Made by a program: the position numbers and the translations under genes. Of a DNA stretch of 64,000 bases, positions 1-64,000 are shown one piece after another. Each line of letters opens with the position of its first letter. Positions within the stretch are counted from its first letter, which is position 1. Under the pieces are notes generated by a model. It worked only from the letters and a program-made list of their open reading frames with translations. It was not told the DNA's origin and made no database searches. Location: NCBI RefSeq assembly GCF_004346685.1, contig NZ_SMCO01000013.1, positions 1-64,000 of the forward strand, in the 5' to 3' direction. This DNA is from Sulfurirhabdus autotrophica (lineage in GTDB: Bacteria; Pseudomonadota; Gammaproteobacteria; Burkholderiales; SMCO01).

Positions 1-1
1 G

Positions 2-76
2 CGAAAGCTGATTCATGTCGCCTTCGGTGTACTTAAATCAGGAAAATATTTCGATCCGACTTTGCATGGGGGTTGA
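2..76 (+). mobile_element. C-terminal end of an IS110-type transposase (5' cut by window edge)
   Basis: An open frame enters from the left edge and stops at TGA 74-76. Its 24 residues read RKLIHVAFGVLKSGKYFDP followed by a short tail. Seen: this K(L)xHxAFGVLKSGKxFDP ending. Known: IS110/IS116/IS902-type transposases commonly end this way. Inference: an IS110-family element ends just inside the window. IS110 elements often lack clear terminal repeats, and I cannot define its right boundary or say whether it is intact. Confidence 0.6.
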
Positions 77-152
77 CTTGGATAACAGTATCTACGCGAG
101 CCAATCCCCTGTCACATACACAGGCGCTATTGATTTGAAGTATTATTGGTGA

Positions 153-677
153 ATGTTAGAGCCAACCCTATCTATTCCTTATTTTCCGCAAATATATTCG
201 AGACTAATCACTGCAAGCCTTGTGTTTTTTCTGCTGCTTTTTGGTGGGTTCCTGTTCACCATTTCTAACGAAACTCGCTGGAATAGCTTTTTTATACTTT
301 GGTTTAGCTTCATTGGGCTCATTGCCTTCTTGACCTTATTCACTTGGCGCACCAGAGTATTTTCTAAGACTACGAACATCATTAAAACCTATTACTTACT
401 CGGGTTTATTCCTCTTTGGTCGGAAAATTTTCAAATATCAGAATTCACGCATATCAAAAGGCGTGTTACTTGTGCTCGAGGATACGACACTGAAGGTATG
501 TATCATCCGGAGATCTATCTGGCTGGAAAAGGGCAACGAGAGATAAAATTACAGGAGTTTGTGGATTGCAATGACAATCATCACACTTTGTCTGAGGAGT
601 GGGCGAAGAAAATCTCGACTGCTACCCGTCTTCCCGTGATTGATTTCATCGAATCTTGGAATACCAATCAAGCTTAG
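153..677 (+). CDS. Small two-TM membrane protein with PH-like cytoplasmic domain
   Basis: 174 residues. Two hydrophobic segments (about 17-37 and 45-65) form a hairpin, followed by a soluble domain of about 110 residues containing IKTYYLLGFIPLW. This layout (TM hairpin, then a strand-rich domain with a tyrosine-rich first strand) resembles bacterial PH-like/YdbT-type membrane proteins, but I do not recognise the family firmly. The ATG at 153 is preceded by only a weak GGTGA. It lies just after the IS110 remnant and before the ankyrin gene, so it belongs to an accessory-looking stretch. Function unknown. Confidence 0.65.
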   Translation: MLEPTLSIPYFPQIYSRLITASLVFFLLLFGGFLFTISNETRWNSFFILWFSFIGLIAFLTLFTWRTRVFSKTTNIIKTYYLLGFIPLWSENFQISEFTHIKRRVTCARGYDTEGMYHPEIYLAGKGQREIKLQEFVDCNDNHHTLSEEWAKKISTATRLPVIDFIESWNTNQA

Positions 678-740
678 TTGTAATCACACAAACACAACAA
701 TTTCGTCTACTATGCGAGTGAATTATCCGGAACCTCAATA

Positions 741-2291
741 GTGTTCAATCGCCTTATGCATTTTTTACGTAGCTCGCGTTTATTCGTACTGACTACACTT
801 ATTGTCGTTTATCTGGCATTTTTATTCGGTAACAGCAGCTTTTCGCCCCGCGATTTGCTGGATGCCATTTATATTCGTGTGCAAACCGACCCGGCACTTT
901 CATCTCACTATGACTGGCCTGTAAAATTGCAGTTTGACGCACCATTAGAACTGCCTCATATTAATAACTACCCTGCCTTTGCCCGCGTAGGCGTGCGGGG
1001 TAATGTGCACTGGCAGAATAATCAATTAACTGTTCAGCTCCATGAAGTAAGCCATGCCGCCGAACGAAATTTATGGTTTGACTGCAAGGCATTGAAGGAA
1101 GTAAGGGTTGGCTTAACACCAATGGGATTTTTTGGTGCAGAACACAGTGTCAACAATCCGCCCGGGAGCTGGTCTGCATGGCAGCCCATTTCTGTTGAGC
1201 GATCCGGTCAGCGCGCATACAGCACACAAGGGAATTGGGAATTTACTATTCCTGCACCACTTGCAAGCAAACCTTGGGAACAACGGCTGGCTATTGAAAC
1301 GAAATGCACAGTCAAGGATGGTAGCGTTTTTAATATGACGAGCTTTACGTCATCCTGGTTTTTAGCCAATGCTGCGCATCAGCAAGCCTACGCTCCTGAC
1401 CCATGCTCACAAACCTTACCGTTGCGTGAAGCACTTGCTGCGCGCTGCCAAAATGCGGTTGAAGCTCGGATAAATAGCCCTTGGGGACGACAAGAACTCA
1501 CGCATAACCCAGGTAAAGAGGCAACTTGGCTTGATATTGCGATTGCCGAAAAGATGCCTGATACCATCAGACCATTGGTAAAAGCAGGGATTGATGTGAA
1601 TAGCACTTCGGATGATTATTCGGGTGATACCGCATTAATTTACGCTGCAGGCAATGGCGATTATAAAAGCGTGCGCGAGTTGTTGATGCTGGGTGCAAAC
1701 AACAACCAAAAAAACAAAATCGGCTTTAGCCCTTACAACGCTGCTGCCAGTAGCGGTTATGGTGATTTGGCAATGGAACTGGCAGAACAAGGCGTCAATC
1801 GTGACACCAACACGAGTAACGCATACTCTGCCCTGTCCCTTGCTGCTTACTTTGGGGATAGGGCGACAGTACGCCGTTTATTAGAATCTGGCAGCGATCC
1901 CGACATACAAGTGGGCGGTTGGTACAACGCATTGCACCATGCTGTGAAAAAAGATAATTTAGATCTTGCCCGCACATTGCTGGTTGGTGGCGCCAACCCC
2001 AACATTGGCGTGTCCGCAAGGCGTGGTGAAACCCCGCTGATGATGGCCGCTGAGAATGGCAGCATCCCCATGATGAAATTGCTGATCTTAATGGGTGCCA
2101 GCATTGACTTGATAGATCAAATGGGGAAAAACGCCACAGATTATGCTGAGTATTTTCGCAAAGCGGATGCATCTGATTTTCTGTGCAAACGAGGTTTGGA
2201 ACCCACATCCATTGACAGGTCTCCACGCAATAATGAAACAAAAAAACGTGCTAATTGCATTGCCCCCAGTGTGGCCAGACCAAATGTTTGA
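741..2291 (+). CDS. Membrane-anchored ankyrin-repeat protein
   Basis: 516 residues from GTG 741; an in-frame ATG at 756 is an alternative start. One N-terminal transmembrane segment (about 14-30) is followed by an extracytoplasmic-looking domain of about 230 residues with no recognised family. A run of about six ankyrin units follows (about 262-475), with signatures such as GDTALIYAAGNGD, NALHHAVKKDN and GETPLMMAAENG. Ankyrin repeats bind other proteins; nothing here identifies a partner. The single N-terminal anchor suggests that the repeats face the periplasm, which is an inference. Isolated gene with no clear operon partner. Confidence 0.75.
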   Translation: MFNRLMHFLRSSRLFVLTTLIVVYLAFLFGNSSFSPRDLLDAIYIRVQTDPALSSHYDWPVKLQFDAPLELPHINNYPAFARVGVRGNVHWQNNQLTVQLHEVSHAAERNLWFDCKALKEVRVGLTPMGFFGAEHSVNNPPGSWSAWQPISVERSGQRAYSTQGNWEFTIPAPLASKPWEQRLAIETKCTVKDGSVFNMTSFTSSWFLANAAHQQAYAPDPCSQTLPLREALAARCQNAVEARINSPWGRQELTHNPGKEATWLDIAIAEKMPDTIRPLVKAGIDVNSTSDDYSGDTALIYAAGNGDYKSVRELLMLGANNNQKNKIGFSPYNAAASSGYGDLAMELAEQGVNRDTNTSNAYSALSLAAYFGDRATVRRLLESGSDPDIQVGGWYNALHHAVKKDNLDLARTLLVGGANPNIGVSARRGETPLMMAAENGSIPMMKLLILMGASIDLIDQMGKNATDYAEYFRKADASDFLCKRGLEPTSIDRSPRNNETKKRANCIAPSVARPNV

Positions 2292-2453
2292 ATCAAGGAT
2301 CGTCAGGTTCAGACTCAATTGAGTTTAGCAACAAAGCTACTTGTGCTCAGCAATGCCTGCCATGATCATGCTATGCACAAAATGATATTCTGTTCTATAA
2401 CGTAAATTCCAGAGACAGCTACAGATGTTTAATTACGCGAAAAGATATCAGAA

Positions 2454-2942
2454 ATGAACATTCCTAACCACCTCCAAATTTCTGATCAAATAGCCTCATC
2501 CGGGCAACCAGATGAGGCAGACTTTCGCTTTATCGCCTCCGCTGGATATAGATCAGTGATCAACCTGGCGATGCATGATTCAGATAATGCCATACCGGAA
2601 GAGGGATATATTGTTACCCGACTGGGTATGTCTTACCATCATATCCCTGTGCCTTTCGAAGCGCCGAAAACCAGCTACCTGATACAATTTATTGGCATTA
2701 TGGAAACCCTTAAAACGGAAAAAGTGTGGGTTCATTGCGCATTGAATTACAGGGTCTCGGCATTTCTCTATTTGTATTTTCGATGACAAGGCTTGCCTGA
2801 ACCTGAAGCGCAGAGCGCAATACTCAAAGATTGGGAGCCAAACTCAACATGGCAAGCATTTATGAAGCAACCAATTGATCAAATTCATTGCGCGATGCTC
2901 AGTGACAATGTCATAATGACTGAACGCAGCCAGACCATATAA
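2454..2942 (+). pseudogene. DSP/PTP-like phosphatase gene interrupted by an in-frame TGA
   Basis: The frame from ATG 2454 gives 110 residues and stops at TGA 2784-2786. Reading on in the same frame gives 52 more sense codons (beginning QGLPEPEAQSAILKDWEP) to TAA 2940-2942. The continuation resembles the C-terminus of small bacterial tyrosine-phosphatase-like proteins. The phosphate-loop region is VHCALNYR, with C95 and R100, that is C-X4-R rather than the classical C-X5-R; related bacterial proteins carry this shorter loop. One base change (for example CGA to TGA) would explain the break. It could instead be a truncated active protein or stop-codon readthrough; a pseudogene is the simplest reading. 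Confidence 0.65.
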
Positions 2943-3039
2943 TCGTATTACTGAAAACACGCCTTGATCATTCAAGAGGTCTTCAGGTAACACGCATTTT
3001 ACGGCGCTCCGACTGAGTTACTGAAGTGGAAGAAACCTT

Positions 3040-3345
3040 ATGATTACTTGTTATCTTCGTTACGTGATTGATCCTTTGAAACTGAAAGAATTTGAAACCT
3101 ATGGAAAGTTGTGGATTCCTTTGGTAGAAAAATTTGGCGGCAAGCACCATGGCTATTTTTTGCCTCACGAAGGGCCAAACAACATTGCACATGCCCTGTT
3201 TTCTTTTCCTTCACTAGCTGATTACGAAATTTACCGTGCTGCCGCTACAGATGACGCAGAGTGCCAGGCAGCTATGCGCTACTACCGGGAAACACAGTGC
3301 TTTCTGAGTTTTGAACGCTCGTTTACGCGCCCGGTTTTTGAATGA
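3040..3345 (+). CDS. NIPSNAP-family protein
   Basis: 101 residues. It begins MITCYLRYVIDPLKLKEFE and carries the compact ferredoxin-like pattern of bacterial NIPSNAP proteins (dimeric alpha-beta barrel type), including YxRETQCFLSFERS near the C-terminus. Length matches the single-domain bacterial members. The start is supported by an upstream GGAAGAAAC. Biochemical function is not established for these small members, and neighbours give no pathway. It is followed by an O-methyltransferase gene about 80 bases on. Confidence 0.8.
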   Translation: MITCYLRYVIDPLKLKEFETYGKLWIPLVEKFGGKHHGYFLPHEGPNNIAHALFSFPSLADYEIYRAAATDDAECQAAMRYYRETQCFLSFERSFTRPVFE

Positions 3346-3428
3346 AGGCAGAAATCATCACACAAAGCAGTTCGCAACATGTGATTTATATAGCGCCCAT
3401 AAAGCATGCTTAACTTAATTGCTGCTCA

Positions 3429-4007
3429 ATGAAAGATACAGTGAAACATTTCCCTATCGGGTATCAACAAATACTTGATGAAACACTCAAAATTAACTTT
3501 GATCAATTGTCAGACCCATTGCCGGGTTCTCTATTGGCCACACTTTCCGCCACAAAGCCTAATGGACGATTTCTTGAGTTAGGTACGGGGAGTGGGTTAT
3601 CAACAGCCTGGATACTTCATGGCATGGATGCGCTTTCATCCCTTACTACTATTGATAGCAACGAGGAACTGGTAGCCATCGCCAAAAGATACCTTGGTAA
3701 TGACCAACGTGTAAGCTTTGTGGTTGGCCAAGGTGAAGAACTGATAAATAATACTGAGCCGGAATCTATTGATTTTATTTTTGCTGATACCTGGCCTGGA
3801 AAATATCATCAACTGGAAGAAACATTGTCACTATTAAAAAGTGGAGGGCTATATATCATTGATGACATGCTGCCACAAGACAACTGGCCGGATGGGCATG
3901 CTGACAAAGCCAGCAATCTAACTAAATATCTCGAAGCCCGGGATGATTTATTGACGACCAAAATTGCGTGGTCAACAGGGATCATCATTTGCACGAAAAG
4001 GGCTTAA
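3429..4007 (+). CDS. Class I SAM-dependent methyltransferase (O-methyltransferase-like)
   Basis: 192 residues with a Rossmann methyltransferase fold. Motif I is LELGTGSG (about 49-56). An acidic end of strand 2 (TIDSNEE) would hold the ribose. FADTWPGKY and GGLYIIDDML correspond to the later strands seen in caffeoyl-CoA O-methyltransferase-like enzymes. The DTWPGK and DDM segments place acidic residues where that group binds metal. The acceptor substrate cannot be read from the sequence. The ATG has a poor ribosome site. Monocistronic or loosely linked to the NIPSNAP gene. Confidence 0.8.
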   Translation: MKDTVKHFPIGYQQILDETLKINFDQLSDPLPGSLLATLSATKPNGRFLELGTGSGLSTAWILHGMDALSSLTTIDSNEELVAIAKRYLGNDQRVSFVVGQGEELINNTEPESIDFIFADTWPGKYHQLEETLSLLKSGGLYIIDDMLPQDNWPDGHADKASNLTKYLEARDDLLTTKIAWSTGIIICTKRA

Positions 4008-4066
4008 CAACACCCTTGCTTTAGCATGTACTCACTTACACACCAGAACCCTATTTGAGGTGCATC

Positions 4067-4444
4067 TTGGATGCTGCGACAGGAAATATACGTTTAATTC
4101 TCCGCCTGGAAGGCCTTGCCATTCTGGTCGCTTCGACATTCATGTTTCACAAATTAAATTTTGCATGGCCAACTTATTTTTGGTTTTTCCTGTTACCTGA
4201 TTTGTCTTTTACAGGTTACTTGTTTGGCCCACGTGTCGGCGCTATTTCGTACAATCTTACCCACAGTTATTGCGGCGCAATTGCTTTAACTATTACTGGC
4301 GTTGTAATGGCAAACGCACTGGTACTTGCTGGTGGGCTCATTTGGTTTGCACATATCGGTTTTGACCGCGCGCTTGGTTATGGACTTAAATATGCTCAGG
4401 GATTTAGTTACACCCATTTAGGGAACATAGGTAAACAGGTTTAA
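4067..4444 (+). CDS. DUF4260-family membrane protein
   Basis: A small protein with four hydrophobic stretches and the conserved end IWFAHIGFDRALGYGLKY, which I recognise from DUF4260 proteins; GYLFGPRVGA in the middle also fits. Function unknown. I choose TTG 4067 because GAGG (4057-4060) sits six bases before it; the longer frame opens at TTG 4055, which overlaps that ribosome site. The protein is then 125 residues. It sits alone between the methyltransferase and the YidD-like gene. Confidence 0.75.
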   Translation: MDAATGNIRLILRLEGLAILVASTFMFHKLNFAWPTYFWFFLLPDLSFTGYLFGPRVGAISYNLTHSYCGAIALTITGVVMANALVLAGGLIWFAHIGFDRALGYGLKYAQGFSYTHLGNIGKQV

Positions 4445-4538
4445 CTGACTAAGGTCACAATAGACTGGGTTTCCAAGATCAATATTCGGCTGTACTTTTG
4501 AAGTTTGAGATGAAAATTAGAACGACGTTAACTATAAA

Positions 4539-4970
4539 ATGAAAAGACTTGCGCTTTTGTTCATTGTTATTTATCAACGACATATTTCGCCACACAAAGG
4601 ATTTACCTGCGCATATAGATCACACACAGGCCAGGCCAGTTGTTCTGCTTTAGGCTTTCGCGCTATTCAACGCTTTGGCGTCTTGGGTGGGATTGGCATT
4701 CTGCAAAAACGACTGGAAAAATGTAGCGCAACGCATCACCGTAACGTTGTCGCACATCTGGATTGGCACAGGCAAGGAGGGTTTTGTGACTTACCTTGCG
4801 ATCTGCCATGCGATACTAGTTGTTTAGACGCAGGATGCAATCTGCTATCAAACTGCGGATCGCCAGGTGATTGCAGGGATTTTTGGCCATCACGCAAAAA
4901 GCGGGGCAAGGAACAATGGGTCCATATAGCACCCAATACTAAACACAATCGAGCTACAAAAAAACATTAA
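4539..4970 (+). CDS. YidD-like protein with Cys-rich C-terminal tail
   Basis: 143 residues. The N-terminus IVIYQRHISPHKGFTCAYR followed by SCSALGFRAIQRFG matches the YidD signature (YQR-x-ISP-x-KG, Cys, then a Ser-Cys motif). YidD is a small inner-membrane-associated factor that assists Sec/YidC membrane protein insertion. Differences: classical YidD is about 70-90 residues and reads CRFxPTCSxYA, whereas this has CAYRSHTGQASCS and about 60 extra residues rich in cysteine (FCDLPCDLPCDTSC and more). It is not beside rnpA/yidC, where yidD normally lies. I take it as a divergent family member, not the housekeeping yidD. Confidence 0.7.
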   Translation: MKRLALLFIVIYQRHISPHKGFTCAYRSHTGQASCSALGFRAIQRFGVLGGIGILQKRLEKCSATHHRNVVAHLDWHRQGGFCDLPCDLPCDTSCLDAGCNLLSNCGSPGDCRDFWPSRKKRGKEQWVHIAPNTKHNRATKKH

Positions 4971-5002
4971 TCTGGCAGAAATATTAACCAAGGTGTACAA
5001 GT

Positions 5003-5770
5003 ATGCAAGCTGACAATTTTGAACTTCAAAACTACCTCAACCGAATTGGCTTTTACGGCGATGCTCAAGCCGATATTGCTACCGTTACCAATATGATGCG
5101 GTGTCAGTTATTTTCTGTGCCATTTGAAAACCTGGATGTTCAGGCTGGAAAAGTGGTTTCTCTGGTTCCTGAGGAAATCGTTGACAAGATTCTCAATCGA
5201 AATCGTGGCGGTTACTGTTACGAGGTTAATGGCCTTTTTGCCATGGCGCTGCAAGCATTGGGAATTTCATACCAGTTTGTTGCTGCACGACCTATGTTCT
5301 ACCCAGTTAAGCGGCCAAAAACACATATGGCTATTGTGCTGAAACTGGATGATGAAGAGTGGCTGTGTGATTTGGGTTTTGGCAGTTACGGGATCCGAGC
5401 GCCTATGCGGCTAAACATACTGAATGTAAATGTCAAACAGGATGCGGATACATTCAAGTTGAGCAAAACAACTGAGCATGAGTACTTATTGCAAGCGCTC
5501 GTTGAGGGGGAATGGACCAATCAGTTTGCGTTTGATCTCTCTCCACAAGAGTGGATTGACTTTACTCCAGCCAATTACCTCAATTCCACACACCCTGATG
5601 CTATTTTTGTTAAAAAATTACTGGTTGTCCTTCATAACCCTGCTGGAAGAACCATATTTTTCGACAATATGCTTAAAACCATCAAAAATGGAAAAGTTGA
5701 AAAAATATCCATTGCGCCAGAAAATCGCGATGCCATTTTGGCCGATAAGTTTAAATTGACTGATTTTTAG
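5003..5770 (+). CDS. nat: Arylamine N-acetyltransferase
   Basis: 255 residues. NAT enzymes transfer acetyl from acetyl-CoA to aromatic amines or hydrazines through a Cys-His-Asp triad in the cytoplasm. The triad is visible: C72 in RGGYCYEVN, H108 in KTHMAIVL and D123 in CDLGFGS. The early FENLDV motif also fits. Length is slightly below the 270-280 typical of bacterial NATs, but all three domains seem present. AAGGTG upstream supports ATG 5003. Physiological substrate unknown. Followed by tandem hairpins. Confidence 0.92.
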   Translation: MQADNFELQNYLNRIGFYGDAQADIATVTNMMRCQLFSVPFENLDVQAGKVVSLVPEEIVDKILNRNRGGYCYEVNGLFAMALQALGISYQFVAARPMFYPVKRPKTHMAIVLKLDDEEWLCDLGFGSYGIRAPMRLNILNVNVKQDADTFKLSKTTEHEYLLQALVEGEWTNQFAFDLSPQEWIDFTPANYLNSTHPDAIFVKKLLVVLHNPAGRTIFFDNMLKTIKNGKVEKISIAPENRDAILADKFKLTDF

Positions 5771-5817
5771 TGTGTTCAGAGCTCTATCATGATTTTACTG
5801 TGCAAACAGATATAGCA

Positions 5818-5868
5818 GAGCTGGGGGATACTTCACCCAGCTCGCAAATAGTCGGTAAAACTATTTGC
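5818..5868 (+). terminator. Two abutting perfect hairpins downstream of nat
   Basis: First stem GAGCTGGG/CCCAGCTC (5818-5825 with 5836-5843, 10-base loop). Immediately adjacent is GCAAATAGT/ACTATTTGC (5844-5852 with 5860-5868, 7-base loop). Both stems are perfect. No strong T-run follows, so intrinsic termination is plausible but not certain; an RNA-stabilising role is possible. Confidence 0.5.
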
Positions 5869-5943
5869 TGATTAGTAAAATACTCAGCTAAATGGCTAGC
5901 TCTTAATGGTTTTGGAAATATTTAAAATTCAGGGGCCGCTTAA

Positions 5944-6067
5944 TTAACCGCAGAGGCGCTGAGACGCGGAGAAAGACAATAAAGCAAACAGCCTATCCAG
6001 ATAACAAAGCAATATGGCACATCAACTCTGCGCCTCTGCGTCTCCGCGGTGAATGTACAACGTTGCG
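5944..6067. repeat. MITE-like palindromic element, copy 1
   Basis: About 124 bases in the 360-base gap between nat and the cyclic-nucleotide-binding gene. Each end is built from three octamers of form nCGCnGAG: the left end reads CCGCAGAG, GCGCTGAG, ACGCGGAG, and the right end on the other strand reads CCGCGGAG, ACGCAGAG, GCGCAGAG. The ends are therefore inverted repeats (19 of 24 bases equal). A second copy in opposite orientation lies at 63713-63862, with homology continuing past the end (GCAAC-TTGTA-ATTCACC). No coding capacity inside. Confidence 0.75.
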
Positions 6068-6131
6068 CAAGCCTCCTGAAAAACACACCAACGTATTGTT
6101 AAAGCTGTTCAAAGGGAAAATCAGTAAGCAG

Positions 6132-6644
6132 TTACTTATATCCCGCACCATAAAGATAATGGGAGAATTGTGCAAAATCACTGCTGACCCGACGGAACAA
6201 GTTATCCAGACTGATAATCGCCTGCTCTACAATGTTGATTGCAATATACGGCTGCTCTACTTTCATACGCTTATACATGGCGCGGGACAATTTGAGCACT
6301 TGGGTTTTAGGTGCTTTAGCGACCAGTCGAACAGAACGCGGCTGCTTATCAAAGAAAGACATGACGCCAACCAGACCACCTGAAGCAGCGCGAACCACTT
6401 CACCTTCTTCTCCACGCTCGTCAAACGTCACTGCAATTTCACCTTTTACCACAAGGTACAGCGAATCGCCCACATCACCAATATCCGACAAGATCTCACC
6501 TTTTTTCAAATCCATTAGCGTCAGATAGCCTAGCAGTATGTGAATTTCCCCAATAGTTAGGGAATCGCACAAATGTTGATGGCTTAGAAACTGTGTTAAT
6601 TGAATTTGATCCAGATCAGTGCTTGCGGCCTCTTTTGATGGCAT
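6132..6644 (-). CDS. Cyclic-nucleotide-binding (CNMP/cNMP_bd) domain protein
   Basis: 170 residues, essentially one CRP-type beta-barrel domain (about 30-145). Recognisable pattern: LKKGEILSDIGDVGDSLYLVVKGEIAV, then GLVGVMSFFDKQPRSVRLVA, where the last stretch stands at the phosphate-binding cassette. There is no C-terminal helix-turn-helix, so it is not a CRP transcription factor. Such stand-alone domains act as ligand sensors or regulatory subunits. Ligand identity cannot be told. A good minus-strand promoter lies upstream. Confidence 0.8.
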   Translation of the reverse strand: MPSKEAASTDLDQIQLTQFLSHQHLCDSLTIGEIHILLGYLTLMDLKKGEILSDIGDVGDSLYLVVKGEIAVTFDERGEEGEVVRAASGGLVGVMSFFDKQPRSVRLVAKAPKTQVLKLSRAMYKRMKVEQPYIAINIVEQAIISLDNLFRRVSSDFAQFSHYLYGAGYK

Positions 6645-6676
6645 GTTTGTTCTTCCTTAGCTAATCACAAAAGACT

Positions 6677-6705
6677 ATTATATGCGCCGAAACCAGCCTC
6701 AGCAA
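6677..6705 (-). promoter_or_regulatory. Putative sigma70 promoter of the cNMP-binding gene
   Basis: On the minus strand, TTGCTG (6700-6705) and a perfect TATAAT (6677-6682) are separated by 17 bases, about 33 bases before the ATG. The -35 box is weak (3 of 6), the -10 box is consensus and spacing is ideal. Confidence 0.5.
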
Positions 6706-6904
6706 AACCTTGCACATTTTGCATCGCATTTGGTTTGATTTTCATACGTTATTGTTGCTTGTTTCCTGCCATTTTGACTTGATCATGTTTAAAGTTGGCG
6801 CAAAGCTTCCTCATTACAGCCCAGGTATTTCCCCATTCCCCCAGCTCTTCTATGAAATATTTTGTGAGTGGGGCTGAGCTGAAGAATGAGTAAGTTAGCA
6901 GGTT

Positions 6905-6941
6905 CCCTCGCCCCTTGTGGGAGAGGGGCAGGGAGAGGGGG
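6905..6941. repeat. REP-like G/C-rich repeat
   Basis: A CCCTCGCCCC ... GAGGGGCAGGG ... GAGGGG tract in the 315-base gap between two minus-strand genes. GCCCC (6910-6914) can pair with GGGGC (6925-6929). Tracts of this CCCTCTCCCC/GGGAGAGGGG type are scattered repeats in many proteobacterial genomes. Only one copy is in this window, so the repeat claim rests on recognition. Confidence 0.45.
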
Positions 6942-6959
6942 ATTGCGACTATTCAACTT

Positions 6960-7730
6960 TTAAACAACCGGTATTTTATTTTTTTGCGAGCAGCGCTCAG
7001 TTTCGCACAGATGGCGTACATACTGACCTGTGACGGTGCTTTGAAATTCCTTTACTGTGGTTTGCATGGATTCAGGCACTTCCGCCAGAGCAGGCAGCGT
7101 TATGCCATATTGGCGCGGCAATACAAAAGGCGCCATCATGCATACCAGACTCAAGTCAGCGGCACTGAATCTGTCGCCAACCAGATACTTCCGGCCATCA
7201 CTTAGCAAGCCATCCACTTTCTGGATGATCTGCCGAGACTGGTTCACGCCTACCTTGACCTTTTCATCATCGGTGTGCAGCATCCTCGCAGCAAAGGCTT
7301 TCAAAAAAGGAAAACACACCGGCCCCAGGGCTTTTTCAAATGGTGATATCCCTTGCGACGCAATTTTCAGCATTGCACGAGGATGCTGCAGGTAATGAAA
7401 ATAAACCCATCGCCTGCTTTCCACCCCCAGTTGTTCGTCAAACAAGTCCTCCAATTCATCTACTTGATGCCTTAATTCGCGATCTTCCGGATAGAGCCGT
7501 GCTTCTTTCGCCGCATAGCTATCCAGATACTTGAGAATTGCGGTGGAATCGGATATCACATATTTGCCATCTTGCAGCACCGGTACCATTTTTCCACCAC
7601 TCATCCAATAAGCGTAAGGATAATGAAAACCTTGCAAATGCGGCTCTTCCTGATAGGGAATCCCGTGCCGGATAAGTGCCCAGCGTGCTTTTTCACAATA
7701 GTGGCTAATGGGGATGGTTAAAAGTTTCAT
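6960..7730 (-). CDS. Glutathione S-transferase family protein (GST 2)
   Basis: 256 residues from ATG 7730, chosen because AAAAGG lies 8 bases upstream; a GTG at 7739 would add three residues. The N-terminal thioredoxin-like domain carries SHYCEKARWAL (putative Ser/Cys active site) and KMVPVLQDGKYVISDSTAIL, the cis-Pro plus Ser glutathione-binding motif. An all-helical C-terminal domain follows with LVGDRFSAADLSL. The gene starts just after the stop of the preceding GST gene, so the two are co-transcribed. Substrate unknown. The helical domain is somewhat longer than in canonical GSTs. Confidence 0.85.
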   Translation of the reverse strand: MKLLTIPISHYCEKARWALIRHGIPYQEEPHLQGFHYPYAYWMSGGKMVPVLQDGKYVISDSTAILKYLDSYAAKEARLYPEDRELRHQVDELEDLFDEQLGVESRRWVYFHYLQHPRAMLKIASQGISPFEKALGPVCFPFLKAFAARMLHTDDEKVKVGVNQSRQIIQKVDGLLSDGRKYLVGDRFSAADLSLVCMMAPFVLPRQYGITLPALAEVPESMQTTVKEFQSTVTGQYVRHLCETERCSQKNKIPVV

Positions 7731-7742
7731 CACGATCACCTT

Positions 7743-8348
7743 TTATTTTGGTACGGTGGCTACAAAGCTCGGCCGCTGTTTCATACTGCTGTACCAGTTG
7801 CAGACGGCAGGGAATTCATCCAATTCATATCGACACATTTCAAGGTAGGCAACATTAGTTACCGCTGCCAAATCAGCTAGCGTGATGGCTTCACCACACA
7901 AATACGTTTGTTTGCTCAACAGAGCATTCATCACAGGGAGAATTTTCTGCAACCATTTCTTTCCGTCCTCTATAGCCTGCTTGTTGCCGTTTTCACCCGC
8001 AAAGTGTGTATTAAACATGATCTTGCCGGCCTCTGGCCCTAATCGAGTCTGACTCCAGTCCAGCCACTGGTCTACCTGCGAGCGTGATTTTGCATCCCGA
8101 GGGTACCAGGATTCAGCCTTATGTTTGTCTGCCAGATAGCGCATGATCGTATTGGATTCCCAAAGCACAAAATCATCATCTTCAATCACAGGCACTTTGC
8201 CATTCGGGTTCAACGCCAGATATTCCGGCGCATATTGCTCCCCTTTCATCAGGTCTACCATTTGATAGGTATAAGGAATTTTGCATTCCTCACAAAACAT
8301 TTGCACTCGACGTGCAGCATTGGAATAAGGGTGTCCGTACAGCTTCAT
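7743..8348 (-). CDS. Glutathione S-transferase (theta/beta-like) (GST 1)
   Basis: 201 residues, typical GST length. The N-terminal domain starts MKLYGHPYSNAARRV with Ser9 as probable catalytic residue. NPNGKVPVIEDDDFVLWES contains the cis-Pro and the glutathione gamma-glutamyl site (E-S). The C-terminal helical domain has YLCGEAITLADLAAV. GSTs conjugate or reduce electrophiles with glutathione in the cytosol. Middle gene of a minus-strand set: MAPEG protein, GST 1, GST 2. Confidence 0.9.
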   Translation of the reverse strand: MKLYGHPYSNAARRVQMFCEECKIPYTYQMVDLMKGEQYAPEYLALNPNGKVPVIEDDDFVLWESNTIMRYLADKHKAESWYPRDAKSRSQVDQWLDWSQTRLGPEAGKIMFNTHFAGENGNKQAIEDGKKWLQKILPVMNALLSKQTYLCGEAITLADLAAVTNVAYLEMCRYELDEFPAVCNWYSSMKQRPSFVATVPK

Positions 8349-8369
8349 GATTTCTCTCCTTGCTGGAAA

Positions 8370-8753
8370 TTAGATGGCCAAAAGAAACAAGGCAATAGTG
8401 CATGCCCCACCCCCGGCGAAAGCCAAGGTTCGTGGCACACCCAGATCTGCAAGGTAAAACAAACCATGCACCACGCGGAAAATAACAAACGCAATTGCCA
8501 GTTCATCCACTATAGACTGTGAAACGTGAAATTGCTGCGCAACGATGACCGCCACCGCAAACTGGGGAAAGGCTTCAATCGCATTGAGATGCGCCCAGTG
8601 TGCACGCAGCCGCCATCCAGATAACTTTACTTCAAATGAACGGGGCGCAAGATTAGCGGTTAGACTGTAAACCGGCCAACGCCACGACATACTCCAGAAA
8701 AAAGGTAATAACCCTGAAATAAATATGCACCAGTACGCTATGCTCATCATCAT
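8370..8753 (-). CDS. MAPEG-family membrane protein
   Basis: 127 residues with four predicted transmembrane helices. LNAIEAFPQFAVAVIVA and VHGLFYLADLGVPRTLAF fit bacterial MAPEG proteins (membrane-associated proteins in eicosanoid and glutathione metabolism), which are often glutathione-dependent transferases or peroxidases. First gene of a three-gene minus-strand operon with two soluble GSTs: the gap to GST 1 is 21 bases. This suggests a dedicated glutathione detoxification unit for both lipid and soluble electrophiles, which is inference from gene order. Confidence 0.85.
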   Translation of the reverse strand: MMMSIAYWCIFISGLLPFFWSMSWRWPVYSLTANLAPRSFEVKLSGWRLRAHWAHLNAIEAFPQFAVAVIVAQQFHVSQSIVDELAIAFVIFRVVHGLFYLADLGVPRTLAFAGGGACTIALFLLAI

Positions 8754-8827
8754 CTCCTTGCTAAGAGAGTACTAAATTTCCATTTTTCTAATTAAATGAC
8801 TCGGTCATCCCTACGCAACGCACCTGA

Positions 8828-10177
8828 TTATTGTTTCGTGATTTGTTTTTTCTTTACGGGGTAGGTGCCCAGCAATTCCAGCCCATTTCCAACACTTGTT
8901 TTTTGCAGCACTAAAACGTTAAACATCAAATGGTGCAATGAAGTGTCCACTTTTTCCCAGCCTGTAGTTAGAAATCCCACGTTACCAAACTGGCCCGGAA
9001 TATTTTCGGGTTCATCCACTCGCTTGCGGTCATCCAGCAGGTATAAATGCGGCTCAACGGGCAGATTTTTTTCCAGTTCCAGTTGCACCATCAGCAAGCC
9101 GTAGGCGCTTTCTATTCCGAACCGTTGCTCCACACCTTTATTAAACTGTTCCTTATCCGGATTCATTTCGCCATTTATGGTAATGGCCGGTTTACCGGCA
9201 CTGTTTATGCGCAACGCGGGTAACGGTGGCGCATCATTCCAGTCGATTGTTGTCAGCGTGCTTAAATCAGAAAAAAACCAGCTTAACTTAAAGGGAAGAT
9301 CAATCAACGTATCCATTTGCAACCCATTTGCGTAGATAACATAGTCGATAGTCAACGACGGACTTTGCAAGTAACCAAGTACTTTCACAGAATTAAGCGT
9401 CCTGCGTATCACGCGCACCGGACCATCTTTCACAGCAATGATGCGTGAGCGATAATCCGCCTGGGTGCGGACAAAATCGATTCCGAGCAATTTACCGTGA
9501 TGCCGGATTTTCATGGTGTCGACCACGTTTGGACTCCATTTACCGACACCGTCCACATGCCATTGCAACTTGTCTATCAGAAAGGGTTGTGACTTTGAAA
9601 ATCCAATCCTGTATATACCGGTTTCGATCGTGTCGTTCGCCGCATCATATACAACATAATCTTTGGTCACTTCCGCAGGAGTGTCTGCTGTTATCACTTG
9701 CAGATACACCCACTTTCTTTCTCCTGTATTGAAATCAACAATGCCAATTTCAATAGTTTGCTGCGGATTGGTGGACTCTGCCCCAGGACGCAAACGTTCC
9801 CCTGCATCGTTCAGCATGAATACACATTCATCGGTCGCTTCAAGCAATAACGCTTTATCGTCATCCTTTAAAGGAAACACATAACGGCCTTTGGCATCCC
9901 GCTTATCAATTTGAAAAGGGATTATTTTTTTCACGCCACCCTGCCAGCTAACTGCACGTATCATTGCCACGGGTTTGTCGAGCAGCGAAGCAATTTCACC
10001 GCCTGAAACAACCACGGGAGCGGCGGGCAGGGAAAGAGAAGCATGTATCGTCAAGAGCGGCATTGAGACCTCCGCCGCACTGACAGGCAATGCTGCAGTT
10101 AATGTGCCCGCCACAAACACCCAACGAAAATACGCCAATATTCCAGCATTCAATTTTTGCATGCCAATCACTTTCAT
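8828..10177 (-). CDS. Exported protein of unknown function
   Basis: 449 residues. A hydrophobic N-terminal segment ends in ALPVSAAE, a good signal peptidase I site; ATG at residue 6 (MQKLNAG) is an alternative start. The mature part is strand-rich and lacks membrane segments apart from the signal, so it is probably periplasmic or outer-surface. I see no catalytic signature and do not recognise the family. It is divergent from the TetR gene at 10332 with 154 bases between, so that regulator could control it, but no operator is evident. Confidence 0.7.
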   Translation of the reverse strand: MKVIGMQKLNAGILAYFRWVFVAGTLTAALPVSAAEVSMPLLTIHASLSLPAAPVVVSGGEIASLLDKPVAMIRAVSWQGGVKKIIPFQIDKRDAKGRYVFPLKDDDKALLLEATDECVFMLNDAGERLRPGAESTNPQQTIEIGIVDFNTGERKWVYLQVITADTPAEVTKDYVVYDAANDTIETGIYRIGFSKSQPFLIDKLQWHVDGVGKWSPNVVDTMKIRHHGKLLGIDFVRTQADYRSRIIAVKDGPVRVIRRTLNSVKVLGYLQSPSLTIDYVIYANGLQMDTLIDLPFKLSWFFSDLSTLTTIDWNDAPPLPALRINSAGKPAITINGEMNPDKEQFNKGVEQRFGIESAYGLLMVQLELEKNLPVEPHLYLLDDRKRVDEPENIPGQFGNVGFLTTGWEKVDTSLHHLMFNVLVLQKTSVGNGLELLGTYPVKKKQITKQ

Positions 10178-10331
10178 CCATATAGTTTTAGACCAAATTC
10201 AAAATACAACCAGCAACTTAATGTTTACATCGACTACATAATCAAAAATCATAGGCCACGATGTTTCCACTGTCAACTTTTATTGTAGAATAGAAAACAA
10301 CCCAGCATTAAAATGACTTAGAGTCTTTAAC

Positions 10332-10952
10332 ATGATGAAAGCTCAATCCAAAGAAAGTTACCATCACGGTGACCTGCGCAACACTTTAATCAGCACAGCC
10401 ACGCAACTACTCACCCAACACGGGGTAGCCGGCTTAAGCTTAAGAGCCGTTGCCAAAGCAGCAGGGGTAAGCCATGCGGCACCATATCGCCATTTCCGGG
10501 ATAAAACTGACTTGCTGGAATCCATCGCCATGTATGGCTACACCCGCTTGACAGATGTTTGTCAAAAAGCAGAAAAAAACCACCCAAACAGCCCCCAGCA
10601 ACAATTATTTGATGCAGGTATGGGGTATTTACACCTTGTCATGGATCAACCAGAAATCGCTCACCTCATGTTCAGCGGCATGTTATCTCAAGAAAACTGC
10701 GGTGAAGGACTAAAGCAATCTGGCTCAATGGCAGTCCATAGCCTGGCGAAGATCATCGAAAACGGAAAGCAACTAGGCCTCTATACGGAAAGCAAAACCG
10801 AAGACCTCACCCTGACCGCCCTGGCCTGTGTACATGGCATTGCCATGATGATACTTGGCGGATTAATTAAACGACCTGAAACTAAAACACAACTGCAAAT
10901 ACTTGGGGAACGAATTTATAACACGCTTTTGATGGGCCTGCTGAAACGTTAA
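10332..10952 (+). CDS. TetR/AcrR-family transcriptional regulator
   Basis: 206 residues. The N-terminal helix-turn-helix reads GVAGLSLRAVAKAAGVSHAAPYRHFRDKTDLL (positions about 30-60), typical of TetR. The C-terminal ligand domain with MDQPEIAHLMFSG resembles the WHG-type (TetR_C_33) domain. Divergent from the exported protein gene at 8828-10177, its most likely local target. Ligand unknown. The start is an ATG-ATG pair at 10332/10335. Confidence 0.9.
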   Translation: MMKAQSKESYHHGDLRNTLISTATQLLTQHGVAGLSLRAVAKAAGVSHAAPYRHFRDKTDLLESIAMYGYTRLTDVCQKAEKNHPNSPQQQLFDAGMGYLHLVMDQPEIAHLMFSGMLSQENCGEGLKQSGSMAVHSLAKIIENGKQLGLYTESKTEDLTLTALACVHGIAMMILGGLIKRPETKTQLQILGERIYNTLLMGLLKR

Positions 10953-11203
10953 AAATTGATTTCACACCAACATATTGACACTGAATGATTATTTACAAAC
11001 ACTCCATACTGCGTTTGCCAATGTAACCACATTGAAAAGTAATATAAAAATCACCAAATATTTCATGCATGAACACAACCTGAATATTCTTTTGACATAC
11101 TCCGGTTTATACAACACAATGAGCCAAAAAAGCATCGAAAAGATGCCTGAGTTATAAAAAAACTGATGGATGAGAAATTACCATTCCACATTTGGGGCCC
11201 AGT

Positions 11204-12040
11204 ATGAAACTACTCTCTTTCTTTTTTGCATTATGCTTTTTTCCATTTTCATCCTCGGCAGCCGTCAACCCAGAGGTTACTACCAAAGCAATTCGGTCGC
11301 TTGAATGGCATATCGGACCCAAAACGGAGCAAGTGGCATCAAAAGCAACATTAAAAACAGATTCAAATCTAGCGTTCCTGGATGAAGTAAACAGCAAGAA
11401 ATTCCTCGAATTAACAGGGAATATTCCTGATTCCGGCAATTTTATTCTTTTATCTACAAAGAATAACTGGTGGGCAACATTTTCGTTTAACCCCATGGGC
11501 TATGTTAAGGATGATGAAAAAATTGACCCTGATGCGCTTCTTCAGCAGTTGAAAGATAGCGATGAAGCTGCAAACGAAGAAAGAAAAAGACTGGGAATAG
11601 CCCCATTACACACAGAAGGCTGGTATGTCCCACCGCATTATGATGCCAAGTCAAAGCGGCTGGAATGGGGACTAAAACTTAGCAGTGAAGGGCACACAAT
11701 ATTGAACTACACCATTCGATTATTGGGAAGAACAGGTGTAATGAATACAACGCTTGTATCAAGCCCAGAAACTTTAAATGAAGATGTCAAAACTTTCAAG
11801 GCCGCTCTGCCCGGGTTTGAGTTTAATAGCGGAGAACGTTATGCTGAATTTAAACAAGGGGATAGAGTGGCTGAATTTGGTTTGGCTGCCCTCATTGCTG
11901 GTGGAGCTGCTGCTGTGGCGACGAAAAAGGGTTTCTGGGCAGCAATTGTTGGATTTGCTGTTGCTGCCTGGAAAGTAGTAGCAGTAGCGGTGATAGGTTT
12001 ATTTGCTTGGGTGCGGTCGATCTTCAAAAACAGATCGTGA
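11204..12040 (+). CDS. DUF2167-family membrane protein
   Basis: 278 residues from ATG 11204 (a TTG at 11192 would add four residues and overlaps the GGGG ribosome site). A signal peptide ends near SSSAAV. The body carries the DUF2167 hallmarks: GYVKDDEKIDPDALL, ANEERKRLGIAPL, GWYVPPHYD, LLGRTGVM. Two C-terminal hydrophobic segments (about 228-245 and 250-270) anchor it. Molecular role is unknown for the family. Its TGA overlaps the GTG of the next gene, the first of two 4-base overlaps in this three-gene operon. Confidence 0.88.
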   Translation: MKLLSFFFALCFFPFSSSAAVNPEVTTKAIRSLEWHIGPKTEQVASKATLKTDSNLAFLDEVNSKKFLELTGNIPDSGNFILLSTKNNWWATFSFNPMGYVKDDEKIDPDALLQQLKDSDEAANEERKRLGIAPLHTEGWYVPPHYDAKSKRLEWGLKLSSEGHTILNYTIRLLGRTGVMNTTLVSSPETLNEDVKTFKAALPGFEFNSGERYAEFKQGDRVAEFGLAALIAGGAAAVATKKGFWAAIVGFAVAAWKVVAVAVIGLFAWVRSIFKNRS

Positions 12041-12762
12041 CAATATCATTCGAAACATGGTTAGTGCTTGGTATTATCGGATTCTATTTATTTGATTCTG
12101 CAATGTTGCTCTTTTTCAATGAATTGGTTTTCATTGAAAAAAAAGGCAAATGGATTTTTGCATGCCCTGAGTCCCGCTGGCAGCTAATGGAGAAAATTCC
12201 ATATTTACCAAATCCTTTAACGCCTGGCAACGCCTTGTTCCGCTTGAGCTGGTCGCTTTCTAAAACAGACAAGCAACAAGAAAGCCAGGAAGCATTGCAA
12301 AGTTTTCTAAACGCTTTCAACCCATTACGCCTCATGACATCAGTCCTTTTCACATTACTCATGATCGGCATTCCAGTTGTACTTTTTATTTTTGGCACAG
12401 GATTAGGGTTTCTTCTGCTAATTGGACTTATTTATTTCACTATTGTAATCATGTTGACCCTGATTTATCGACAAAAGGAAACATTTGGAGTTTCTGGAAA
12501 CGTCATTGCGAAATTGGCATTTGATTCTTTAGCATGCCCTCCTTTCGCACTTAACTTGATAAGAAAAATAACCTTGCGTTACCCTTTCGCAGGGGACCCG
12601 ATTTGTTTTTATCGCCAAGTTTCGGACCCAAATCGTTTTGCCCAGTTGATACACTCTTTATGTCAGAGAATAGATGAGATGATCGATTTTGAAGATGAAA
12701 CCAGTCCTCGATACAGCGCGCTTCAAAGCTATAAAAAAAGTCTTACGGGTATGGTTTCATGA
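12037..12762 (+). CDS. Uncharacterised multi-spanning membrane protein
   Basis: 241 residues from GTG 12037, which overlaps the preceding TGA as GTGA; an earlier TTG at 12007 would overlap the DUF2167 gene by 34 bases and is less likely. One N-terminal transmembrane helix and two closely spaced central helices (about 105-155), followed by a cytoplasmic C-terminal part with several cysteines. No family recognised. Translational coupling to the DUF2167 gene upstream and the J-domain gene downstream (ATGA overlap) is the main clue: the three products probably act together at the inner membrane. Confidence 0.75.
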   Translation: MTISFETWLVLGIIGFYLFDSAMLLFFNELVFIEKKGKWIFACPESRWQLMEKIPYLPNPLTPGNALFRLSWSLSKTDKQQESQEALQSFLNAFNPLRLMTSVLFTLLMIGIPVVLFIFGTGLGFLLLIGLIYFTIVIMLTLIYRQKETFGVSGNVIAKLAFDSLACPPFALNLIRKITLRYPFAGDPICFYRQVSDPNRFAQLIHSLCQRIDEMIDFEDETSPRYSALQSYKKSLTGMVS

Positions 12763-13160
12763 CAGCCGAAGAAATCATTTTCATTGTCGGCGGCCTGTTG
12801 GCTGGTTACTGGATTGTTATGGCTATGCTCGATAAAATAACAGAGACTTCAGCTAAAACTGTCGCCGAAAGCAATAAAGAAACATTCATTACTCAGGAGA
12901 AAATGTTTCACGAGATGCCGGACAAAGGCAACAATTCATACGATGAAAATTACATCCCTGCAAACTGGTTCAAAATTCTGGAAATTGCTGAGAGCGCTTC
13001 GTCTGAACAGATAAGAGTGGCTTACAAACAAAAGATATCTCAATACCACCCGGATAAAGTCTCACAAATGGGATCAGAAATCCGGGACCTTGCGGCATAC
13101 AAATCAAGGGAAATCAACGCCGCGCATGATTACGCACTGAAGTTGCGTCAAGAACTGTAG
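12759..13160 (+). CDS. Membrane-anchored J-domain co-chaperone
   Basis: 133 residues. An N-terminal transmembrane helix (about 5-24) and linker precede a C-terminal J domain (about 68-133) with the essential HPD tripeptide at 97-99 in ISQYHPDKV. J domains stimulate the ATPase of DnaK-type Hsp70; a single anchor with a terminal J domain resembles DjlA/DjlB-like proteins. The ATG overlaps the upstream stop (ATGA). As last gene of the DUF2167 operon it may recruit DnaK to that membrane complex; this is inference. Confidence 0.88.
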   Translation: MTAEEIIFIVGGLLAGYWIVMAMLDKITETSAKTVAESNKETFITQEKMFHEMPDKGNNSYDENYIPANWFKILEIAESASSEQIRVAYKQKISQYHPDKVSQMGSEIRDLAAYKSREINAAHDYALKLRQEL

Positions 13161-13265
13161 CTACAAACGCTGTTTTAATTGATTACATTTCTTTAAATCA
13201 GGGGAAATTGCTGTGCACAAAACCCCAGTTCAGGTCAAAGCCACTGATAAAACTACACAATTTTA

Positions 13266-13294
13266 TTGACGATGGCATTTTTGTACCGCACAAT
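13266..13294 (+). promoter_or_regulatory. Possible sigma70 promoter upstream of the PEP-CTERM-like gene
   Basis: TTGACG (13266-13271) and CACAAT (13289-13294) with 17-base spacing, about 110 bases before the ATG at 13406. The -35 box is 5 of 6 and the -10 box 4 of 6. I looked for a sigma54 site (GG-N10-GC), which PrsK/PrsR-controlled PEP-CTERM genes can have, and saw none. Confidence 0.35.
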
Positions 13295-13405
13295 ATGCCG
13301 ACATTAGGTCGTTCTAGTCACTCGCTCAACTTTAAACAAAGCAATTTTTAAGCATAACGGTAAGATGGCATAAAACCTGAAACTATTAACTGGAAAATAT
13401 AAAAA

Positions 13406-13936
13406 ATGAAATTAAAATCTCTTGTGATAGCAGTATTGCTGGCTGGCATGCCTCTAGCTACACAAGCTTCGCTAGTAACAAAAACTTTTATTTCGACAAT
13501 TACTGTTGGTTCGCTTGCTGGTAGTTATGGAACAGGAAGTTTTACTTATGATGATGCCTTGGTAATTACGGGATATGAAACAATTAGCGCTCTAGACGGC
13601 TTAAAAGTTAATTTCACTTTTGATGGGCAGGTTTTTAACGAGACAAATGATCGCGATTATATTACCGACCCTTACCCTGCGCTCACCTTTGTAAACTTTC
13701 AAGCCATTGATCTTAATTACCTATTGGCAAATGGTGTGAATGGTGTATCTTTCGCAAACTCTACAATCCAGGAGTTGTACATTTCCGGGTTAAATGCTTC
13801 TACAAATGGTTATGACTTCGCTAACACTATGGAAGTGACTTCTGTGCCCATTCCTGGAGCAATCTGGATGTTATTTTCAGGCTTGACTGGTCTCTTGGTG
13901 CTAGGCAACAGAGGCAAGAAAACAAATACATTCTAA
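13406..13936 (+). CDS. Secreted PEP-CTERM/VPLPA-type sorting-signal protein
   Basis: 176 residues. A signal peptide ends near TQAS. The C-terminus is a tripartite sorting signal: VPIPGAIWM, a hydrophobic helix (MLFSGLTGLLVLG), then basic NRGKK. This fits the VPLPA/VPxPG variant of PEP-CTERM signals cut by exosortase at the envelope. The mature middle is Gly/Thr/Asn-rich with no recognised enzyme motif. PEP-CTERM proteins are usually exported with exopolysaccharide or biofilm matrix. No exosortase or EPS genes are in this window, so it is an outlying substrate. Possible promoter at 13266. Confidence 0.85.
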   Translation: MKLKSLVIAVLLAGMPLATQASLVTKTFISTITVGSLAGSYGTGSFTYDDALVITGYETISALDGLKVNFTFDGQVFNETNDRDYITDPYPALTFVNFQAIDLNYLLANGVNGVSFANSTIQELYISGLNASTNGYDFANTMEVTSVPIPGAIWMLFSGLTGLLVLGNRGKKTNTF

Positions 13937-14084
13937 GTCAGCTTTACTTGGCTATCTATTTCGATGAATTCATGCGGCGTATTACTCGCATTGACACCTG
14001 ATTATAGCGCCAAGCTTTAGGCTATTGTATTTATGCCATCATATTCATCCTCAAATCAATTTAGCATAAAGCAAGGATAATATT

Positions 14085-14351
14085 TTGGGGCTGGATACCA
14101 TTGAAACAATACTTTGGGCGGAACATGAATTTGGTATCCCCATCCCGGATGAGGATACGTCAACCCTACTTACAGTTGGGGAATTTTCATTGTACATTCG
14201 CCACCAACTTGTATTGAAAGAGGGCATCAAGGCAATTTCCGAACCACAGATTTTCAATGCTATTAAAAATTTCCTTGCCAGTCAATTCAAGATCAAGCCT
14301 GAAATCATTGTGCGCAACGCAGCTTTCGTCAAAGACCTTGGGTTGGAATAA
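14085..14351 (+). CDS. Acyl-carrier-protein-like protein with permuted halves and no pantetheine serine
   Basis: 88 residues from TTG 14085; AAGGA (14073-14077) lies 7 bases upstream and an in-frame TAA closes the frame at 14067-14069. Residues 2-38 (GLDTIETIL ... FGIPIPDED ... TVGEFSLYI) match ACP helices II-IV, which follow the DSL serine. Residues about 52-88 (IFNAIKNFLASQFKIKPE ... NAAFVKDLG) match ACP helix I and its loop, ending exactly where the DSL motif would begin. The ACP halves are thus in swapped order, and the 4'-phosphopantetheine Ser position is Gly2 or absent. It cannot be a normal acyl carrier. Function unknown; YkgJ-type gene 30 bases downstream. Confidence 0.75.
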   Translation: MGLDTIETILWAEHEFGIPIPDEDTSTLLTVGEFSLYIRHQLVLKEGIKAISEPQIFNAIKNFLASQFKIKPEIIVRNAAFVKDLGLE

Positions 14352-14381
14352 TCCCAAAAGCCGGCTCATATGAACTAATCT

Positions 14382-15032
14382 ATGCATATGCTGAGTCCTG
14401 AAGAACAGTCTGAGTTTTTGAGTGCTATTGAAAAAGTGCAGCACGCTGCATTAAACCAACTTTGTGCCAACCAGAGCATACCGTTTGCCATCACTTTTAT
14501 ATCTAAATTGCAACTCAGCGTGGACCAAGTTGTTCATACTTCGATAGACAGGCAATCCATCGACTGCAGAGCTGGATGTAGCCATTGCTGTAATGTGCGG
14601 GTTGAGGCGCTTGAACCTGAAATTTTTTTGATTGCCCAGGAACTCAGAAAAAATCCTCCAGATAAACTCAGGGAAGTAATTGTAACTTTGCGTCAGCATG
14701 TTGAAATAGTGAAAGATGTTTCCATTCAGAATTATCACTTCCAATGCCCATTTCTGAAAGATCATTTGTGTTCGATCTATCCAGTTCGCCCGGCCATCTG
14801 TATAAAAGTGCACTCCTTTGATGTTGAAAAATGCAAAACACCCGGAGCTGAGATACCACAAAACCTGAATATCGTTTTAAAATCTGATGCTCTGATCAAG
14901 GGTACTGCTAACGCGTATCAACAGATCAAACTGTCTGCTTCAGGGCACGAACTCGGACAAGCTGTCTTGCTTGCCCTTACTGACGAATCATCAGAAACAA
15001 AATGGTATAACGGTGAGCCAATATTTGATTAG
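14382..15032 (+). CDS. YkgJ-family cysteine-cluster protein
   Basis: 216 residues. The signature is C62-x3-C66-x2-C69-C70 (DCRAGCSHCC), then CPFLKDHLCSIYPVRPAICIKVHS with further Cys and the RPxxC motif. This is the YkgJ/CxxCxxCC family (PF03692), proposed to bind zinc or iron; many members have unknown roles and some are linked to flagellar or metallocentre functions. It starts 30 bases after the ACP-like gene on the same strand, suggesting co-transcription. The C-terminal 60 residues have no recognised motif. Confidence 0.88.
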   Translation: MHMLSPEEQSEFLSAIEKVQHAALNQLCANQSIPFAITFISKLQLSVDQVVHTSIDRQSIDCRAGCSHCCNVRVEALEPEIFLIAQELRKNPPDKLREVIVTLRQHVEIVKDVSIQNYHFQCPFLKDHLCSIYPVRPAICIKVHSFDVEKCKTPGAEIPQNLNIVLKSDALIKGTANAYQQIKLSASGHELGQAVLLALTDESSETKWYNGEPIFD

Positions 15033-15298
15033 ATAGTTATTCACCTTAATTCAATTTCTCCCAACTGCCGGTTTGCATTTATCCTATACTTATTTCTTTG
15101 GCATTTCGGCTACCGCAATGCTAATGGGTAGTATTATTTTCTTGCGTTATCGTTAACATGATCTATCTTAATTAAGAGTAGCGTTTCGCTCGCAAGGTGT
15201 GCGGTTGCGCCCCGCATTCATGACTATTTGTGATTTTGCCAAATCTTGTCACGATGCTGGGAGAGGTTTTTCATCGTTATTTCACAAGTGAAGGAATC

Positions 15299-16228
15299 AT
15301 GACCCAAAATATTTTATGGCCGGCTAAGGTTAGAGAGCTGCATAACCACCATTTTGATTCTACCATCTGGAATGATCTACAATTCCGTGAAGACGATATT
15401 GTTATTGCTACCTACGCTAAATCCGGTACCACCTGGATGCAGCAAATTCTGGCGCAGATGCTATTCAACGGCAACCCTGAATTGTCAGTTGCTGAAATGT
15501 CGCCCTGGCTGGATTTACGCATACCACCCAAACAGGTGAAACTACCTGAGGTAGAGGCGCAAACGCACCGCAGAATGATTAAAACCCACCTTCCGCTGGA
15601 TGCACTTGTCTACTCACCCAAGGCAAAATATATTTATATTGCACGCGACGGAAGGGATGTTTTATGGAGTATGTATAACCATCACGTTCACGCCAACCAG
15701 GCTTGGTATGAAGCACTAAACGACACGCCTGACCGGATAGGGCCACCCATTGACCGACCTCCCGGTGATATCCGTCAGTATTGGCACGACTGGATGGATA
15801 AGGATGGCCATCCTTTCTGGCCGTTCTGGGAGAATATTCGCACATGGTGGCAAATACGCGAATTGCCAAACATTCTGTTTGTCCACTTCAATAATCTGAA
15901 AAGTGATATGCCGGGACAAATGCGCCGTATCGCCTCCTTTATGGACATTCCCATAGACGAGTCACGCTGGGATGATATTGTGGAATATTGTTCATTCGAC
16001 TGGATGAAAAAAAATGCGATAAAAAGTGTGCCCCTTGGCGGTGCTTTCTGGGATGGGGGTGCCGAGGTTTTCATCAATAAGGGTGTGAATGGACGTTGGG
16101 CAGATACGCTTAGTGCTGACGAGTCTGCCGCGTACGAAGCACGCGCTATCCGCGAGTTAGGAACCGAATGCGCTCATTGGCTTGCCACAGGTGAAATTAC
16201 TTACAATAAGGAAAAAAGCGTCAGTTAG
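15299..16228 (+). CDS. Sulfotransferase-domain protein
   Basis: 309 residues from ATG 15299 (AAGGA 4 bases upstream). An upstream TTG/ATG extension to 15230 is possible but poorly supported. PAPS-dependent sulfotransferases move sulfonate to hydroxyls or amines. Seen: the 5'-phosphosulfate loop YAKSGTTWMQQ (Lys41-Trp46), KTHLPLDAL in the catalytic region, and the 3'-phosphate motif YIYIARDGRDVLWS. The WWQIRELPNILFVHFNNLK stretch is also typical of the Sulfotransfer_1 family. Acceptor unknown. Isolated gene, no PAPS synthesis genes nearby. A 266-base gap upstream has no other gene. Confidence 0.9.
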   Translation: MTQNILWPAKVRELHNHHFDSTIWNDLQFREDDIVIATYAKSGTTWMQQILAQMLFNGNPELSVAEMSPWLDLRIPPKQVKLPEVEAQTHRRMIKTHLPLDALVYSPKAKYIYIARDGRDVLWSMYNHHVHANQAWYEALNDTPDRIGPPIDRPPGDIRQYWHDWMDKDGHPFWPFWENIRTWWQIRELPNILFVHFNNLKSDMPGQMRRIASFMDIPIDESRWDDIVEYCSFDWMKKNAIKSVPLGGAFWDGGAEVFINKGVNGRWADTLSADESAAYEARAIRELGTECAHWLATGEITYNKEKSVS

Positions 16229-16428
16229 CATTTACTTTTAAAAGTATTTTGAGTTGATCTGAACTAGAATTCGCTTTTGTACAGGCAAATTGTTATTAAC
16301 CCACAACAGTCTCTCCAAGCCATTAATTCGCCAGATCCAGGAATCAGAAGGCTTGCCCATGCTCAGGATGCTGCAGCGGGCTTTTATGGTATGCAGGGCC
16401 ATTCAATACAACATGAGAGAAATCGAGC

Positions 16429-17223
16429 ATGACGAAGCTACTTTTCAAATTCGGTATCACCCTGCTTGTGGCAGTATTTGCCAATCTGGCATTTGGGCAG
16501 CCCACACAGCGCGTTGAAGACATACCTACCCGACCTGGTGTTACACAAAGAATACTTGTTCTGGCACCCCCAACCCCTAAAGCAGCGGTCATTCTTTTTG
16601 CGGGTGGACATGGTGGATTGCAAATTACTTCTGACGGCTCATTCAAATGGGGTGCCGGGAATTTTCTGGTGCGTACTCGTCAGTTGTTTGCAGATCAGGG
16701 TTTACTTGTTGTGCTTGTAGATGCCCCGTCTGATCGTCAAAGCCCGCCATTTCTCGCCGGTTTTCGTCAAAAGCCGGAACATGTCGCTGATATAAAAACG
16801 GTAATCGCCTGGGTGAGAGAACAGGCAAAAGTCCCAGTATGGCTGGTGGGCACAAGCAGGGGTACGCAATCAGCTGCTTATATTGCAACAGAGCTGTTAG
16901 GGGCTGATGGGCCAGATGGGTTAGTGCTCACCTCCACTATTCTGAGTGACAACAAATCGCAACCAGTGCCTGACTTACCCCTTTCGAAGATCGCTATTCC
17001 GGTGCTGGTAGTGCACCATGAACAAGATGGATGCAATCATTGCGCTTTCAGTGATATCCCGAAGCTAATGAGCAAGCTTGATAACAACCCGCGGCACGAA
17101 CTTGTTACATTCACAGGCGGCAATAGTCGCGGTGATCCGTGTGAGGCTTTTGCCTACCACGGATTTAATGGGCTTGAGGGTGATGCAGTAAGAAAGATAA
17201 CTGAATGGATATTGGCTAAATAA
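16429..17223 (+). CDS. Secreted alpha/beta-hydrolase
   Basis: 264 residues with a signal peptide (cleavage near LAFGQ). The alpha/beta-hydrolase fold is shown by the nucleophile elbow GTSRGT (Ser143), an Asp in HHEQDGC, and a His in YHGFNG near the C-terminus. The GGHGG stretch (59-63) could form the oxyanion region. Two cysteines in DGCNHC may form a disulfide. Substrate unknown; likely a periplasmic esterase or dienelactone-hydrolase-like enzyme. Single gene, convergent with the GGEEF protein downstream. Confidence 0.82.
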   Translation: MTKLLFKFGITLLVAVFANLAFGQPTQRVEDIPTRPGVTQRILVLAPPTPKAAVILFAGGHGGLQITSDGSFKWGAGNFLVRTRQLFADQGLLVVLVDAPSDRQSPPFLAGFRQKPEHVADIKTVIAWVREQAKVPVWLVGTSRGTQSAAYIATELLGADGPDGLVLTSTILSDNKSQPVPDLPLSKIAIPVLVVHHEQDGCNHCAFSDIPKLMSKLDNNPRHELVTFTGGNSRGDPCEAFAYHGFNGLEGDAVRKITEWILAK

Positions 17224-17311
17224 CGGCGGGAAACCCCGCATTAATTGCCAGCAAAACGCACTAAATTCAACAAACTATGAACATAGCTGGAAACAGAAGT
17301 GGAACTGCTGT

Positions 17312-18994
17312 TCACTCTTCAGGATTCATCACTTCACCGGCTCTTTGCGCTACCCGTACTTGATTACGCCCACCCCGTTTTGCCGCATAAAGCGCCACGT
17401 CAGCAGCGATAAGTAGCTCTGAACCATTACTGTCAGGGTGTTGCTCTGAACAAGCGAGGCCCGCTGAAAGGGCACACGTGAAATTTTTACCTTCGTGGCT
17501 AAAGCGCAAAGCGGCAAAACGCTGACGAATATCATCCAGCAACATATACGCATTATCGGCATCACATTCCGGTAATACCACCACAAACTCCTCGCCACCA
17601 TATCGTCCGATAATATCGGACTGCCGTAGCCGCTGACGCAGCAGCATAGCGGTGGATGAAATCACGACATCACCTGTTGCATGGCCATAATTGTCGTTTA
17701 CCGATTTGAAGCTATCTATATCCAGCATGGCTACAGTGACAGGTTTCGAACTGCGCCGTGCGCGAATCACTTCAATATCCAGTGCTTCTTTAATACTGCC
17801 ATGTTTCAACAGTCCGGTGAGGCTGTCTTTGGCGATTTGCGCACCTAATTGGCGGGCTCGCGCAATTCGAACACTCACAGCTGCTATTAGCTGTGCATCA
17901 GAAATCGGCTTGACCAGAAAATCATCGGCTCCGCGATCCATAGCTGCTATTTGGCTGGCGAGGTCTGTTTCTGCCGAAAGGTAGACAAGGGGCAAGCTGG
18001 CCAAGTTGTCGTGTTGGCGGATCACACCGGCCAGGTCAGGGCCGGAATAAACAGGCATACGCAAATCCAGCAGCACCAGCTCCGGCCGAAATGACTTAAT
18101 TTTTTCGATTATAGCCTCCGGCTGGTGCAAAACCGCCGCTTCCATTCCGGCTCCCTGCAAAACCAGGCGATAGTATGCCGCTAGCTCCACGTCGTCATCT
18201 ACTATCAGCACCCGTTGTGGCGAGGTGAGCCGCTGCTCGAATATATGCTGCATCCGGTTTACCAGAAGAGGAATATCCAAAGGCTTGGTGAAGTAACCCT
18301 CTGCGCCCAATTGCGACGCACGCACTCTGGACATGAAATCACCTGACGAGGAAATAAATAGCAGCGGACTTTCAAGATTCAGCAGAACCTGAGGTAAGGT
18401 AAACGAACTGGCGTTTTCACCCTTTTGCTCAAGCTGGACATCTAGCAGCAGCATATCAGGTTGCTCATGCTGAGCAGCTTGCACGACATCTTCAATACCG
18501 ACAAACAAACGAACTTTATAATTAAAAGATTCAAGTTGGCGCAATAGTTCATTGCCGAGAAAAGCATCTTTTTCCATCAACCAGATGTTGTAGCTCTGGC
18601 CTGGCACTTTATCAATGTTCGCGGCAATTACTGCAGCTTTCGGAAGATCAACGGCTGCCATGGTTTCGCCTAAACCAGCCACATATGCTGCAAAAGCGAG
18701 TCGAGTCTGCCTGTCGATATCATCCAGTGAACCAGCCAGCAACCCCTTGGTCTGCTGTTCCAGATTGCGTGCACGCGCGCTTAAAGCAGCAAAACCGAAA
18801 GTACCACCAGAACCGGCCAGCTTATGGAGACGGTGTTGTAATTCTTCCAGACTTTCACGCTTATTCTCACCCTCGCTCAAACCAGCAGCAAGGCTATTCA
18901 GCGCAATCAGCTCTGCAGGCAAACGAATCAGATAGTCATTACGGAGCTTAGCCAACTGTTCAGACACCATGCCTGCCGTAAGTTTTTTCTTCAT
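17312..18994 (-). CDS. Hpt-REC-REC-GGEEF response regulator (diguanylate cyclase)
   Basis: 560 residues. Order: Hpt domain (about 10-115, phosphorylatable H57 in HKLAGS); receiver 1 (about 136-250, D185 and K237); receiver 2 (about 260-380, D310 and K362); GGDEF domain (about 390-550) with active-site GGEEF at 466-470 and an inhibitory I-site RQSD at 457-460, five residues upstream as expected. It should make c-di-GMP in response to phosphorelay input and be product-inhibited. No cognate histidine kinase adjoins it, so input comes from elsewhere. A low-MW phosphatase gene lies just upstream on the same strand. Confidence 0.92.
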   Translation of the reverse strand: MKKKLTAGMVSEQLAKLRNDYLIRLPAELIALNSLAAGLSEGENKRESLEELQHRLHKLAGSGGTFGFAALSARARNLEQQTKGLLAGSLDDIDRQTRLAFAAYVAGLGETMAAVDLPKAAVIAANIDKVPGQSYNIWLMEKDAFLGNELLRQLESFNYKVRLFVGIEDVVQAAQHEQPDMLLLDVQLEQKGENASSFTLPQVLLNLESPLLFISSSGDFMSRVRASQLGAEGYFTKPLDIPLLVNRMQHIFEQRLTSPQRVLIVDDDVELAAYYRLVLQGAGMEAAVLHQPEAIIEKIKSFRPELVLLDLRMPVYSGPDLAGVIRQHDNLASLPLVYLSAETDLASQIAAMDRGADDFLVKPISDAQLIAAVSVRIARARQLGAQIAKDSLTGLLKHGSIKEALDIEVIRARRSSKPVTVAMLDIDSFKSVNDNYGHATGDVVISSTAMLLRQRLRQSDIIGRYGGEEFVVVLPECDADNAYMLLDDIRQRFAALRFSHEGKNFTCALSAGLACSEQHPDSNGSELLIAADVALYAAKRGGRNQVRVAQRAGEVMNPEE

Positions 18995-19059
18995 CCTTTA
19001 CGTCTCCCTTATAGCCTGTTCATTGTACGCTAAAGTCTGTTTACTAGCAGACTGAGCGA

Positions 19060-19509
19060 TCATTCAGAAGCCTTTTGCAGCATTTTGAGACCACCAATCA
19101 TCCCTTCCACGCGACGCTTGATCTGGTCTCTTATTTTTCGATAGCTTTCAAGCTGACCGATTGCAGAATCAGCCAACTCAGCAGGGTCATCAAAAAAATA
19201 ACTTCGTTTTTGCACACCGTGCGGTAAAGGCGGACACTGAGCTTCTGCTAACTTGTCCATAAGCACAACCAGATCAGCCCAATTAAGTAGCGCTTCGTTC
19301 AATTCGTCCAGATCACCACCATCGCAGCTCACGCCCATCTCTTGCATGACGTCTGCAGCCACCGAATCATGGCCCTGTTTTTTTAAAACAGCAGGCCGGC
19401 CCTCCATCCAGCTTGCTCCCAACTGATTAGCAAAACATGAAGCCATCAGAGACCGACTACCATTTCCACTACATAAAAACAGCACGCGCGCTTTTCGCTT
19501 ATAACCCAA
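19060..19509 (-). CDS. Low-molecular-weight phosphatase / arsenate-reductase-like protein
   Basis: 149 residues. Phosphate loop CSGNGSRS (C13, R19: C-X5-R) near the N-terminus, and DDPAE near residue 108 supplying the likely general acid. This is the LMW tyrosine phosphatase/ArsC (thioredoxin-type) fold. Classical ArsC reads CTGNSCRS; the changed second half of the loop argues against confident arsenate reductase naming. The start is TTG 19509 with AAGGA upstream. Just upstream of the Hpt-REC-REC-GGEEF gene (65-base gap), so possibly a shared transcript. Confidence 0.8.
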   Translation of the reverse strand: MGYKRKARVLFLCSGNGSRSLMASCFANQLGASWMEGRPAVLKKQGHDSVAADVMQEMGVSCDGGDLDELNEALLNWADLVVLMDKLAEAQCPPLPHGVQKRSYFFDDPAELADSAIGQLESYRKIRDQIKRRVEGMIGGLKMLQKASE

Positions 19510-19651
19510 TCCTGCTTTTCCTTATTCTTTCTTTCACCTATTAAGACCACTATAAACATTTGTTCGCGATTGGTACAACCATCAGAGCGTCAAACCTGTC
19601 TGAATTTTACATCCGACTGGCTTGTTACTCGTAATCGCATCGTCTAATTGC

Positions 19652-19679
19652 TTGAGAAAAAGGGAAAAGGAGGTATGAT
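19652..19679 (+). promoter_or_regulatory. Putative sigma70 promoter for the lipoprotein-thioredoxin pair
   Basis: TTGAGA (19652-19657) and TATGAT (19674-19679), each 5 of 6 to consensus, with 16-base spacing, about 80 bases before ATG 19758. Confidence 0.5.
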
Positions 19680-19757
19680 TAAACGGTAATCAATAATTCG
19701 CACAATCTGATTTGATTGTAACTACCCGAATAAAATCACACGACAAGGCAAACACTT

Positions 19758-19982
19758 ATGAATATTCGCTGGTCATTCACGCTCATACTCGCTTCTCTAT
19801 TACTTTCAGCCTGCGATGAAAACAAACCCAACAAACCACCTACTCCTCAAGTCAATGCACCCTCCGCACCGGTGTTATTTGGTGACCAGAGAAAAGTGCT
19901 CGACAAGGCAAAAGGTGTAGAACAAACCCTTGAAAACCAAAGCCAGGAACAACGTAATGCTATAGATAACGCAGCTCAATAA
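19758..19982 (+). CDS. Small lipoprotein
   Basis: 74 residues. Lipoprotein signal peptide with lipobox LLSAC (Cys19), followed by a Pro/Asn-rich linker and a polar helical C-terminus (QRKVLDKAKGVEQTLENQ). No domain recognised; residue after Cys is Asp, which in the Lol rule favours inner-membrane retention. It is 57 bases upstream of the tandem-thioredoxin gene and probably co-transcribed. Confidence 0.8.
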   Translation: MNIRWSFTLILASLLLSACDENKPNKPPTPQVNAPSAPVLFGDQRKVLDKAKGVEQTLENQSQEQRNAIDNAAQ

Positions 19983-20039
19983 CTCACAGTTACCTATTGT
20001 TGCTATTCATGCCCTCAATGAACTTAGGAGGATAAAATA

Positions 20040-21074
20040 ATGATCGCAAATCGCCTTTGTTCCTTGCTGGTGTTATTTTGGATTAGCATGCCGACCCTTG
20101 CTGCTGAGACGCCCCCTTCCACACCTCCCAGCCCTCATGCCATCGAGATTCCATCATGGTTTAAAGAATCCTTTCTCGATCTGGACAAAGATATCAAGGA
20201 AGCAGCGGCAGAAAAAAAGCGAGTCATGCTTTATTTTGGTCAAGATGGCTGCCCTTACTGTACGAAGCTCATGCAGGTTAATTTCAGCCAAAAAGATATC
20301 GTCGCGCAAATGCATCGTTACTATGATGCGATTGCACTGAATATTTGGGGAGATCGGGAAGTCACCTGGCTGGATGGTAAAACCCGGACTGAGAAAGAAT
20401 TTGCTGCATTCCTTCGGGTACAGTTCACCCCAACCCTGTTATTTATTGATGAGCAGGGTATGGTCGTTTTGCGTATTAACGGTTACTATCCGCCACATAA
20501 GTTACGCGCCGCGCTGGATTATGTGGGCAAACACATGGAAAATCAGACGCCCTTTCATGATTATCTCAAAACTGCCGCAACAGAGCCTTCCAGCGGAAAA
20601 TTGCATGACGAGCCATTCTTCCTGACCGTGCCCCATGACTTACAACGCACTCAGCAACTTTCTACCAAACCGCTCATGGTGTTGTTCGAGCAGAAAGAAT
20701 GCGCTGAATGCGATGAGATGCACAATAAGGGATTCAAAGATAAATATGTGCTGGACCTGCTAAAGCAGTTCAATGTGGTCAGACTTTCCCTGTTTGGCAA
20801 AGAATCGTTAATTACACCCAACGGAAAGAAAATGACAGAGGCGGAATGGGGGCGGGCACTCAATGTTGCATACACGCCCGGGATTGTATTTTTTGATACC
20901 CAAGGCAAAGAGGTGTTTCGGGTTGACGCTTACCTGAAGTCATTTCATCTTGCTTCATCGCTGGATTATGTTGCCAGTAAAAGCTATCTCACCCAGCCAA
21001 ATTTTCAGCGTTTCATAGAGTCACGTGCTGACAAAATGCGTAAGGCTGGCATCCCATTTGATATCTGGCAGTAA
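20040..21074 (+). CDS. Periplasmic tandem thioredoxin-fold protein (SoxW-like)
   Basis: 344 residues with signal peptide (cleavage near TLAAE). Two thioredoxin domains in a row: domain 1 (about 40-165) has CPYC at 71-74 and the cis-Pro FTPT; domain 2 (about 190-335) has CAEC at 221-224 and cis-Pro YTPG. Each domain resembles SoxW/thioredoxin-related proteins (DUF255-like WxxxSFxDLxxDI start). It probably handles periplasmic thiol-disulfide exchange; two different dithiols suggest relay or two partners. GGAGGA just before the ATG is a strong ribosome site. Follows a small lipoprotein gene. Confidence 0.87.
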   Translation: MIANRLCSLLVLFWISMPTLAAETPPSTPPSPHAIEIPSWFKESFLDLDKDIKEAAAEKKRVMLYFGQDGCPYCTKLMQVNFSQKDIVAQMHRYYDAIALNIWGDREVTWLDGKTRTEKEFAAFLRVQFTPTLLFIDEQGMVVLRINGYYPPHKLRAALDYVGKHMENQTPFHDYLKTAATEPSSGKLHDEPFFLTVPHDLQRTQQLSTKPLMVLFEQKECAECDEMHNKGFKDKYVLDLLKQFNVVRLSLFGKESLITPNGKKMTEAEWGRALNVAYTPGIVFFDTQGKEVFRVDAYLKSFHLASSLDYVASKSYLTQPNFQRFIESRADKMRKAGIPFDIWQ

Positions 21075-21105
21075 GCTGAATAAGCAGAATGATCATTGCC
21101 CAATC

Positions 21106-21840
21106 TTACTTTGGAACCTGCAATAGCTGACGAATCACCTCGCCGGCCAGCATTAACCCAAAAAGGGGTGGCATGTAACTGATTGTGCCATTGACTGCAC
21201 GTGGACGCCCTTGCCCATCTACCGGTTCAGGTGGAAGTGGTGCACTGCCTTTTTCATCCGAAAAAACTGTCAGCACTCCTTTTTTGATACCATGACGCTG
21301 CAAGCGTTTGCGCATCACCCTTGCTAATGGACACATACTGGTCTTGCTGATATCTGCCAGCTGAATAGATGCCGGGTTTAATTTATTTCCCGCCCCCATA
21401 CTGGAAGCCACTTTTAATCCTCGCTGCACACTGGTAGCAACCAAAGCAACTTTGCAGGCAAGGGAATCAATCGCATCGATCACGTAATCCACATCATGGG
21501 GTACATGGTCATGCACATTTTCCGTTGTCAAAAATGCACGATGTATTACCACCTCACATTCCGGGTTGATATCATTAATACGCGCCTGCATCAATTCCGC
21601 TTTGGATTGCCCAACGGTAGAGAGTAGCGCAGGCAATTGACGGTTGATATTGCTGGTAGATATCTTGTCGTGATCTACCAGAGTGAGTCGGCCAATTCCT
21701 GCACGAGCCAGCGCTTCGGCACAGTAAGAGCCAACACCACCTAATCCGGCTACAAAAATGTGTTTACTCGCCAGCAAGGCAATGCCTTCATCGCCAAGAA
21801 GTATGTGGGTTCGCTCGAACTGGGGGGGGATTGTTTTCAT
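21106..21840 (-). CDS. tcdA: tRNA threonylcarbamoyladenosine dehydratase
   Basis: 244 residues. TcdA (CsdL/YgdL) uses ATP to cyclise t6A37 of tRNA to ct6A. The E1-like nucleotide site GLGGVGSYCAEALARAG (about 32-48) and DHDKISTSNINRQ are clear, as is the DAIDS segment. C-terminal MPPLFGLMLAGEVIRQL is typical. Length normal. On the minus strand, 154 bases after the RcnR-like gene, convergent with the thioredoxin gene. Confidence 0.95.
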   Translation of the reverse strand: MKTIPPQFERTHILLGDEGIALLASKHIFVAGLGGVGSYCAEALARAGIGRLTLVDHDKISTSNINRQLPALLSTVGQSKAELMQARINDINPECEVVIHRAFLTTENVHDHVPHDVDYVIDAIDSLACKVALVATSVQRGLKVASSMGAGNKLNPASIQLADISKTSMCPLARVMRKRLQRHGIKKGVLTVFSDEKGSAPLPPEPVDGQGRPRAVNGTISYMPPLFGLMLAGEVIRQLLQVPK

Positions 21841-21994
21841 GGGTAAAGTTTACCTGCTTTCACTTAGGGTTGCACCTGAGTGTATTGAACCAACCGCCAT
21901 TCAATTATCAATATGCCTAGCATCCTGCTTGTTAAAGCAAACTAATGCACTGCAAGATGTGGTAATAAATGATCTGAGTAATTGGCTATTTCGT

Positions 21995-22270
21995 CTATTT
22001 CAAATAAGACCGTATCACACTGACTACCTGTTCCAATTCCTTCTGTCGCTGCTCAGGCTGCACAACATCCAAACCCAGGTGCTCACGAATATGCCCCTCT
22101 AACATTTCTGCCATCAGCCCATTAACCGCACCCCGTATCGAGGCGATCTGCTGAAGCACTGCCGCGCAGTCCGGTTGTTCATTCAATGCTGTTTCCATGG
22201 CCTCTACCTGACCTTTTATGCGCCGGACACGAGTCAGTAATTTTTTTCTGTCTTTAGCTGTATGTGACAT
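21995..22270 (-). CDS. RcnR/DmeR-type Ni/Co-sensing repressor (CsoR family)
   Basis: 91 residues, all-helical CsoR/RcnR fold. The residues that bind Ni/Co in RcnR are present at the same numbers: H3, C35, H60 and H64 (MSHT..., DCAAVLQQI, GHIREH). FrmR and CsoR differ at one or more of these sites, so this is RcnR-like. It is divergent from the CDF exporter gene 75 bases away, the arrangement of dmeR-dmeF. Expected: apo-protein represses, metal releases it. An operator-like sequence lies between (22288-22317). Confidence 0.9.
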   Translation of the reverse strand: MSHTAKDRKKLLTRVRRIKGQVEAMETALNEQPDCAAVLQQIASIRGAVNGLMAEMLEGHIREHLGLDVVQPEQRQKELEQVVSVIRSYLK

Positions 22271-22287
22271 GCCTTCTCCTTACTTTG

Positions 22288-22317
22288 ACTATTAATAGTA
22301 TAGTGGAGTATAGTATA
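22288..22317. promoter_or_regulatory. Putative operator of the dmeR-like/dmeF-like divergent pair
   Basis: The 75-base spacer contains a 12-base perfect palindrome ACTATTAATAGT (22288-22299) overlapping two direct repeats of AGTATAGT (22297-22304 and 22307-22314), spaced 10 bases, one helical turn, with GG between. This resembles AT-flanked G-tract operators of RcnR/DmeR regulators, although the G-tract is short. Confidence 0.6.
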
Positions 22318-22345
22318 TTTCAAGTTAATATTTTGGTACTTTTCC

Positions 22346-23314
22346 ATGAAGAACCTGCTTTCCGCTGACAGCCTGAAACACTCTCATAAATTCGATGAAG
22401 GTAACCCGCTCGCTGAAAAGAACACCTTACGTGTAGCCCTGCTGACTGCGGCAATGATGATCATCGAGATTGCTGGCGGATGGTATTACAACTCAATGGC
22501 TCTTTTGGCAGACGGCTGGCATATGAGTTCCCACGCTGTGGCACTGGGGCTATCGCTTTTGGCCTATGTTTTTGCCAGAAAATTCGCCCACGATCCGCGC
22601 TTTTCTTTTGGCACATGGAAAATAGAAGTACTGGGTGGATATACGAGTGCCATCTTTCTAGTGATGGTAGCAGGTCTAATGATCTTTCAATCCATAGAAA
22701 GATTAATTGCGCCAAGCCCGATTCACTATGACCAGGCGATCGCGATTGCCATAGTTGGTCTGCTCGTTAATCTCGCTTCAGCCTGGCTACTTAAAGACGG
22801 ACACCACCATCACGATCATTCACACGGCCATGACCATCACGATCACCATGGTCACCATGATTTAAACCTGCGATCTGCTTATATGCATGTGATTGCAGAT
22901 GCGGCGACATCTGTATTGGCGATATTCGCCTTATTCGGCGGGAAATTATGGGGGGCCAGCTGGTTAGACCCCGTGATGGGGCTGGTGGGTGCAGCATTGG
23001 TATCTGTATGGGCTTACGGCCTGCTGCGTGATACTAGCCGAGTACTATTAGATGCAGAGATGACTGCGCCTGTTGTGGAAGAGATACGAGAAGTGATTGC
23101 TGAATCACCCATCAAAGCCGAAATTTGTGACTTGCACGTATGGCGTGTGGGAAAAGGCAAGTTCGCATGTATTCTCAGCCTGGCGATGATCAATGACGCT
23201 TCACCTGAATACTTCAGGGAACAGCTAAGCATTCATGAAGAGTTAGTCCATATCTCTATTGAAATAAATAAAGTAGACCAATCCGATCAACCCGAATTTG
23301 CTATCGCAGGATAA
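22346..23314 (+). CDS. dmeF: CDF-family Co/Ni efflux transporter (DmeF-like)
   Basis: 322 residues, six transmembrane helices and a C-terminal cytoplasmic domain. Metal-site residues: LLADGWHM in helix 2 (D and H) and HVIADAATS in helix 5 (HxxxD). Between helices 4 and 5 lies a loop with 13 or more histidines (about 152-172), typical of DmeF and zinc CDF proteins. The divergent RcnR-like regulator points to cobalt/nickel rather than zinc. It exports metal to the periplasm by proton antiport. The name is by context and family; specificity is inferred. Confidence 0.88.
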   Translation: MKNLLSADSLKHSHKFDEGNPLAEKNTLRVALLTAAMMIIEIAGGWYYNSMALLADGWHMSSHAVALGLSLLAYVFARKFAHDPRFSFGTWKIEVLGGYTSAIFLVMVAGLMIFQSIERLIAPSPIHYDQAIAIAIVGLLVNLASAWLLKDGHHHHDHSHGHDHHDHHGHHDLNLRSAYMHVIADAATSVLAIFALFGGKLWGASWLDPVMGLVGAALVSVWAYGLLRDTSRVLLDAEMTAPVVEEIREVIAESPIKAEICDLHVWRVGKGKFACILSLAMINDASPEYFREQLSIHEELVHISIEINKVDQSDQPEFAIAG

Positions 23315-23593
23315 GCTCTCTTTCGTAATCAGCTTGTAATAATCGGCTGACATGCTGATGCAAATCGTATAGGCTGACGAAAAATAGCGCACTAGCCACC
23401 TTTTTGGCATTTTCAAGCAACACAAAAACAATGCAATCAATACAGTTGCCCCTTTATTCGTATTTTTACAATATTGCCTTATAATATCGTTTTTACATTG
23501 CATTCAATTTTCATTCTCTGAAAATAATTAAACAGGGAACTGAATTCGCAACCTTCAAACCCAATATTCTTAAACACATTATCTGGAGTGCCC

Positions 23594-24280
23594 ATGCAAC
23601 AGCAACTAGACATGTTCGTTACATCATTCGCCGCATTCTGGCAGCAAATTGCCGTTTACACACCAAAACTGCTCGCCGCTTTAGCCGTGCTTTTCATTGG
23701 TTGGATAGTGGCAAAACTGGTTCGTACCGCAGTACGCCGTATTCTTCAAATAGCGCATTTCGAAAAACTGGCACAAAAATCAGGAATTGAAGAATTTTTG
23801 CAACATGGAGAAATGAGTATCACATTGACTGGCATCATCAGCGAAGTAAGTTATTGGCTGGTGCTGTTAATTGTCGTCGTTACCACATCAAACAGTCTGG
23901 GCTTACAAGCCGTTGCTTCCCTTTTCAACCAGATAGCCCTGTATCTGCCTAATATTATCGTGGCCATTCTGGTTTTGGTGTTTGGTACTTTACTGGCGCG
24001 ATTCATCAATCGTTTGATCTTTGCCTGGCTTAACAATCTGGGTGTAAATGGTTCGCTGACGATCAGTACCATTGCAGAATACGCAGTACAGATTTTTGCT
24101 GTATTCGTGGCGCTTGAGCAACTGAATATCGGCACACAATTAATCACTGCCGCTTTCATTATTTTGTTTGGTTCAATCTGCCTGGCTTTGGCTTTAGCCT
24201 TCGGTTTGGGTGGCAGAGAATGGGCAGCGGGTGTGATTGAAAAATCCACTTCCAAATCCTCAAAAAAACCACCGTATTAA
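23594..24280 (+). CDS. Mechanosensitive-channel-like conserved TM helix protein
   Basis: 228 residues from ATG 23594 (GGAG 5 bases upstream; the frame also opens at GTG 23588). Helices at about 20-42, 80-100, 110-135 and 160-200. AALAVLFIGWIVAKLVRTAVRRIL matches the conserved TM helix of small mechanosensitive-channel relatives. It lacks the cytosolic beta and alpha/beta domains of MscS, so it may be a reduced channel or a subunit. A perfect -10 TATAAT lies at 23480-23485 but no clear -35. Ends near a bidirectional terminator. Confidence 0.78.
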   Translation: MQQQLDMFVTSFAAFWQQIAVYTPKLLAALAVLFIGWIVAKLVRTAVRRILQIAHFEKLAQKSGIEEFLQHGEMSITLTGIISEVSYWLVLLIVVVTTSNSLGLQAVASLFNQIALYLPNIIVAILVLVFGTLLARFINRLIFAWLNNLGVNGSLTISTIAEYAVQIFAVFVALEQLNIGTQLITAAFIILFGSICLALALAFGLGGREWAAGVIEKSTSKSSKKPPY

Positions 24281-24337
24281 TCTGCCAAACGATTCGAAAA
24301 CAAGTTTCACACAAAAGTAAAAAGCTTAAGCCAAAAA

Positions 24338-24365
24338 GGGGTTGCAAAGCAGAATTTGCAACCCC
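24338..24365. terminator. Bidirectional intrinsic terminator
   Basis: Perfect 11-base stem GGGGTTGCAAA/TTTGCAACCCC (24338-24348 with 24355-24365) and a 6-base loop, between convergent genes. On the minus strand it is followed by TTTTT, so it is a strong terminator for the diguanylate cyclase gene; on the plus strand the tail is ATTAAAA, weaker. Confidence 0.8.
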
Positions 24366-24388
24366 ATTAAAAGCAATTGGAAAGCAGG

Positions 24389-25288
24389 CTATATTTCTTG
24401 GTTAGTTTCTTTTTTGGGCAAAAGGGAATTTCCTTGAATTGTTGCGCACTTCACCTGATTTTTGCCACCTTGCTTAACTTCATACATCAATCTGTCCGCA
24501 CATTTCAGCATTTCCCCTACATCTTTTGGCGACAAGACAAAGGTCGCCACACCAATACTGAAGGTCACCGGCCATTGATGCAATTTCATACCAGCCAGCA
24601 ATTCATTTTGTAATTTTTTAGCGATGACCTCTGCTGAATCTTCACCGGTTTCAGGTAGTAAAATCACAAATTCATCCCCTCCCAATCTTCCAGCAAAATC
24701 CGACGAACGGATATTACTATTCAGAATATTCGCTACATAAGACAACAATACGTCACCCACCTCATGGCCTTGTTCATCATTTACCAGCTTGAAGTTATCC
24801 AGATCAATCATGATAGCTGTCAAAGGGTATCCATAGCGTTTTGCCCGTGCTAATTCTATATTCGCTGCTTCAAAGAAAGCACGCCGGTTCGCCAACTTGG
24901 TTAACACATCTCTCCTTGCAAGCTCTGATTCTCGTTTCAGTGCTAAACGCAGTTTAGTCAGCACAAAAACCAGCATCAATAAAATCGTTACCCGAATCGA
25001 TTCACTGACAAGCATTTCCCATGTAAGCATCCCATGAGTATTTTTCATTGCTTCCACACCCAACCAGTCTAAAGAACTGATTACCACCACCAGTACGCCA
25101 GCAAATAACCCAATGTACCAGGTAGCAATCACAACCGGAATCATATAAAAAGAATGCATTTCGATCTTGGCGCCGGTTATCTCATGGATATAGCCAACCA
25201 GAAAAACCAGCGCGATGATAACCGCTACCAATAGATACTTTGTCACCTTGGTGGGGCGGTAATCGATTAATTCATGAATACGTAACAC
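24389..25288 (-). CDS. Membrane GGDEF diguanylate cyclase
   Basis: 299 residues. The N-terminal half has about four transmembrane helices (17-35, 45-60, 62-78, 95-112), an integral sensor of unknown ligand. The C-terminal GGDEF domain (about 125-285) has consensus GGDEF at 203-207 and an I-site RSSD at 194-197, so it should be an active, product-inhibited cyclase. Monocistronic, ended by the hairpin at 24338. Confidence 0.93.
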   Translation of the reverse strand: MLRIHELIDYRPTKVTKYLLVAVIIALVFLVGYIHEITGAKIEMHSFYMIPVVIATWYIGLFAGVLVVVISSLDWLGVEAMKNTHGMLTWEMLVSESIRVTILLMLVFVLTKLRLALKRESELARRDVLTKLANRRAFFEAANIELARAKRYGYPLTAIMIDLDNFKLVNDEQGHEVGDVLLSYVANILNSNIRSSDFAGRLGGDEFVILLPETGEDSAEVIAKKLQNELLAGMKLHQWPVTFSIGVATFVLSPKDVGEMLKCADRLMYEVKQGGKNQVKCATIQGNSLLPKKETNQEI

Positions 25289-25390
25289 GGTTGCGCAACT
25301 CCAGTATTGGCTAATTCAAAAGCGCTCATTGAAGCCCCCTAGGCAAGTCATCATGGGTAAGCAAGCATACTTTGTTGCGTAGCCTTATCA

Positions 25391-26155
25391 TCAATTGGTT
25401 AACCCAAGCACTTCGCAGGCATTACGCAATGTCATAGCCGCAAATTCAGCTAATTCCATTTCCCGCAGGGTAGCTATTTCTAACGCAATTTGCGGCAAAT
25501 ATTCAGGGCTATTACGTTGTTTGTAGGCAAAGCTGGGGGGCATATCTGGTGCGTCTGTTTCCAGCACTATGGCCTCTATGGGTAAATCCACAACTAATCT
25601 GCGCAAATTCAAAGCACGCGAATAGGTGATAGTCCCGCCAAATCCCAACTTGAAACCCAGCTTGATAAGTTCGTTTGCTTGCTGTTGACTGCCATTGAAA
25701 GCATGGGCGATGCCGCCTTTAACACGATAACGGCGCAATTGCTTCAAAATCTGATCATTTGCCCTGCGCACGTGGAGCAGCACAGGCAAATCAAATTCTT
25801 TTGCAATTTTAAGCTGCTCTACAAAGTAATGTTCCTGAATTGCTGGATCAAGGTCCGGCACAAAAAAATCCAACCCAATTTCACCCACTGCTACGGGCTT
25901 AAACTGCGCTATTGCATCACGCAATAATTGCAGATGTTCCGGACGATGCTTATGGATATACATGGGGTGCATACCCAATGCCGGCATACATTGAGGATAA
26001 CGTTGGCACACTTCCAGCACTGCCTTGAAATTAGCTTGCTCCACGGCGGGAATCACAATCTTTTCCACGCCATTAGCGAGGGCGGTTTGCATCACGGTAT
26101 CGCGATCAGCTTCAAACTCAGCTGCATCGAGATGGCAATGGGTATCGATCCACAT
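25391..26155 (-). CDS. tatD: TatD-family metal-dependent hydrolase/DNase
   Basis: 254 residues. Metal ligands of the TIM-barrel amidohydrolase type: DTHCHLD (5-10), GEIGLD (about 92), LHVRRA (about 128), HAFNGS (about 151) and ETDAPD (about 200). TatD proteins are 3'-5' exonucleases or deoxyribonucleases; YcfH/TatD subfamily choice is not possible here. Starts 4 bases after the P-type ATPase stop on the same strand, so likely co-translated with it, an unusual pairing. Confidence 0.93.
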   Translation of the reverse strand: MWIDTHCHLDAAEFEADRDTVMQTALANGVEKIVIPAVEQANFKAVLEVCQRYPQCMPALGMHPMYIHKHRPEHLQLLRDAIAQFKPVAVGEIGLDFFVPDLDPAIQEHYFVEQLKIAKEFDLPVLLHVRRANDQILKQLRRYRVKGGIAHAFNGSQQQANELIKLGFKLGFGGTITYSRALNLRRLVVDLPIEAIVLETDAPDMPPSFAYKQRNSPEYLPQIALEIATLREMELAEFAAMTLRNACEVLGLTN

Positions 26156-26159
26156 GGGT

Positions 26160-28826
26160 TTATTCTACCCCATTCCGGTACAGGACACCTTTTCGTACCA
26201 ACCATTTCTCCATTTCCACCGCCAAAAACACGACAAATGATAAAGCCAGGCATAATCCAAGTTCGTAGGCATCCAGTGCTTCAGTTTTAAATATTGGCTG
26301 CAAAAAGGGGACATAAATAGTTGCCATCTGCAGAGCAAAAGTGAGCACTACTGCACCCAACAACAAAGGATTAGAAAAAATGCCTTGTTTAAACAGGGAT
26401 TCTTTTTCAGAACGAATGACCATTACATGCCCCATCTGCGATAAACATAACACCGTAAATACCATGGTCTGCCAATGGGCAGAACCGGTATGAATTGCCC
26501 AGGCTTGGGTAACCAGCGAAACGCCCCCCATCAGTAATCCCACCCACAACATATGTTGCCACATCCCATGGGCAAAAATACTCTCCTGAGGCGGGCGTGG
26601 TTTGCGCCGCATAATACCTTTTTCTGCCGGCTCTGCTGTCAAAGCAAGCCCTGGCAACCCGTCAGTCACCAGATTAATCCATAGAATATGAATGGGCAGC
26701 AACGGAATCGGCAAGCCCAAAAATGGCGCAAGAAAAATAGTCCACACCTCACCTGCGTTACTGGTCATGGTGTATTTGATGAATTTACGGATATTGTCGA
26801 AAATACGCCGACCTTCACGTATTGCATGCACGATGGTGGTGAAATTATCGTCCAGCAGCACCAGAGCAGAAGCTTCGCGAGCGACGTCCGTTCCGCCTTT
26901 ACCCATGGCTATGCCAATGTCCGCACGCTTTAATGCGGGGGCGTCATTCACGCCATCCCCTGTCATCGCGACAAACTCCCCTTTATCCTGCAGGGCACGC
27001 ACAATCTCGATTTTTTGCTGAGGGTCAACCCGTGCGTAAACACGAATATCAAGCACTTGCGTTTCAAACTCTGCCAGCGTGAGCTGAGAAAGTGCAGGGC
27101 CAGTGATGACTTTACCGCCATCGGAAATGATGCCCAATCTTGTGGCAATGGCTCTTGCGGTGGCGGGGTGGTCGCCGGTAATCATCACCGGGACAATACC
27201 TGCTGTCTGGCACATGGTAACGGCTTCTTTCGCTTCATGTCGGGGCGGGTCCATCATGCCGATCAAGCCAAGCAATACCAGATTACTTTCTATTTCCTCT
27301 GCCTGATCGACACTCGGCAGTTCAGGCCAAATCCGGTAAGCAACGGCCAGCACGCGCAGCCCATCAGCTGCCATACGCTCGGCAGCTTCCAACATTTCAG
27401 TTACTGAAAATACCATTTCACCTTCGGAAGTCAACATCCCTGCGCAGCGTGGAAGCACACTTTCTGGCGCACCTTTGGTAAAAGAGACTGCGCCCTGCTT
27501 CTCCTGGTGGAAAGTGGTCATACGTTTACGATCAGAATCAAAAGGCAGTTCCAGCAAACGCGGTGAATCTACTTCCAACACTGCTTTTTCAAATCCTGCA
27601 TCCAGTGCAGCAACATACAAGGCCACTTCGGTCGGGTCACCACTGGGTTTCCCATGTCGCCCATGACTCGCATCATTGCTTAATGCCAAGGCTTTTAACA
27701 GCAGCGACCCGACTTTACTGTGCGCCTGGTCTTTCCATTCACGCAACAACTGGCCATCGACAAACATTTCTTCCACTTGCATCTTGTTCTGGGTCAGCGT
27801 GCCGGTTTTATCGGTACAAATATAAGTCACGGAGCCCAGCGTTTCCACCGCAGGCAATCGGCGAACCAACGCATGCTGCTTCACCATTTTACGCGCACCC
27901 AAAGCAAGCGAAATAGTCACAACTGCAGGCAACGCTTCAGGAATAGCGGCTACCGCCAGACTGATTGCCGTAAGAAACATGAGCACTGGTGATTCACCGC
28001 GCATAACCCCCACGACAAACACAATGGCACAAATTGCCAATACAACCAGTGCAAGTCGCTTGCCAAATTTCGCCAGCCGTTTTTGCAAAGGGGTTTTGAT
28101 TTCTCCTGCGCCTTGTAACGAAGCCGCAATTTTACCGAGTTCGGAATCCATCCCGGTTGCCACTGCTATGCCCAACCCCCGTCCGTAAGTGACTATCGTG
28201 CCTTTATAGGCAAGATTTTTACGGTCACCCAGGGGTAACAATTTTTCATCCAGCGTGGCGATATGTTTTTCGACCGTCATCGACTCACCGGTCAACGCAG
28301 CTTCATCAACCTTGAGTTGCGCAACTTCCAGTAACCGTAAATCTGCAGGGACGATATTTCCTGCTTCCAGCATCACGACATCGCCCGGCACAATCTCGCT
28401 GGCAGGTAATTCCAGCGGCACACCATCCCGCAACACCTTTGCACTTACCGCAGACATTGCATGCAACGCTGCCATCGCGCGCTCTGCGCGGAATTCCTGC
28501 ACAAAGCCAATGACTGCATTCAGAAAAACAATGACGACAATGGCTATCGTATCTTTTACATCACCGATCATGCCGGAAATAACGGCAGCACCAATCAGCA
28601 CCAGAATCATGAAATCCGAAAACTGGTCGACGATCATGCGCAGCAGGCTACGTTTAGGTTTTTCTTGCAGTACATTGGGTCCATGCTGCTGTAATCGGTC
28701 TTCAGCCTCTGCAGCAGATAAGCCCGATTGGGCATGGGTTTTAAGTTTGCGGGCGGCATCCTCTACCGACATATCATGCCAGGAAGGTGATGGGTGAGAT
28801 TTGATGTGTGATGGCTGATTTATCAT
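26160..28826 (-). CDS. P2A-type cation (calcium-like) P-type ATPase
   Basis: 888 residues, ten-helix P-type ATPase. Landmarks: TGES phosphatase loop (179-182), PEALP in helix 4 (296-300), the phosphorylation site DKTGTLTQNK (D339), TGDGVNDAPALK hinge, and NLVTDGLPGLAL in helix 6. The PEALP and NLVTDGLP motifs place it with SERCA/PacL-like Ca2+ pumps rather than heavy-metal P1B pumps (no CPx). Some relatives carry Mn2+ or Na+, so the ion is not certain. A Na/Ca-type antiporter gene lies immediately upstream on the same strand. Confidence 0.92.
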   Translation of the reverse strand: MINQPSHIKSHPSPSWHDMSVEDAARKLKTHAQSGLSAAEAEDRLQQHGPNVLQEKPKRSLLRMIVDQFSDFMILVLIGAAVISGMIGDVKDTIAIVVIVFLNAVIGFVQEFRAERAMAALHAMSAVSAKVLRDGVPLELPASEIVPGDVVMLEAGNIVPADLRLLEVAQLKVDEAALTGESMTVEKHIATLDEKLLPLGDRKNLAYKGTIVTYGRGLGIAVATGMDSELGKIAASLQGAGEIKTPLQKRLAKFGKRLALVVLAICAIVFVVGVMRGESPVLMFLTAISLAVAAIPEALPAVVTISLALGARKMVKQHALVRRLPAVETLGSVTYICTDKTGTLTQNKMQVEEMFVDGQLLREWKDQAHSKVGSLLLKALALSNDASHGRHGKPSGDPTEVALYVAALDAGFEKAVLEVDSPRLLELPFDSDRKRMTTFHQEKQGAVSFTKGAPESVLPRCAGMLTSEGEMVFSVTEMLEAAERMAADGLRVLAVAYRIWPELPSVDQAEEIESNLVLLGLIGMMDPPRHEAKEAVTMCQTAGIVPVMITGDHPATARAIATRLGIISDGGKVITGPALSQLTLAEFETQVLDIRVYARVDPQQKIEIVRALQDKGEFVAMTGDGVNDAPALKRADIGIAMGKGGTDVAREASALVLLDDNFTTIVHAIREGRRIFDNIRKFIKYTMTSNAGEVWTIFLAPFLGLPIPLLPIHILWINLVTDGLPGLALTAEPAEKGIMRRKPRPPQESIFAHGMWQHMLWVGLLMGGVSLVTQAWAIHTGSAHWQTMVFTVLCLSQMGHVMVIRSEKESLFKQGIFSNPLLLGAVVLTFALQMATIYVPFLQPIFKTEALDAYELGLCLALSFVVFLAVEMEKWLVRKGVLYRNGVE

Positions 28827-28900
28827 AAGCGCAACTTACCTCAAAATTCTTTCATTGCTACTGCATGGATTTTCCATTCAGTAACACAAATCCTTGCCGA

Positions 28901-29959
28901 TTAATTAGCGTAAAGATAAATCACATACGTATTCAGCAGGTAGAGTGAAAACAAGAACAGGCTGGCCCAGCCAACCGTTTTAAAAACCCGGGCTTTAGGC
29001 CTGTAAAGCAACCCGATGATCGCCACGCCCGTCATCATCATGGCAGAAAGCGCCGTTACCGCATGGGACTGTGATGTATGGGAAAGCAGCGGACCAGGCA
29101 GGTACAAAATATCGTCTATCGCCAGAATCAATATATCGAAGAGGTTGCTTCCCAGCACATTGCCGATGGCCATATCAATGGCACCTATGCGTAATGCGCC
29201 TATCGTGACAGCCAGCTCCGGCACAGAAGTTGCAAATGCAACAAAAAGGGTTCCCACAAAACTCTCATGCCACTCCATTAACGTAGCAATCGTTTTACCC
29301 ACGAATGGCAGCCATAATGCTGCCGCCACCACCATACCGGCAGCACCGGCGTAGCGTAAACTCGCTTGTTTAAGCGTCAGACCAGGGTACCGTTCAGCCG
29401 CACCTTCCACAGCCGCACTCATATGTTCACGCTCGTAACGAAACACCGTGCGCATAGCCACTGCGTAGATCAGAATAATAATCGGTGTATAGACACCAAC
29501 ATGCCAGAATGACGGCATGTTACCGTTGGCAGATAGCAACATATTGAAGCCCGCAAAGCCAATCAACAACACACCAAAACCCGCCGAAAGTACGTGCCCC
29601 TGGCTAGCACGGGTATAAACAGATTCCTTGCGGTAAAGAAAGTCCAGCACCACAATAATCAGCAAATTAAACACACAACTACCCAAGACATCACCTACTG
29701 CAATATCTGGTGTATTGGCAAAGCCAACCGCACTCACCCCGGTAACCAGTTCAGGCAGTGAAGTCACCGTCGCCATGAGAATCAGGCCAATCCAGGTCCC
29801 TCCCATACCCGTTTTCTCGGCAATCACATCGCCGTAGTGAGACAACTTGACGCCACCCCAGCCTATCAAGACAAGACATACTGCAAATTGAATCCAGGCG
29901 CTGGCCAAACCAAACATTGTCCACTCCATTAATGACAACAAACAGGATAAAACTGTCAC
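28901..29959 (-). CDS. CaCA-family sodium/calcium-type antiporter
   Basis: 352 residues, about ten helices in two inverted halves. Both alpha-repeat signatures are seen: TVTSLPELVTG with GDVLGSCVFNLL in the first half and FATSVPELAVT with GNVLGSNLFDI in the second. These match YrbG-like Ca2+/cation antiporters. It precedes the P2A ATPase by 74 bases, so the two probably form an ion-efflux unit. In-frame Met codons at residues 11 and 15 are alternative starts. Confidence 0.9.
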   Translation of the reverse strand: MTVLSCLLSLMEWTMFGLASAWIQFAVCLVLIGWGGVKLSHYGDVIAEKTGMGGTWIGLILMATVTSLPELVTGVSAVGFANTPDIAVGDVLGSCVFNLLIIVVLDFLYRKESVYTRASQGHVLSAGFGVLLIGFAGFNMLLSANGNMPSFWHVGVYTPIIILIYAVAMRTVFRYEREHMSAAVEGAAERYPGLTLKQASLRYAGAAGMVVAAALWLPFVGKTIATLMEWHESFVGTLFVAFATSVPELAVTIGALRIGAIDMAIGNVLGSNLFDILILAIDDILYLPGPLLSHTSQSHAVTALSAMMMTGVAIIGLLYRPKARVFKTVGWASLFLFSLYLLNTYVIYLYAN

Positions 29960-30226
29960 TCATATGCTACTTCAGCATTTTCTAATTATAGGATGCATGG
30001 GAAACGGTTTTTGAGCAAATTGGTCTTTCCCAAATTTTGGTTGGAGTGTGCGGCTTGACAGCTCATTGCCGCCAGTACATTATGACTTTAAAAATGACGT
30101 TATTCTAACTGTCACCATAACATAAAACGCTAAGTTAGAATTCCGTGGACAATACTGCTCTAAACTCAAACTATTTTGTATGCGCTTGAATTCTATCTTT
30201 TATATTACTTTGATTGAATACCTTAT

Positions 30227-30886
30227 ATGAAGAAATTATTTGCATTACCCCCTATTGTAATGGGCGCTTTATTCATGCTTATTTCTAACAACAATGTTTG
30301 GGCTGAAATATATAAATACACAGACGCTCAGGGAGGCGTTCACTATTCGCAAACCAAACCTGAAGCACAAACACCAACAAAAGTTATGAAAATAAATACA
30401 GCGCCCGCTAATAAACCTGAGGCCGTAACATCTATGACGCCAAACGAACCACTGACAGAAAGTTGTGAACATGGCGACTCATTTACCAGAGACAAAAAAG
30501 TATTTTGTTGCAACTCTAGATGCTTACGTGACCGGATTGAAAAAGGGCTGGAATACAGTTGTGCCGACCCACGCTGCCACCAGGCAGCGTCTCAAATAAA
30601 ACAGGAAATTACGCTGCGAGACCAAAAAGAAAAAGATGAGGCATCAGCAAAAGCAAATGCCATCAGAGAAGAAAAAATGATAACGGCAAGAGACAAAAAA
30701 ATTGTAGATGACTGCAATAAACGACATGAAATATATTGCAATAATAGCGCTGAAAACATTGTGAAGGCACAGCAAGAAGAAGCCAAAAGAATTGAGGAAC
30801 TAGATCGAGAAAACCGGGAAGAAAAAATCCGAAATCGTGGCAAAAATCTTCCACGTTATAACAAAAATGATATTTATATTAACTAG
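30227..30886 (+). CDS. DUF4124-domain exported protein
   Basis: 219 residues. A signal peptide ends near NVWAE and is followed by the DUF4124 pattern IYKYTDAQGGVHYSQTKP. The rest is highly charged and helical (Lys/Glu-rich coiled-coil-like 125-205) with six cysteines between about 80 and 122 (CCNSRCLRDR, CADPRCHQ) that could form disulfides. Function of DUF4124 is not known. Single gene, convergent with mutY. Confidence 0.82.
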   Translation: MKKLFALPPIVMGALFMLISNNNVWAEIYKYTDAQGGVHYSQTKPEAQTPTKVMKINTAPANKPEAVTSMTPNEPLTESCEHGDSFTRDKKVFCCNSRCLRDRIEKGLEYSCADPRCHQAASQIKQEITLRDQKEKDEASAKANAIREEKMITARDKKIVDDCNKRHEIYCNNSAENIVKAQQEEAKRIEELDRENREEKIRNRGKNLPRYNKNDIYIN

Positions 30887-30896
30887 CCTCTCAGAC

Positions 30897-30924
30897 ACCC
30901 CCTTTGCATTACCGAGGAGGGGGT
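30897..30924. terminator. Weak terminator-like hairpin between convergent genes
   Basis: ACCCCC (30897-30902) can pair with GGGGGT (30919-30924), loop 16 bases. No T-run on either strand, so function is doubtful. Confidence 0.3.
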
Positions 30925-30942
30925 CGCATATATGTATACGCG

Positions 30943-32013
30943 TTAAATCCCTCCCCCCTTAATCTGCAACAACAACTTGCGTACAGGAGCGGGAATTGCC
31001 GCATCTACTGCATCATCAATTGACAACCACAGTCCGTTAGGAAGTGCACCCTTGTTTGACAGTTTACCGAGGTGCAACAAGTGGGGGGAAATCAGCAATT
31101 TGTAATGGGTAAACGTATGTTCAAGAATGGGTAAAGTCTCTGTGCTTTGCACTGAAACCTTGAACTGTTCGTGACTGAATTTTTCGGCAACTTCACCCAC
31201 AGCCATTTCCGGGAAGCTCCATAACCCACCCCAAATACCTTTTGATGGTCGTTTTTCCAGAAACAATTCGTCGTTGTGAATCATCATCAGCATCCCGATT
31301 TGCTTAGTCGGTATGGCTTTTTTTTGTTTGCGCGTAGGTAATTCAGCAACCCGCTGATCGCGAAAAGCGACGCAACTTTTTTGCAGGGGACATACCGGAC
31401 ATTCCGGGCGACTGCGGGAGCAAATACTCGCACCTAAATCCATCACAGCCTGGGTATACACTTCAATATCAGATGAGGGAAGAATGGACTCGGCTATTTT
31501 CCACAAATTGTTTTCGATTTTTTTTTCGCCGGGATAGCCTTCAACCCCAAAGTAACGCGCCAGCACCCGCTTGACGTTACCATCCAGGATGGCAAAACGC
31601 TTGCCGAAGGCAAAGGCGCTGATTGCTGCAGCAGTGGAGCGCCCAATTCCGGGCAGCGCGATGATTTGCTCAAAATGGTGAGGAAATTGCCCTTGGTGCT
31701 GTTCGGCAATGGCTTTGGCAGCGCGGTGCAAATTACGCGCGCGCGAGTAATATCCTAAACCACTCCAATGCTGTAATACAACATCCTCATCTGCATCTGC
31801 AAGATGGGCTATATCAGGAAAGCGTTCCAGAAAGCGGGCATAATAAGGAATAACCGTGCCCACCTGGGTTTGTTGCAACATGATTTCTGAAAGCCATACG
31901 CGATAGGGGTCGCGGGTTTTCTGCCAAGGTAGATCATGGCGGCCGTGCAGCTTTTGCCATGCAATAATGCTACTGGAGAATTCGTGCATACAAATAAGTG
32001 GCTTACCGGCCAA
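30943..32013 (-). CDS. mutY: A/G-specific adenine DNA glycosylase
   Basis: 356 residues. MutY removes adenine mispaired with 8-oxoguanine. Seen: helix-hairpin-helix with LPGIGRSTAAAI, catalytic E43 (LSEIMLQQTQ) and D144 (LDGNVKRV), and the [4Fe-4S] loop C198-x6-C205-x2-C208-x5-C214. A NUDIX-like C-terminal domain (about 230-350) recognises 8-oxoG. TTG 32013 has AAGGA four bases upstream inside the asmA gene; ATG 31989 is an alternative start. Overlaps the upstream AsmA gene by 11 bases if TTG is used. Confidence 0.95.
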   Translation of the reverse strand: MAGKPLICMHEFSSSIIAWQKLHGRHDLPWQKTRDPYRVWLSEIMLQQTQVGTVIPYYARFLERFPDIAHLADADEDVVLQHWSGLGYYSRARNLHRAAKAIAEQHQGQFPHHFEQIIALPGIGRSTAAAISAFAFGKRFAILDGNVKRVLARYFGVEGYPGEKKIENNLWKIAESILPSSDIEVYTQAVMDLGASICSRSRPECPVCPLQKSCVAFRDQRVAELPTRKQKKAIPTKQIGMLMMIHNDELFLEKRPSKGIWGGLWSFPEMAVGEVAEKFSHEQFKVSVQSTETLPILEHTFTHYKLLISPHLLHLGKLSNKGALPNGLWLSIDDAVDAAIPAPVRKLLLQIKGGGI

Positions 32014-34219
32014 ACAGTCCTTTCAGCTGGCCTTTCAACTCATCTTGCAACTTTGTTTTAATTTCTTCCTTTTTCTCTTCCACCTTGGCTTTGACTGCTT
32101 CTGATGCCAACGCATTAAAATCAATATTGTATTTCAGGGCATCAAATGGGCCAGACAAACGCACCGGCACAGTAATGCCCCGTAATGCACCAGAGTCTGC
32201 CCCGCCCTGACCTTCAAGTGAACCGACCACAGTCGCCTTTGCCAGATAATTGATACTGCTTTGGCCAATATTGATATCACCATCACCCCCCAGGCGCAAT
32301 AAAGGAGATTTCATGAACAGATCATTATTGTGGGCAATGCCATTGCGAATATTAAAACTCGCCTTCAATTCAGAAAAATCGGTTTTTTCAGCTGCATTGG
32401 CCGCCTGTGTCTGTTCACCTTTCAACGCACCCAGCTTTGCTTTTGCATTGCGTAATGTTGCCGCCACATTGATCCCTTTAATTGCGCCATCGACAAGATT
32501 CATTGACGCATTCCCGCTTAATGATTTTTTCATGGCACTGACTGTCGCTCCCGAAGCTGCCACATCCATTGAGACAGTACCTCTACCTTCCAGCATATCT
32601 TTGTCTGTCAGGTCTTTCAGCAAAGGCCCGACGCTTACACCTCGCAAATTCTGTTTTACCGTAAACTGAGGGGTGTCTTTTGCAACTACACTCACCGCTC
32701 CATCCATGCTGCCCTGATACAGATTGGCCGAAAGCGGTTTCACATCCAGTTTGCCACCTACGGCTTTCACATCCAACCGGACATTACTGGATTTGATATT
32801 GGACACTTTAAGCGTCCCGACTCGTAGGCTTCCAGTAGCATTCAGCGTTTTAAGCGCAGACAGATCCATTGGCTTTTCTGGCTCAGCTGTTTTTGGCTTT
32901 GCTTCCTTGGGTAAATAGCGATCTACATCCAGTTGATCAATTGCCACGTCAAAGCGGTAGGCTGGAGATGCAAACTGAGTCATGCCCAGCTTGGCCTGAA
33001 TGTTGCTATCATCCAGTTTGCTTGTCATATTAAGCGCAACATCCTGTTTCTTTAAATCAGCATGTGCGTCTCCGTACAAGGCCACGACCATTTGCCCTTT
33101 GGGTAACTTCGGATTACTGACAGTCAGATTTGCCACCAGCTTTGCCAGGTCAAATCGCTGCGTGTCCATATTACCTGCAAATGGGCTCGTCAATTTACCT
33201 TTGATGGCATTTTCGCCCTGTTTGCCATCCACATCCAACTCAATGTTCGCGGCCTTGAAAGCTTTTCCAGTCCCTTCCATAGCAGCCACAGTCAGCACTG
33301 CTTTAATAGCGCCTTTAACCTGTTCTATATTGGTTTCCAGCGTGATTTTATCGCTAAACACCTTTTCTTTGGTCAACTCGATTTTAGGAGCATCCAGTTT
33401 CAACTTAATTTTGTCGCTACCACGCATACCACTGATTGTTGATTTAAGTCCTTTCGCTATGAATTCTGCCGTTTCTGGCTTTGCATCCACATCGCCTTTC
33501 AAGCCAATATCAAGGTTAGAAAATCCGGCAGCGTCACCTTTTATATTCAAATCCAGGCCGTCCATTGCGTAATGCTTTTTCTCCAGCTCAAATAACAGTC
33601 CGGTATCCAGTTTTACATGGGCCTTAACTTGTGGCTTATCCATCTGACCATTGAAATCCAGTGAAATGTCAGTCTTAGTTGCATCTCTCAGGCGCCCGCT
33701 TCTCATGCCAAATTCACTGACTGAAAGCTTGCGTCCTTCCATCTGATCATCGAATGAAAATGTACTATTTGAAATTTTTACGCCATCAATATCAAACTTC
33801 AGCTGCTCTGATTCCTCTTCTTTTTTTATCAGATCATCAATATTGGTCGTGCCATCCTTGAAACGCACCAGTTTCGCCCGTGCACCATCTACGGTTACAT
33901 GATCAACCACCAGTGACTTTTTCAACAATGGCAACCATTCAACATAAAGCTTTACGCCATCAACTGCAGCAAACTCCGCTGTCCCGTTATGCTCACTCAG
34001 GGATACCTTACCCAGATTAAGTCCCAGCTTGGGAAACAAAGCTAATTTAATATCCCCTGCCAATGTTAACGTGCGCTGTTTTTTCTCTTGAACCATTTTC
34101 ACGATTAATGGCTTATAGTCGTTAGGGTTAACCACAAACGCGACAGTGACCAGTAGCAACGCAAAAATAACGGCCAGAGAAACAACCGTGATCAGGATAT
34201 ATTTCAGCGTTTTATTCAT
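32003..34219 (-). CDS. AsmA-family protein
   Basis: 738 residues. One N-terminal transmembrane helix (about 7-30) and a long strand-rich periplasmic region with the AsmA N-terminal pattern (NPNDYKPLI, LTLAGDIKLALFPKLGLNLGKVSLSE) and the C-terminal AsmA domain (GRGTVSMDVAASG, LVDGAIKGINVA). AsmA-like proteins are thought to bridge inner and outer membranes for lipid traffic. C-terminus is Lys-rich. Upstream of mutY on the minus strand, an order seen in other betaproteobacteria. Confidence 0.92.
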   Translation of the reverse strand: MNKTLKYILITVVSLAVIFALLLVTVAFVVNPNDYKPLIVKMVQEKKQRTLTLAGDIKLALFPKLGLNLGKVSLSEHNGTAEFAAVDGVKLYVEWLPLLKKSLVVDHVTVDGARAKLVRFKDGTTNIDDLIKKEEESEQLKFDIDGVKISNSTFSFDDQMEGRKLSVSEFGMRSGRLRDATKTDISLDFNGQMDKPQVKAHVKLDTGLLFELEKKHYAMDGLDLNIKGDAAGFSNLDIGLKGDVDAKPETAEFIAKGLKSTISGMRGSDKIKLKLDAPKIELTKEKVFSDKITLETNIEQVKGAIKAVLTVAAMEGTGKAFKAANIELDVDGKQGENAIKGKLTSPFAGNMDTQRFDLAKLVANLTVSNPKLPKGQMVVALYGDAHADLKKQDVALNMTSKLDDSNIQAKLGMTQFASPAYRFDVAIDQLDVDRYLPKEAKPKTAEPEKPMDLSALKTLNATGSLRVGTLKVSNIKSSNVRLDVKAVGGKLDVKPLSANLYQGSMDGAVSVVAKDTPQFTVKQNLRGVSVGPLLKDLTDKDMLEGRGTVSMDVAASGATVSAMKKSLSGNASMNLVDGAIKGINVAATLRNAKAKLGALKGEQTQAANAAEKTDFSELKASFNIRNGIAHNNDLFMKSPLLRLGGDGDINIGQSSINYLAKATVVGSLEGQGGADSGALRGITVPVRLSGPFDALKYNIDFNALASEAVKAKVEEKKEEIKTKLQDELKGQLKGLFGR

Positions 34220-34300
34220 TTAGTTTCCTGAATTGCGAAAAATCGAGTAATTAATCTGATGACTACTTTCAATATAGTAGCGATTACGGTAAGAGATGAG

Positions 34301-34374
34301 TGGAGCGGGTGAAGGGAATCGAACCCTCGTATGCAGCTTGGGAAGCTGCCGTTCTACCATTGAACTACACCCGC
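34301..34374 (-). tRNA. tRNA-Gly (anticodon CCC)
   Basis: 74 bases with encoded CCA. On the minus strand the acceptor GCGGGTG pairs with CACCCGC. The anticodon stem GCAGC/GCTGC holds the loop TTCCCAA, so the anticodon is CCC, as in glyU of E. coli. T-arm AGGGTTCGATTCCCT is intact. It reads GGG codons. It lies alone between asmA and thiS. Confidence 0.97.
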
Positions 34375-34611
34375 GTTTCCGGTAATTTTACGTTGGTTCC
34401 TGCCTTTACTCAACTGCCATACTTATAATGACATGACAAAACCACTCACCATGCGATAGACACTTACCATTTTCTATTGATTCCGGGCAAATCGAAATAA
34501 AAGTCCGGCACGGGTAAATGCTTTGCTGCAGTTTCGTTCTATCTTTGCACTTCTGCCACATGGTAAAATGAAATCTGTTTATTATTTTATCGATTCCGCG
34601 AGTAACTGAAG

Positions 34612-34815
34612 TTGATTGAATTAACCGTTAATGGCACACAACATACTTTCCAGCAAAACCTGAACATGTCTCAATTGCTGGAACAAATGGATCTGGTGGG
34701 TAAACGCGTTGCTATCGAGCGCAATGGTGAGATCGTCCCACGCAGCCAATTTGGAGAAGTGCAGCTTGCTTCAGGCGACCAGCTGGAGATTGTGGTTGCA
34801 GTAGGTGGCGGTTAG
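34612..34815 (+). CDS. thiS: Sulfur carrier protein ThiS
   Basis: 67 residues from TTG 34612. Ubiquitin-like fold with FGEVQLASGDQLEIVVAVGGG; the terminal Gly-Gly receives sulfur as thiocarboxylate for thiazole synthesis in thiamine biosynthesis. An extra third Gly ends the chain here. No ATG alternative exists. No TPP riboswitch (THI box CTGAGA) is visible in the 230 bases upstream. thiG follows after 60 bases. Confidence 0.93.
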   Translation: MIELTVNGTQHTFQQNLNMSQLLEQMDLVGKRVAIERNGEIVPRSQFGEVQLASGDQLEIVVAVGGG

Positions 34816-34875
34816 TTTTCCAGTCCAAATCAATCTTATTCACCCCGCAGATCAACGTTAATTATCAGGATCAAC

Positions 34876-35673
34876 ATGGACCAACTCGTTATAGCAGGCA
34901 AAACTTACCAATCACGCTTACTGGTAGGTACCGGCAAATATAAAGACTTTGACGAAACCCGCAAGGCCATTGAAGCCAGCGGAGCAGAAATTGTGACGGT
35001 GGCTATCCGCCGTACCAATATCGGGCAGAACGCCAATGAACCCAGCCTGCTGGATGCGGTACCCCCTTCAAAATATACCTATCTGCCGAATACCGCTGGC
35101 TGCTACTCTGCGGATGATGCTGTGCGGACGCTGCGTTTAGCGCGTGAACTACTTGATGGGCATGATCTGGTCAAACTGGAAGTACTGGGTGACCCGCATA
35201 CGCTTTATCCAAACGTAGTAGAAACCATCAAGGCAGCTGAAACCTTGATCAAAGATGGATTTAAAGTCATGGTTTATACCAGCGACGACCCGATCATAGC
35301 CAAGCAACTGGAAGATATGGGCTGCGTTGCTGTGATGCCATTGGCTTCGCTGATCGGCTCTGGAATGGGTATTCTGAATCCATGGAATTTGCAGATCATC
35401 ATTGAAAACGCAAAAATCCCAGTGATTGTTGATGCTGGAGTAGGTACTGCTTCGGATGCTGCCATTGCCATGGAACTGGGCTGCGCTGGCGTACTCATGA
35501 ACACTGCCATAGCAGCCGCACAAAACCCGGTACTCATGGCCTCTGCCATGAACAAGGCGGTTCAGGCAGGTCGAGAAGCTTATCTGGCAGGCCGTATGCC
35601 GAAAAAACTTTATTCTGCCAGCCCAAGCTCACCTACCACCGGCATGATAAGCGGCACAAACAAAGCGGCATGA
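34876..35673 (+). CDS. thiG: Thiazole synthase
   Basis: 265 residues, TIM barrel. ThiG condenses 1-deoxyxylulose 5-phosphate, dehydroglycine/glycine imine and ThiS-thiocarboxylate to thiazole phosphate. Seen: [24 protein letters not shown], the Schiff-base Lys in [10 protein letters not shown] (about residue 98), [12 protein letters not shown] and [22 protein letters not shown] before the ATG. Likely in an operon with thiS. trmB follows further on, after a minus-strand gene. Confidence 0.96.
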
Positions 35674-35699
35674 AATTAAATTCCATTCAAACTACCCTG

Positions 35700-35727
35700 C
35701 TCTCCAGATTCAAACGCTGAAGGAGAG
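35700..35727. terminator. Possible terminator downstream of thiG
   Basis: CTCTCC (35700-35705) pairs with GGAGAG (35722-35727); a T5 run lies 11 bases further on. The stem is short and the loop 16 bases. Confidence 0.35.
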
Positions 35728-35742
35728 TGGGAGCCCCTCTTT

Positions 35743-37659
35743 TTAAATCATCGGAGTCCACTCTTCCTCCCCCGGTTGCCCCATTTCATCTTCAAAGAAA
35801 CGGTAGTTATTTCTACCCGTTTCTTTTGCATGATACATAGCGATATCACTCTTTTTCAGCAGCTCTACTTCATCATCACCATCATCAGGGAAAGTCGCTA
35901 TACCAATGCTGGCACCAACACTCAATTCATGCCCTTTTACCATACAAGGTGCTTTCAACACATCCAGCAACTTCTGCGCCGCAACCCCCGCATCCTGAAC
36001 ATTTGCAACACTATGAAGCACCACCACAAATTCGTCACCCCCTTGGCGAGCCACCGTATCTTCGCTGCGAAGGCAGGAAACAAATCGTTCTGAAACGGCC
36101 ACTAACAAACCGTCGCCTACATCGTGCCCAAGGGAGTCATTAATGGTTTTAAAATTATCAAGGTCAATAAAAAGTACAGCCGATTTTCCCCGGCTTCTCA
36201 AGGCTTGACATATCGTCTGCTGAATTCGGTCCTGGAGTAAAGTACGATTCGGCAATCCTGTTAATGCGTCATGATTCGCCAGGAATAAAATTCGTTTCTC
36301 GGACTCCTTACGAGCCGTGATATCCATGACCGAAACTATGAAAACTCGCTGCGAAGCAATAAGCACACTACTTGCCTTATATTCCAGCGGAAACTTCGTG
36401 CCATCTTTACGTAAGCCTTCGATTTCGCTGGCCTCATCACCAGACTCTCCATCCTTGCTTTCGCTATTATGGTTTAGCGTACCCTCTTTCCACTCAGGTA
36501 GCAGGTTAGTAATATGTTGCTCTGCAATCTCATCTTTTGCATAACCAAAAATACGTTCAGCAGCCGGGTTAAACGTTTCTATTAAGCCTTCATTGTTTAC
36601 TGTGACAATCCCCACATCTACACTATCTACAATTCCACGAATTCGGGTCTCGCTATCCAGTAATGAAGCATTCACCTCACGCGCTTTCTGCTCCGATTTG
36701 GAAAGTCTTTGCACCAGCGGGGAAACAAGCCAGCGCAACATTAAAATACCCACCATCACCATAAACACGAGAAGCGGAATGACATATTTGAGTTGCTGTG
36801 TAACCGGTTGGAACAGCTCTGCCTGGTCCACCTTCAGTACCATTCCTATACCAATCTTACCTAACGGTGCATAGGCTGCCACCACATTTTCTTTTCGGTA
36901 ATCCTTCGCAAAAATAATCCCGGATTTACCTTTCAAAGCGTAATCCATTGGCAAAGCTCTTCCATTCAACACTCTGGGGAATCGCTTTAGTATTTTGTTA
37001 AATAATGTCGAAGGCAAGCATTGCATTTCCTGCTGTAAAGGAGCGCATATTGCAAGTTCATACGACGCCCCCAGCACGCTAGCTTCGTTTAGCAATTGCA
37101 TCAGCAACGGGCTGACTGTTTCCACGCTTACCGTACCAAAAATGCGCCCGGTTGCATCTTTTATTTCTGCTGTCGTGCGTTGAATGATTTTACCTTCCCA
37201 TAATAAAGATGAAGGGTAGGCAGTATTTAACGGTATATTTAACTCAGGATTTTGTGAGAATTGCCCGGCACGGACTACTTCTTTTCCATTTATATCTGTA
37301 AAAACGATGCCGGTAACTTCATTAATTAAAAAAGATTTTGCTGCGCGCTGCAATGCTTTAAGTGCTTTTTCATCCTGAGGATTCAAAGCAATTTGCTGAA
37401 GGCTTTCAATCAAAAAAGGGCGGGTTGCTATGAGATTGGTACTGCCCACCCCTTCAGTTATCTGTTTCTCAAATAGATAAACTTTATTTTGCAAAGACGT
37501 TTCAAGACTCTTGCCCAGAATTGATTCAGTCAGTTGCATCATCATGCCATATACAGCAAACCCCGTCAGGATGGTTAACAGCACCAGTATCAGCCCGCCA
37601 ATAAAGTCAATGCGACGATGATCCTGGCTCGGCTGCCCCTTAACTTTCTCAATTACCAT
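35743..37659 (-). CDS. Sensor-PAS-GGDEF diguanylate cyclase
   Basis: 638 residues. Transmembrane helix 1 (about 19-41), a periplasmic sensor region (about 42-290, double-CACHE-like in length), helix 2 (293-312), a linker helix, PAS domain (about 335-455, GLIETFNPAAERIFGY), and GGDEF (about 460-625) with GGDEF at 540-544 and I-site RSED at 531-534. The GGDEF ends FFEDEMGQPGEEEW and stops. In many relatives the equivalent FFxxEM leads into an EAL domain, so this looks like a form without EAL. Convergent with thiG. Confidence 0.92.
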   Translation of the reverse strand: MVIEKVKGQPSQDHRRIDFIGGLILVLLTILTGFAVYGMMMQLTESILGKSLETSLQNKVYLFEKQITEGVGSTNLIATRPFLIESLQQIALNPQDEKALKALQRAAKSFLINEVTGIVFTDINGKEVVRAGQFSQNPELNIPLNTAYPSSLLWEGKIIQRTTAEIKDATGRIFGTVSVETVSPLLMQLLNEASVLGASYELAICAPLQQEMQCLPSTLFNKILKRFPRVLNGRALPMDYALKGKSGIIFAKDYRKENVVAAYAPLGKIGIGMVLKVDQAELFQPVTQQLKYVIPLLVFMVMVGILMLRWLVSPLVQRLSKSEQKAREVNASLLDSETRIRGIVDSVDVGIVTVNNEGLIETFNPAAERIFGYAKDEIAEQHITNLLPEWKEGTLNHNSESKDGESGDEASEIEGLRKDGTKFPLEYKASSVLIASQRVFIVSVMDITARKESEKRILFLANHDALTGLPNRTLLQDRIQQTICQALRSRGKSAVLFIDLDNFKTINDSLGHDVGDGLLVAVSERFVSCLRSEDTVARQGGDEFVVVLHSVANVQDAGVAAQKLLDVLKAPCMVKGHELSVGASIGIATFPDDGDDEVELLKKSDIAMYHAKETGRNNYRFFEDEMGQPGEEEWTPMI

Positions 37660-37829
37660 GCAAGTTTTCCGATTTCGCTTTATGCATTATTATCATTCAG
37701 GACATCACACCCCATGATTGGAATGTTTAGTCAAATATACTTATATAATCAGCGGATAACAAGCCTATTACTGCCAAATAACTCAAGACTTCTGTAGAAT
37801 AGCGTTTCTGTTCGAATTTATTTAAAACC

Positions 37830-38504
37830 ATGACTACCCAACATCGCCCTATTCGCAGCTTTGTCCTTCGCCAAGGCCGTGTATCCAATGCGCAACAACG
37901 CTCGTTTGATACGCTTATGCCTGCATTTGGACTAACGTATTCGGAAACAACCGTTGATCTGACGCAAGCCTTCGGCAGAACCGCACCCAAGATACTCGAG
38001 ATAGGTTTTGGCATGGGGGAGCCCACAGCGCACATTGCACAACACCACCCTGAGAATGATTACCTGGGTGTTGAAGTTCACATGCCCGGGGTAGGCAGCC
38101 TGCTGAAACAGATTGAGGAATTAGGGCTGACCAATATTCGCCTCATTCAACATGATGCCGTAGAGGTGCTCAAAAACATGATTGCACCTGCAACGCTGGA
38201 TGGTGTGCATATTTTCTTTCCTGACCCTTGGCATAAAAAGCGCCATAATAAGCGCCGGCTGATCCAGGCCGACTTTGTTTCTTTGCTTTGTGACCGTCTC
38301 AAGCCTGGTGGATATCTGCATGTCGCCACCGATTGGCAGGATTACGCAGAACAAGTACTTGAAGTACTTAATAACGAGCCTAATCTGATCAATACGGCTG
38401 ATGACTATGCGCCAAAACCTGAATACCGCCCCCTCACTAAATTTGAACAACGGGGTTTGCGGTTAGGTCACGGTGTGTGGGATCTTGTCTTTAAACGCAA
38501 ATAA
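37830..38504 (+). CDS. trmB: tRNA (guanine-N7-)-methyltransferase
   Basis: 224 residues. TrmB makes m7G46 in tRNA using SAM. Motif I is [15 protein letters not shown]; the catalytic/tRNA motif [14 protein letters not shown] and the late TDWQDYAEQ and T-K-F-E-x-R-G stretches are all present. Length standard. The S24-like gene follows 46 bases downstream and may be co-transcribed. Confidence 0.96.
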
Positions 38505-38550
38505 ATAGCATTCTATTCTTTACAGATGAATACATGAAAGGAATCAAATA

Positions 38551-38904
38551 ATGTCTTCACCAAAAATTATTCCCATCTCTGCTGACGAAGCGGGTACCGA
38601 TTGTGGCGGGGGCGAACCGTTTGCTCTGATGGTGCTGGGCGACAGCATGCTACCCGAATTTGAAGAGGGTGAGATTATCGTGATTGAACCCGGCGGGCTT
38701 GTTCATGATGGTTCTTACGTGATTGCCATGCACAATGATGAACCTATTTTCCGTCAGGTGGTGATTTCAGAAGAGCGATGGTTTCTTAAACCATTAAACG
38801 ATTTATTTCCGGTACTGGAAATTTCTGGCCTGGATGCGATCAAAGGCGTCATTATCCTGAAAAAGAAGCCGGGAAGAAGACGCGCACAAAAATCTTATAT
38901 TTAG
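38551..38904 (+). CDS. S24/LexA-like peptidase-fold protein without DNA-binding domain
   Basis: 117 residues. It is only the C-terminal LexA/S24 fold: nucleophile Ser32 in VLGDSMLPEFEEGE, then GSYVIAMHNDEPIFRQVV. In LexA the general-base Lys follows Ser by 37 residues; here Arg68 stands at that point (36 on) in FRQ. So it may not self-cleave, or uses another base. No helix-turn-helix. The C-terminus is basic (KKKPGRRRAQK). AAAGGA upstream supports the start. Not associated with phage genes. Confidence 0.8.
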   Translation: MSSPKIIPISADEAGTDCGGGEPFALMVLGDSMLPEFEEGEIIVIEPGGLVHDGSYVIAMHNDEPIFRQVVISEERWFLKPLNDLFPVLEISGLDAIKGVIILKKKPGRRRAQKSYI

Positions 38905-38930
38905 TTCAGAAACATACCTCATTTAGTCAC

Positions 38931-38967
38931 GTCTATAGCGTTCACTTTGAGCATAAACGCTATAGAC
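38931..38967. terminator. Perfect 12-base hairpin between convergent genes
   Basis: GTCTATAGCGTT (38931-38942) and AACGCTATAGAC (38956-38967) form a perfect 12-bp stem with a 13-base loop, between the S24-like gene (+) and nitroreductase gene (-). No flanking T-run, so a Rho-independent role is plausible but not typical. Confidence 0.5.
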
Positions 38968-39001
38968 CCTGCTGCCATAATCGTTAAAAGCTACCTTTTT
39001 C

Positions 39002-39604
39002 TCAGAATCGATTGTTAATGATGACTTCCTGCAACGGCAGCTGACCACCCCTGGGCCAGGGTTCTTTCATTCCTTTGCCAATCGCCAACATCATCGTTAC
39101 CACATGGTCTTCAGGTAGATGGACCAACTTACCTACCGCATCAAAATCAAAACCATCCATGGGGCAGCATGCATATCCCATTTCCTGTGCTTCCAGCATC
39201 ATTGCCATCGCCGCTATGCCGCATGAACGCATAGCTTCATCTCTTTGTACTTGCTCCCTTCCCGAATAGTATTGGGTAATGGCCGGCACCATAAATTCCT
39301 GAACTGGCTGGGGCGCATTGCGCCAATAGCGTGCGGTATCTTTCTCCCATGATTTCAGATCTGCGCATATCACCAATAACAATGATGCATCTGTTACCTG
39401 CGCCTGATCCCAGGCTGCTTTCCGGATTTCCTGCCTAAGCGCAGGATCGCTTACCTGTACAAAACGCCAGTTCTGAATATTGAATGCACTAGGGGATAAG
39501 ATAGCCAGTGACAGTAATTTTGTTATTTCATCTTCCGTCATTTTATGTTCAGGATCGTACGCTTTCACTGAACGACGTTGTGTTATTGCTGCGGATACAT
39601 CCAT
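39002..39604 (-). CDS. Nitroreductase-family flavoprotein
   Basis: 200 residues. The N-terminus ITQRRSVKAYDPEHKM and SPSAFNIQNWRFV are the FMN-binding signatures of NfsB-type nitroreductases; the C-terminus has AIGKGMKEPWPRGGQLPLQEVI. Such enzymes reduce nitro- or quinone compounds with NAD(P)H. Last gene of a minus-strand set behind a TetR-type operator: CMD protein, TusA-like, nitroreductase (71-base gap to TusA). Substrate unknown. Confidence 0.9.
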   Translation of the reverse strand: MDVSAAITQRRSVKAYDPEHKMTEDEITKLLSLAILSPSAFNIQNWRFVQVSDPALRQEIRKAAWDQAQVTDASLLLVICADLKSWEKDTARYWRNAPQPVQEFMVPAITQYYSGREQVQRDEAMRSCGIAAMAMMLEAQEMGYACCPMDGFDFDAVGKLVHLPEDHVVTMMLAIGKGMKEPWPRGGQLPLQEVIINNRF

Positions 39605-39675
39605 ATTTTTTCCTCACTTTTAGGTAGAATGGTAGCGACAACAAACGCTCTTTCAATTTGCTGTCGCTTCTTTGT

Positions 39676-39912
39676 TTATTTCTTTTTCATGAAAAATGTG
39701 TACTCTGAACCTGCCTCTGCAGATGACAAAAGTTCATTGCCCGTTTGTTTAGCAAATGCCTGAAAATCTTTAATTGCACCAGGATCCGTTGCCATAATTT
39801 TCAATACTTGCCCCGCCACCAATTCATTTAAAGCTTTCTTGCTCCGTAAAATCGGCAGGGGACAGTTTAATCCCCGTGCATCCAGTTCTTTATCGTAGTT
39901 CATTTCACTCAC
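39676..39912 (-). CDS. TusA-family sulfurtransferase
   Basis: 78 residues, TusA/SirA/YeeD fold. Cys17 in GLNCPLPILRSKKAL is the persulfide-carrying residue of the CPxP motif. It may act as sulfur carrier in tRNA thiolation, molybdenum cofactor or dissimilatory sulfur pathways; the neighbours (AhpD-like and nitroreductase genes) suggest redox stress rather than tRNA work. Starts 3 bases after the CMD gene stop, so translationally coupled. Confidence 0.92.
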   Translation of the reverse strand: MSEMNYDKELDARGLNCPLPILRSKKALNELVAGQVLKIMATDPGAIKDFQAFAKQTGNELLSSAEAGSEYTFFMKKK

Positions 39913-39915
39913 TCC

Positions 39916-40449
39916 TTAAAGATCATTTTCAATTTTGAATGTATTAAACACCACATCTATAGCGATATTTCGTGCCCCATGGAACACCGCATCCATGATT
40001 TCGCTTTCAGCCCATCCCAGCGTTTTAAGCTTGTCCAGATCCGTTGATTGAACACTTTTCGGATTTTGAGTTGCTTTCAAAACAAATAAAAGCATAGCTT
40101 TATCTTTCTCTTCTAATGGCGCATTCTGGGGATTCTGTTTTGTTGCCATGACTTGATCAATAGATAATCCAGCCATATTAATTAACATATTCTCGTTCAT
40201 CCCTACACAGTACTCACATTGATTGTCCTGGGAGACCAACATTCGGACCATAGCCAGCAATGGAAAGCTTAACGTGGGATGTTGCATGTAATAGCCCATG
40301 TTTTGCCACTGCTGCTCTAAAAGATCCGGGCTGCTACTAAACAACTGCATCCCATTCGGCACCCTGCCAATCACCTCATGAATTTGTCCGTAAATGTGCG
40401 CCACTTTACCACCCGCTTTTTCTGGGGATATTGTCTGAATCATTGCCAT
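39916..40449 (-). CDS. Carboxymuconolactone decarboxylase/AhpD-like protein
   Basis: 177 residues from ATG 40449, chosen because AAAGGAG lies 7 bases upstream; a longer frame to 40506 would run through the operator palindrome. All-helical AhpD fold with QCEYCVGMN (C78, C81: the CxxC plus downstream polar residue of alkylhydroperoxidase-like proteins). These act as thiol peroxidases/reductases. First gene of the operon with TusA and nitroreductase, under the palindrome at 40464-40481. Confidence 0.88.
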   Translation of the reverse strand: MAMIQTISPEKAGGKVAHIYGQIHEVIGRVPNGMQLFSSSPDLLEQQWQNMGYYMQHPTLSFPLLAMVRMLVSQDNQCEYCVGMNENMLINMAGLSIDQVMATKQNPQNAPLEEKDKAMLLFVLKATQNPKSVQSTDLDKLKTLGWAESEIMDAVFHGARNIAIDVVFNTFKIENDL

Positions 40450-40463
40450 TTCATTCTCCTTTA

Positions 40464-40481
40464 ATACCAACCGTTTGGTAT
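40464..40481. promoter_or_regulatory. TetR-type operator upstream of the CMD-TusA-nitroreductase operon
   Basis: Perfect inverted repeat ATACCAA-CCGT-TTGGTAT, followed by GTATGT, 15 bases before the CMD start. A related palindrome occurs before the tetR gene (41155-41168); both share ATACCAACCG and GGTATGTATGT. Confidence 0.75.
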
Positions 40482-40534
40482 GTATGTAAAAAATAAACAT
40501 CTGCAACTTTTGCCTCTAAACGACAACCGACCTG

Positions 40535-41143
40535 CTACTTCTTTACCACCATCAGGCCTTGCACATATCCATGTAACTGATTCATGCAAAGCTTAAACGT
40601 CTCTATGGATTGCAATGATTTAGCAATTCCGATACACCCTTCCCAAGCCGATACAACAAACAGCGCAGCGGCATTACAATCTATTTCAGCCTTAATCACG
40701 CCCTGTTTTTGTCCCATTTCAAGCGCTTCAGTCACGGTAAGCCGCCACTGATTGATTACTGCGTTCAACTTTTCTTTAAATACAGGGTCAAGAGGACTCA
40801 TTTCCTGCATCAGGTTGTTTAACGGGCAACCTAACATAATGAAATCCGGTGCGATCTTTTTATCTATCCCGGAAATAATATCCAGCAATGTTTCAACCGG
40901 GTGCCTGCTCTCTCGTAAAGGCGTAAATATCATGGAATCAAGTCGCGGACCAATCACTTCTTCCACTACTGCAAGGCCCAGCGCCTGCTTGGTAGGAAAG
41001 TGATGGTAAAACGCCCCTTTGGTGAGTGCAGTATCTTCCAGAATATTGGAAACACTGGCTGCCTGATAGCCTTGACGATGCATCTCACAAAAAGCGGACT
41101 GCAATAACTTTTCACGTGTTAAATCACGTTGCTTTACTTTCAT
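40535..41143 (-). CDS. TetR-family regulator of the adjacent redox operon
   Basis: 202 residues from ATG 41143 (residue 13 of a longer frame that opens at 41179 and would cross the operator and overlap hemW). Helix-turn-helix: GYQAASVSNILEDTALTKGAFYHHFPTKQAL. The C-terminal part with MLGCPLNNLMQEMS contains a cysteine at the place where NemR-like and related TetR repressors have redox or electrophile-sensing residues. Matching palindromes before its own gene and the next operon indicate autoregulation and control of CMD-TusA-nitroreductase. Inducer unknown. Confidence 0.9.
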   Translation of the reverse strand: MKVKQRDLTREKLLQSAFCEMHRQGYQAASVSNILEDTALTKGAFYHHFPTKQALGLAVVEEVIGPRLDSMIFTPLRESRHPVETLLDIISGIDKKIAPDFIMLGCPLNNLMQEMSPLDPVFKEKLNAVINQWRLTVTEALEMGQKQGVIKAEIDCNAAALFVVSAWEGCIGIAKSLQSIETFKLCMNQLHGYVQGLMVVKK

Positions 41144-41154
41144 GTTCAAATTAG

Positions 41155-41168
41155 ATACCAACCGGTAT
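41155..41168. promoter_or_regulatory. TetR-type operator upstream of tetR
   Basis: ATACC-AACC-GGTAT, 11 bases before the regulator ATG, followed by GTATGTG. Same half-sites as the palindrome at 40464-40481, with shorter spacing between arms. Confidence 0.7.
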
Positions 41169-41175
41169 GTATGTG

Positions 41176-42381
41176 TCAAGCATTGAATTCATCACCGGGA
41201 AGAAATATCGTCAGCAAATCATTAAGAAATCGCTCCCCAACAGGTGTAGGGGCGATACGTGAGTGATCACGTACTATCAGGCCACGCTTTTCTGCTTCAA
41301 CCAATTGTTTTTCGATTACTTTAACAGGCAATCCAGTACGCTCCTGAAAAAGCGCTAAAGGAAACCCGCCCGTTAATCGCAGTGCGTTCATCATGAACTC
41401 AAATCCCATATCCTTGCGCAATACCGGGTGCTCCTCTTGCACAGGCGCACCATTCTGCACGCTATCCATATAGGCTTTTGGCTGCTTATAGCGCATCTGG
41501 CGCAATACCTTATCGGGCAAACTGATTTTGCTATGAGCACCTGCGCCTATACCGACATAATCGCCAAACTGCCAATAATTCAGATTATGCCGACATTGAT
41601 TACCTTTCAAAGCAAACGCCGAAGTTTCATAATGTTCATATTCAGCATGCCCCAACCTTTCTTCAATCATGATCTGCATTTCGGCAGACAAGTCATCATC
41701 CGGCAACTGGGGTGGCTGACGGTAAAAAAGCGTATTGGGTTCAAGCGTCAGGTGGTAAGCAGAGAGATGTGGTGGAGCAAATGCAATGGCTTGTTCCATA
41801 TCTTGCTCAGCTTCCCGCAGCGATTGCCCTGGCAATGCATACATGATGTCCAGATTGAAATTATCAAAAAACTGGTGGGCTATTTCTACCGCTTTACGCG
41901 CCTGTTGGTCGTCGTGTATACGGCCTAATTCTTTCAAATGCTTAGCATTAAAACTCTGAATACCAATAGACAACCGGTTCACTCCGGCCTCCCTGAATCC
42001 ACGAAATTTTTCCACTTCAAAAGTGCCCGGATTTGCTTCCAGCGTAATTTCCGCATCGCAATCCAGTCGCACTCTCGCCCTCACCATTCCCAAAATATCA
42101 TCTATCGCTTTGGCGGACAGTAAACTGGGAGTTCCACCCCCAAAAAAGATAGAGTGAATACTACGCCCCCAGATCAATGGCAGCACCGATTCCAGATCCT
42201 GAGTTAGGGCTGCCACATAAGCTTCCTCGGGAACCTCGTTGCGCGCCTCATGAGAATTAAAATCACAATAAGGACATTTTTTAACGCACCAGGGAATATG
42301 AATATAAAGACTGAGTGGGGGTAATGCGGTGAATTGAATGTCAGCAGAGGCTAACAAAGGCGACATAACTACGGATGCCAT
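41176..42381 (-). CDS. hemW: Radical SAM heme chaperone HemW
   Basis: 401 residues. The radical-SAM [4Fe-4S] motif is C32-x3-C36-x2-C39 in CVKKCPYCDF. SIFFGGGTPSLL, LEANPG, GVNRLSIGIQSFN and YALPGQ follow, and a C-terminal HemN_C winged helix domain ends the protein. HemW inserts heme into target proteins; it lacks the fourth Cys that marks true HemN (CxxxCxxCxC). Follows rdgB and rph on the minus strand, a common betaproteobacterial order. Confidence 0.94.
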   Translation of the reverse strand: MASVVMSPLLASADIQFTALPPLSLYIHIPWCVKKCPYCDFNSHEARNEVPEEAYVAALTQDLESVLPLIWGRSIHSIFFGGGTPSLLSAKAIDDILGMVRARVRLDCDAEITLEANPGTFEVEKFRGFREAGVNRLSIGIQSFNAKHLKELGRIHDDQQARKAVEIAHQFFDNFNLDIMYALPGQSLREAEQDMEQAIAFAPPHLSAYHLTLEPNTLFYRQPPQLPDDDLSAEMQIMIEERLGHAEYEHYETSAFALKGNQCRHNLNYWQFGDYVGIGAGAHSKISLPDKVLRQMRYKQPKAYMDSVQNGAPVQEEHPVLRKDMGFEFMMNALRLTGGFPLALFQERTGLPVKVIEKQLVEAEKRGLIVRDHSRIAPTPVGERFLNDLLTIFLPGDEFNA

Positions 42382-42449
42382 GACACGCTAACCTTTAGCG
42401 CGACAGGCTACAAAACTACCGGCAAATAACATTACTGAAAGGGAAGCAT

Positions 42450-43046
42450 TCATTCGATACTGCTCAATTTTAGCTTGATCAATAATTCAGCCAGCGCCTT
42501 ACCCCGATGACTGATTGCATTCTTAACATCCATCGATAATTCAGCGCCTGTTTGATCCAGCCCCGGCACCAGAAAATAAGGATCATATCCGAACCCACCA
42601 CTACCACGCGGAGTATGCAGGATTTCACCCTCCCATATACCTTCAGCAATCAATGGTTGCGGATCGTGGGGATGACGAACCAGCACAATGACACAGTAGT
42701 AATGCGCTTTGCGATTCACTTCATGGGCTAGCGATTCCAGCAGTTTTGCATTATTACGTTCGTCAGACTTCGGCTCACCAGCAAAACGAGCGGAGTAAAC
42801 CCCCGGCGCACCATTTAATGCGTCCACACAGATTCCGGAATCATCGGCTAACGCGGGCAAACCAGAGAGTTCAGAAGCATGACGGGCTTTGGCGAGACAG
42901 TTTTCGATAAAGGTACAATGCGGCTCTTCCGCTTCAGGGATATTGAAAACGGATTGGGGTAACACCTCCATGCCCAAGGGACTCAGAATGCGATCAATTT
43001 CCCTTAATTTCCCGGGATTATTGCTGGCGATGACGAGTTTTTTCAT
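42450..43046 (-). CDS. rdgB: XTP/dITP diphosphatase
   Basis: 198 residues. Ham1/RdgB hydrolyses dITP, XTP and ITP to monophosphates, keeping damaged purines out of DNA. N-terminal VIASNNPGKLREI, ALADDSGICVDAL (metal-binding Asp) and GFGYDPYFLVPG, SHRGKAL are all typical. Length standard. Between rph (upstream) and hemW (downstream). A solo end of the octamer repeat lies just upstream at 43061. Confidence 0.96.
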   Translation of the reverse strand: MKKLVIASNNPGKLREIDRILSPLGMEVLPQSVFNIPEAEEPHCTFIENCLAKARHASELSGLPALADDSGICVDALNGAPGVYSARFAGEPKSDERNNAKLLESLAHEVNRKAHYYCVIVLVRHPHDPQPLIAEGIWEGEILHTPRGSGGFGYDPYFLVPGLDQTGAELSMDVKNAISHRGKALAELLIKLKLSSIE

Positions 43047-43060
43047 ATTTGTACCTTAGC

Positions 43061-43080
43061 TTAACCACAGAGGCGCAGAG
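43061..43080. repeat. Solo end of the octamer palindromic repeat
   Basis: TTAACCACAGAGGCGCAGAG corresponds to the left terminus of the element at 5944 (TTAACCGCAGAGGCGCTGAG): two nCGCnGAG-type octamers with one base changed. No matching right end is seen within 150 bases, so it is a remnant. Confidence 0.5.
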
Positions 43081-43173
43081 AAAACAAAAAATCGGGAAGC
43101 CGAGTTAGTTCAAGCAAGGCTGGTTGCAAACTTTGAATAATCAAATGATGTCCTGCTCCCTTGCGGTAAAAAA

Positions 43174-43890
43174 TCAAATCACAAGCGCTGTCTTCTGCGC
43201 AGCAACCAGCTGCTGGATACCACTCTGTGCCAAATCAAGCATTGCGCCCATTTCTTCACGGCTGAATGGCGCACCTTCGGCAGTGCCCTGCACTTCAACA
43301 AAACCACCACTACCTGTCATCACGACATTCATGTCGGTATCACAGTCAGAATCTTCCAAATAATCCAGATCCAAAACCGGCACACCTTTATACACACCTA
43401 CCGATATCGCACCAACAAAATCTGACAGTGGTGACTCAGCTATCAACTTCTTTTCCAGCAAAAGGGTGATTGCATCATGCACCGCAACAAATGCCCCTGT
43501 AATACTGGCAGTACGCGTACCCCCATCAGCCTGAATCACATCGCAATCAACATGAATAGTCCGCTCGCCTAATTTCGTCAGATCAACCACTGCACGCAAG
43601 CTGCGCCCAATCAGACGCTGAATTTCCTGGGTACGTCCTGACTGTTTTCCGCGCGCAGCTTCCCGGTCCATCCTGCTATCGGTAGACCGCGGCAACATAC
43701 CGTATTCGGCCGTCATCCAGCCCTGATTTTTGCCTTTCAAAAATCCGGGTACTTTTTCAACCACACTTGCCGTGCAAATGACTTTGGTATCTCCGCATTC
43801 AATGAGTACAGACCCTTCTGCATGTTTGGTATAGTGGCGCGTAATGCGAATATTGCGAAGCTGGTCTGGTTTGCGGTTACTTGGTCGCAT
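43174..43890 (-). CDS. rph: Ribonuclease PH
   Basis: 238 residues. RNase PH removes 3'-terminal nucleotides of tRNA precursors with phosphate. [19 protein letters not shown] start, [34 protein letters not shown] and [18 protein letters not shown] are hallmarks. Complete length. Its leader carries the overlapping hairpins at 43915-43942, between PP2C and rph. Confidence 0.97.
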
Positions 43891-43914
43891 GAATACACCT
43901 TTAATATAGATAAA

Positions 43915-43942
43915 GCCCCATCACTTTATGGGGCATAAAGTG
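43915..43942 (-). terminator. Overlapping hairpins between PP2C and rph
   Basis: Two mutually exclusive perfect stems: CACTTTATG/CATAAAGTG (43922-43930 with 43934-43942, 3-base loop) and GCCCCAT/ATGGGGC (43915-43921 with 43928-43934, 6-base loop). On the minus strand the second is followed by TTTATCT, a weak terminator tail, so it probably ends the kinase-PP2C transcript ahead of rph. An attenuator is possible. Confidence 0.55.
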
Positions 43943-43992
43943 AACGCTGAACTGTTTTGTCTGAAACCGGCAGGCCTTTGGCCAATATTTTG

Positions 43993-44901
43993 TTATTTGG
44001 TGTATTTCTTGATTGCCATCTGAATTTCTGAAATAGCGCGTTCAATATCTTCTTCTGTCACATCCCCACCTTCTTTCGGAATATCAAACGTGTCCATTTT
44101 GGTTGTAAATGTATCTACGGGCATGGCAGCGGTTGAAACAGGATCTTGCTGAACCAGTCGGGTCGGGTCACCCCATATCATTGCAACACCGCTCAAATTA
44201 TCGCCATCTTCGCCACCGCGAAACTCCGCGTGATCCAGCAATTCAGGCAATGCCTGATTGATTGGGTAGGTTTGCAATATTGCGGCTATCTCATTATTGG
44301 TTAGCTCTCCCCAAAGCCCGTCTGAACACAATAGAAAAGCATCTCCCTCACGTACCGGGGTTTTTTTGGAATATTCGATTTCAGGTGGCATCATACCGCC
44401 CAGGCAATTGTAAATTTTATTCCGATCCGGATGGGTTACCATCTGCTCTTCAGTAATTTTGCCATCTTCGAACAACTGCTGCACGCGAGAATGATCGCGA
44501 GTACGGGAAATCAAATTTGCACCACGAAACATATATAAACGCGAATCGCCCACATGAGCCCAGTAAGCCGCATCACCTTGAATAACACACGCTACACAAG
44601 TGGTTCGCGGGTTTTCCAGCAATTCGTGATCAACAGCATAATCCCCAATTGCGTGATGAGCAGCAAAAATGCCTTCAGTCAGAAAATCAAACGGATTACT
44701 CAGTACGGGCGCAGCTTGTTTCTGGAAGGACTCGGCAATCATCTGAACCGTTATCTGGGCTGCCACCTCACCATGCAAATGCCCTCCCATACCGTCAGCA
44801 ATCACCATCAACAAGGCTTCCTTGCTGTAAGAATAAGCTACACGGTCCTGATTATATTTGCGTCCGCCCTGGCGACTGGACTGGTAAATTGAAAATTTCA
44901 T
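43993..44901 (-). CDS. PP2C-family Ser/Thr protein phosphatase
   Basis: 302 residues. PPM/PP2C phosphatase domain (about 5-245) with the metal-binding DGMGGHLHGEVAA, SRLYMFRGANLISRTRDHS, LLCSDGLWGELTN and GGEDGDNLSGVAM motifs. A C-terminal extension of about 55 residues (TAAMPVDTF ...) is probably regulatory or disordered. It follows the Ser/Thr kinase gene by 39 bases on the same strand and presumably counteracts it. Confidence 0.94.
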   Translation of the reverse strand: MKFSIYQSSRQGGRKYNQDRVAYSYSKEALLMVIADGMGGHLHGEVAAQITVQMIAESFQKQAAPVLSNPFDFLTEGIFAAHHAIGDYAVDHELLENPRTTCVACVIQGDAAYWAHVGDSRLYMFRGANLISRTRDHSRVQQLFEDGKITEEQMVTHPDRNKIYNCLGGMMPPEIEYSKKTPVREGDAFLLCSDGLWGELTNNEIAAILQTYPINQALPELLDHAEFRGGEDGDNLSGVAMIWGDPTRLVQQDPVSTAAMPVDTFTTKMDTFDIPKEGGDVTEEDIERAISEIQMAIKKYTK

Positions 44902-44940
44902 TTCATTCCATTTAAACGAATGACAGTAAAAGAGTAGGGA

Positions 44941-45888
44941 CTAAAAGATTTCTTTATTAAACGTTTTTTTTATACTGGCCATCAAAGTACGCTTCGGAGC
45001 AACGACTGGATCATCGATTTTTTCCATCAATGCTTTTTGCAAAGTGAATACGCTTTGCGGTCTTTCCATGTAATCCAGTTGCAAACAACTGTCTATTATT
45101 TCAAGTAACTGTTCGGAATACTTACCGGCCCAGAGTATTTTTGCAGAAGCCACCTTGTCTTCATTTACCCGCACATCTGCAGCTTGCGGAGCAAAGCCAG
45201 CCAGACAGGCAAACAAGCTGGCGCCTACACTATAGATATCGGTCCACGGTCCCAATAGCTCACGGTTCTTATATTGCTCAGGAGCAGCAAATCCCGGCGT
45301 GTACATGGGCGATAGCTTGGATTTTTCATTTGTAAGGGTTTGACGAGCTGCGCCAAAGTCCAGCAAAACGGGCGAACCATCCAGCCGGATATAAATATTA
45401 GAAGGTTTAATATCCAGATGCAGCACTTTATGAGTATGAACTTCACGGAGTCCATTCAGTAATTCGGCAAACACCCGACGAATAAATCCTTCTTTAACCT
45501 TATTCTTATTTGCTTGTATATGTTCCTGCAGTGTTTTCCCCCGCTCATACTGCATGACCATATAAACTGTTTCATTGGCCCGAAAGAAATTCACCACGCG
45601 CACTACGTTAGGATGGGTAATTTTAGCCAGCGCCCGCCCTTCCTCAAAAAAACACTTCATGCCATAGCGAAAGGTAGTGAGATTTTCTGCTGAAGTGGCC
45701 GCGACGATCGAGCCTTCCTGGCGTAACGCCAGAGAGTTGGGCAGGTATTCCTTGATTGCAACAGGAGTACCATGTTCATCGTACGCCAGATATACCATGC
45801 TGAAACCACCCCCACTCAGTTGTCTTGAGATGCGGTAATTTTGCAGTTGGTATCCATCAGGTAACGATTGATTAGGTTGTAAGGCCAT
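44941..45888 (-). CDS. Ser/Thr protein kinase (Hanks type)
   Basis: 315 residues, essentially a kinase domain plus short tail. Glycine loop LSGGGFSMVYLA, the Lys in VAIKEYLP, the catalytic loop LHLDIKPSNIYI (HLD variant of HRD), DFGAARQ, and the APE loop as GFAAPEQY. The C-terminal segment (KRTLMASIKKTFNKEIF) has no transmembrane helix or PASTA domain, so it is cytosolic. First gene of kinase-PP2C pair, divergent from yicC. Confidence 0.94.
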   Translation of the reverse strand: MALQPNQSLPDGYQLQNYRISRQLSGGGFSMVYLAYDEHGTPVAIKEYLPNSLALRQEGSIVAATSAENLTTFRYGMKCFFEEGRALAKITHPNVVRVVNFFRANETVYMVMQYERGKTLQEHIQANKNKVKEGFIRRVFAELLNGLREVHTHKVLHLDIKPSNIYIRLDGSPVLLDFGAARQTLTNEKSKLSPMYTPGFAAPEQYKNRELLGPWTDIYSVGASLFACLAGFAPQAADVRVNEDKVASAKILWAGKYSEQLLEIIDSCLQLDYMERPQSVFTLQKALMEKIDDPVVAPKRTLMASIKKTFNKEIF

Positions 45889-46005
45889 GCTGAGCGATTG
45901 TATGATAATTATTTAGATACATTTTCAGCATTTGTTAGAATAAAGTAAAGCATTCTTAACATTTCAAAATTTACTTATATAGGCTCGCGCCCCTCTGGAG
46001 TTCCA

Positions 46006-46872
46006 ATGATCTATAGTATGACTGGCTTTGCAGCTGTCACCATCGAATTACCGCAGGGATCTTTGAGTCTGGATTTAAGGTCTGTCAATCACCGTTATCT
46101 GGAAATTCAGTTTCGCCTGAGCGATGATTTCAGAATGCTGGAGTCTAATATGCGAGAAGCCATCGCAAAACAGCTTACGCGTGGAAAAGTGGAATGTCGC
46201 TTGAATTTCAGCGAGCGCGAAGCCGGGAATAAACCGTTGGAAATCAATACCGATCTGCTATTGCAACTTGGTCTACTTAACAAAAAAGTGCAGGAACAGC
46301 TACCGGATAGCCAGAGTCTGCGCGTGCTGGACATTCTCAAATGGCCGGGCATACTTGGCCAGAACACCCTCGCAGCAGAAAGCTTACGCGACGAATGCCT
46401 GCCTTTGCTGCAACGTGCGCTCGACGAGTTGCGTGCCACTCGCGAGCGTGAAGGTGAAAAACTCAAAGCCCTGCTACTGGAAAGAGTGGAACAGATTGAG
46501 GCGTTAATTATTGAAGTTGCACCTAAAATCCCGACATTACTCAGAAACCATCAGGAAAAACTGGCTACACGCCTGAAGGAAGTGATGGGGAACGGTGATG
46601 ATGACAGAATCCGGCAAGAGTTAGCCCTGTTTGCGCAGAAAATTGATGTAGATGAAGAACTTTCGCGCCTTAAAACCCATCTGAGTGAAGTCAAACGGGT
46701 ATTACATGCAGGCGGTTCAACTGGCAAAAGACTTGATTTTCTGATGCAGGAACTGAACCGCGAAGCCAATACACTGGGTGCCAAATCTGTCGCAAGTGAA
46801 GTGTCGCAAACTTCTATGGAACTTAAAGTACTGATTGAGCAAATGCGGGAACAGATTCAGAATATTGAATAA
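46006..46872 (+). CDS. yicC: YicC-family endoribonuclease
   Basis: 288 residues. YicC proteins are endoribonucleases that act on small RNAs. MIYSMTGFA start, SVNHRYLEIQFRLS, RGKVECRLNF, and the C-terminal DUF1732 part (KRLDFLMQELNREANTLGAKS) are standard. First gene of a co-directional block yicC-gmk-rpoZ-spoT-ridA-recG with gaps of 15-75 bases and one overlap. Confidence 0.95.
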   Translation: MIYSMTGFAAVTIELPQGSLSLDLRSVNHRYLEIQFRLSDDFRMLESNMREAIAKQLTRGKVECRLNFSEREAGNKPLEINTDLLLQLGLLNKKVQEQLPDSQSLRVLDILKWPGILGQNTLAAESLRDECLPLLQRALDELRATREREGEKLKALLLERVEQIEALIIEVAPKIPTLLRNHQEKLATRLKEVMGNGDDDRIRQELALFAQKIDVDEELSRLKTHLSEVKRVLHAGGSTGKRLDFLMQELNREANTLGAKSVASEVSQTSMELKVLIEQMREQIQNIE

Positions 46873-46911
46873 CCCAAGCTATTCATCCCAACCTAATTTA
46901 GAGTTTATTTT

Positions 46912-47520
46912 ATGTCAGGCAATCTATTTGTTATCACCGCGCCTTCAGGCGCAGGTAAAACCAGCATGGTCCGGGAACTACTGTCAGCTGACAGCAATAT
47001 TCAGCTGTCAATCTCTTACACCACGCGCCCGCCACGCCCTGGCGAAGTGAACGGCACTGACTACCATTTTATTTCGGAAGACACATTTTTAAGTATGCTG
47101 GAAAAAGGTGAGTTTCTCGAAAGTGCTGAAGTGTACGGCAATCGCTATGGCACTTCACATACGTGGATTTCCCAAAAAATGGAAAGCGGCACAGATATTT
47201 TGCTTGAAATTGACTGGCAAGGCGCTGCGCAGGTGCGAAAAATATTTCCTGAAACCCTGGGCATATTCATTCTCCCCCCTTCGCTGGAAGCACTGAGAGA
47301 CCGATTGAAAAATCGGTCGCAGGATTCAGCCGAGGTCATTGAGCGAAGGATGCAAGCGGCACGCGAAGATATCAGTCACGTAGGTGAGTTTGATTATGTT
47401 ATCATTAACAATGACTTCAAAGCAGCTGTTCAGGACCTGCTGGCGGTAGTCAGAGCTTCGCGCTTAACAACCCGGAAGCAGCTAGCCCGGCACAGCAACT
47501 TACTAACCCAGTTAAAATAA
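46912..47520 (+). CDS. gmk: Guanylate kinase
   Basis: 202 residues. Gmk phosphorylates GMP to GDP. Walker A SGAGKTSM (about 12-19), then SYTTRPPRPGEVNGTDYHFIS and EIDWQGAAQVR. Standard length. 39 bases after yicC and 15 before rpoZ, the usual gmk-rpoZ-spoT order. Confidence 0.97.
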   Translation: MSGNLFVITAPSGAGKTSMVRELLSADSNIQLSISYTTRPPRPGEVNGTDYHFISEDTFLSMLEKGEFLESAEVYGNRYGTSHTWISQKMESGTDILLEIDWQGAAQVRKIFPETLGIFILPPSLEALRDRLKNRSQDSAEVIERRMQAAREDISHVGEFDYVIINNDFKAAVQDLLAVVRASRLTTRKQLARHSNLLTQLK

Positions 47521-47535
47521 ACCTAGAGGTATCAA

Positions 47536-47742
47536 ATGGCTCGCATTACCGTTGACGACTGCATGAAAACGATTCACAACCGTTTTGAACTTACCCTGGT
47601 TGCTACCTATCGCGCCAGACAGATTGCCAATGGCAGCACCCCAATGGTAGATGGCCATCGTGACAAGCCTACTGTTATTGCCCTGCGCGAAATTTCAGAA
47701 GGCAAAGTCGGACTGGAAGTACTTAACAAAGGCCAAGCGTAG
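47536..47742 (+). CDS. rpoZ: RNA polymerase omega subunit
   Basis: 68 residues. [23 protein letters not shown] and [10 protein letters not shown] are the omega signature. It stabilises beta' in RNA polymerase and, with DksA/ppGpp, forms the stringent-response site; the ppGpp synthase gene spoT lies directly downstream. Ribosome site GAGGT before the ATG. Confidence 0.96.
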
Positions 47743-47815
47743 TTTTTCAGGGTGTGAGGAATTTGAAATCTGGATACCAAAAAATCAGTCTGTAACAACG
47801 TAACGAATCGTTTCC

Positions 47816-49963
47816 ATGTCTCAAATTTCGACCCCACGCCGCACTCGTATGCCTGAAGCACTCGAGCTTACCAAACAACTTTCAACCTACCTCAAATCTG
47901 AAGACATCATGCAGGTTGAGGAAGCATTTCGCTTCAGCAAAGCTGCACACAAAGGGCAATTCCGCAAAAGCGGTGAACCCTATATTTCCCATCCTGTCGC
48001 TGTAACAACCATCCTCGCCGAATGGCATCTTGATGCACAAGCCTTGATGGCCGCACTATTGCATGATGTGGTTGAAGACACACTCACCACCAAAGAAGAA
48101 ATTGCTATAAAGTTCGGCAAGCCCGTTGCGGAACTGGTGGACGGGGTCAGCAAACTCGACAAAATTGAATTCCAGACTCAAGAACACGCTCAAGCGGAAA
48201 ATTTCCGCAAAATGCTGCTGGCCATGGCGCGCGATGTGCGCGTTATCCTCATCAAACTGGCTGACCGACTGCACAATATGCGCACGCTGGGTGCCATGAA
48301 CGCTCAAAAACGTGAGCGTATCGCCCAGGAAACGCTGGAAATATATGCTCCGATTGCCAATCGCCTGGGGCTGAACAATATTTACGGTGAACTGGAAGAC
48401 CTTAGCTTCCATCATCTGTATCCCAACCGCTACCGGGTACTGGCTAAAGCCGTCATGGCTGCACGCGGCAACCGCCGCGAAGTGGTCAGCAAGGTAGAGG
48501 ATGCGATCAAACAGCGCCTCCAGAATGCAAATATCGAAGCCGTTGTTACTGGACGCGAGAAGCATCTTTACAGCATTTACAAGAAGATGCAAGGTAAATC
48601 CCTGACGTTCTCCGAAGTTTTCGATATTTACGGTTTTCGTGTCACCGTCAAGGACATACCGTCATGCTATCTGTCGCTGGGCGCTCTGCATTGCCTGTAT
48701 AAGCCGATTCCCGGAAAGTTTAAAGACTACATTGCCATTCCCAAAGCGAATGGCTACCAGTCGTTGCACACTACTTTATTTGGCCCATTTGGCACACCGA
48801 TTGAAGTACAGATTCGCACCACCGAAATGCATAAGGTTGCAGAAGCAGGAGTTGCTTCGCATTGGCTTTACAAGAGCTCGGATAGCGAACTTAACGATGT
48901 GCAGCAAAAAACCCACCAATGGTTACAAAGCTTGCTGGAAATTCAGTCTGAAAGCGGAGATTCGGTGGAATTTCTGGAACATATCAAGGTCGATCTTTTC
49001 CCTGATGAAGTCTATGTATTCACACCTCAGGGCAAGATCATGGCGCTACCCCGGGGCGCTACCGCCGTGGATTTTGCCTACGCTGTTCACACAGACGTGG
49101 GCAATCGCTGCGTGGCAGTAAAAATTAATCATGAAGTACTGCCACTGCGCACGGAACTACGCAATGGTGACCGCGTGGAAATCGTCACAGCGGCACATGC
49201 CAAACCCAATCCAGCCTGGTTACATTATGTGGTAACGGGCAAAGCGCGCTCCCATATTCGTCATTATCTGAAAACAATGCAATATGGTGAATCAGCTTCA
49301 TTGGGCGAACGATTGCTTGATCAGGCATTGCGCGCACTCAGAGCAGAAACGAATGAAGTTGATGATGCGCATTGGGATAAGTTGCTACGTGAAACCGGCC
49401 TGAAATCCCGACAGGAAGTTATGGCTGATGTAGGATTGGGAAAAAGACTGGCAATCGTTGTTGCGCGTCAGTTAATGGCACAGGGCGAACCGCAAACTGG
49501 TGAGCGCAGGCAACTTGGCTCTATCACCATTCGCGGGTCGGAAGGCATGGCTGTGCAATTCGCCAAGTGCTGCCAACCCATTCCAGGCGACCCGATCATT
49601 GGTTTCATCAAAAAAGGTCAAGGTATCCTGGTTCATACCCACGACTGTCCTTCTGTGTCTCAATTTCGCACCGACCCTGATAAATGGATAGATGTGGAAT
49701 GGGATCCTGACACCAAAAAACTGTTCGACGTCAACATTAAGCTCGTCGTAGCGAATCAGCGCGGCGTTCTGGCAAAAATTGCAGCAGAAATTGCAGAAGC
49801 AGGATCGAACATCGACAAAGTAAGCATGGAAGAAGAAGATGGTAGCGCCTATACCACCATACACTTTATGCTCCAGGTAGAAAACCGCATGCATCTGGCG
49901 CAAGTCATGCGCAGCTTAAGAAAAATTCAGGAAGTTGTGAGAATCACAAGGGTAAAAGGCTAA
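47816..49963 (+). CDS. spoT: Bifunctional (p)ppGpp synthetase/hydrolase
   Basis: 715 residues. HD hydrolase domain (about 40-190, HD at 83-84 in LLHDVVEDT), synthetase domain (about 230-350; YSIYKKMQGK, DIYGFRV), TGS domain (about 390-455; YVFTPQGKIMALPRGATAVDFAY), a helical region with CCQPIPGDPIIG, and a C-terminal ACT domain (about 640-715). The HD motif is intact, so it is expected to both make and degrade (p)ppGpp. Confidence 0.96.
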   Translation: MSQISTPRRTRMPEALELTKQLSTYLKSEDIMQVEEAFRFSKAAHKGQFRKSGEPYISHPVAVTTILAEWHLDAQALMAALLHDVVEDTLTTKEEIAIKFGKPVAELVDGVSKLDKIEFQTQEHAQAENFRKMLLAMARDVRVILIKLADRLHNMRTLGAMNAQKRERIAQETLEIYAPIANRLGLNNIYGELEDLSFHHLYPNRYRVLAKAVMAARGNRREVVSKVEDAIKQRLQNANIEAVVTGREKHLYSIYKKMQGKSLTFSEVFDIYGFRVTVKDIPSCYLSLGALHCLYKPIPGKFKDYIAIPKANGYQSLHTTLFGPFGTPIEVQIRTTEMHKVAEAGVASHWLYKSSDSELNDVQQKTHQWLQSLLEIQSESGDSVEFLEHIKVDLFPDEVYVFTPQGKIMALPRGATAVDFAYAVHTDVGNRCVAVKINHEVLPLRTELRNGDRVEIVTAAHAKPNPAWLHYVVTGKARSHIRHYLKTMQYGESASLGERLLDQALRALRAETNEVDDAHWDKLLRETGLKSRQEVMADVGLGKRLAIVVARQLMAQGEPQTGERRQLGSITIRGSEGMAVQFAKCCQPIPGDPIIGFIKKGQGILVHTHDCPSVSQFRTDPDKWIDVEWDPDTKKLFDVNIKLVVANQRGVLAKIAAEIAEAGSNIDKVSMEEEDGSAYTTIHFMLQVENRMHLAQVMRSLRKIQEVVRITRVKG

Positions 49964-50027
49964 AACCAACCCGCTTAAATTTTAAAGATTAGGCATTGAA
50001 TCACTTGCTCAGAAAACAGGAATTATC

Positions 50028-50408
50028 ATGACCAAACAAATTATCCAGACTCCCAATGCTCCCGCCGCTATCGGCACTTATTCACAAGCTGTAAAAGTAG
50101 GTAACACCGTTTACCTGTCCGGGCAGATCGGCCTGGACCCGGTATCCATGCAAATGGTGGAGAGTATAGATGACCAAATAGTACGCGTATTCGACAATCT
50201 AAAGGCTGTCGCTACCGCTTCTGGCGGCAGCTTGAATGATGTCGTGAAACTGAATATTTTTCTGACTGATCTTGGTCATTTCACTCGCGTGAACGAAATC
50301 ATGGCTGCCTACTTTATAGAACCTTATCCGGCACGCGCTGCGGTGGGTGTGGCAGACTTGCCGCGAGGGGCACTGGTTGAAATGGACGGGGTATTATTTC
50401 TTGGCTGA
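50028..50408 (+). CDS. ridA: RidA-family enamine/imine deaminase
   Basis: 126 residues. RidA hydrolyses reactive 2-aminoacrylate and similar imines. Conserved [27 protein letters not shown], and the catalytic Arg in [20 protein letters not shown]. Complete. Its TGA overlaps the recG start by one base. Confidence 0.95.
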
Positions 50409-52522
50409 TGAGTACCGTTAAACCGCGTAAAATCCGGTCCACTACTTCCAAAGATACCGGGGAAGCGACTCCCCCGCTTATTCCCGGTGTTAGCAAACCT
50501 ACTCTCGACAAACTGACCAAGCTTGGCATCAGCACTCCGTTAGATCTGATCCTGCATTTGCCCCTGCGTTACGAGGACGAGACACATCTCTATCCGATCA
50601 AACATGCCCCTCTTAACCAGACTGTGCTGGTGGAAGGCACGATTATTCGTGCGGATATAAAATATCGCCCCAAACGCACTTTGATCTGCCAGGTGGAAGA
50701 CGCCAGCGGCGTGCTATTCATTCGCTTCCTGAATTTTTATGGTAGCCAGGTTCAGTCATTATCTCCCGGCGTAAAAGTGCGGCTGCTAGGGGAAATTCGT
50801 TACGGATTTTTTGGCTTGGAAATGGTACATCCAAAGTGCCGCACCCTTAAGGAAGATACTCCGCTCGCAGAATGCTTGACGCCAATTTACCCAACTACTG
50901 CTGGTCTTTCTCAAACCATACTCAACAAGCTGATCAAACGCACATTATCTACCATTGATCTGACGGACAGCCTGCCTGAAGCTATTTTCAGTCCATTGGG
51001 ACTTTCAGGGTTTGCCGAGAGCGTGACGTACCTTCACCAGCCCCCGCCAGACGCTTCTCAACACCATCTCACTGAAAAAACACACCCGGCTTGGCGCCGC
51101 ATTAAATTTGACGAACTGCTGGCACAGCAACTATCCATGCGCCTGCATTACAACAAGCGGCATAGCCAAAAAGCCCCTCGCTTAAAAAACCCCGGTCAAC
51201 TAAAACAACAACTGCTGGACACGTTACCATTTTCACTGACAAAAGCGCAGCAGCGTGTCGAAAAAGAAATCAGCCGGGATCTCAATAAAGCCCATCCCAT
51301 GCAACGTCTTCTACAAGGCGATGTCGGCAGCGGGAAAACGATCGTGGCAGCGCTTGCCGCAATGCAGACGATTGAAAGTGGCTTTCAGGCTGCCATCATG
51401 GCGCCTACGGAAATACTGGCAGAACAACATTATCGCAAATTATCTGGCTGGCTCGAGCCAATAGGCATTTCTGTCGCATGGCTTACGGCCAGCCTCCCAA
51501 AAAAAGATAAAACAGCCGCGCTGCAACGGGTGTCAGATGGCTCGGCACAGCTGGCAGTGGGCACCCACGCCCTGTTTCAGGAGCAAGTTAGTTTTAATAA
51601 GCTGGGTCTGGCTATCATTGATGAACAACACCGATTTGGGGTCCATCAGCGTCTTGCCCTGCGCATGAAAGGCATGGCCGAGGGTGCCGCCAGCAAATCA
51701 CAACCACACCAGCTGATGATGAGCGCCACGCCTATACCGCGTACACTCTCCATGAGCTATTACGCGGATCTGGATGTCTCAGTCATCGACAAGCTTCCCC
51801 CCGGAAGAAGTCCTGTCATCACTAAGCTGGTAGCCGACAGCCGCCGCGATGAAATTATCGAGCGGATTCGACAGGCTTGTCTGACTGGCAAACAGGCATA
51901 TTGGGTTTGCCCGCTGATTGAAGAATCCGAAAAACTGCAACTGCAAACAGCACTGGATACGTATCAGACTATCAGCCAGACGTTTCCCGAGTTAAAGGTA
52001 GGCCTGGTGCATGGCAGAATGCCCAATCTAGAGAAATCTGCCATGATGGCCGAATTTCAAAGCGGTAATGTGCAATTGCTTGTTGCGACGACCGTCATTG
52101 AAGTAGGAGTTGATGTGCCCAATGCCTCTCTCATGGTGATCGAGCATGCCGAACGAATGGGCTTGTCGCAATTACATCAGCTTCGAGGCAGAGTTGGACG
52201 CGGTACGTCACAAAGTGCCTGCATTTTGCTATACCAAAGCCCTCTCTCTGATACAGCGAGAATGCGTCTGAAAATCATTTATGAGAATACTGATGGTTTT
52301 GAGATATCAAGGCAAGATCTGCAGTTACGCGGCCCGGGGGAGTTTCTTGGGGCAAGGCAAAGCGGTGTCCCCATGCTGCGCTTTGCCAATCTCGATCAGG
52401 ATAGTGATCTGCTAGAAGCAGCCCGAACCACCGCGGAGCTAATGTTGAAAGAACATAAACCCGCTGCAGAAAGCCATTTGCAGCGTTGGCTGAATAACAA
52501 AGAAGATTATCTCAAAGTGTAA
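50408..52522 (+). CDS. recG: ATP-dependent DNA helicase RecG
   Basis: 704 residues. Wedge/OB domain (about 60-170), then two helicase lobes with Walker A GDVGSGKTIVAA (about 300), DEQHRFG box (about 405) and the motif VI GRVGRG near 600. RecG regresses stalled replication forks and unwinds Holliday junctions and R-loops. The start overlaps the ridA stop. Followed by a gene-free 349-base gap. Confidence 0.96.
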   Translation: MSTVKPRKIRSTTSKDTGEATPPLIPGVSKPTLDKLTKLGISTPLDLILHLPLRYEDETHLYPIKHAPLNQTVLVEGTIIRADIKYRPKRTLICQVEDASGVLFIRFLNFYGSQVQSLSPGVKVRLLGEIRYGFFGLEMVHPKCRTLKEDTPLAECLTPIYPTTAGLSQTILNKLIKRTLSTIDLTDSLPEAIFSPLGLSGFAESVTYLHQPPPDASQHHLTEKTHPAWRRIKFDELLAQQLSMRLHYNKRHSQKAPRLKNPGQLKQQLLDTLPFSLTKAQQRVEKEISRDLNKAHPMQRLLQGDVGSGKTIVAALAAMQTIESGFQAAIMAPTEILAEQHYRKLSGWLEPIGISVAWLTASLPKKDKTAALQRVSDGSAQLAVGTHALFQEQVSFNKLGLAIIDEQHRFGVHQRLALRMKGMAEGAASKSQPHQLMMSATPIPRTLSMSYYADLDVSVIDKLPPGRSPVITKLVADSRRDEIIERIRQACLTGKQAYWVCPLIEESEKLQLQTALDTYQTISQTFPELKVGLVHGRMPNLEKSAMMAEFQSGNVQLLVATTVIEVGVDVPNASLMVIEHAERMGLSQLHQLRGRVGRGTSQSACILLYQSPLSDTARMRLKIIYENTDGFEISRQDLQLRGPGEFLGARQSGVPMLRFANLDQDSDLLEAARTTAELMLKEHKPAAESHLQRWLNNKEDYLKV

Positions 52523-52871
52523 CTGCTTGCTAAAAACAATCAGGCATGCGACTGCATCCCCAAGCATCCTGTACCAAAAACACAAATTAAAAACGTCCCA
52601 TCACCCGAAAAATAAACATTATCAGTTCAGGCATAAAGATTGCTTTATTAAAGTTATTACATGAACTGCCGATACATAGTTTGTTATTACCGCTATTCGA
52701 CTAATACGTGGATGCTAGATAAAGCTCAACAAACAGATCATGCATTTAACAATACTACCTAGTAAAAATTGAAGACTATTTAAAAACGAAAATAATCAGC
52801 ACATTACAACCTGAAACCAGTTAAAACCTGCAATCCGCTGTTGATATTAAGTATGCATAAGGAGATGAGGC
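52523..52871. other. Gene-free gap between recG and the PhnD-like genes
   Basis: AT-rich 349 bases. I see no ORF of note, no tRNA, no clear terminator hairpin after recG and no confident -35/-10 pair. The ribosome site AAGGAGATGAGGC at the end belongs to the next gene. Confidence 0.5.
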
Positions 52872-53681
52872 GTGAAAAAAATACAATTCATGGGAGTTTT
52901 TCTGGCTGCATTGATATGCATGCCAGCATGGGCAAGCGACATCCTCATTATTGGCATACAGGACTACAATCGCAGCCCCATTATGGTTGTAAGGGAGTAC
53001 CAGGGGTTAACCAATTATTTAAGTAAAGCCCTGAAGCACCCGGTGAGAGTTGAAACTGTCAAAACCCGGGATGAATATCTGAAAAAAGCTCATGCGAAGC
53101 GCTTTGCCTTTATGTATGGGCCACCCAGTATGATTATGCGTGCTGCCAAACAATCCGGTTATCAACCAGTCGTTAAGATTCCGGGGCTTTTATCCGCCAG
53201 TTTTATGAGTCTTGCTTCAACCGGCATTGCCTTCCCTGAAGATATGAAAGGCAAGCGCATTGGTTTTACCGACAAAGATTCGATGATCACCCAAATGGCC
53301 ATTGCGCAATTAAAAGAAATGAAAATAGATCCTGAAAAATATTTTAAAAGCGTTCAATATTATAATGATGTGGATGGCGTACTTTCAGCCATGAAGTTCA
53401 ACCTGATCGATATCGGTGTAGCAAATAGCGGCCTCTTGAATGTGTGGACAGGAAAGGGAAATGACGTCAATCTGGTTTTGCAGGGAAAAGGGATGCCCCA
53501 CCTTACCTTTGCAGTGAGAAATGATTTACCTGCGGATATCAAAGAGGCAGTAACGCAGGCACTGTTAAAAGCCCATCTGGATAGCGAAGGCCAAGATTAC
53601 TTTAAATATTCCAGCTTTCCTAATTTTGAACCTGCTAAACCAGCAGACTATGATGAGTTGGTAAAATTTCTTCAAATCTAA
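52872..53681 (+). CDS. PhnD/SsuA-type periplasmic binding protein (paralog A)
   Basis: 269 residues from GTG 52872 with AAGGAG upstream. Signal peptide (cleavage near AWAS). Phosphate/phosphonate-binding fold: DILIIGIQDYNRSP, SKALKHPVRVETVK, MYGPPSMIMRAAKQSG, MKGKRIGFTDKDSM. No permease or ATPase gene is adjacent, so it may be an orphan receptor or serve a distant transporter. Paralog B follows after 122 bases with the same length; the two share the layout but differ clearly in sequence. Confidence 0.87.
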   Translation: MKKIQFMGVFLAALICMPAWASDILIIGIQDYNRSPIMVVREYQGLTNYLSKALKHPVRVETVKTRDEYLKKAHAKRFAFMYGPPSMIMRAAKQSGYQPVVKIPGLLSASFMSLASTGIAFPEDMKGKRIGFTDKDSMITQMAIAQLKEMKIDPEKYFKSVQYYNDVDGVLSAMKFNLIDIGVANSGLLNVWTGKGNDVNLVLQGKGMPHLTFAVRNDLPADIKEAVTQALLKAHLDSEGQDYFKYSSFPNFEPAKPADYDELVKFLQI

Positions 53682-53803
53682 TATACAAACATAACCTAAC
53701 TGGAATTTACAATTAAGCGGTACTGCATTTTGCATACCCTAAGCAATGAATGCATCACAATTCATTCACTAAAAATAAAAACCATACATTAGGAGATACT
53801 TGC

Positions 53804-54613
53804 GTGAAAAGACTACTATCCGGACTGATAATTGGCTTACTGAGCCAAATCAGCATTGCTACTGCAGCAGACAGCACACTACTATTCGGCATTAATGACG
53901 GGACCGCTGGTCAAGAGGGATTTGCCCAGATTCAAGCAAGGTATCAATTGCTTGCTGATTATCTATCGAAACCATTAAAGAAAACCATTAAAGTTGAATC
54001 CTCACAAAACCTGAAAAGCTCAAGTGAAAACCTGAAAAAAGCGCGCTATGATCTTTTTTTCAGCAAACCGAGCAATGTTGCAGCAAAAGCCATGAAGGAT
54101 CAAAATTATGACCTTGTTGCAGCAGCTAAAGGGGCTTTTACAGTTCAATTTATTGTGAATAAAGACTCACCTCTCAAAAAACCGGAAGATGCACGTGGCA
54201 AGCGCTTTGTTTTTGCAAAAGGCACTTTCATGGAAAAAGCCGGTTTGGCAACGCTCCGTGAGCTTAAATTGGCCCCTGCTCCAGAGCAAACTCAATATAC
54301 CAAGTTTCAAGAAGCGATTGCTTTTATGGTCGAGAAAAAATTTGCAGATGTGGGTGTTGTCGCTCCTCTTGTTGCAAAAGATTGGGAAAAAAAGGGGGGG
54401 CGTACACTATTTGAGAGTAAAAAACTCCCCTTCTGGTCGATCATTGCAGCTCCCAGCATGCCCCCTGAAGACGTTACTAAAGTACGTGAAGCCCTGATCA
54501 ACATGGAAAATACCGAAGAAGGAAAAAAAGTACTTGAAAAAATTGGTGTAAAAGGATTTGTTACTGGTAACAAACAAGAATATCTAGATCTCCTCACATG
54601 GCTAGGTAGCTAA
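53804..54613 (+). CDS. PhnD-like periplasmic binding protein (paralog B)
   Basis: 269 residues from GTG 53804 (TAGGAGA upstream; an ATG at 53750 would give a signal peptide with 18 extra residues and no ribosome site). Signal peptide ending near TATAADS. The PhnD pattern continues as LLFGINDG, LSKPLKKTIKVESSQN, FFSKPSNVAAKAM, ARGKRFVFAKGTFMEKAG. Same length and start type as paralog A, suggesting duplication. A GC-rich hairpin follows. Confidence 0.86.
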   Translation: MKRLLSGLIIGLLSQISIATAADSTLLFGINDGTAGQEGFAQIQARYQLLADYLSKPLKKTIKVESSQNLKSSSENLKKARYDLFFSKPSNVAAKAMKDQNYDLVAAAKGAFTVQFIVNKDSPLKKPEDARGKRFVFAKGTFMEKAGLATLRELKLAPAPEQTQYTKFQEAIAFMVEKKFADVGVVAPLVAKDWEKKGGRTLFESKKLPFWSIIAAPSMPPEDVTKVREALINMENTEEGKKVLEKIGVKGFVTGNKQEYLDLLTWLGS

Positions 54614-54653
54614 GACCGAAGAACAGAATCACTTTCCGTTAGAGCATTACGTC

Positions 54654-54690
54654 TTTGGGCTGTCTGAAACAGAAAACCAGGCAGCCCAAA
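54654..54690 (+). terminator. Hairpin downstream of the PhnD-like pair
   Basis: TTTGGGCTGTCTG (54654-54666) pairs with CAGGCAGCCCAAA (54678-54690), 13 pairs with one G-T wobble and an 11-base loop. No T-run follows directly on the plus strand. Confidence 0.55.
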
Positions 54691-54867
54691 TCCTGCACTT
54701 AAAAATATCACTTTTTTGCAGCCCTGAAAGCTTAAGTTCCTTTTAGAAATCTGACGTATCCCCTCTGTAGTACATCTATCGCAAATTTACTGAATGCTCT
54801 CCTGCAACAATTTTGGCTTCACCGAAAACTGCGTCATAATAGGCAATTTCAGCATTAAGACGTATTA

Positions 54868-55413
54868 ATGAATTTCAGACACCAGCCCCTCATTTGGCAA
54901 ACACGTGCTCCAGGAGCAAAATGCCTGTTTCGTCCATGGCTGATTGAACAAGGCTCGTTAACTAAAAGCATTCAACTTCGATGCAGTGCTTTCAGCGTGC
55001 GCAATGTTCAGCTGAATCAGGGAAAGGCCTGTCGAGATGAAGCTGCGCTAGTTGGACTGGAACAAAGAGAGCAAGCATTATTACGAGAAGTTTACTTGTA
55101 TTGCCACGAAAAGCCGGTGGTTTTTGCCCATAGCGTCATTCCCCTTCAGGGTTTACGTGGCCCATGGCAAGCATTGAGCGGGCTCGGAAACAAACCGCTG
55201 GGCGCTGCTCTTTTTGCCAATCCGGTGATTAAGCGCAGCCCTTTAGCTTACAAAAAACTGGGCTCAAGGCATGAACTCTATCGTCGCGCATGCCGCTTGC
55301 TGGAAATTGCCCCCCCTTTTCTCTGGGCCAGACGATCTGTATTCAGTTTAAAAAATAGCCCTATTCTGGTAACTGAAGTATTCTTGCCGCCTATTCTGGA
55401 TCTTCCGTTATGA
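54868..55413 (+). CDS. ubiC: Chorismate lyase
   Basis: 181 residues. UbiC makes 4-hydroxybenzoate from chorismate, the first committed step of ubiquinone synthesis. Seen: [32 protein letters not shown] and a C-terminal LVTEVFLPP, which hold the family's Arg and Glu active-site residues. Overlaps ubiA by four bases (ATGA). Confidence 0.9.
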
Positions 55414-56276
55414 CCTTGCTTGAACGTATCACCCTTTATGAAAAGCTCATGCGGCTGGATAAGCCTATCGGCATTCTACTACTTTTGTGGCCAACACTTT
55501 GGGCTACCTGGATAGCCTCTGCCGGCCATCCAAACTGGATTATCTTGTGGATTTTCGTCATGGGTACAGTGCTGATGCGCTCTGCCGGATGTGTAATTAA
55601 TGACTATGCCGATGCAGACTTTGATCCCTATGTGGAACGCACAAAAAACCGCCCGCTTGCTGCCGGAAAAATCAGCAAAAAAGAAGCGTTGATACTTGCT
55701 GCGGGGTTAAGCTTTTTCGCCTTTCTGCTCATTCTGCGCCTCAACAAACTGACTATCATGCTGTCTTTTGTTGCGTTATTCCTTGCTGCCAGCTACCCCT
55801 TTACCAAACGCTTCCTGGCCATACCTCAGGCGTATTTAGGCATTGCATTCGGCTTTAGTATCCCCATGGCTTTTGCTGCGCATATGGACACAGTTCCTGC
55901 ATTTGCCTGGGCAATGCTTGTGGCCAATTTGTTCTGGGCGGTAGCCTATGACACGCAATACGCCATGGTAGACCGTGAAGATGACCTTAAAATCGGCCTC
56001 AAATCTTCAGCCATCACATTTGGTAGATTTGATGTTGCTGCCATCATGATCGCCTATGCTTGCATGCTCGCTATCCTCACTGCTGTAGGCGTGCACCTGC
56101 GAATGGGATGGCTATACTACGGCGGGTTGCTGGCAGCATCGGGCATAATGGGCTACCATTACCAATTAATTAAACATCGCGACAGAGATAAATGTTTTAA
56201 AGCTTTCCTGCACAACAACTGGGTTGGCGGGGTAATCTTTGCAGGAATTGTACTTGATTACATTTTCCAGCTTTAA
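55410..56276 (+). CDS. ubiA: 4-hydroxybenzoate polyprenyltransferase
   Basis: 288 residues, about nine membrane helices. The two Asp-rich motifs that bind prenyl diphosphate are NDYADADFD (about residue 66) and DREDDLKIG (about 191). It attaches the polyprenyl tail to 4-hydroxybenzoate. Directly coupled to ubiC; ubiD lies about 0.9 kb downstream, so three ubiquinone genes cluster here. Confidence 0.95.
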
Positions 56277-56314
56277 AATTGCACTAAATTAATCAATTCA
56301 AGAAGGGATGCAAC

Positions 56315-56542
56315 ATGCCATACTTTGTATATAAAATTTTGTTACCGATGCGTATTCTCGAAAAAGTGAAGGAATTCGATGGTTTCAAGGATGCCAGCAA
56401 ATACGCAAAAGAATTTCGCACCACGGTAACTGCTGACGACAATTGCATTGTCAAAGTGATTTTTGGTGAAAACGAACTCGAAGCAGAAGATATTCTGTCT
56501 CAAGTTCGTGACCCGCAACCAACAACGGGCGAAGACTACTAA
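56315..56542 (+). CDS. Small conserved protein of unknown function
   Basis: 75 residues starting MPYFVYKILLPMRIL, then KEFDGFKDASKYAKEFR and an acidic C-terminus. AAGGGAT upstream. I recall short proteins of this type in betaproteobacteria but know no function. 38 bases after ubiA and 24 before the next gene, so probably in the same transcript. Confidence 0.7.
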   Translation: MPYFVYKILLPMRILEKVKEFDGFKDASKYAKEFRTTVTADDNCIVKVIFGENELEAEDILSQVRDPQPTTGEDY

Positions 56543-56566
56543 TCAGTCACCACAGAGCAGACAGCC

Positions 56567-57016
56567 ATGCTGAATGAAGATGCTTACAAGAATGCACGCG
56601 AGGACCTAAACCGGCTTGCCTGCCCGTTTGAAAAGGCCATCCTTCGGGGATGTTGCGGCTGTGAGCTATCGCAGAAAAACTACATTGCGGAACGGGAACT
56701 TATCGCCTGCAAATCTGCTGTAGCCCGTGAAAACTGTCGCACTCTCCGTGGGTTGTTGCACCAGAACGCGCTTTTTACGCTGAAACTGACGCATCTGAGC
56801 GATCTGTTGCCTCATGCTAAAGATATGAAGTTGCAATGTGGTGGCATGTTAGGCCTGCAACGGATATTTGCTACGGATCCAGCACCCCAGACAACCGTAT
56901 CCAATATTCATGGCCTTGTGCTTGCTGCTCAGGAAAAATTTGGCAACATGGAAAATCTGCCTTTCTCTGAAATTGTCATCTCCATTGCACACTATGAATC
57001 CAGACGCCGTTCCTGA
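56567..57016 (+). CDS. Cys-rich protein of unknown function
   Basis: 149 residues. Cysteines at 19, 29, 30, 32, 48, 57 and 91 in CPFEKAILRGCCGCE and IACKSAVARENC; this spacing could hold a metal or Fe-S site. I do not recognise a named family. Charged helical N-terminus, no signal peptide. In the transcript between ubiA and ubiD, so a link to ubiquinone synthesis or its oxygen/metal needs is possible but unproven. Confidence 0.65.
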   Translation: MLNEDAYKNAREDLNRLACPFEKAILRGCCGCELSQKNYIAERELIACKSAVARENCRTLRGLLHQNALFTLKLTHLSDLLPHAKDMKLQCGGMLGLQRIFATDPAPQTTVSNIHGLVLAAQEKFGNMENLPFSEIVISIAHYESRRRS

Positions 57017-57165
57017 GTACTTCGTAACAAATTCATTAAGCCTTCAGAATTATTGGCCATAGTACTTTTAATAACACATCCAATAATCACGTATTTTTGC
57101 TGAATTAATGCTATTGACCACAGATATTCCCAGTTAAACCCGCCCACAGTGATGATAATTTCCTC

Positions 57166-58629
57166 ATGAAATATAAAGACCTTCGCGATTTCATTGCGCA
57201 ACTTGAAAAACAGGGCGAGCTTAAGCGTATTACCACTGAAGTAGACCCCAATCTGGAAATGACCGAAATTTGTGATCGCGTACTCAAAGCGGGTGGGCCA
57301 GCAATTCTGTTTGAAAACCCCAAGGGCCATAATATCCCCGTACTCGCCAATTTGTTCGGGACGCCAAAACGCGTCGCTATGGGCATGGGCGAAGAAGATG
57401 TCGAAGCATTGCGTGAGGTAGGCAAATTGCTTGCTTTTCTGAAGGAACCCGAGCCACCTAAAGGCCTGAAAGATGCCTGGGATAAATTGCCGGTTTTCAA
57501 ACAAGTGTTGAATATGGCCCCAAAAGAAGTGAGCAGTGCGCCTTGTCAGGATATAGTATGGGAAGGCAAGGATGTCGATCTTTCCAAATTACCTATTCAA
57601 ACATGCTGGCCTGGCGATGTCGCACCGCTCATCACCTGGGGGTTAGTCGTCACCAAGGGGCCGCTTAAAAAACGCCAAAATCTGGGCATTTATCGCCAGC
57701 AAGTAATCGCTCCCAACAAGGTCATCATGCGCTGGCTGGCACACCGCGGTGGCGCGCTGGATTTTCGTGAGTTTTGTGAAGCCAATCCAGGCAAAAATTT
57801 TCCCGTCGCCGTGGCATTAGGCGCTGATCCTGCTACGATCCTTGGCGCTGTAACGCCTGTACCGGATTCTTTAAGTGAATACCAGTTTGCCGGTCTGCTA
57901 CGCGGAGACAAAACCGAGATTGTGAAATGCATCAGCAATGATCTGCAAGTGCCTGCCAGCGCAGAAATTGTGCTGGAAGGCTACATTGCGCCCGGCGAAA
58001 CCGCCCTGGAAGGACCGTATGGCGACCATACCGGTTACTACAACGAGCAGGATACCTTCCCGGTGTTTACCATCACCCACATCACCATGCGCCGAAATCC
58101 CATTTATCACAGCACATACACTGGCAAACCACCCGATGAACCCGCTGTGCTAGGTGTAGCACTGAATGAAGTTTTCGTACCGTTATTGCAAAAACAGTTC
58201 ACAGAAATCACCGATTTTTATCTGCCGCCTGAAGGCTGCTCATATCGCCTGGCTATTGTCAGCATGAAAAAGCAGTACCCCGGTCACGCCAAGCGTGTTA
58301 TGTTTGGCATCTGGAGCTTTTTGCGCCAGTTTATGTACACTAAATTCATTATCGTGGTGGATGACGACGTTAACATTCGCGACTGGAAAGAAGTGATCTG
58401 GGCCATCACAACACGCATGGACCCAGCGCGTGATACGTTGCTCGTGGAGAACACACCTATCGATTACCTGGATTTCGCCAGCCCGGTTTCTGGACTGGGC
58501 AGTAAAATGGGCATGGATGCCACCAACAAATGGCCTGGTGAAACTACGCGTGAATGGGGCACACCTATCGTCATGGATAAGCAAGTCAAGGCGCGAGTGG
58601 ACGAAATGTGGCAAAATCTGGGATTATGA
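57166..58629 (+). CDS. ubiD: UbiD-family 4-hydroxy-3-polyprenylbenzoate decarboxylase
   Basis: 487 residues. UbiD uses prenylated FMN (made by UbiX) to decarboxylate 3-polyprenyl-4-hydroxybenzoate in ubiquinone synthesis. [22 protein letters not shown] start, [18 protein letters not shown], the E-R-D type region [11 protein letters not shown], and the [15 protein letters not shown] stretch are typical. Length standard. Followed by a small hairpin and a response regulator gene. Confidence 0.95.
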
Positions 58630-58664
58630 CCCAAACTAAAGGGCATGCGGCTACACACTGACAA

Positions 58665-58685
58665 CGTGCTGACTACACCAGCACG
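58665..58685 (+). terminator. Small hairpin after ubiD
   Basis: Perfect CGTGCTG/CAGCACG stem (58665-58671 with 58679-58685), 7-base loop. No T-run after it. Confidence 0.4.
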
Positions 58686-58709
58686 CCAATAATCTTACAG
58701 GGAACAGCA

Positions 58710-59999
58710 GTGTCTATTGTACGCGCACAGAATCGGGCATTTCAGGGTAAGCCTAAATTTAGCGTTCTACTGATTGAAGATCAGCGATCCCTGTCGCAGA
58801 TGGCTGCTGCCATGCTGAAAGAAAGATGGAATTGCTACGTACATATTGCCACTTCCATGAGTGAAGCTCGCGTAGCACTCAGTTCCGGCACTCATTTTTT
58901 TCTGGCTGTTTCAGACCTGCACTTGCCTGATGCTGCACATGGTGAAATCATTGATGTGCTCCACGAGGCCAGACTGCCGACTATTGCCATTACTGGACAC
59001 TTTGACAAAGAGTTACGCGCACTTACCCTTAAAAAGGGAGTCCTGGATTACGTCATCAAAGACAGCCTGAATGCGTTTGAATATCTGACTGAACTTGTTG
59101 GTCGCTTATATAAAAATCAGTTCATACAGGTATTGGCTGTAGATGATTCCGCCACCTCACGCGCCTATCTGAAACACATGCTTGGTACCCAATTTTTTCA
59201 AGTCCTCACTGCTGGTAGCGGTTTGGAAGCATTAAAAATTATCGAATCAAACCCAGATATTCGAATCATCCTCACCGACTACAACATGCCTGAAATGGAC
59301 GGATTCAAACTGGTTTCAGAAATCCGCAAATTACATGGAAAGGATCGTATCGCTATCATCGGTCTTTCCGCATCGGATGATAGCGATTTATCTGCTCGAT
59401 TTCTCAAGATCGGCGCTAACGATTTCCTGTCTAAACCCTTTTCATTTGAAGAGTTAACCTGGCGGGTAAACCAGAATATTGAAATGCTGGAACACATCGA
59501 CATCATTCGGGATGTGGCGAACAGGGATTTTCTAACCGGGTTATTCAACCGCCGTTATTTTTTCGAAAATGGTGCAGGGCTTTTCGTAAAAACCTACGCT
59601 GAAAAGAAACAACTGGTAGTAGCCATGATGGACATTGATCATTTCAAGCGGATCAATGACACTTATGGCCATGATTGCGGGGATACTGTATTGAAGGATA
59701 TGGCCGGCCTGCTTTCTTCTGCTCATTTCAAAACCTATCTGGTAGCGCGCCTGGGAGGCGAAGAATTCGCTGTGTTGGCCGAGGGCGATTCCTTTGCCGA
59801 GATTTCAGAGCACTTCGAAGCTTTTCATCAGAGTGTTGCAGAAACGCCCTCTCATTGTGATGGAAAAACCATTTCATACACAATCAGTATCGGTTTATGC
59901 CCTACTCGACTGGAGAGTCTTGATGCCATGCTGAAACAGGCTGACAACAATTTATATCTGGCCAAGCAAGGTGGCCGAAACCAGATAATTATGGGATAG
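58710..59999 (+). CDS. REC-REC-GGEEF response regulator
   Basis: 429 residues from GTG 58710. Receiver 1 (about 17-132): D69 with SDLHLP, K117. Receiver 2 (about 139-258): D190 with TDYNMPEMDG, K242. GGDEF domain (about 270-429) with GGEEF at 349-353. No RxxD I-site lies five residues upstream (the stretch is KTYLVARL), so feedback inhibition is not expected. It should produce c-di-GMP when phosphorylated. No kinase adjacent. Confidence 0.93.
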   Translation: MSIVRAQNRAFQGKPKFSVLLIEDQRSLSQMAAAMLKERWNCYVHIATSMSEARVALSSGTHFFLAVSDLHLPDAAHGEIIDVLHEARLPTIAITGHFDKELRALTLKKGVLDYVIKDSLNAFEYLTELVGRLYKNQFIQVLAVDDSATSRAYLKHMLGTQFFQVLTAGSGLEALKIIESNPDIRIILTDYNMPEMDGFKLVSEIRKLHGKDRIAIIGLSASDDSDLSARFLKIGANDFLSKPFSFEELTWRVNQNIEMLEHIDIIRDVANRDFLTGLFNRRYFFENGAGLFVKTYAEKKQLVVAMMDIDHFKRINDTYGHDCGDTVLKDMAGLLSSAHFKTYLVARLGGEEFAVLAEGDSFAEISEHFEAFHQSVAETPSHCDGKTISYTISIGLCPTRLESLDAMLKQADNNLYLAKQGGRNQIIMG

Positions 60000-60007
60000 C
60001 GTTCACC

Positions 60008-60574
60008 TTGACCAAACCTGAAGGGCAAAGAGTCTGCCTCTACAACACAGAACAATTGAATGCCGTATTGGACCATTTGGCATGGCAGGCCGCTGGCTTT
60101 CTGACAGGCTTTGAAAACATCATGATCGTTGGGATATTGCGGCGGGGTGCCCCTTTGGCTGACATGTTGCATGATCGTCTCAAACAACACTTCAATCTTC
60201 CCAATATGTCCCGCATGAATTTGCAAATCAAACGCTATGCGGATGACCTCACCTTACTGCATCCCGATACCAAACTGACGGAAAGTGCTGAGCAAACCAG
60301 CATGGACCTTACCGGCGTCACCGTACTGGTAGTGGATGATGTCATGTACCGCGGTCATTCCATGCTGCGCGCGGTAGAATATCTGGCTGGCAAACAGCCG
60401 GCTGAAATTCGGACTGTGGTACTGGTAGACCGAGGTGTAGCCAAACTACCCGTACGCACGGATATTGTTGGCGTCCGGCTCGATGTTGCGCCACCAGACA
60501 TTATTGAATGTAACGTGCCGCCTTATGAAACTGAATTCAGAATCGATTTACTCAGAACAGACAGAAACAGTTAA
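60008..60574 (+). CDS. PyrR-like phosphoribosyltransferase
   Basis: 188 residues from TTG 60008, the only start that keeps the full fold. PRTase fold with GILRRGAPLAD and the PRPP loop VLVVDDVMYRGHSM (about 109-122). Resembles bifunctional PyrR (pyr RNA-binding regulator/uracil PRTase) and hypoxanthine PRTases. No pyr genes or attenuator are nearby, so the regulatory role is uncertain. Follows the response regulator by 8 bases; convergent with the AAA ATPase gene, 5 bases away. Confidence 0.85.
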   Translation: MTKPEGQRVCLYNTEQLNAVLDHLAWQAAGFLTGFENIMIVGILRRGAPLADMLHDRLKQHFNLPNMSRMNLQIKRYADDLTLLHPDTKLTESAEQTSMDLTGVTVLVVDDVMYRGHSMLRAVEYLAGKQPAEIRTVVLVDRGVAKLPVRTDIVGVRLDVAPPDIIECNVPPYETEFRIDLLRTDRNS

Positions 60575-60579
60575 ACAAT

Positions 60580-62079
60580 TTACTTCACCCCTTCCGCATC
60601 AGCGTTAACCGCCCGGTGCTCAGCCCAAGCCCGCAGTGCTGCGATTTTCTCCCCCATCACAACAGAAAGCGAGCGGGTTTTCTGCAACTCATTCAGAATG
60701 CTTTTTGTATCCATGCTATGGCTGACAGAATAGGCTTCAAATACGGCTGCGATGATGGCCTGCTCGATTTCAGCGCCGGAAAACCCTTCGCTTTGCAGGG
60801 CAAGCTGTTGCAGATCGAATTGTGTCGAATCCTGTTTACGCCTTTTCAGGTGAATATCAAAGATTTGCTCCCGTGTCGAACTACCGGGCAAATCGACAAA
60901 AAATATTTCATCGAAGCGACCTTTACGAATCAGCTCTGGCGGCAGACGACTAATATCGTTGGAAGTCGCCACAATAAATACTTTGGATTTACGCTCAGAT
61001 AACCAGGTGAGCAGTGTTCCCAACACCCGGTGAGAAACCCCACCGTCCGAACCTCCTGTGCCATCTCCCGACAAGCCTTTTTCAATCTCGTCCAGCCACA
61101 AAACGCAAGGTGCCATTTGCTCAGCGGCTGCCAGGGCATTTCGCAAATTCCGTTCTGTTTCACCAAAAAATTTATTGTACAGCGTTGCAAAATCCAGCCG
61201 CATCAGCGGCAATCCCCAACTACCCGCCACGGCCTTGGCTGCCAGACTTTTACCGCTACCCTGCACACCGAGCAGCAGCACGCCTTTAGGACGATCTACA
61301 CCAAAAACATCATTCACATCCACAAATGGCTTGTAGCGCACTTCCAGCCAACGTTTGAGGTTCGCCTGCCCGCCAACCTGGCTAAAGTCAACCACATCCG
61401 TTTCATAACTCAGACTGCCATTACCAGCAAGCGCATCGCGTTTAAACTTGATCACACGCGTTAAATCTTCTTGAGTCAGTCTGCCATCATCGCGCATGGC
61501 TTGTCGAATATGCCTGAGCGCATCTTCTTTATTCAGTCCACGGAGATGCTGGATCAACTGATCAACCATCGCAGCGCTGCCTTTCACCTTTGAACCGGTT
61601 TGATGGCTATACAGTTCCGCCTCCTCGTTCACCATTTTCCGGAGTGTTTTTGTACTTGGCAAAACCAGCGAAAACCTTGCGCTTACTCTCAACAATTCAT
61701 CTGGCAGTTCCAGCTCAGGGCTGATCAATACAATCGTACGCTGGGTTTTGTAATATTCCAGCGCAATTTCACGGAGAAAACGGACATTAAGCGGGTCATC
61801 CAGAAAGGGATGGGCATCACACATTGCGTAAATACCATTCTGGGGCGTCTTGTCTATATGGCGAAGGGCATCAGTCAATTGATAAGACTCAGCAACACTC
61901 TCTGTTTTGGTCACACGTTTAATACCATCCGTCACGCTCCAGCGGAACAGCGCCTGGCTTTCCAGATTGGCTATGCGTTCCAGTAGCGCCAGTGCGCGAG
62001 GCTCTTCGTGGGTTTCGATCAAAATCAGCGGATAACCGGATTTGATAATTGACGTCAGTTCATTCTGCTCTTGCATCAC
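60580..62079 (-). CDS. Ycf46-like AAA+ ATPase
   Basis: 499 residues. The N-terminal region (about 1-225) is helical, starting ELTSIIKSGYPLILIETHEEPRAL; a helicase-like arrangement precedes a AAA domain (about 225-490) with Walker A GVQGSGKSLAAKA (271-283), Walker B CVLWLDEIEKG (about 323-333) and sensor-1 ATSND. This is the Ycf46/cyanelle-type AAA group. Its cellular role is not settled. Single gene on the minus strand. Confidence 0.87.
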   Translation of the reverse strand: MMQEQNELTSIIKSGYPLILIETHEEPRALALLERIANLESQALFRWSVTDGIKRVTKTESVAESYQLTDALRHIDKTPQNGIYAMCDAHPFLDDPLNVRFLREIALEYYKTQRTIVLISPELELPDELLRVSARFSLVLPSTKTLRKMVNEEAELYSHQTGSKVKGSAAMVDQLIQHLRGLNKEDALRHIRQAMRDDGRLTQEDLTRVIKFKRDALAGNGSLSYETDVVDFSQVGGQANLKRWLEVRYKPFVDVNDVFGVDRPKGVLLLGVQGSGKSLAAKAVAGSWGLPLMRLDFATLYNKFFGETERNLRNALAAAEQMAPCVLWLDEIEKGLSGDGTGGSDGGVSHRVLGTLLTWLSERKSKVFIVATSNDISRLPPELIRKGRFDEIFFVDLPGSSTREQIFDIHLKRRKQDSTQFDLQQLALQSEGFSGAEIEQAIIAAVFEAYSVSHSMDTKSILNELQKTRSLSVVMGEKIAALRAWAEHRAVNADAEGVK

Positions 62080-62121
62080 ATACCTTAGCTTTAGATTATA
62101 TTTTGTCTGTTTTTCTTTGAA

Positions 62122-63567
62122 TCAGGGCCGGTTATACACCCATTCCAGCAATGCATCCTGCACTCCCCTGCCAGCGCTGGCACGAGGATGGTTGATCATG
62201 CACACCACCACATTTCTGCGGCCTTTGCTATCGAATACATAACCGGCAATCGTTTTCACCCCATCTATAGAACCGGATTTAATATGGGCATGGCCGGCAA
62301 CGCCATCATCTTTCATTCTTCTGCGCATCGTTCCATCCACGGCTACGATAGGCAGTGATGACTCAAGCTCGGAAAATACCGGGCTACGATAAGCGGCTAT
62401 GAGCAGATCCGCCAAATGTTGCGGGCTGATTCGCGCAATGCGCGACAATCCTGAACCGTTCTCCACCACCAGTTCCGGAAAATTCAACCCGCGCCCTGCC
62501 AGCCATGTATGAATAGTTGCCCCTGCATTCTCGCGGGAACCCGGCTGGCCTGATTGCTCTGCCCCTATCGTTAAATACAGTTGCCGCGCCATGACGTTAT
62601 TGCTGAACTTGTTTATATTACGCACAACGACAGCAAGCGGCGGAGATGTTTTCGTCACAAGCAAGCGGGCACTTGCAGGTACTTCTCCTGCCTTAAATCC
62701 ACCGGAAATACTGCCACCTGATTCGCTCCAGAGCTGCTTGAACAAGCCATAAATGAAATCGCCATTCCGCAAAAAACTCAGATTCAGTTGCTTTTCACCA
62801 CAAGTCGATGAAAAAGGGCCAGACAAATCCACCACCGCTCCGGCAGGTGTAGGGCTAACTTGCACATTCAACCGGGATTCCCAATCGCCACAAGTCGCAT
62901 TATCCAGCTTCAATCCGTTGCGCAAGGTCAATGTCGTTAGCGAAAATTCAGGCTGTACAGTCACTGATCGCTGTTCAGGCAATGGCACAAGTCGCAGCGG
63001 AGCGACATTAAAGTTCATCAGCAACGCATCGGGGCCCGCATTGTAAGGCTGGAAAGCCTGATTATCAAAGGCACCTGGGTCGTGTGGCTCAGTAGCAAAA
63101 AAATGCTTATCCAGCACCAGATCACCACGAATATCCCGTACACCTCTTTGGCGCAATTCACGCAGCATGAGCCAGAAACGCTCCACAGTCAGCTCGGGAT
63201 CACCATACCCTTTTAAAATCAGATCCCCCTTCAATACACCGTCTACAACTGGTCCGTTCACATAAATCTCGGTTTTCCAGTTATAAGCAGGGCCTAAGAT
63301 ATCCAATCCGGCAAATGTCGTCAGCAATTTCATCACTGACGCAGGGTTCATGGAACGATCCTCTCCATAAGCCAAAGCAGGTTGATCACTATCAACAGGC
63401 AGAACGTAAATACCAATATTGGCAGCCGGAATATTTGCTTGTTTTAAAGCAGCCTGAACCGAGTCGGGCAGGGCAGATGGCGCTGCGGCCATCCCAAGCT
63501 CACTGGTAATGAAAAGTAAAAAACCAAAAAAGGAAGTGAAAAAAAATGACTGGAAATATTTATGCAT
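62122..63567 (-). CDS. dacB: D-alanyl-D-alanine carboxypeptidase/endopeptidase (PBP4, S13)
   Basis: 481 residues with signal peptide (cleavage near GMAAAP). The three penicillin-binding motifs: S77-x-x-K80 (NPASVMKL), SNN in NKFSNNVMA (about 310), and KSGS in HIKSGSIDG (about 425). PBP4 trims or hydrolyses peptidoglycan cross-links in the periplasm. Length is typical for PBP4 with its insertion domains. Downstream of nothing on its strand; upstream is the repeat region at 63.7 kb. Confidence 0.95.
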   Translation of the reverse strand: MHKYFQSFFFTSFFGFLLFITSELGMAAAPSALPDSVQAALKQANIPAANIGIYVLPVDSDQPALAYGEDRSMNPASVMKLLTTFAGLDILGPAYNWKTEIYVNGPVVDGVLKGDLILKGYGDPELTVERFWLMLRELRQRGVRDIRGDLVLDKHFFATEPHDPGAFDNQAFQPYNAGPDALLMNFNVAPLRLVPLPEQRSVTVQPEFSLTTLTLRNGLKLDNATCGDWESRLNVQVSPTPAGAVVDLSGPFSSTCGEKQLNLSFLRNGDFIYGLFKQLWSESGGSISGGFKAGEVPASARLLVTKTSPPLAVVVRNINKFSNNVMARQLYLTIGAEQSGQPGSRENAGATIHTWLAGRGLNFPELVVENGSGLSRIARISPQHLADLLIAAYRSPVFSELESSLPIVAVDGTMRRRMKDDGVAGHAHIKSGSIDGVKTIAGYVFDSKGRRNVVVCMINHPRASAGRGVQDALLEWVYNRP

Positions 63568-63712
63568 GATCAGATTCTAACCTAAAACAGCACATCCAGT
63601 GCAGCACAAAGGCATAAAATTTATGCCTGATTATCAATCATCCTCAACCAGCGAAAAGCAGTATATGTGCAGTGTTTCATTAACAACACGCGACATGTTT
63701 ACCAAGCGGTTT

Positions 63713-63862
63713 ATGCAACTTTGTATATTCACCGCGGAGACGCAGAGGCGCAGAGTTGATATGCCATAAAATATAAATTGTGATGCTTTGTTGCTATACG
63801 TCGGCACTAATTACGCTCAGAAAACATTGTATTTCTCCGCGTCTCAGCGCCACTGAGGTTAT
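63713..63862. repeat. MITE-like palindromic element, copy 2 (inverted relative to copy 1)
   Basis: About 150 bases. One end reads CCGCGGAG, ACGCAGAG, GCGCAGAG; the other end reads CTCCGCGTCTCAGCGC then CACTGAGG. It aligns with the reverse complement of 5944-6067: GCAAC-TTGTA-ATTCACCGCGG at one end, TTTCTCCGCGTCTCAGCGC at the other, with a shared middle of GTTGAT-TGCCATA and TGCTTTGTT. The middle is about 27 bases longer here. Lies in the gene-free 63568-64000 stretch. Confidence 0.75.
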
Positions 63863-64000
63863 AACTAAGTTTTCTAAATTTGCAGCAATTCCGAAATTGG
63901 TGAGAACTATCTATGTAGCTGAACTTTCTTTCTAATCAGGAAAAGCATCAGGCTAGTTAAAGTAAGACCTCATTATCCTGGCTTGACATCAATCCGGGTT
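63863..64000. other. Gene-free end of window
   Basis: No frame of note. The last 20 bases include TTGACA (in CTTGACATCAATCC), which could be the -35 box of a promoter whose -10 lies beyond the window. Confidence 0.4.

Follow-up and report, generated by a model that had tools for sequence, protein, structure and literature searches.

A family of acyl carrier protein look-alikes apparently permuted at the phosphopantetheine serine

Introduction

A short gene of Sulfurirhabdus autotrophica encodes an 88-residue protein in which the two halves of an acyl carrier protein (ACP) stand in swapped order, with the break at the phosphopantetheine serine and a glycine in its place. Comparison with relatives shows that the swapped order, the loss of the serine and the end points are kept in a family. 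The gene was found in a stretch of 64,000 nucleotides of contig NZ_SMCO01000013.1 (here called the window), and coordinates refer to this stretch unless another locus is named. Few small proteins are as well studied as ACP, and its whole purpose is seen in the serine arm.

Natural circular permutation of the halves of small domains is known from saposins and swaposins and from lectins, in which the function-bearing residues are kept; in the permuted ACP, in contrast, the break removes the attachment residue. In comparison with AcpP of type II fatty acid synthesis (TIGR00517, PF00550), both halves are homologous and the acidic helix-II positions and the equivalent of the core residue Phe50 are retained, whereas the halves are swapped, Gly2 replaces the pantetheine serine and the window protein scores under the curated cut-offs (47.2 versus 70.45 bits for TIGR00517 and 16.4 versus 20.8 bits for PF00550). 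The PF00550 cut-off is passed by eight of nine relatives, with L077 below it, and the NCBIfam cut-offs by none of the nine, the nearest being L098 (70.9 of 71 bits) and L100 (69.3 of 71 bits). PF14573 (PP-binding_2, Acyl-carrier) resembles the family in a weak match to the first half of five of the nine relatives (E 0.0016–0.07), but all five fall below its 32-bit cut-off and only the end of the model is matched (positions 48–91 of 96). No model of the permuted order is present among the Pfam and NCBIfam matches listed. A literature search for permuted, pseudo or serine-less ACPs, with most subscription journals outside its scope, found no description, and a printed account may exist; the papers pairing ACP with circular permutation, among the matches listed and in the parts available, deal with subjects such as lipoate ligases, peptidases, phages and biosensors. 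Public protein databases contain proteins with ACP-like names that begin with MGLDxVEL and have hydrophobic middles. What we describe looks like a genuine family of carrier-protein look-alikes without an arm, apparently not described before.

The gene and its product

The open reading frame (14085–14351, plus strand) is intact, with a TTG start codon, 88 coding triplets and a TAA stop codon, and its assignment as a permuted ACP gene draws on full-length relatives with the same order. A ribosome-binding-like AAGGA, read from the sequence, lies on the plus strand at 14073–14077, 7 nt before the TTG, in agreement with the original prediction of a TTG start with a ribosome site. In the alignments the codon of Gly2 (14088–14090, plus strand) coincides with that of the pantetheine serine in ACP. 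It is followed on the same strand by a first half (14091–14207) that profile matches assign to ACP helices II–IV (ACP model positions 38–76) and by a second half (14250–14348) that corresponds to helix I and its loop and ends in DLGLE before the serine position; of this second half, 14250–14342 was scored by a hidden Markov model (HMM) and the remaining end was read from the translation. Besides these two halves no ACP piece was found in any frame of 12900–15600, a stretch of −2.9 bits at 14655–14717 being noise. An origin as the meeting point of two longer ACP genes is rejected because no other ACP piece flanks the reading frame in this stretch.

Swapped order of the ACP halves

In ACP terms, residues 3–41 of the window protein begin just past the phosphopantetheine serine and reach through helix IV, and residues ∼54–88 hold helix I with its loop and end with the residue that precedes the serine. 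TIGR00517 matches the protein in two stretches (total 47.2 bits, E 1.5e-12), the better of which aligns residues 3–40 with model positions 38–75, while NF003757 detects the second half alone (residues 53–87 on model positions 4–38, E 0.0091). Against an HMM built from 31 ordinary ACPs (the ordinary-ACP HMM), the unrotated protein gives a best single stretch of 33.5 bits; rotated at residues 49–52, it is matched in one piece over ACP positions 3–76 with 57.1 bits. The two halves scored apart give 36.3 and 17.6 bits and the rotated score is close to their sum, so the gain stems from joining the halves in ACP order. None of 400 shuffles of either half reaches the observed score. Rotation produces a single full-length ACP match in each of the five short forms scored in this way (window, L003, L036, L100 and L101), with 15 to 38 bits over the best single stretch. 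The second halves of the window protein, L003, L100, L101, L163, L159, L034 and L035 have scores that are reached by none of 400 shuffles, and that of L036 by one of 400.

The solved ACP chains give the same picture with a profile of the family. Residues 2–34 of the Aquifex ACP align with profile positions 54–86 (i-E 3.5e-6) and residues 36–74 with positions 3–41 (i-E 6.1e-12), and the sole ACP residue skipped between the two stretches is 35, the place of the serine. The rotated ring has one extra residue relative to ACP at the seam, namely Met1, which is expected to be cleaved before glycine; Gly2 then stands for the serine. Homology to ACP thus extends over helices I–IV through both halves, with ACP models as well as solved ACPs, and the helix order of the window protein and its relatives is II–III–IV–I in place of I–II–III–IV. 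The two-stretch matches and the rotation strongly support the predicted circular permutation with its break at the pantetheine serine; of the half boundaries originally proposed, the assignment of both halves to ACP stands, and the start of the second half moves, in the profile matches, from residue 52 to residues ∼53–55. Both chain ends of most members carry a G-L-D-like motif, which may trace a permutation via tandem duplication.

Predicted structure

The AF2 model (five short forms) is a confident helical bundle, with a pLDDT of 89.0 and a pTM of 0.80, and has helices at residues 3–16, 22–25, 31–46 and 53–68. The short form is accordingly predicted to fold into a compact helical bundle. A Foldseek search with this model gave no match at E ≤ 0.001; its ACP rows span 38–44 columns at 0.8–1.5 Å and 25–44% identity with weak E values (0.6–5.7), and the overlap is taken as fitting helices II–IV (ranges not printed). 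In VIA-align the ACP chain 1f80_F is at the top (Z 6.3, 2.2 Å, 67 aligned residues, 9% identity), level with the HAD-type phosphoglucomutase 4uw9 (Z 6.3), and HAD-type phosphatases score equally. Because its identity is only 9% and it looks sequential, this match does not represent a permuted overlay, and the overlay on ACP is probably pseudo-symmetric rather than homologous. The original prediction would have been refuted by a fold other than the four-helix ACP bundle; the confident helical bundle and the 38–44 columns superposed on ACPs do not refute it but answer the point only in part, the placing of helix I being beyond sequential aligners. The model of the long form L098 is poor (pLDDT 64.9, pTM 0.37).

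The arrangement of the helices also bears on whether the protein might exchange halves, swapping helices with an ordinary ACP or with itself in a domain-swapped complex instead of a monomer. In the short form helices IV and I are joined by a short linker, and an extra helix before the hydrophobic middle of the long forms (residues 51–67 of the L098 model, which is of low confidence) looks by eye like helix I, although among the long forms scored it was scored only in L160 (3.3 bits). Both points would suit such an exchange; the monomer, however, is modelled confidently, and we consider a half-exchange partner unlikely.

Relatives and distribution

Members of the family occur in three lengths: short forms of 87–90 residues, of which six are intact (window, L003, L036, L100, L101 and L163); middle forms of 173 residues (L034 and L035); and long forms of 222–228 residues (L039, L067 and L098, together with L077, which has a diverged end). 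L160 is a further long form that is cut at the edge of the fetched stretch and hence incomplete. The long forms contain a helix-I-like stretch (by eye), a hydrophobic middle and then a C-terminal copy of helix I, which the ordinary-ACP HMM scored at residues 189–220 in L039, 194–228 in L067 and 196–226 in L098. With the helix-I-like stretch preceding the hydrophobic middle in L098, L039, L067 and L160 (again by eye), helix I may occur twice in these proteins.

The swapped order is seen in ten relatives (L003, L036, L100, L101, L163, L039, L067, L098, L034 and L035), and both halves in this order are found in Pseudomonadota, Planctomycetota (L098), Gemmatimonadota (L163) and Myxococcota (L034 and L035, weakly scored), the phyla of L034, L077 and L098 being inferred; Bacteroidota contribute a truncated copy with the first half only. 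The halves of L163 score 43.0 and 10.7 bits and those of L159 41.2 and 27.4 bits. The second half of L034 and L035 scores 1.7–1.9 bits within the whole protein and 6.5 and 6.3 bits, respectively, when cut out alone (maximum of 400 shuffles 4.6 bits). L077 and L164 have no second half scored by the ordinary-ACP HMM. The order is thus conserved across species, as the original prediction had proposed to examine, and the intact same-order homologs answer its concern that homologs might be absent or the frame decayed, though L037, L159 and L164 are broken or truncated.

A search of the taxonomic order (399 genomes, E ≤ 1e-5) matched 314 genomes; the matches listed, which reach to about E 9e-7 so that a weak permuted member between that value and 1e-5 could escape, are mostly ordinary ACPs covering profile positions 3–60 at most, and those extending further are the window, L003, L036, L037 (broken) and L039. 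In a phylum sample of 398 genomes (E ≤ 1e-11) 11 were matched, adding L067; the nine matches besides this and the window span profile positions 3–62 at most and are taken as ordinary ACPs. A sample of 188 Myxococcota genomes gave 19 matches, of which one, in the genome of L034, is permuted, the other 18 covering at most profile positions 3–52 and being counted as ordinary ACPs; 13 of these 18 loci are DSL-type ACPs on inspection, a figure that does not include L084, L087, L092, L095 and L097. The long-form profile found L077 and L098 in 199 Planctomycetota genomes (E ≤ 1e-12), and only the genome of L067 in 398 genomes of the window's phylum. Five carriers were found in the family of G004 (43 genomes), namely L003, L100 and L101 (intact short forms), L037 (broken) and L039 (long); in genus g5, four of the six genomes covered match, one with a broken copy. 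A class sample of 266 genomes gave five matches and adds L159 (short, with an in-frame TAG) and L160 (long), the matches L161 and L162 being left out of the member set.

Among plasmids, L163 lies on plasmid 1 of Gemmatirosa kalamazoonensis (90 residues, covering all of L100 at 33% identity) and a Persicobacter plasmid carries L164, a long form that is truncated; a plasmid search with the window protein as query gave no match. Scanning of viral contigs with the family profile returned 22 loci (L103–L124), several of them ordinary ACPs and none with a permuted-type start (a start codon followed by Gly). A further contig scan returned four loci, of which L034 and L035 are permuted and L032 and L033 are ordinary ACPs. 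All 11 carrier genomes searched (those of L035, L159, L160, L163 and L164 lying outside this check) also hold an ordinary ACP above the TIGR00517 cut-off. The family is rare and patchy, yet widely spread.

A tree built from 15 ordinary ACPs and nine permuted proteins in rotated form groups the latter with a support of 92/92, and once the junction columns are dropped together with two very long ACP rows this support is 49/90; L035, L077, L163, L159, L160 and L164 were left out of the trees. The trees are compatible with a single origin of the family, which is no more than possible because the support falls in this way.

Conserved residues and selection

Gly2, Leu3, Glu13, Phe16 and Thr30 are each present in all 15 copies with a readable first half, Glu7 in 14 (L164 is without it) and Asp4 in 13. 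This count excludes L037, the frame of which breaks in this region, includes L159, L160 and L164 although they are broken, cut and truncated, respectively, and holds the near relatives L034 and L035. In ACP numbering Gly2 takes the position of the lost Ser36, and Leu3, Asp4, Glu7, Glu13, Phe16 and Thr30 correspond to Leu37, Asp38, Glu41, Glu47, Phe50 and Thr64. The DSL motif with its phosphopantetheine serine is absent, glycine standing there in every copy counted, which confirms the predicted lack of an arm serine; the glycine count is somewhat biased because the search profiles contained Gly2 and one member search required it, and members with other residues may be missed. ACP docks on its partners with a face that includes Asp38, Glu41 and Glu47. 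Judged by the alignments, this acidic helix-II face appears to be retained, with Glu at ACP position 41 in 14 of 15 copies, Glu at position 47 in 15 of 15 and Asp at position 38 in 13 of 15. The ends of ten intact members (window, L003, L036, L100, L101, L163, L039, L067, L098 and L034) were lined up by eye with ACP, and nine stop just before the serine while L036 has one residue more.

A chemical role for the N-terminal glycine is conceivable because both chain ends meet exactly at the serine place. After removal of Met1, which Gly at position 2 favours, the amine of Gly2 would lie at the place of the serine oxygen and would itself be modified, for example N-acylated; the protein would then work without phosphopantetheine, as a carrier or a mimic of acyl-ACP, and bear its acyl or other modification directly, in at least four phyla. 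The constancy of Gly2 and the position of the chain ends would fit this, but the glycine may serve only for capping of helix II or for Met removal, the profile bias noted above weakens the count, and we know of no modifying enzyme, neighbour or precedent for an N-terminal glycine carrier. We judge such a modification to be improbable, and a carrier of this kind across the phyla equally so.

Identity to the window protein within the taxonomic order is 36–42%. For L034 and L035, a single pair, dN is 0.0315 and dS 0.265, giving a dN/dS of about 0.12; in the L003, L100 and L101 pairs 50–58% of the nucleotide differences fall at third codon positions, with dS saturated and yielding no ratio. These values bear on the suggestion of the original prediction that the gene could be a fused remnant of two ACP pieces, understood as a functionless product of an accident. 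Three broken or truncated copies and the patchy presence would be in line with it: L037 (1436–1703, in the fourth g5 genome) has a frame broken near position 1500, by nature or by sequencing error; L159 (1501–1770) has an in-frame TAG at codon 27 and is otherwise complete, with DLGAD next to the stop codon, which stands at the serine place of ACP; and L164 is truncated. A dead product is nevertheless unsupported because order, length (87–90 residues in the six intact short copies) and end points are kept, at the above identities within the order and in other phyla, and the low dN/dS of the one pair points the same way. The conserved relatives largely refute this explanation, which we regard as very improbable, and a decayed gene is rejected on the same ground.

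Genomic context

The window gene is preceded, in this order, by a DUF2167 gene, an unassigned membrane-type ORF and genes for a DnaJ-domain and a PEP-CTERM-like protein, and is followed by genes for a CxxCxxCC protein and a sulfotransferase. The ORF just upstream (13406–13936) has a signal-peptide-like start and a PEP-CTERM-like end, with NF038126 matching only at E 0.016. The gene that follows (14382–15032, plus strand) encodes the YkgJ-type CxxCxxCC protein of 216 residues (PF03692, E 1e-6) and is real, as first described. The two genes had been taken as a pair, and a functional partnership, for instance of a carrier-like scaffold with a Cys-cluster protein in metal or Fe–S handling, would be consistent with the gap of 30 nt on the same strand and with a different, shorter PF03692-type protein (∼135 residues) that occurs ∼3.2–3.6 kb downstream in three g5 genomes (Pfam-confirmed in two of them). 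In the g5 genomes, however, two deacetylase-type genes intervene (Pfam-checked in one), PF03692 genes are common, and PF03692 was not recognized in the immediate neighbours of nine relatives and L163 by Pfam scan or from ORF starts. A conserved ACP–YkgJ gene pair is therefore not upheld, an obligate pair is rejected as the neighbours differ among relatives, and we find a functional pairing in the window improbable.

The surroundings of the other members are varied. In the g5 genomes an MFS transporter gene directly precedes the gene (its stop codon shares one base with the ATG of L101) and the deacetylase-type genes follow. L036 is one cassette in an integron-like array (L128, 1–8000) of small genes between 12–13 attC-like repeats, which are mostly 369–678 nt apart. 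An ORF for an FAD-dependent oxidoreductase, taken from its first possible start, overlaps the end of the L098 gene by 4 nt. A choloylglycine-hydrolase-like gene (PF02275; L131, 4138–5145) lies ∼1 kb upstream of L098, with one opposite-strand ORF between. L067 directly follows an ABC ATPase gene, with dapB beyond on the other strand; L077 follows a MoxR-type ATPase; L039 follows an M3 peptidase and a 143-residue ORF without a Pfam match; L163 follows a DinB-type gene, with a kinase beyond on the other strand; and L034 is flanked by two large membrane-type ORFs of the opposite strand. Among the neighbourhoods examined (nine relatives and L163), no neighbour recurs outside g5.

Proposed function

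A permuted pseudo-ACP family acting as an armless mimic or adaptor that docks on general ACP partners is the reading that we prefer, and we hold it to be about evenly balanced between right and wrong. Its function is inferred from the kept docking face together with the missing arm. The chain starts at the ACP serine position with Met-Gly, continues with helices II, III and IV, passes through a short linker into helix I and ends just before the serine. Loading with 4′-phosphopantetheine at the usual place should be impossible, and the acidic helix-II face (ACP Asp38, Glu41 and Glu47) would be retained for docking on ACP enzymes. The protein may bind at least one general ACP partner and tune or occupy it, candidate partners being fatty-acid-synthesis enzymes, AcpS, acyltransferases and ACP-sensing regulators. 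Such a partner is most likely to be a housekeeping protein, given that no neighbour of the gene is constant and that the gene is found on a megaplasmid and as one cassette in an integron-like array. In the long forms the hydrophobic middle probably tethers the same module to the membrane. The decoy or partner-binding mimic of the original prediction is, from the sequences, plausible and remains our preferred function.

A family that is permuted at the serine, is without the serine and keeps the docking residues would demonstrate a use of ACP surfaces for nothing but binding. An armless ACP with its free ends at the site of the arm would also be a natural tool for sorting out which functions of ACP depend on the arm.
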